Positions 1 through 6,722 of a stretch of 6,722 nt of DNA are shown here, in pieces. The stretch is from a bacterium ADurb.Bin374 (GTDB lineage: Bacteria > Riflebacteria > Ozemobacteria > Ozemobacterales > Ozemobacteraceae): assembly GCA_002068715.1 (NCBI GenBank), contig MWAR01000541.1, forward strand, positions 1 through 6,722, in the 5' to 3' direction. Each line of letters begins with the position of its first letter. Position 1 is the stretch's first letter. Made by a program: the position numbers and the translations under genes. The notes beneath the pieces were generated by a model. It ran no database searches, had not been told where the DNA came from, and worked only from the letters and a program-made list of their open reading frames with translations.

Positions 1-602
1 GTGCAGGTGGTGCATTTATGCTCGGGTTTCACGACGATGCCGCCGCGGCTGAAGCGGACGCCCATGCCTTCGAGGTCGCGCCTGAAACTGTCGATCTTGC
101 GCGCGACGCCGGACGGGAAGTAACGCGATGCGTCGAGCAGGGATTCGTCGGTCACCGTGACGGGGATGCCTTCGCACAGGGCGTAGGAGATGATCTGGGT
201 GGCGTAGCTGTCGGCGATCAGGTTCGCAGCCTTGGAAAGCGTGTTCAGCGAAAGCGAGGGTATGACCAACTCGCTGATGTCGCGGATGGCGTCGCAGGCG
301 TTCATCGTGCGCGAGGTGTGAACCTGGACGGAGCCGCCGAGGCTTTTGACGCCGACGTTGTCGACCATGTAGTCGGAAACGAGCAGCCGGCCGCCCTGGG
401 GAACGACGGCGCCGATCTGCTGCATCACCTGGTCGACGACCTTGAAGTTCGCCGTCACGAGGACCGCGACGCAGCCCGATGCCGTGGGCCGGCCCTGCGA
501 GCCCGCCGTCTGGGGCGGGGTATACGAGCCGCCGCGGTTCGAAGACTGGGACTTGAGCTTCATCATCACTTCGCGGGCGATCTGTTCTACGATCTGTTCC
601 AT
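1..602 (-). CDS. BMC-associated flavoprotein (PF02441-like), C-terminus cut by window edge
   Basis: At least 200 residues are visible from the ATG at 602-600; the frame is open to base 1, so the C-terminus is missing. Residues 1-18 (MEQIVEQIAREVMMKLKS) form a short amphipathic helix of the kind used as BMC encapsulation peptides. A Ser/Gly/Pro/Gln-rich linker follows (about 19-42), then an alpha/beta domain. Residues 115-131 (PSLSLNTLSKAANLIAD) resemble the PASANT-type flavin-binding segment of the Dfp/EpiD flavoprotein family. The visible tail holds a CxxC pair (C197, C200). Such flavoproteins recur in BMC loci, where their reaction is not settled; redox or cofactor maintenance inside the shell is inferred. 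The start has a good ribosome binding site (GGAGAG, 8 bases upstream), and the gene begins 15 bases after the second vertex-protein gene, so it is co-transcribed. FMN binding is not proven by the sequence. Confidence 0.8.
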   Translation of the reverse strand, partial: MEQIVEQIAREVMMKLKSQSSNRGGSYTPPQTAGSQGRPTASGCVAVLVTANFKVVDQVMQQIGAVVPQGGRLLVSDYMVDNVGVKSLGGSVQVHTSRTMNACDAIRDISELVIPSLSLNTLSKAANLIADSYATQIISYALCEGIPVTVTDESLLDASRYFPSGVARKIDSFRRDLEGMGVRFSRGGIVVKPEHKCTTC

Positions 603-617
603 GTGTCTCTCTCCTGA

Positions 618-926
618 TCAGCGGGTGGCTTCGGTCGATTTGTCGAAGATGCACTCGTCATGAAGGTGCATCGTGTCGACGATGCCCACGATAGCGGCAT
701 CGGCGGCGGCTTCCTTGATGCCCAGCATCTGCTGGACGGAACTGCCTTCCTTCATGATCATCACGAGTTCATCTATATCAGAGCCTATGAAATCAATGCA
801 CAATACTTCGGAGCCCTGCGGATTCAGGGCCATGTCGACGGGCTGGACGAGCAGCAACGGGTGCGCGTCGAAGACGCAGTTTTTGACGGTCGATACGACC
901 TTCTTGACGACTCTTCCGATCTGCAT
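618..926 (-). CDS. BMC pentameric vertex protein, EutN/CcmL family, divergent paralogue
   Basis: A 102-residue shell protein of the BMC-P family, which forms pentamers that cap the vertices of polyhedral microcompartments. It begins MQIGRVVKKVVSTVK, the usual first strand of the fold, and has the family's closing core AAIVGIVDTM (about 77-86). A charged C-terminal tail of about 16 residues follows. The middle is unusual: the common GAGxGE turn is replaced by GSDIDE (48-53), followed by a Met-rich strand (LVMIMKEGSS). An in-frame ATG at 968 would add 14 residues but lies inside the upstream gene. The start at 926 is preferred because it matches the family N-terminus and sits one base after the upstream stop (TGACATG), which suggests translational coupling. 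Family membership is firm; a special vertex role is inference. Confidence 0.9.
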   Translation of the reverse strand: MQIGRVVKKVVSTVKNCVFDAHPLLLVQPVDMALNPQGSEVLCIDFIGSDIDELVMIMKEGSSVQQMLGIKEAAADAAIVGIVDTMHLHDECIFDKSTEATR

Positions 927-927
927 G

Positions 928-1194
928 TCAGCGCTCGATCGAGTCCACGATGCCGATGATGGTTGCATCGGATGGGGGACGCTGCTTGCCGGGGAAGGGG
1001 AGGGCCGCCTCGCCGCCGCCGCACAGAAAAACGGTTTCGCCGGCTCCGGCCCCGATCGAGTCGGTCGCGATGAACGGCTTTCCCTTCGGATTGCCGTTTC
1101 CGTCGATGGCCGTGACGACGAGCAGCTTCAGCCCTTCCATCATGTGGTCCTTCTGGGTGCAGACCACGCGCCCCAGGACGCGCCCGAGATACAT
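928..1194 (-). CDS. BMC pentameric vertex protein, EutN/CcmL family
   Basis: An 88-residue BMC-P shell protein, close to the usual family length. It shows the canonical features: MYLGRVLGRVVCTQK at the N-terminus, DSIGAGAGETVFLCGG (45-60, with the typical GAGxGE turn), and the closing SDATIIGIVDSIE (75-87). Such proteins assemble as pentamers at the corners of the microcompartment shell. It appears to be the first gene of the BMC operon: the next gene upstream is divergent, and a promoter-like sequence with a palindrome lies in front. GGAG sits 5 bases before the ATG. It is paralogous to the next gene downstream, and the two share the IVD(S/T) ending but differ strongly in the middle. EutN, CcmL, CsoS4 and Pvm-type vertex proteins belong to one family, so a gene name cannot be assigned from this alone. 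Confidence 0.93.
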   Translation of the reverse strand: MYLGRVLGRVVCTQKDHMMEGLKLLVVTAIDGNGNPKGKPFIATDSIGAGAGETVFLCGGGEAALPFPGKQRPPSDATIIGIVDSIER

Positions 1195-1218
1195 GCCGAC
1201 TCCGGTTCCGGTGTGATA

Positions 1219-1237
1219 TGTCGGCCCCGGGCCGACA
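1219..1237. promoter_or_regulatory. perfect palindrome in front of the BMC operon (operator or 5' UTR hairpin)
   Basis: TGTCGGCCCCGGGCCGACA is a perfect inverted repeat with 9-base arms around a single central base. It lies 25 bases upstream of the first vertex-protein ATG and just after the transcription start predicted from the candidate promoter at 1246-1274. On the BMC strand it is followed by ATATCACACC rather than a U-tract, so it does not look like an intrinsic terminator. A repressor operator, or a stable hairpin at the 5' end of the transcript, are the plausible readings. The regulator is unknown. Confidence 0.55.
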
Positions 1238-1245
1238 CGCCGTAC

Positions 1246-1274
1246 ACTCTACCAGAACCCCGCCCTCCATGCAA
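1246..1274 (-). promoter_or_regulatory. candidate sigma70-type promoter of the BMC operon
   Basis: On the minus strand TTGCAT (1274-1269) and TAGAGT (1251-1246) are separated by exactly 17 bases. The matches to TTGACA and TATAAT are partial (3 of 6 and 4 of 6). A start near 1239 would give a leader of about 45 bases beginning beside the 1219-1237 palindrome. Spacing and position are good but the boxes are weak. Confidence 0.35.
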
Positions 1275-1373
1275 CAACGCCCGAATACTTGAAGATCGAC
1301 TCCATGGTGCGCAGAGACGGATCGTGATCGGCCCGCAACGACCGAATCGATGTCGGCTTGCCGGAGGGTGGGA

Positions 1374-1402
1374 TTGAATTTTGAGCGGAGGTGGGGCATC
1401 AT
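1374..1402 (+). promoter_or_regulatory. candidate sigma70-type promoter of the HAD hydrolase gene
   Basis: TTGAAT (1374-1379) and CATCAT (1397-1402) are spaced by 17 bases and each matches the consensus at 4 of 6 positions. The expected transcription start, around 1409, leaves room for the strong ribosome binding site at 1420-1426. No operator-like repeat is evident next to it. Confidence 0.35.
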
Positions 1403-1419
1403 AGAGGGAATATCGTTCG

Positions 1420-1426
1420 AAGGAGG
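1420..1426 (+). promoter_or_regulatory. strong ribosome binding site of the HAD hydrolase gene
   Basis: AAGGAGG, a near-perfect Shine-Dalgarno sequence, sits 5 bases before the ATG at 1432 and fixes that start. Confidence 0.8.
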
Positions 1427-1431
1427 CGTGC

Positions 1432-2076
1432 ATGAAGCCGCTGAGTCAACGTTACGACGCCTTCATCTGGGACTGGAATGGAACCCTGATCGATGACATG
1501 AAGGTCTGCGTCGACATCCTCAACCGCAGCCTCGTCTCAAGGGGTCTGCCCCCGTTGTCCGCTGAAAAATATCTTGAGATATTTGAGTTTCCCGTGATCA
1601 ATTTCTATCGGAGTGCCGGGTTCGACTTCACGAACGAGCCTTTCGAGAAGATCGGCATGGAGTATATCAATGCATATGAAACTGCCATGTTCGACTGCCG
1701 GCTGCACGGGCGGGCAAAGGGGCTGCTCGACGAGCTTCTGACGAAGGGGAAAAAACAGTATGTTCTCTCGGCCCTGTTCGAGCACGATCTGAAGCGCATC
1801 ATCGAGCATTTCGAGTTGTCCGGCTATTTCACGGCGGTTCGCGGGCTTTCAGACCAGTATGCGAAAAGCAAGGTCGAGCTGGGAAAGCGCCTCGTGAAAG
1901 AGTGCGGTGTCGATCCGGCCCGCACCCTGATGATCGGCGACACCCTTCACGATCTCGAGACGGCGCGCCATCTCGGGGTTGACTGCGTCCTGGTGGCCGC
2001 CGGCCATAATTCGCACGCCCGGCTTGTGACCGGGGGCGTTCCCGTCTACCGTTCCCTCGACGAACTGGAACTCTGA
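1432..2076 (+). CDS. HAD-superfamily hydrolase (phosphoglycolate phosphatase-like)
   Basis: A 214-residue soluble protein with all four HAD motifs. Motif I is FIWDWNGTL (11-19, nucleophile D14). Motif II is the VLSA segment (S113). Motif III is K147 in AKSKVELGK. Motif IV is IGDTLHDLETA (168-178, D170 and D174). The helical insert between motifs I and II is that of a C1-cap enzyme such as Gph, PpaX or beta-phosphoglucomutase. Position D+2 of motif I is Asn (N16) rather than the Asp that acts as general acid/base in most phosphatases of this group, so activity or mechanism may differ. The substrate is unknown; a small phosphorylated metabolite is the family expectation. The gene is alone on the plus strand, divergent from the BMC operon and convergent with the small gene at 2102-2299, so a shared role with the microcompartment is possible but not shown. 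Confidence 0.9.
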   Translation: MKPLSQRYDAFIWDWNGTLIDDMKVCVDILNRSLVSRGLPPLSAEKYLEIFEFPVINFYRSAGFDFTNEPFEKIGMEYINAYETAMFDCRLHGRAKGLLDELLTKGKKQYVLSALFEHDLKRIIEHFELSGYFTAVRGLSDQYAKSKVELGKRLVKECGVDPARTLMIGDTLHDLETARHLGVDCVLVAAGHNSHARLVTGGVPVYRSLDELEL

Positions 2077-2078
2077 CC

Positions 2079-2091
2079 CGGGTAAAACCCG
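2079..2091. terminator. weak hairpin between convergent genes
   Basis: CGGGT-AAA-ACCCG can form a 5-base-pair stem just after the hydrolase stop codon and before the stop of the convergent small gene. There is no T-tract on either strand, so this is at best a poor terminator. Confidence 0.2.
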
Positions 2092-2101
2092 CCCGATGCG
2101 G

Positions 2102-2299
2102 TCAGGCCCGGACGTCGATATTCTGCCCCAGACGAGGGATTGGCGTGCTCGGGGCTTGTTGCGCCGGAGCAGCCTTCTGGGCCTCCGGTTGCGCCTGTGC
2201 CGGCAGCGCGGCGTTCCGGCGTTCGGCTGGCGCCGGAACGGTCTCACGGCGAATCATCCAGGGCGGCTGGTAGGTATTGTTCTGTGAGATGCGGTCCAT
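2102..2299 (-). CDS. small Pro/Ala/Gln-rich protein of unknown function
   Basis: A 65-residue reading frame with an ATG at 2299 and GAGGAA 5 bases upstream. Its codons favour G or C in third position, like the neighbouring genes. The protein has a polar, basic N-terminal third (MDRISQNNTYQPPWMIRRE), a low-complexity middle rich in Ala, Pro and Gln (about 21-53), and ends PRLGQNIDVRA. The LGxNID ending resembles the C-termini of some small YjfB-like putative motility proteins, but that likeness is weak and the rest does not match. There is no signal peptide or membrane segment. It lies 61 bases after the PDRP-type gene on the same strand and may be the last gene of that unit. A chance frame cannot be excluded, but the ribosome site and codon bias argue for a real gene. 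Confidence 0.5.
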   Translation of the reverse strand: MDRISQNNTYQPPWMIRRETVPAPAERRNAALPAQAQPEAQKAAPAQQAPSTPIPRLGQNIDVRA

Positions 2300-2360
2300 G
2301 GGTGTTCCTCACGACTGAAAATGCTTTCCGTGGCAATCGTAACTGAACGGATCCCCCCTG

Positions 2361-3203
2361 TCAAACTGGCGGCGTCCGCCGAGGATCGGAAACCTTGCCG
2401 AGCCGCTTGATGATCTCGTTCGCGCTGGCCTCGACGGTCTTGTCCGTCACGTCCATCACCTCGAAGCCGCCTTTCACGAAGACCCTTCCGGCGAATTCGA
2501 GTTCCCCGACGATCTTGGCGGGATCGATGTAATCGGTTTTCTCGCGCATGCCGAGCAGGTCGCTCCGGTGTCTTCGAAACGAGAGCAGCCGGTCGTGTGA
2601 CAGGGTCAGTCCGATGACCCGCGAGGCCTCCTGCCGGAACAGCAGTTCCGGAATCTCCAGACCGGGCACGATCGGGAAGTTGGCGACTTTCCAACCGAGG
2701 ACGGAAAGATAGATGCTGAGAGGCGTTTTCCCGGTGCGCGAAACCCCGAGAAGGAGAAGATCCGCCTCGTGCCAGGTTTCCGGATTACGGCCGTCGTCAT
2801 GGGACATGGTGAACTCGATCGCTGCCACCCGCTCGAAGTATTCCTTGTGAAGCCGCCTGTACAGGCCCGGCTGTCCGAGCGGCGGCATGTCGAGTCTCTT
2901 AGCCAGGGTTTCGAGGAGCGGCCCGGTGATATCCAGGGCCGTGATGCCGCGCCTGTCGGCAATCTTGCGCATGTATGAACCGAGACCGGCGTCGACGAGG
3001 GAAAAGACGATGATGCCGCCAGACTCCGCCGCGAGGGCGACGGCGCGATCGAGCTGGGCGCTATCCCGGATGTTCCCGAGGGTGACGATTTCGACGCTGG
3101 CTTCCGGAAACTGCGCAAGAACGGTGTTCACGACCTGCTCGCCGCACGCGCCGACACCGCCCGACACGACGAAGATCCTGAATGGACTGGCTGACTTACT
3201 CAT
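2361..3203 (-). CDS. putative pyruvate, phosphate dikinase regulatory protein (PDRP-type, DUF299/Kinase-PPPase)
   Basis: A 280-residue cytoplasmic protein of the bifunctional serine/threonine kinase and Pi-dependent phosphorylase family. Known members switch PPDK or PEP synthase off and on by ADP-dependent phosphorylation and phosphate-dependent dephosphorylation. Visible signatures are YFERVAAIEFTMSHDDG (122-138), the P-loop GVSRTGKTPLSIYL (153-166), WKVANFPIVP (171-180), VIGLTLS (196-202) and EVMDVTDKTVEASANEI (248-264). GVSRTxKTPLS and the KVANxPxVP block fit the PDRP branch better than the PEP synthase branch (GVSRSGKTPT). The N-terminal motif, usually SDSxGET, reads SGGVGAC (14-20) and is divergent. 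The start overlaps the stop of the upstream cyclase gene by 4 bases (ATGA), so the two are probably co-translated; GGAG lies 11 bases upstream. The target enzyme is not in the window. Confidence 0.92.
   Translation of the reverse strand: MSKSASPFRIFVVSGGVGACGEQVVNTVLAQFPEASVEIVTLGNIRDSAQLDRAVALAAESGGIIVFSLVDAGLGSYMRKIADRRGITALDITGPLLETLAKRLDMPPLGQPGLYRRLHKEYFERVAAIEFTMSHDDGRNPETWHEADLLLLGVSRTGKTPLSIYLSVLGWKVANFPIVPGLEIPELLFRQEASRVIGLTLSHDRLLSFRRHRSDLLGMREKTDYIDPAKIVGELEFAGRVFVKGGFEVMDVTDKTVEASANEIIKRLGKVSDPRRTPPV
3200..3203 (-). other. ATGA stop/start overlap of the cyclase and PDRP-type genes
   Basis: The TGA stop of the cyclase (3202-3200) shares bases with the ATG of the PDRP-type gene (3203-3201). 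Overlaps of this kind usually mark translational coupling by terminating and re-initiating ribosomes, and they imply one mRNA. Confidence 0.85.
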
Positions 3204-6200
3204 GTCCGGTCACGCTCCGTTTCATAGGGTAATAGTCGATATATAACTATTGGTTCTGATTTTCCCTTCACCGAAACGCCGCCCAGGTCCGCGCAGGTTT
3301 CATCGGCCGGAAGAAGGGCGCGGCAGGAAGCGGAAAGCACGATCCGGGGCCGGCCGACGAGTTCGCCGGCGAAGGCCAGGAGGCGGGCGGCGGTGTTGAC
3401 CGTGTCGCCGATGACGGTGTGGTCGCGCCTCGGGCCCGAGCCGATGAAACCGCTGATGACCGGACCGGCCGAAATACCTACCGAGACGGGGAATGGGAGT
3501 CGCTGTCCGTCGGCGTTTCTCAGACGGCCCAGCGCTCTCAGCAGACGCGAGGCGTTTTCCGTTTGGGAGCCGCCGCGAAAGACGATCAGCAACTTTTCGC
3601 CGATGACCTTGTCGACATCACCGCCGGCGCCGATGAAGAGATCGCACAGAAGGGACGTCTGGGTCGTGAGTGCCTCGAACAGGGTGTCCGGCGGCATCGA
3701 GGCCATGAAACCCTGAAAATCCGGAACGCCGATCATCGCGATGACGGCGTCGATGCGCTCGCCGGCCGAGCCGGCCGTCGCTTCGCCCCCGGATGCTGCG
3801 CTCTCGGCGGATTTTCTGGCTTCGCTCGACATCATGGTCCTGATGAGTTCCCGCTCCTGCAGGCTTCGGGCCATCCGGTCGAACGAGCGCTGCAGGTCGC
3901 CGATCTCATCGGACCTGTAGATCCCGATCCGCGATTCGAACCTGCCCGCGGCCAACCCCTTCATGCCTGCTTCGAGACCCCGGATGGGGGCAAGCAGGTC
4001 TATGGCGGAACGCCAGGCCAGGAGGAGCGTCGCAAGAACTCCCGCGGCAAGCCAGAGGAACAATCCCTGCTGGACGTTGCGCGTGGCGGCGAGAAGCGGA
4101 AGTTCCGACGCGGCGGCGGCAAGGAACACCCGCGGGTTGTGGACGCCGGGCCGGGCCTCGACCAGGAAGGTGAACGAACCAATGCCGGTCCGGAAGCTCA
4201 TCGGGGTGTTCCCGGCCTGCGTCCATCGTGCGATCCCGGCGATCGGCGCGAACATGCCTCCGAGATCGGGCCTTATCATGGTCGCGCAGTTCTGCAGCGG
4301 ACAGCCGAAAAGCGCGAATCTCGACGGATTGTCCCGGATGACGTGCTGGAGGGCATCGAGCTCCATGCGCGCGGCGTTGTAGGTGATCGAGAAGAAGCCG
4401 CGGGGCCGGAGGGGATCCGGCAGCAGCACGTTCGAAATGCCGTAGACGCCGTTTCCCCCCGGGAGCAGGATGTGGACGAGGGTCGAGTAAAGGAACGGGT
4501 AGGATATATCGGAGATGAAGACCGACCTGAAGATCGAGAAGCCGATGTCGATCGCCATCTCTTGCTTGACGGCGTTTCCGAGGGGGGCTTCGACGGCTGA
4601 TCTGTCGGGGGTGTCGCCGATCGAGGTGAAGAGCAGACCGGCGATACTCGAGAGGTAGTGGCTGAACGAATCATGTTTCTGCTCTTCGGCGGAGCCTTCG
4701 CCGAGGCTGAACTTCCATCCTCCGGGCGCCGCAAGGAGAATTTGCTGAATATAGTAGGGAAGCGGCCCCGCGTGTGAAGCGCTCTTGATGGCACCGAGCA
4801 TTCTGGTGAGAGGGGCAGTGCCGGCGGAAGACGTTCTGCCCGCGGATACGCCTGGGGCTTTCGACTGGGCTGCGCCCTGATATTTCAGGATCGCTTTCAT
4901 GATGCCCGGATGGTTGCTCAGGCGCTCGATGTGGTCCCAGACGAAGGGATACCGGAGCTGATGGAGGCGGTCGATTTCATCGAGCCGCTGGACGAGGTCG
5001 AACCTCTCGTTCCGCATACGAATATGAATGTCTTCGGCCGAAAACCTCGCGGCTCCGGCGAGAATCGCCGCGAAGGGGAGGAGCGCCGCTGCGAGAAATC
5101 CCGTAAGAAGCTGGCTGAAGAGAGACTTCGCGAGGCCGCCCCCACGGAAGATCGTCAGATACCAGATGCCGGCACCGGCCAGATACAGGAGGGCCAACGC
5201 GGCCGCGACGGGGGGCTTGCGGGTGAAGTCCCCGGCGGACGACGGGAGGGGCGTGGCGAAGGTGAACGTCAGGTGCATACCGGAAACGATCGCTTCGTTT
5301 CTCGAGACGACGTATCTCTCGCCCCGGGTTTCGATGAGGCCCGAGGCCGACTCTGAAAGGCCGAGCGGGAATCGAGACGAAGAGAGGCTCGTGGAGGCTG
5401 AAGCATCGCCCGGTGCGGGCCGGCTGTCGATTCTGACTTCCATGCCGCCTGCGTTCAGGAGATTGAGGAGGGGGCGCAGCGAAAGATCGTCTCCGGAATG
5501 CCGGGGAAACATTGCCAGCAGATATCCGGCGACGGGCCGATTGCGGTTTCTTCGCGGGGAAAGAGGCGACGCCGAGGTTGCGATATCCACTGCGCGGATA
5601 TCGAACTGGGCCAGGATGGGACGCCAGTAAAACCACGTGTTCTCACCGTTGCGCGTGGCGGGAACGGCCTCGTTGAGCATGTTGGCCTCGAGGCGGCTCA
5701 AACCGACATTTTTGCCGACGAGAGCGGGAATCCCGGAAGCGACCTCCGGCAGATCCCGATGCGAAATCCCTTCGAAATTGCAGGCACCCCTTGCGAGAAG
5801 GTCGCGCAGAAAACTGGCAGAGGTTGTCCCGTCGGCGCCCATGCAGAAGGCGAGGGGCCAGGAGGCAGGCGGAGTCTCCGGCTGGCGGTACAGGACCGCG
5901 GCGAGCTTCGGGCTGAATTCAAGCGATGCCAGTTCCGACATCGCTTCTCTGCATGCTTTCAGGCGCATCTCTACGCCCTGATCCGGGGCGCTTCGCATGA
6001 AAGTGCCGGCCAGTCTGTCGCACACCAGGTCGATCCGATCTTCGAGCATGTGAATAACCGGATTCGTCACCCGCAGTTTCAGCATCGCCGTATCATGCGA
6101 CTCGAGCGCATCCCGCACCGTTCGATCGATCGTGCCGTTCAGCCGTGAATCGGTCGCAACGAACAGCGAGACGAAGGGAATGGCCAAAAACAGCAGACCC

Positions 6201-6722
6201 GGCAGAAACGCGAATGCCCATGTAAAGCGGATGTCGTCGTCGAAAGACGAGCGGCCCGTTCCCGCGGCATAGCCTTCCTCGTCGGCGGGTGCCGGCGTGA
6301 CGGGGTGTGCTTCGGGACCAGAACGAACGGGGATGGCCGGTGTATATATATCATAAGATATAGTATTACCGGAGGGGAGGATGGCAAGGGCCGACTGCTC
6401 GTGGCCGGGAATCGGCAGCGTGCGGGCGGCATATTCCCCGAGGAACGGCGCCAGTGCGGCGTCGACGGCGATCGGATGCTTCGGCACGAGCTTGGTCAAA
6501 GCCTCGAGTTCTGCGGCTCGTGCGATCGAAGGGCCGAGAAGGGCAAAGTCGAGTCGGGTTGAAGCATGGCCGATCGCTCCGCTGAGAAGACGGCCTCCCG
6601 CGATTCCGATTCCAGCCTGGTAGGTGAACAGCCCGGCTGCCTGGCGGTCGCGGTTGAGCGTTTTCATGGCGTCGAGCATCGCCTGGCCAGCTCGGATGGC
6701 GCGGATGACGGCGGGCGGGCCG
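3200..6722 (-). CDS. multi-domain membrane adenylate/guanylate cyclase-like sensor, N-terminus cut by window edge
   Basis: The frame is open to base 6722, so the true start lies outside; 1173 residues are visible. Numbering here is from the internal Met at 6679. Order: a partial class III cyclase-like domain (to about 105; GIGIAGGRLLSGAIG at 23-37); membrane segment 1 (about 154-175); an extracytoplasmic region (176-490, four Cys); segments 2 and 3 (491-511, 522-543); a second extracytoplasmic region (545-870, with C793 and C798); segment 4 (871-889); HAMP (about 889-942, with SDEIGDLQRSFDRMA); and a C-terminal cyclase domain (975-1150). The last has metal-site D987, K1024, D1086 and transition-state residues N1095 and R1099 in VIGDTVNTAARL. 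K and D indicate ATP as substrate. The second metal Asp is Glu (E1028). The first domain has A53 and E57 where N and R belong and is probably non-catalytic. The predicted role is production of cAMP in response to external signals. It is coupled to the PDRP-type gene by an ATGA overlap. Confidence 0.9.
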   Translation of the reverse strand, partial: GPPAVIRAIRAGQAMLDAMKTLNRDRQAAGLFTYQAGIGIAGGRLLSGAIGHASTRLDFALLGPSIARAAELEALTKLVPKHPIAVDAALAPFLGEYAARTLPIPGHEQSALAILPSGNTISYDIYTPAIPVRSGPEAHPVTPAPADEEGYAAGTGRSSFDDDIRFTWAFAFLPGLLFLAIPFVSLFVATDSRLNGTIDRTVRDALESHDTAMLKLRVTNPVIHMLEDRIDLVCDRLAGTFMRSAPDQGVEMRLKACREAMSELASLEFSPKLAAVLYRQPETPPASWPLAFCMGADGTTSASFLRDLLARGACNFEGISHRDLPEVASGIPALVGKNVGLSRLEANMLNEAVPATRNGENTWFYWRPILAQFDIRAVDIATSASPLSPRRNRNRPVAGYLLAMFPRHSGDDLSLRPLLNLLNAGGMEVRIDSRPAPGDASASTSLSSSRFPLGLSESASGLIETRGERYVVSRNEAIVSGMHLTFTFATPLPSSAGDFTRKPPVAAALALLYLAGAGIWYLTIFRGGGLAKSLFSQLLTGFLAAALLPFAAILAGAARFSAEDIHIRMRNERFDLVQRLDEIDRLHQLRYPFVWDHIERLSNHPGIMKAILKYQGAAQSKAPGVSAGRTSSAGTAPLTRMLGAIKSASHAGPLPYYIQQILLAAPGGWKFSLGEGSAEEQKHDSFSHYLSSIAGLLFTSIGDTPDRSAVEAPLGNAVKQEMAIDIGFSIFRSVFISDISYPFLYSTLVHILLPGGNGVYGISNVLLPDPLRPRGFFSITYNAARMELDALQHVIRDNPSRFALFGCPLQNCATMIRPDLGGMFAPIAGIARWTQAGNTPMSFRTGIGSFTFLVEARPGVHNPRVFLAAAASELPLLAATRNVQQGLFLWLAAGVLATLLLAWRSAIDLLAPIRGLEAGMKGLAAGRFESRIGIYRSDEIGDLQRSFDRMARSLQERELIRTMMSSEARKSAESAASGGEATAGSAGERIDAVIAMIGVPDFQGFMASMPPDTLFEALTTQTSLLCDLFIGAGGDVDKVIGEKLLIVFRGGSQTENASRLLRALGRLRNADGQRLPFPVSVGISAGPVISGFIGSGPRRDHTVIGDTVNTAARLLAFAGELVGRPRIVLSASCRALLPADETCADLGGVSVKGKSEPIVIYRLLPYETERDRT

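Follow-up and report, generated by a model that had tools for sequence, protein, structure and literature searches.

A predicted asymmetric class III adenylyl cyclase with two receptor units in Riflebacteria, and its split-gene relatives

The mammalian membrane adenylyl cyclases AC1–AC9 (class IIIa) consist of one chain with two membrane blocks and a cyclase domain after each, of which the first carries the metal-binding aspartates and the second the base-binding and transition-state residues. The Lys/Asp base-recognition pair is a mark of class IIIa. Human ADCY10 (sAC) and the bacterial sAC-like tandems also have two asymmetric cyclase domains per chain, in soluble proteins with AAA and TPR regions, and human sAC has a bicarbonate site. 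The class III membrane cyclase Rv1625c/Cya requires a dimer for its site, and forms two equal sites from identical chains. A recent review regards Rv1625c as a potential progenitor of the enzymes of animals, and dates the duplication and fusion of a bacterial homodimer, which gave rise to asymmetric membrane adenylyl cyclases, to an early eukaryote (PMC9552081); the Rv1625c structure paper treats the bacterial ancestor as an obligately dimerizing protein (PMC9433096). A bacterial tandem cyclase-like fold has been solved from P. aeruginosa (6yii), with the PDB title of a class III adenylyl cyclase-like ATP-binding protein.

The window, the whole stretch of 6,722 nucleotides analyzed here, contains a minus-strand open reading frame (3200–6721) that runs off the contig with its 5′ end and encodes 1173 visible residues, of which 1159 remain when the first Met is taken as the start. 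Full-length relatives have 1,982–2,048 residues, with identities from 77% (P0002, Candidatus Ozemobacteraceae) down to 22% (P0011), and on an Ozemobacteraceae contig (L001, also 77% identical) the entire cyclase gene is a single ORF of 2,059 residues. The window therefore holds the C-terminal 57% of a tandem protein of approximately 2,050 residues, cut by the contig end. The full-length Riflebacteria relatives are built of two tandem units, each with four transmembrane (TM) segments, two sensor regions (one of them putatively dCache-like), a HAMP domain and a cyclase domain. Accordingly named, the window comprises the end of the first cyclase domain (domain A), the complete second receptor block, HAMP, and the second cyclase domain (domain B).

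Domain A, the metal domain, is visible as its C-terminal part (6377–6721), which matches the cyclase profile at residues 5–100; its two metal Asp would fall past the contig end. It is followed, all on the minus strand, by TM segment 1 of the second unit (6176–6232, a long helix in the structure model), the first extracytoplasmic sensor region (5204–6175), TM segments 2 (5147–5203) and 3 (5054–5110), the second, membrane-proximal and putatively dCache-like sensor region (4070–5053), TM segment 4 (4013–4069), the HAMP domain (3854–3997) and domain B, the substrate and transition-state domain (3224–3796). A hydropathy scan places the TM segments at residues 164–182, 507–525, 538–556 and 885–903 of the window protein, with two extracytoplasmic regions of approximately 325 residues each between them. 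The four-helix membrane part with two large extracytoplasmic regions of the original prediction stands, as the second of two such blocks rather than the only one. The HAMP domain was identified by Pfam (PF00672, E 1.6e-10, 41.6 bits against a cut-off of 25), and domain B by PF00211 (Guanylate_cyc, E 2e-8, 34.5 bits against a curated cut-off of 21.9), by PDB sequence matches and by the profile; P0002 matches PF00211 in two stretches (62 bits). With the profile match of domain A, this bears out the earlier placement of class III cyclase-like domains at either end of the visible protein. Cache families were absent from the Pfam results (E ≤ 1 in the window; E ≤ 5 in P0002, P0006, P0008 and P0011). 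The sensor block was modeled alone, because for the cyclase-containing model the structure matches listed were cyclases.

All cyclase domains were aligned to one profile, the frame of which agrees with the OaPAC alignment, and were read at six positions: the two metal-binding Asp, the adenine-recognition Lys, the second base-recognition residue, and the transition-state Asn and Arg (given below as six letters in this order). We take the catalytic roles of these positions to be those of the class III literature. Domain B of the window reads G, E, K, T, N and R. Gly984 (3728–3730) replaces the first metal Asp and Glu1028 (3596–3598) the second, in the profile as well as the OaPAC alignment, and the profile shows Lys1024 (3608–3610), Thr1088 (3416–3418, giving a K/T-type pair) and Asn1095 and Arg1099 (3383–3397) to be retained. 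The domain had been described as near-intact with Glu in place of one metal Asp; the Glu is confirmed, and with Gly984 the domain proves less intact than described. The visible end of domain A has Ala at the second base position, and has lost the transition-state residues, with Ala53 for Asn and Glu57 for Arg (6509–6523), as had been read from GPSIARAAELE (residues 49–59, both in Met-start numbering). Both metal Asp are present in domain A of P0002 and L001 according to the profile, which answers through relatives the question whether the first domain carries them, and suggests that the window's own domain A has both.

The pattern was scored in a set of 49 ORFs with exactly two domain matches. 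In 46 of these no site is missing; they comprise 8 database proteins and 38 ORFs from 28 loci, range from 1,440 to 2,677 residues and include no near-copies. Left out as incomplete were the window, readable at the six sites in domain B and the end of domain A, its database copy P0001 and a fragment at L021; L049, in which the second domain is reported in two matches, was also left out and fits the pattern (DDRSAA; GDK and TNR). Domain A has both metal Asp in all 46 fused ORFs. Domain B shows the Lys, the Thr and the transition-state Asn and Arg in all 46, and the first metal Asp in none; in 26 the second is missing too. All six catalytic residues are thus available across A and B in every one of these relatives, and the two domains are strictly complementary in 45 of the 46. 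The exception (L022:12970–18984) retains Asn and Arg in domain A (DDKSNR), next to a domain B without the first Asp. Counted singly, Asn is retained in 2/46 A domains and Arg in 5/46. Catalysis by domain B alone is rejected, as this domain lacks the first metal Asp throughout the set.

Relatives with as little as approximately 20% identity share the residue pattern, which is therefore not a chance observation. Loss of catalytic residues from each of two domains might also be expected of a decaying, pseudogene-like tandem duplicate, and visibly broken loci do occur elsewhere (L017, L021, L034). However, the losses are complementary and conserved, there are many paralogous pairs per genome, and the ratio dN/dS between the window and L001 is low in the visible part of domain A (0.16), the sensor regions (0.18–0.21), HAMP (0.18) and domain B (0.33) compared to 1.04 in a 45-residue linker, indicating that the domains are kept by selection. 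On the basis of dN/dS and the conserved complementarity the pseudogene reading was rejected, and we attach virtually no probability to it.

Because the locus scan used patterns containing the Asp, whole genomes were taken for a census of pairs. Five Riflebacteria genomes (G001–G005, those of L001, L011, L009, L028 and L026) contain 48, 64, 61, 43 and 43 PF00211 domains in 4.3–7.0 Mb. In Candidatus Rifleibacterium amylolyticum (G003, the genome of L009) all 61 domains were scored, yielding 23 canonical, 18 A and 18 B domains and 2 that are degenerate at both sets of residues. All 36 A and B domains make up 18 adjacent A-B pairs, without a single orphan; 5 pairs are fused and 13 are split into same-strand neighbor genes, which share 1–38 bases if each gene is taken to begin at its most upstream start codon. 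Label shuffling over the 61 domains gave a mean of 3.6 pairs and a maximum of 9 in 10,000 draws, and shuffling restricted to the 36 A and B domains reached 18 pairs once in 10,000. A second genome (G004, 43 domains) has 10 pairs, 6 fused and 4 split, and two unpaired A-like domains. The short contigs of a third (G001, 48 domains) hold 5 pairs and one with its partner cut by a contig edge; with the exception of one ORF of 193 residues, its other unpaired A or B domains are no more than 1.5 kb away from the end of their contig, where partners cannot be judged. Unpaired A-like domains outside the family were found at G004 C11:438127, G004 C14:68994 and G001 C495:5475.

Over these three genomes the 33 pairs read D, D in domain A and K, T, N, R in domain B in 33/33 cases, K and T not being part of the A/B class definition. 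The first Asp of domain B is lost in 31, unaligned in one and kept in one, a split pair of G003 (C2:229595–232645, in L096) with Glu at the second metal position (DEKTNR). Where cyclase domains are neighbors (in the same ORF or <300 bases apart), they form A-B combinations in 38 of 40 cases; in the other two, one domain is cut by a contig end and one is reported in two pieces. Domain A retains the Lys in 19/33 pairs and the Arg in 3/33 and, as judged from these residues, a sAC-like bicarbonate site is therefore not generally retained.

A structural model was made of one chain of a relative (the L012 piece, without the membrane part of the first unit; pTM 0.58, moderate). Its A and B domains superpose jointly on C1-C2 of human AC9 (362 residues, 2.5 Å), and also on AC5, AC8 and sAC, human sAC at approximately 3.1 Å. 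Owing to the different membrane parts, Foldseek alignments of the whole chain to AC5 and AC9 were poor (TM 0.27–0.40, approximately 30 Å). A and B are predicted to form a class III dimer within one chain, and in this partial chain the two domains meet in the manner of AC9 C1-C2.

We consider it highly probable that the window protein is an asymmetric, pseudo-heterodimeric class III adenylyl cyclase, in which two fused receptor units would form one composite site. Two non-identical domains in one chain, one with metal-binding and one with substrate and transition-state residues, are what defines such an enzyme, and the complementary pair that had been thought conceivable finds support in the 45 strictly complementary fused ORFs, the 18 pairs of G003 and the resemblance of the L012 model to AC9 C1-C2. 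An obligate heterodimeric adenylyl cyclase is the best explanation of these data, with the catalytic claim drawn from residues and a model. HAMP domains commonly dimerize, and the split-gene versions must pair between chains, so that domain A of each fused chain might pair with domain B of another. The single-chain model already closes A onto B, and every A domain of G003 has its own adjacent B; pairing between fused chains is therefore the less probable arrangement, although one to be reckoned with. It is a variant of the best explanation, in which the site is the same and only the connectivity differs.

In the proposed mechanism, A and B would dimerize within a single chain or, where the genes are split, across two chains, to form a composite site in which A holds the metal ions and phosphates, and B the adenine and the transition state. 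The mirror site would be inactive, and could thus turn into a regulatory pocket. On binding their ligands, the sensor regions may shift how the TM helices and both HAMP domains pack, and the changed packing could in turn alter the A-B interface and with it the cAMP output. The cAMP would be read by the many cNMP-binding proteins of the genome: with 17–20 cNMP-binding (PF00027) domains in each of the five Riflebacteria genomes, targets for cAMP in the host are plausible.

Two rival explanations concern the chemistry at the composite site. The dimer might bind ATP there and merely relay a signal, as a non-catalytic nucleotide sensor; 6yii, a tandem with a cyclase-like fold, is titled only as ATP-binding, and the fold alone is no proof of catalysis. 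However, one composite site retains its full set of six catalytic residues down to approximately 20% identity, in split as well as fused forms, and a binding-only protein is not expected to retain the metal Asp pair together with the transition-state Asn and Arg, which makes this explanation quite unlikely. The second concerns the product, which might be cGMP or another nucleotide instead of cAMP, as some class III cyclases are promiscuous or altered in specificity. Lys/Thr is an adenylyl-type pair, guanylyl cyclases having Glu/Cys, and both Lys and Thr are present in domain B of all 46 fused ORFs and of all 33 pairs of the census. We thus regard a product other than cAMP as improbable, and the K/T pair points to adenylyl specificity of the A-B pair.

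On this evidence from residues and a model, the composite enzyme is a bacterial counterpart of the asymmetric membrane adenylyl cyclases, real and conserved as a family, with catalysis as a prediction. It does not belong to the animal membrane cyclase family: AC1–AC9 have Asp at the second base site, in contrast to the Thr of the window and of 46/46 fused relatives, and six TM segments per unit, compared to four TM segments with two sensor regions and HAMP here, in bacterial proteins that also occur in split-gene form. Nor is it ADCY10-like, since TM segments are present and the Riflebacteria family has a receptor block, and Pfam found no AAA or TPR families in the window, P0002, P0006, P0008 and P0011. 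Whereas Rv1625c/Cya forms two equal sites, two specialized domains are predicted to form one site here. The canonical single-unit relatives (L028, L031 and L038 of Riflebacteria, and P0013) differ in that a single domain carries the full catalytic set of six, and their homodimer should accordingly have two sites; they are 949–1007 residues long, with their one cyclase domain close to the C-terminus, and P0013 shows the four-TM layout in the hydropathy scan. That the architecture could not be matched to a named family holds in this comparison, and among the matches listed in searches of open-access papers we found no description of a receptor-type fusion, of split pairs or of Riflebacteria cyclases of this kind.

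The history of the two domains was addressed with two trees of cyclase domains from which the six sites had been removed and the soluble tandems left out. In the tree of 165 rows, 3 changes are required for label A and 3 for label B, with 3 and 2, respectively, forced by starred branches; this is due in part to other labels on the L022 exception and on two partial rows. In the tree of 115 rows, a single branch, with a support of only 76, sets A apart, and B needs 3 changes, with 1 forced by starred branches. Both are compatible with, and no proof of, one ancient divergence of A and B in the phylum.

Complementary pairs were also found elsewhere. Two genomes from the same phylum group, titled UBP17 (G035) and Cloacimonadota (G036) and read at candidate pairs only, have 5 and 4 complementary split pairs, respectively, with the B gene first; G036 C119 carries a lone B, and several of the B domains in these two genomes have diverged too far around the first Asp to be aligned there. 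No receptor-type pair was seen in genomes titled Wallbacteria (G031) or Calditrichaeota (G040). These contain long soluble chains (L229 and L230 in G031, L231 in G040), with A then B at the N-terminus followed by AAA and TPR, reading DDKLRA/xQKTNR, DDLVDR/xxxSNR (the second chain, DDVLDR-type) and DDNCKK/xDCTNR; the first domain of L231 matches ADCY10 (E 7e-14). Treponema bryantii (G041) has two different adjacent pairs of complementary cyclase genes. One (L197, C11:503817–505727 and 505729–507672) reads DDKVDI and xGQTNR, with approximately 640 residues each and a B domain that lacks the Lys as well; the other (L198, C14:269701–270912 and 270905–272110) reads QEKDNR and DDKDEK, with approximately 400 residues and a K/D-type pair. 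A second member of this small K/D-type pair, DDKDDK adjoining SNKDNR, is present in one of 60 Treponema-family genomes searched (L210, G088 C73), with two loci read among the 60. Among the open-access papers listed in our searches there was none on the Treponema pairs, nor on 6yii. Given the soluble tandems and the Treponema pairs, asymmetric cyclases, as recognized by their residues, are confined neither to the Riflebacteria receptor family nor to eukaryotes, and the small Treponema pairs and sAC-like tandems may point to a recurrent, overlooked bacterial design.

We consider slightly more probable than not a broader proposal: that a bacterial phylum, apart from animals, evolved and multiplied an asymmetric one-site membrane adenylyl cyclase, the dead site of which may be a regulatory pocket, as an instance of this recurrent design. 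If so, each pair would integrate the inputs of two receptors into one cAMP output, through overlapping genes or, once or more, fused receptors of approximately 2,000 residues with four extracytoplasmic sensor regions, and the vacated second site may serve regulation as the forskolin and bicarbonate sites do in animal enzymes. The membrane plan of the animal enzymes is seen here in bacteria, where canonical units, split pairs and fused chains exist side by side in one genome, so that the order of events (specialization before fusion or fusion before specialization) and the role of the second site become directly testable, in asymmetric cyclases with membrane parts that seem to resemble known sensor folds. 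It is also a warning that 'degenerate' bacterial cyclase domains adjoining another cyclase gene may be half-enzymes, and not pseudo-enzymes.

Head-to-tail arrays of two or three fused cyclase genes are frequent (L026, L019, L009, L011, L007, L013 and L022). P0010 (1056 residues, on a contig of 10,363 bases) is a stand-alone B unit, the sensor block of which matches the fused second half (E 7e-52).

In the window, the gene following the cyclase encodes a PpsR-type kinase/pyrophosphorylase (2361–3203, minus strand; PF03618, E 1.3e-78), with a 4-base overlap with the cyclase stop that is shared with L001. The gene neighbors of L001 match those of the window further, with a HAD-family gene and microcompartment genes. 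Coupling of PpsR and cyclase as a general rule was rejected, since among the scanned loci only the window and L001 have it; within this subfamily the overlap hints at a link to the PEP/pyruvate node. An Rfam search of the window gave nothing at gathering scores. A HAD-family phosphatase lies on the opposite strand at 1432–2076, as it does in the same position in L001. Bacterial microcompartment genes occupy positions 3–1194, all on the minus strand: two encode EutN/CcmL-type proteins (928–1194 and 618–968), and the third (3–602) a partial protein, cut by the contig end, with a weak match to TIGR02536 (eut_hyp).
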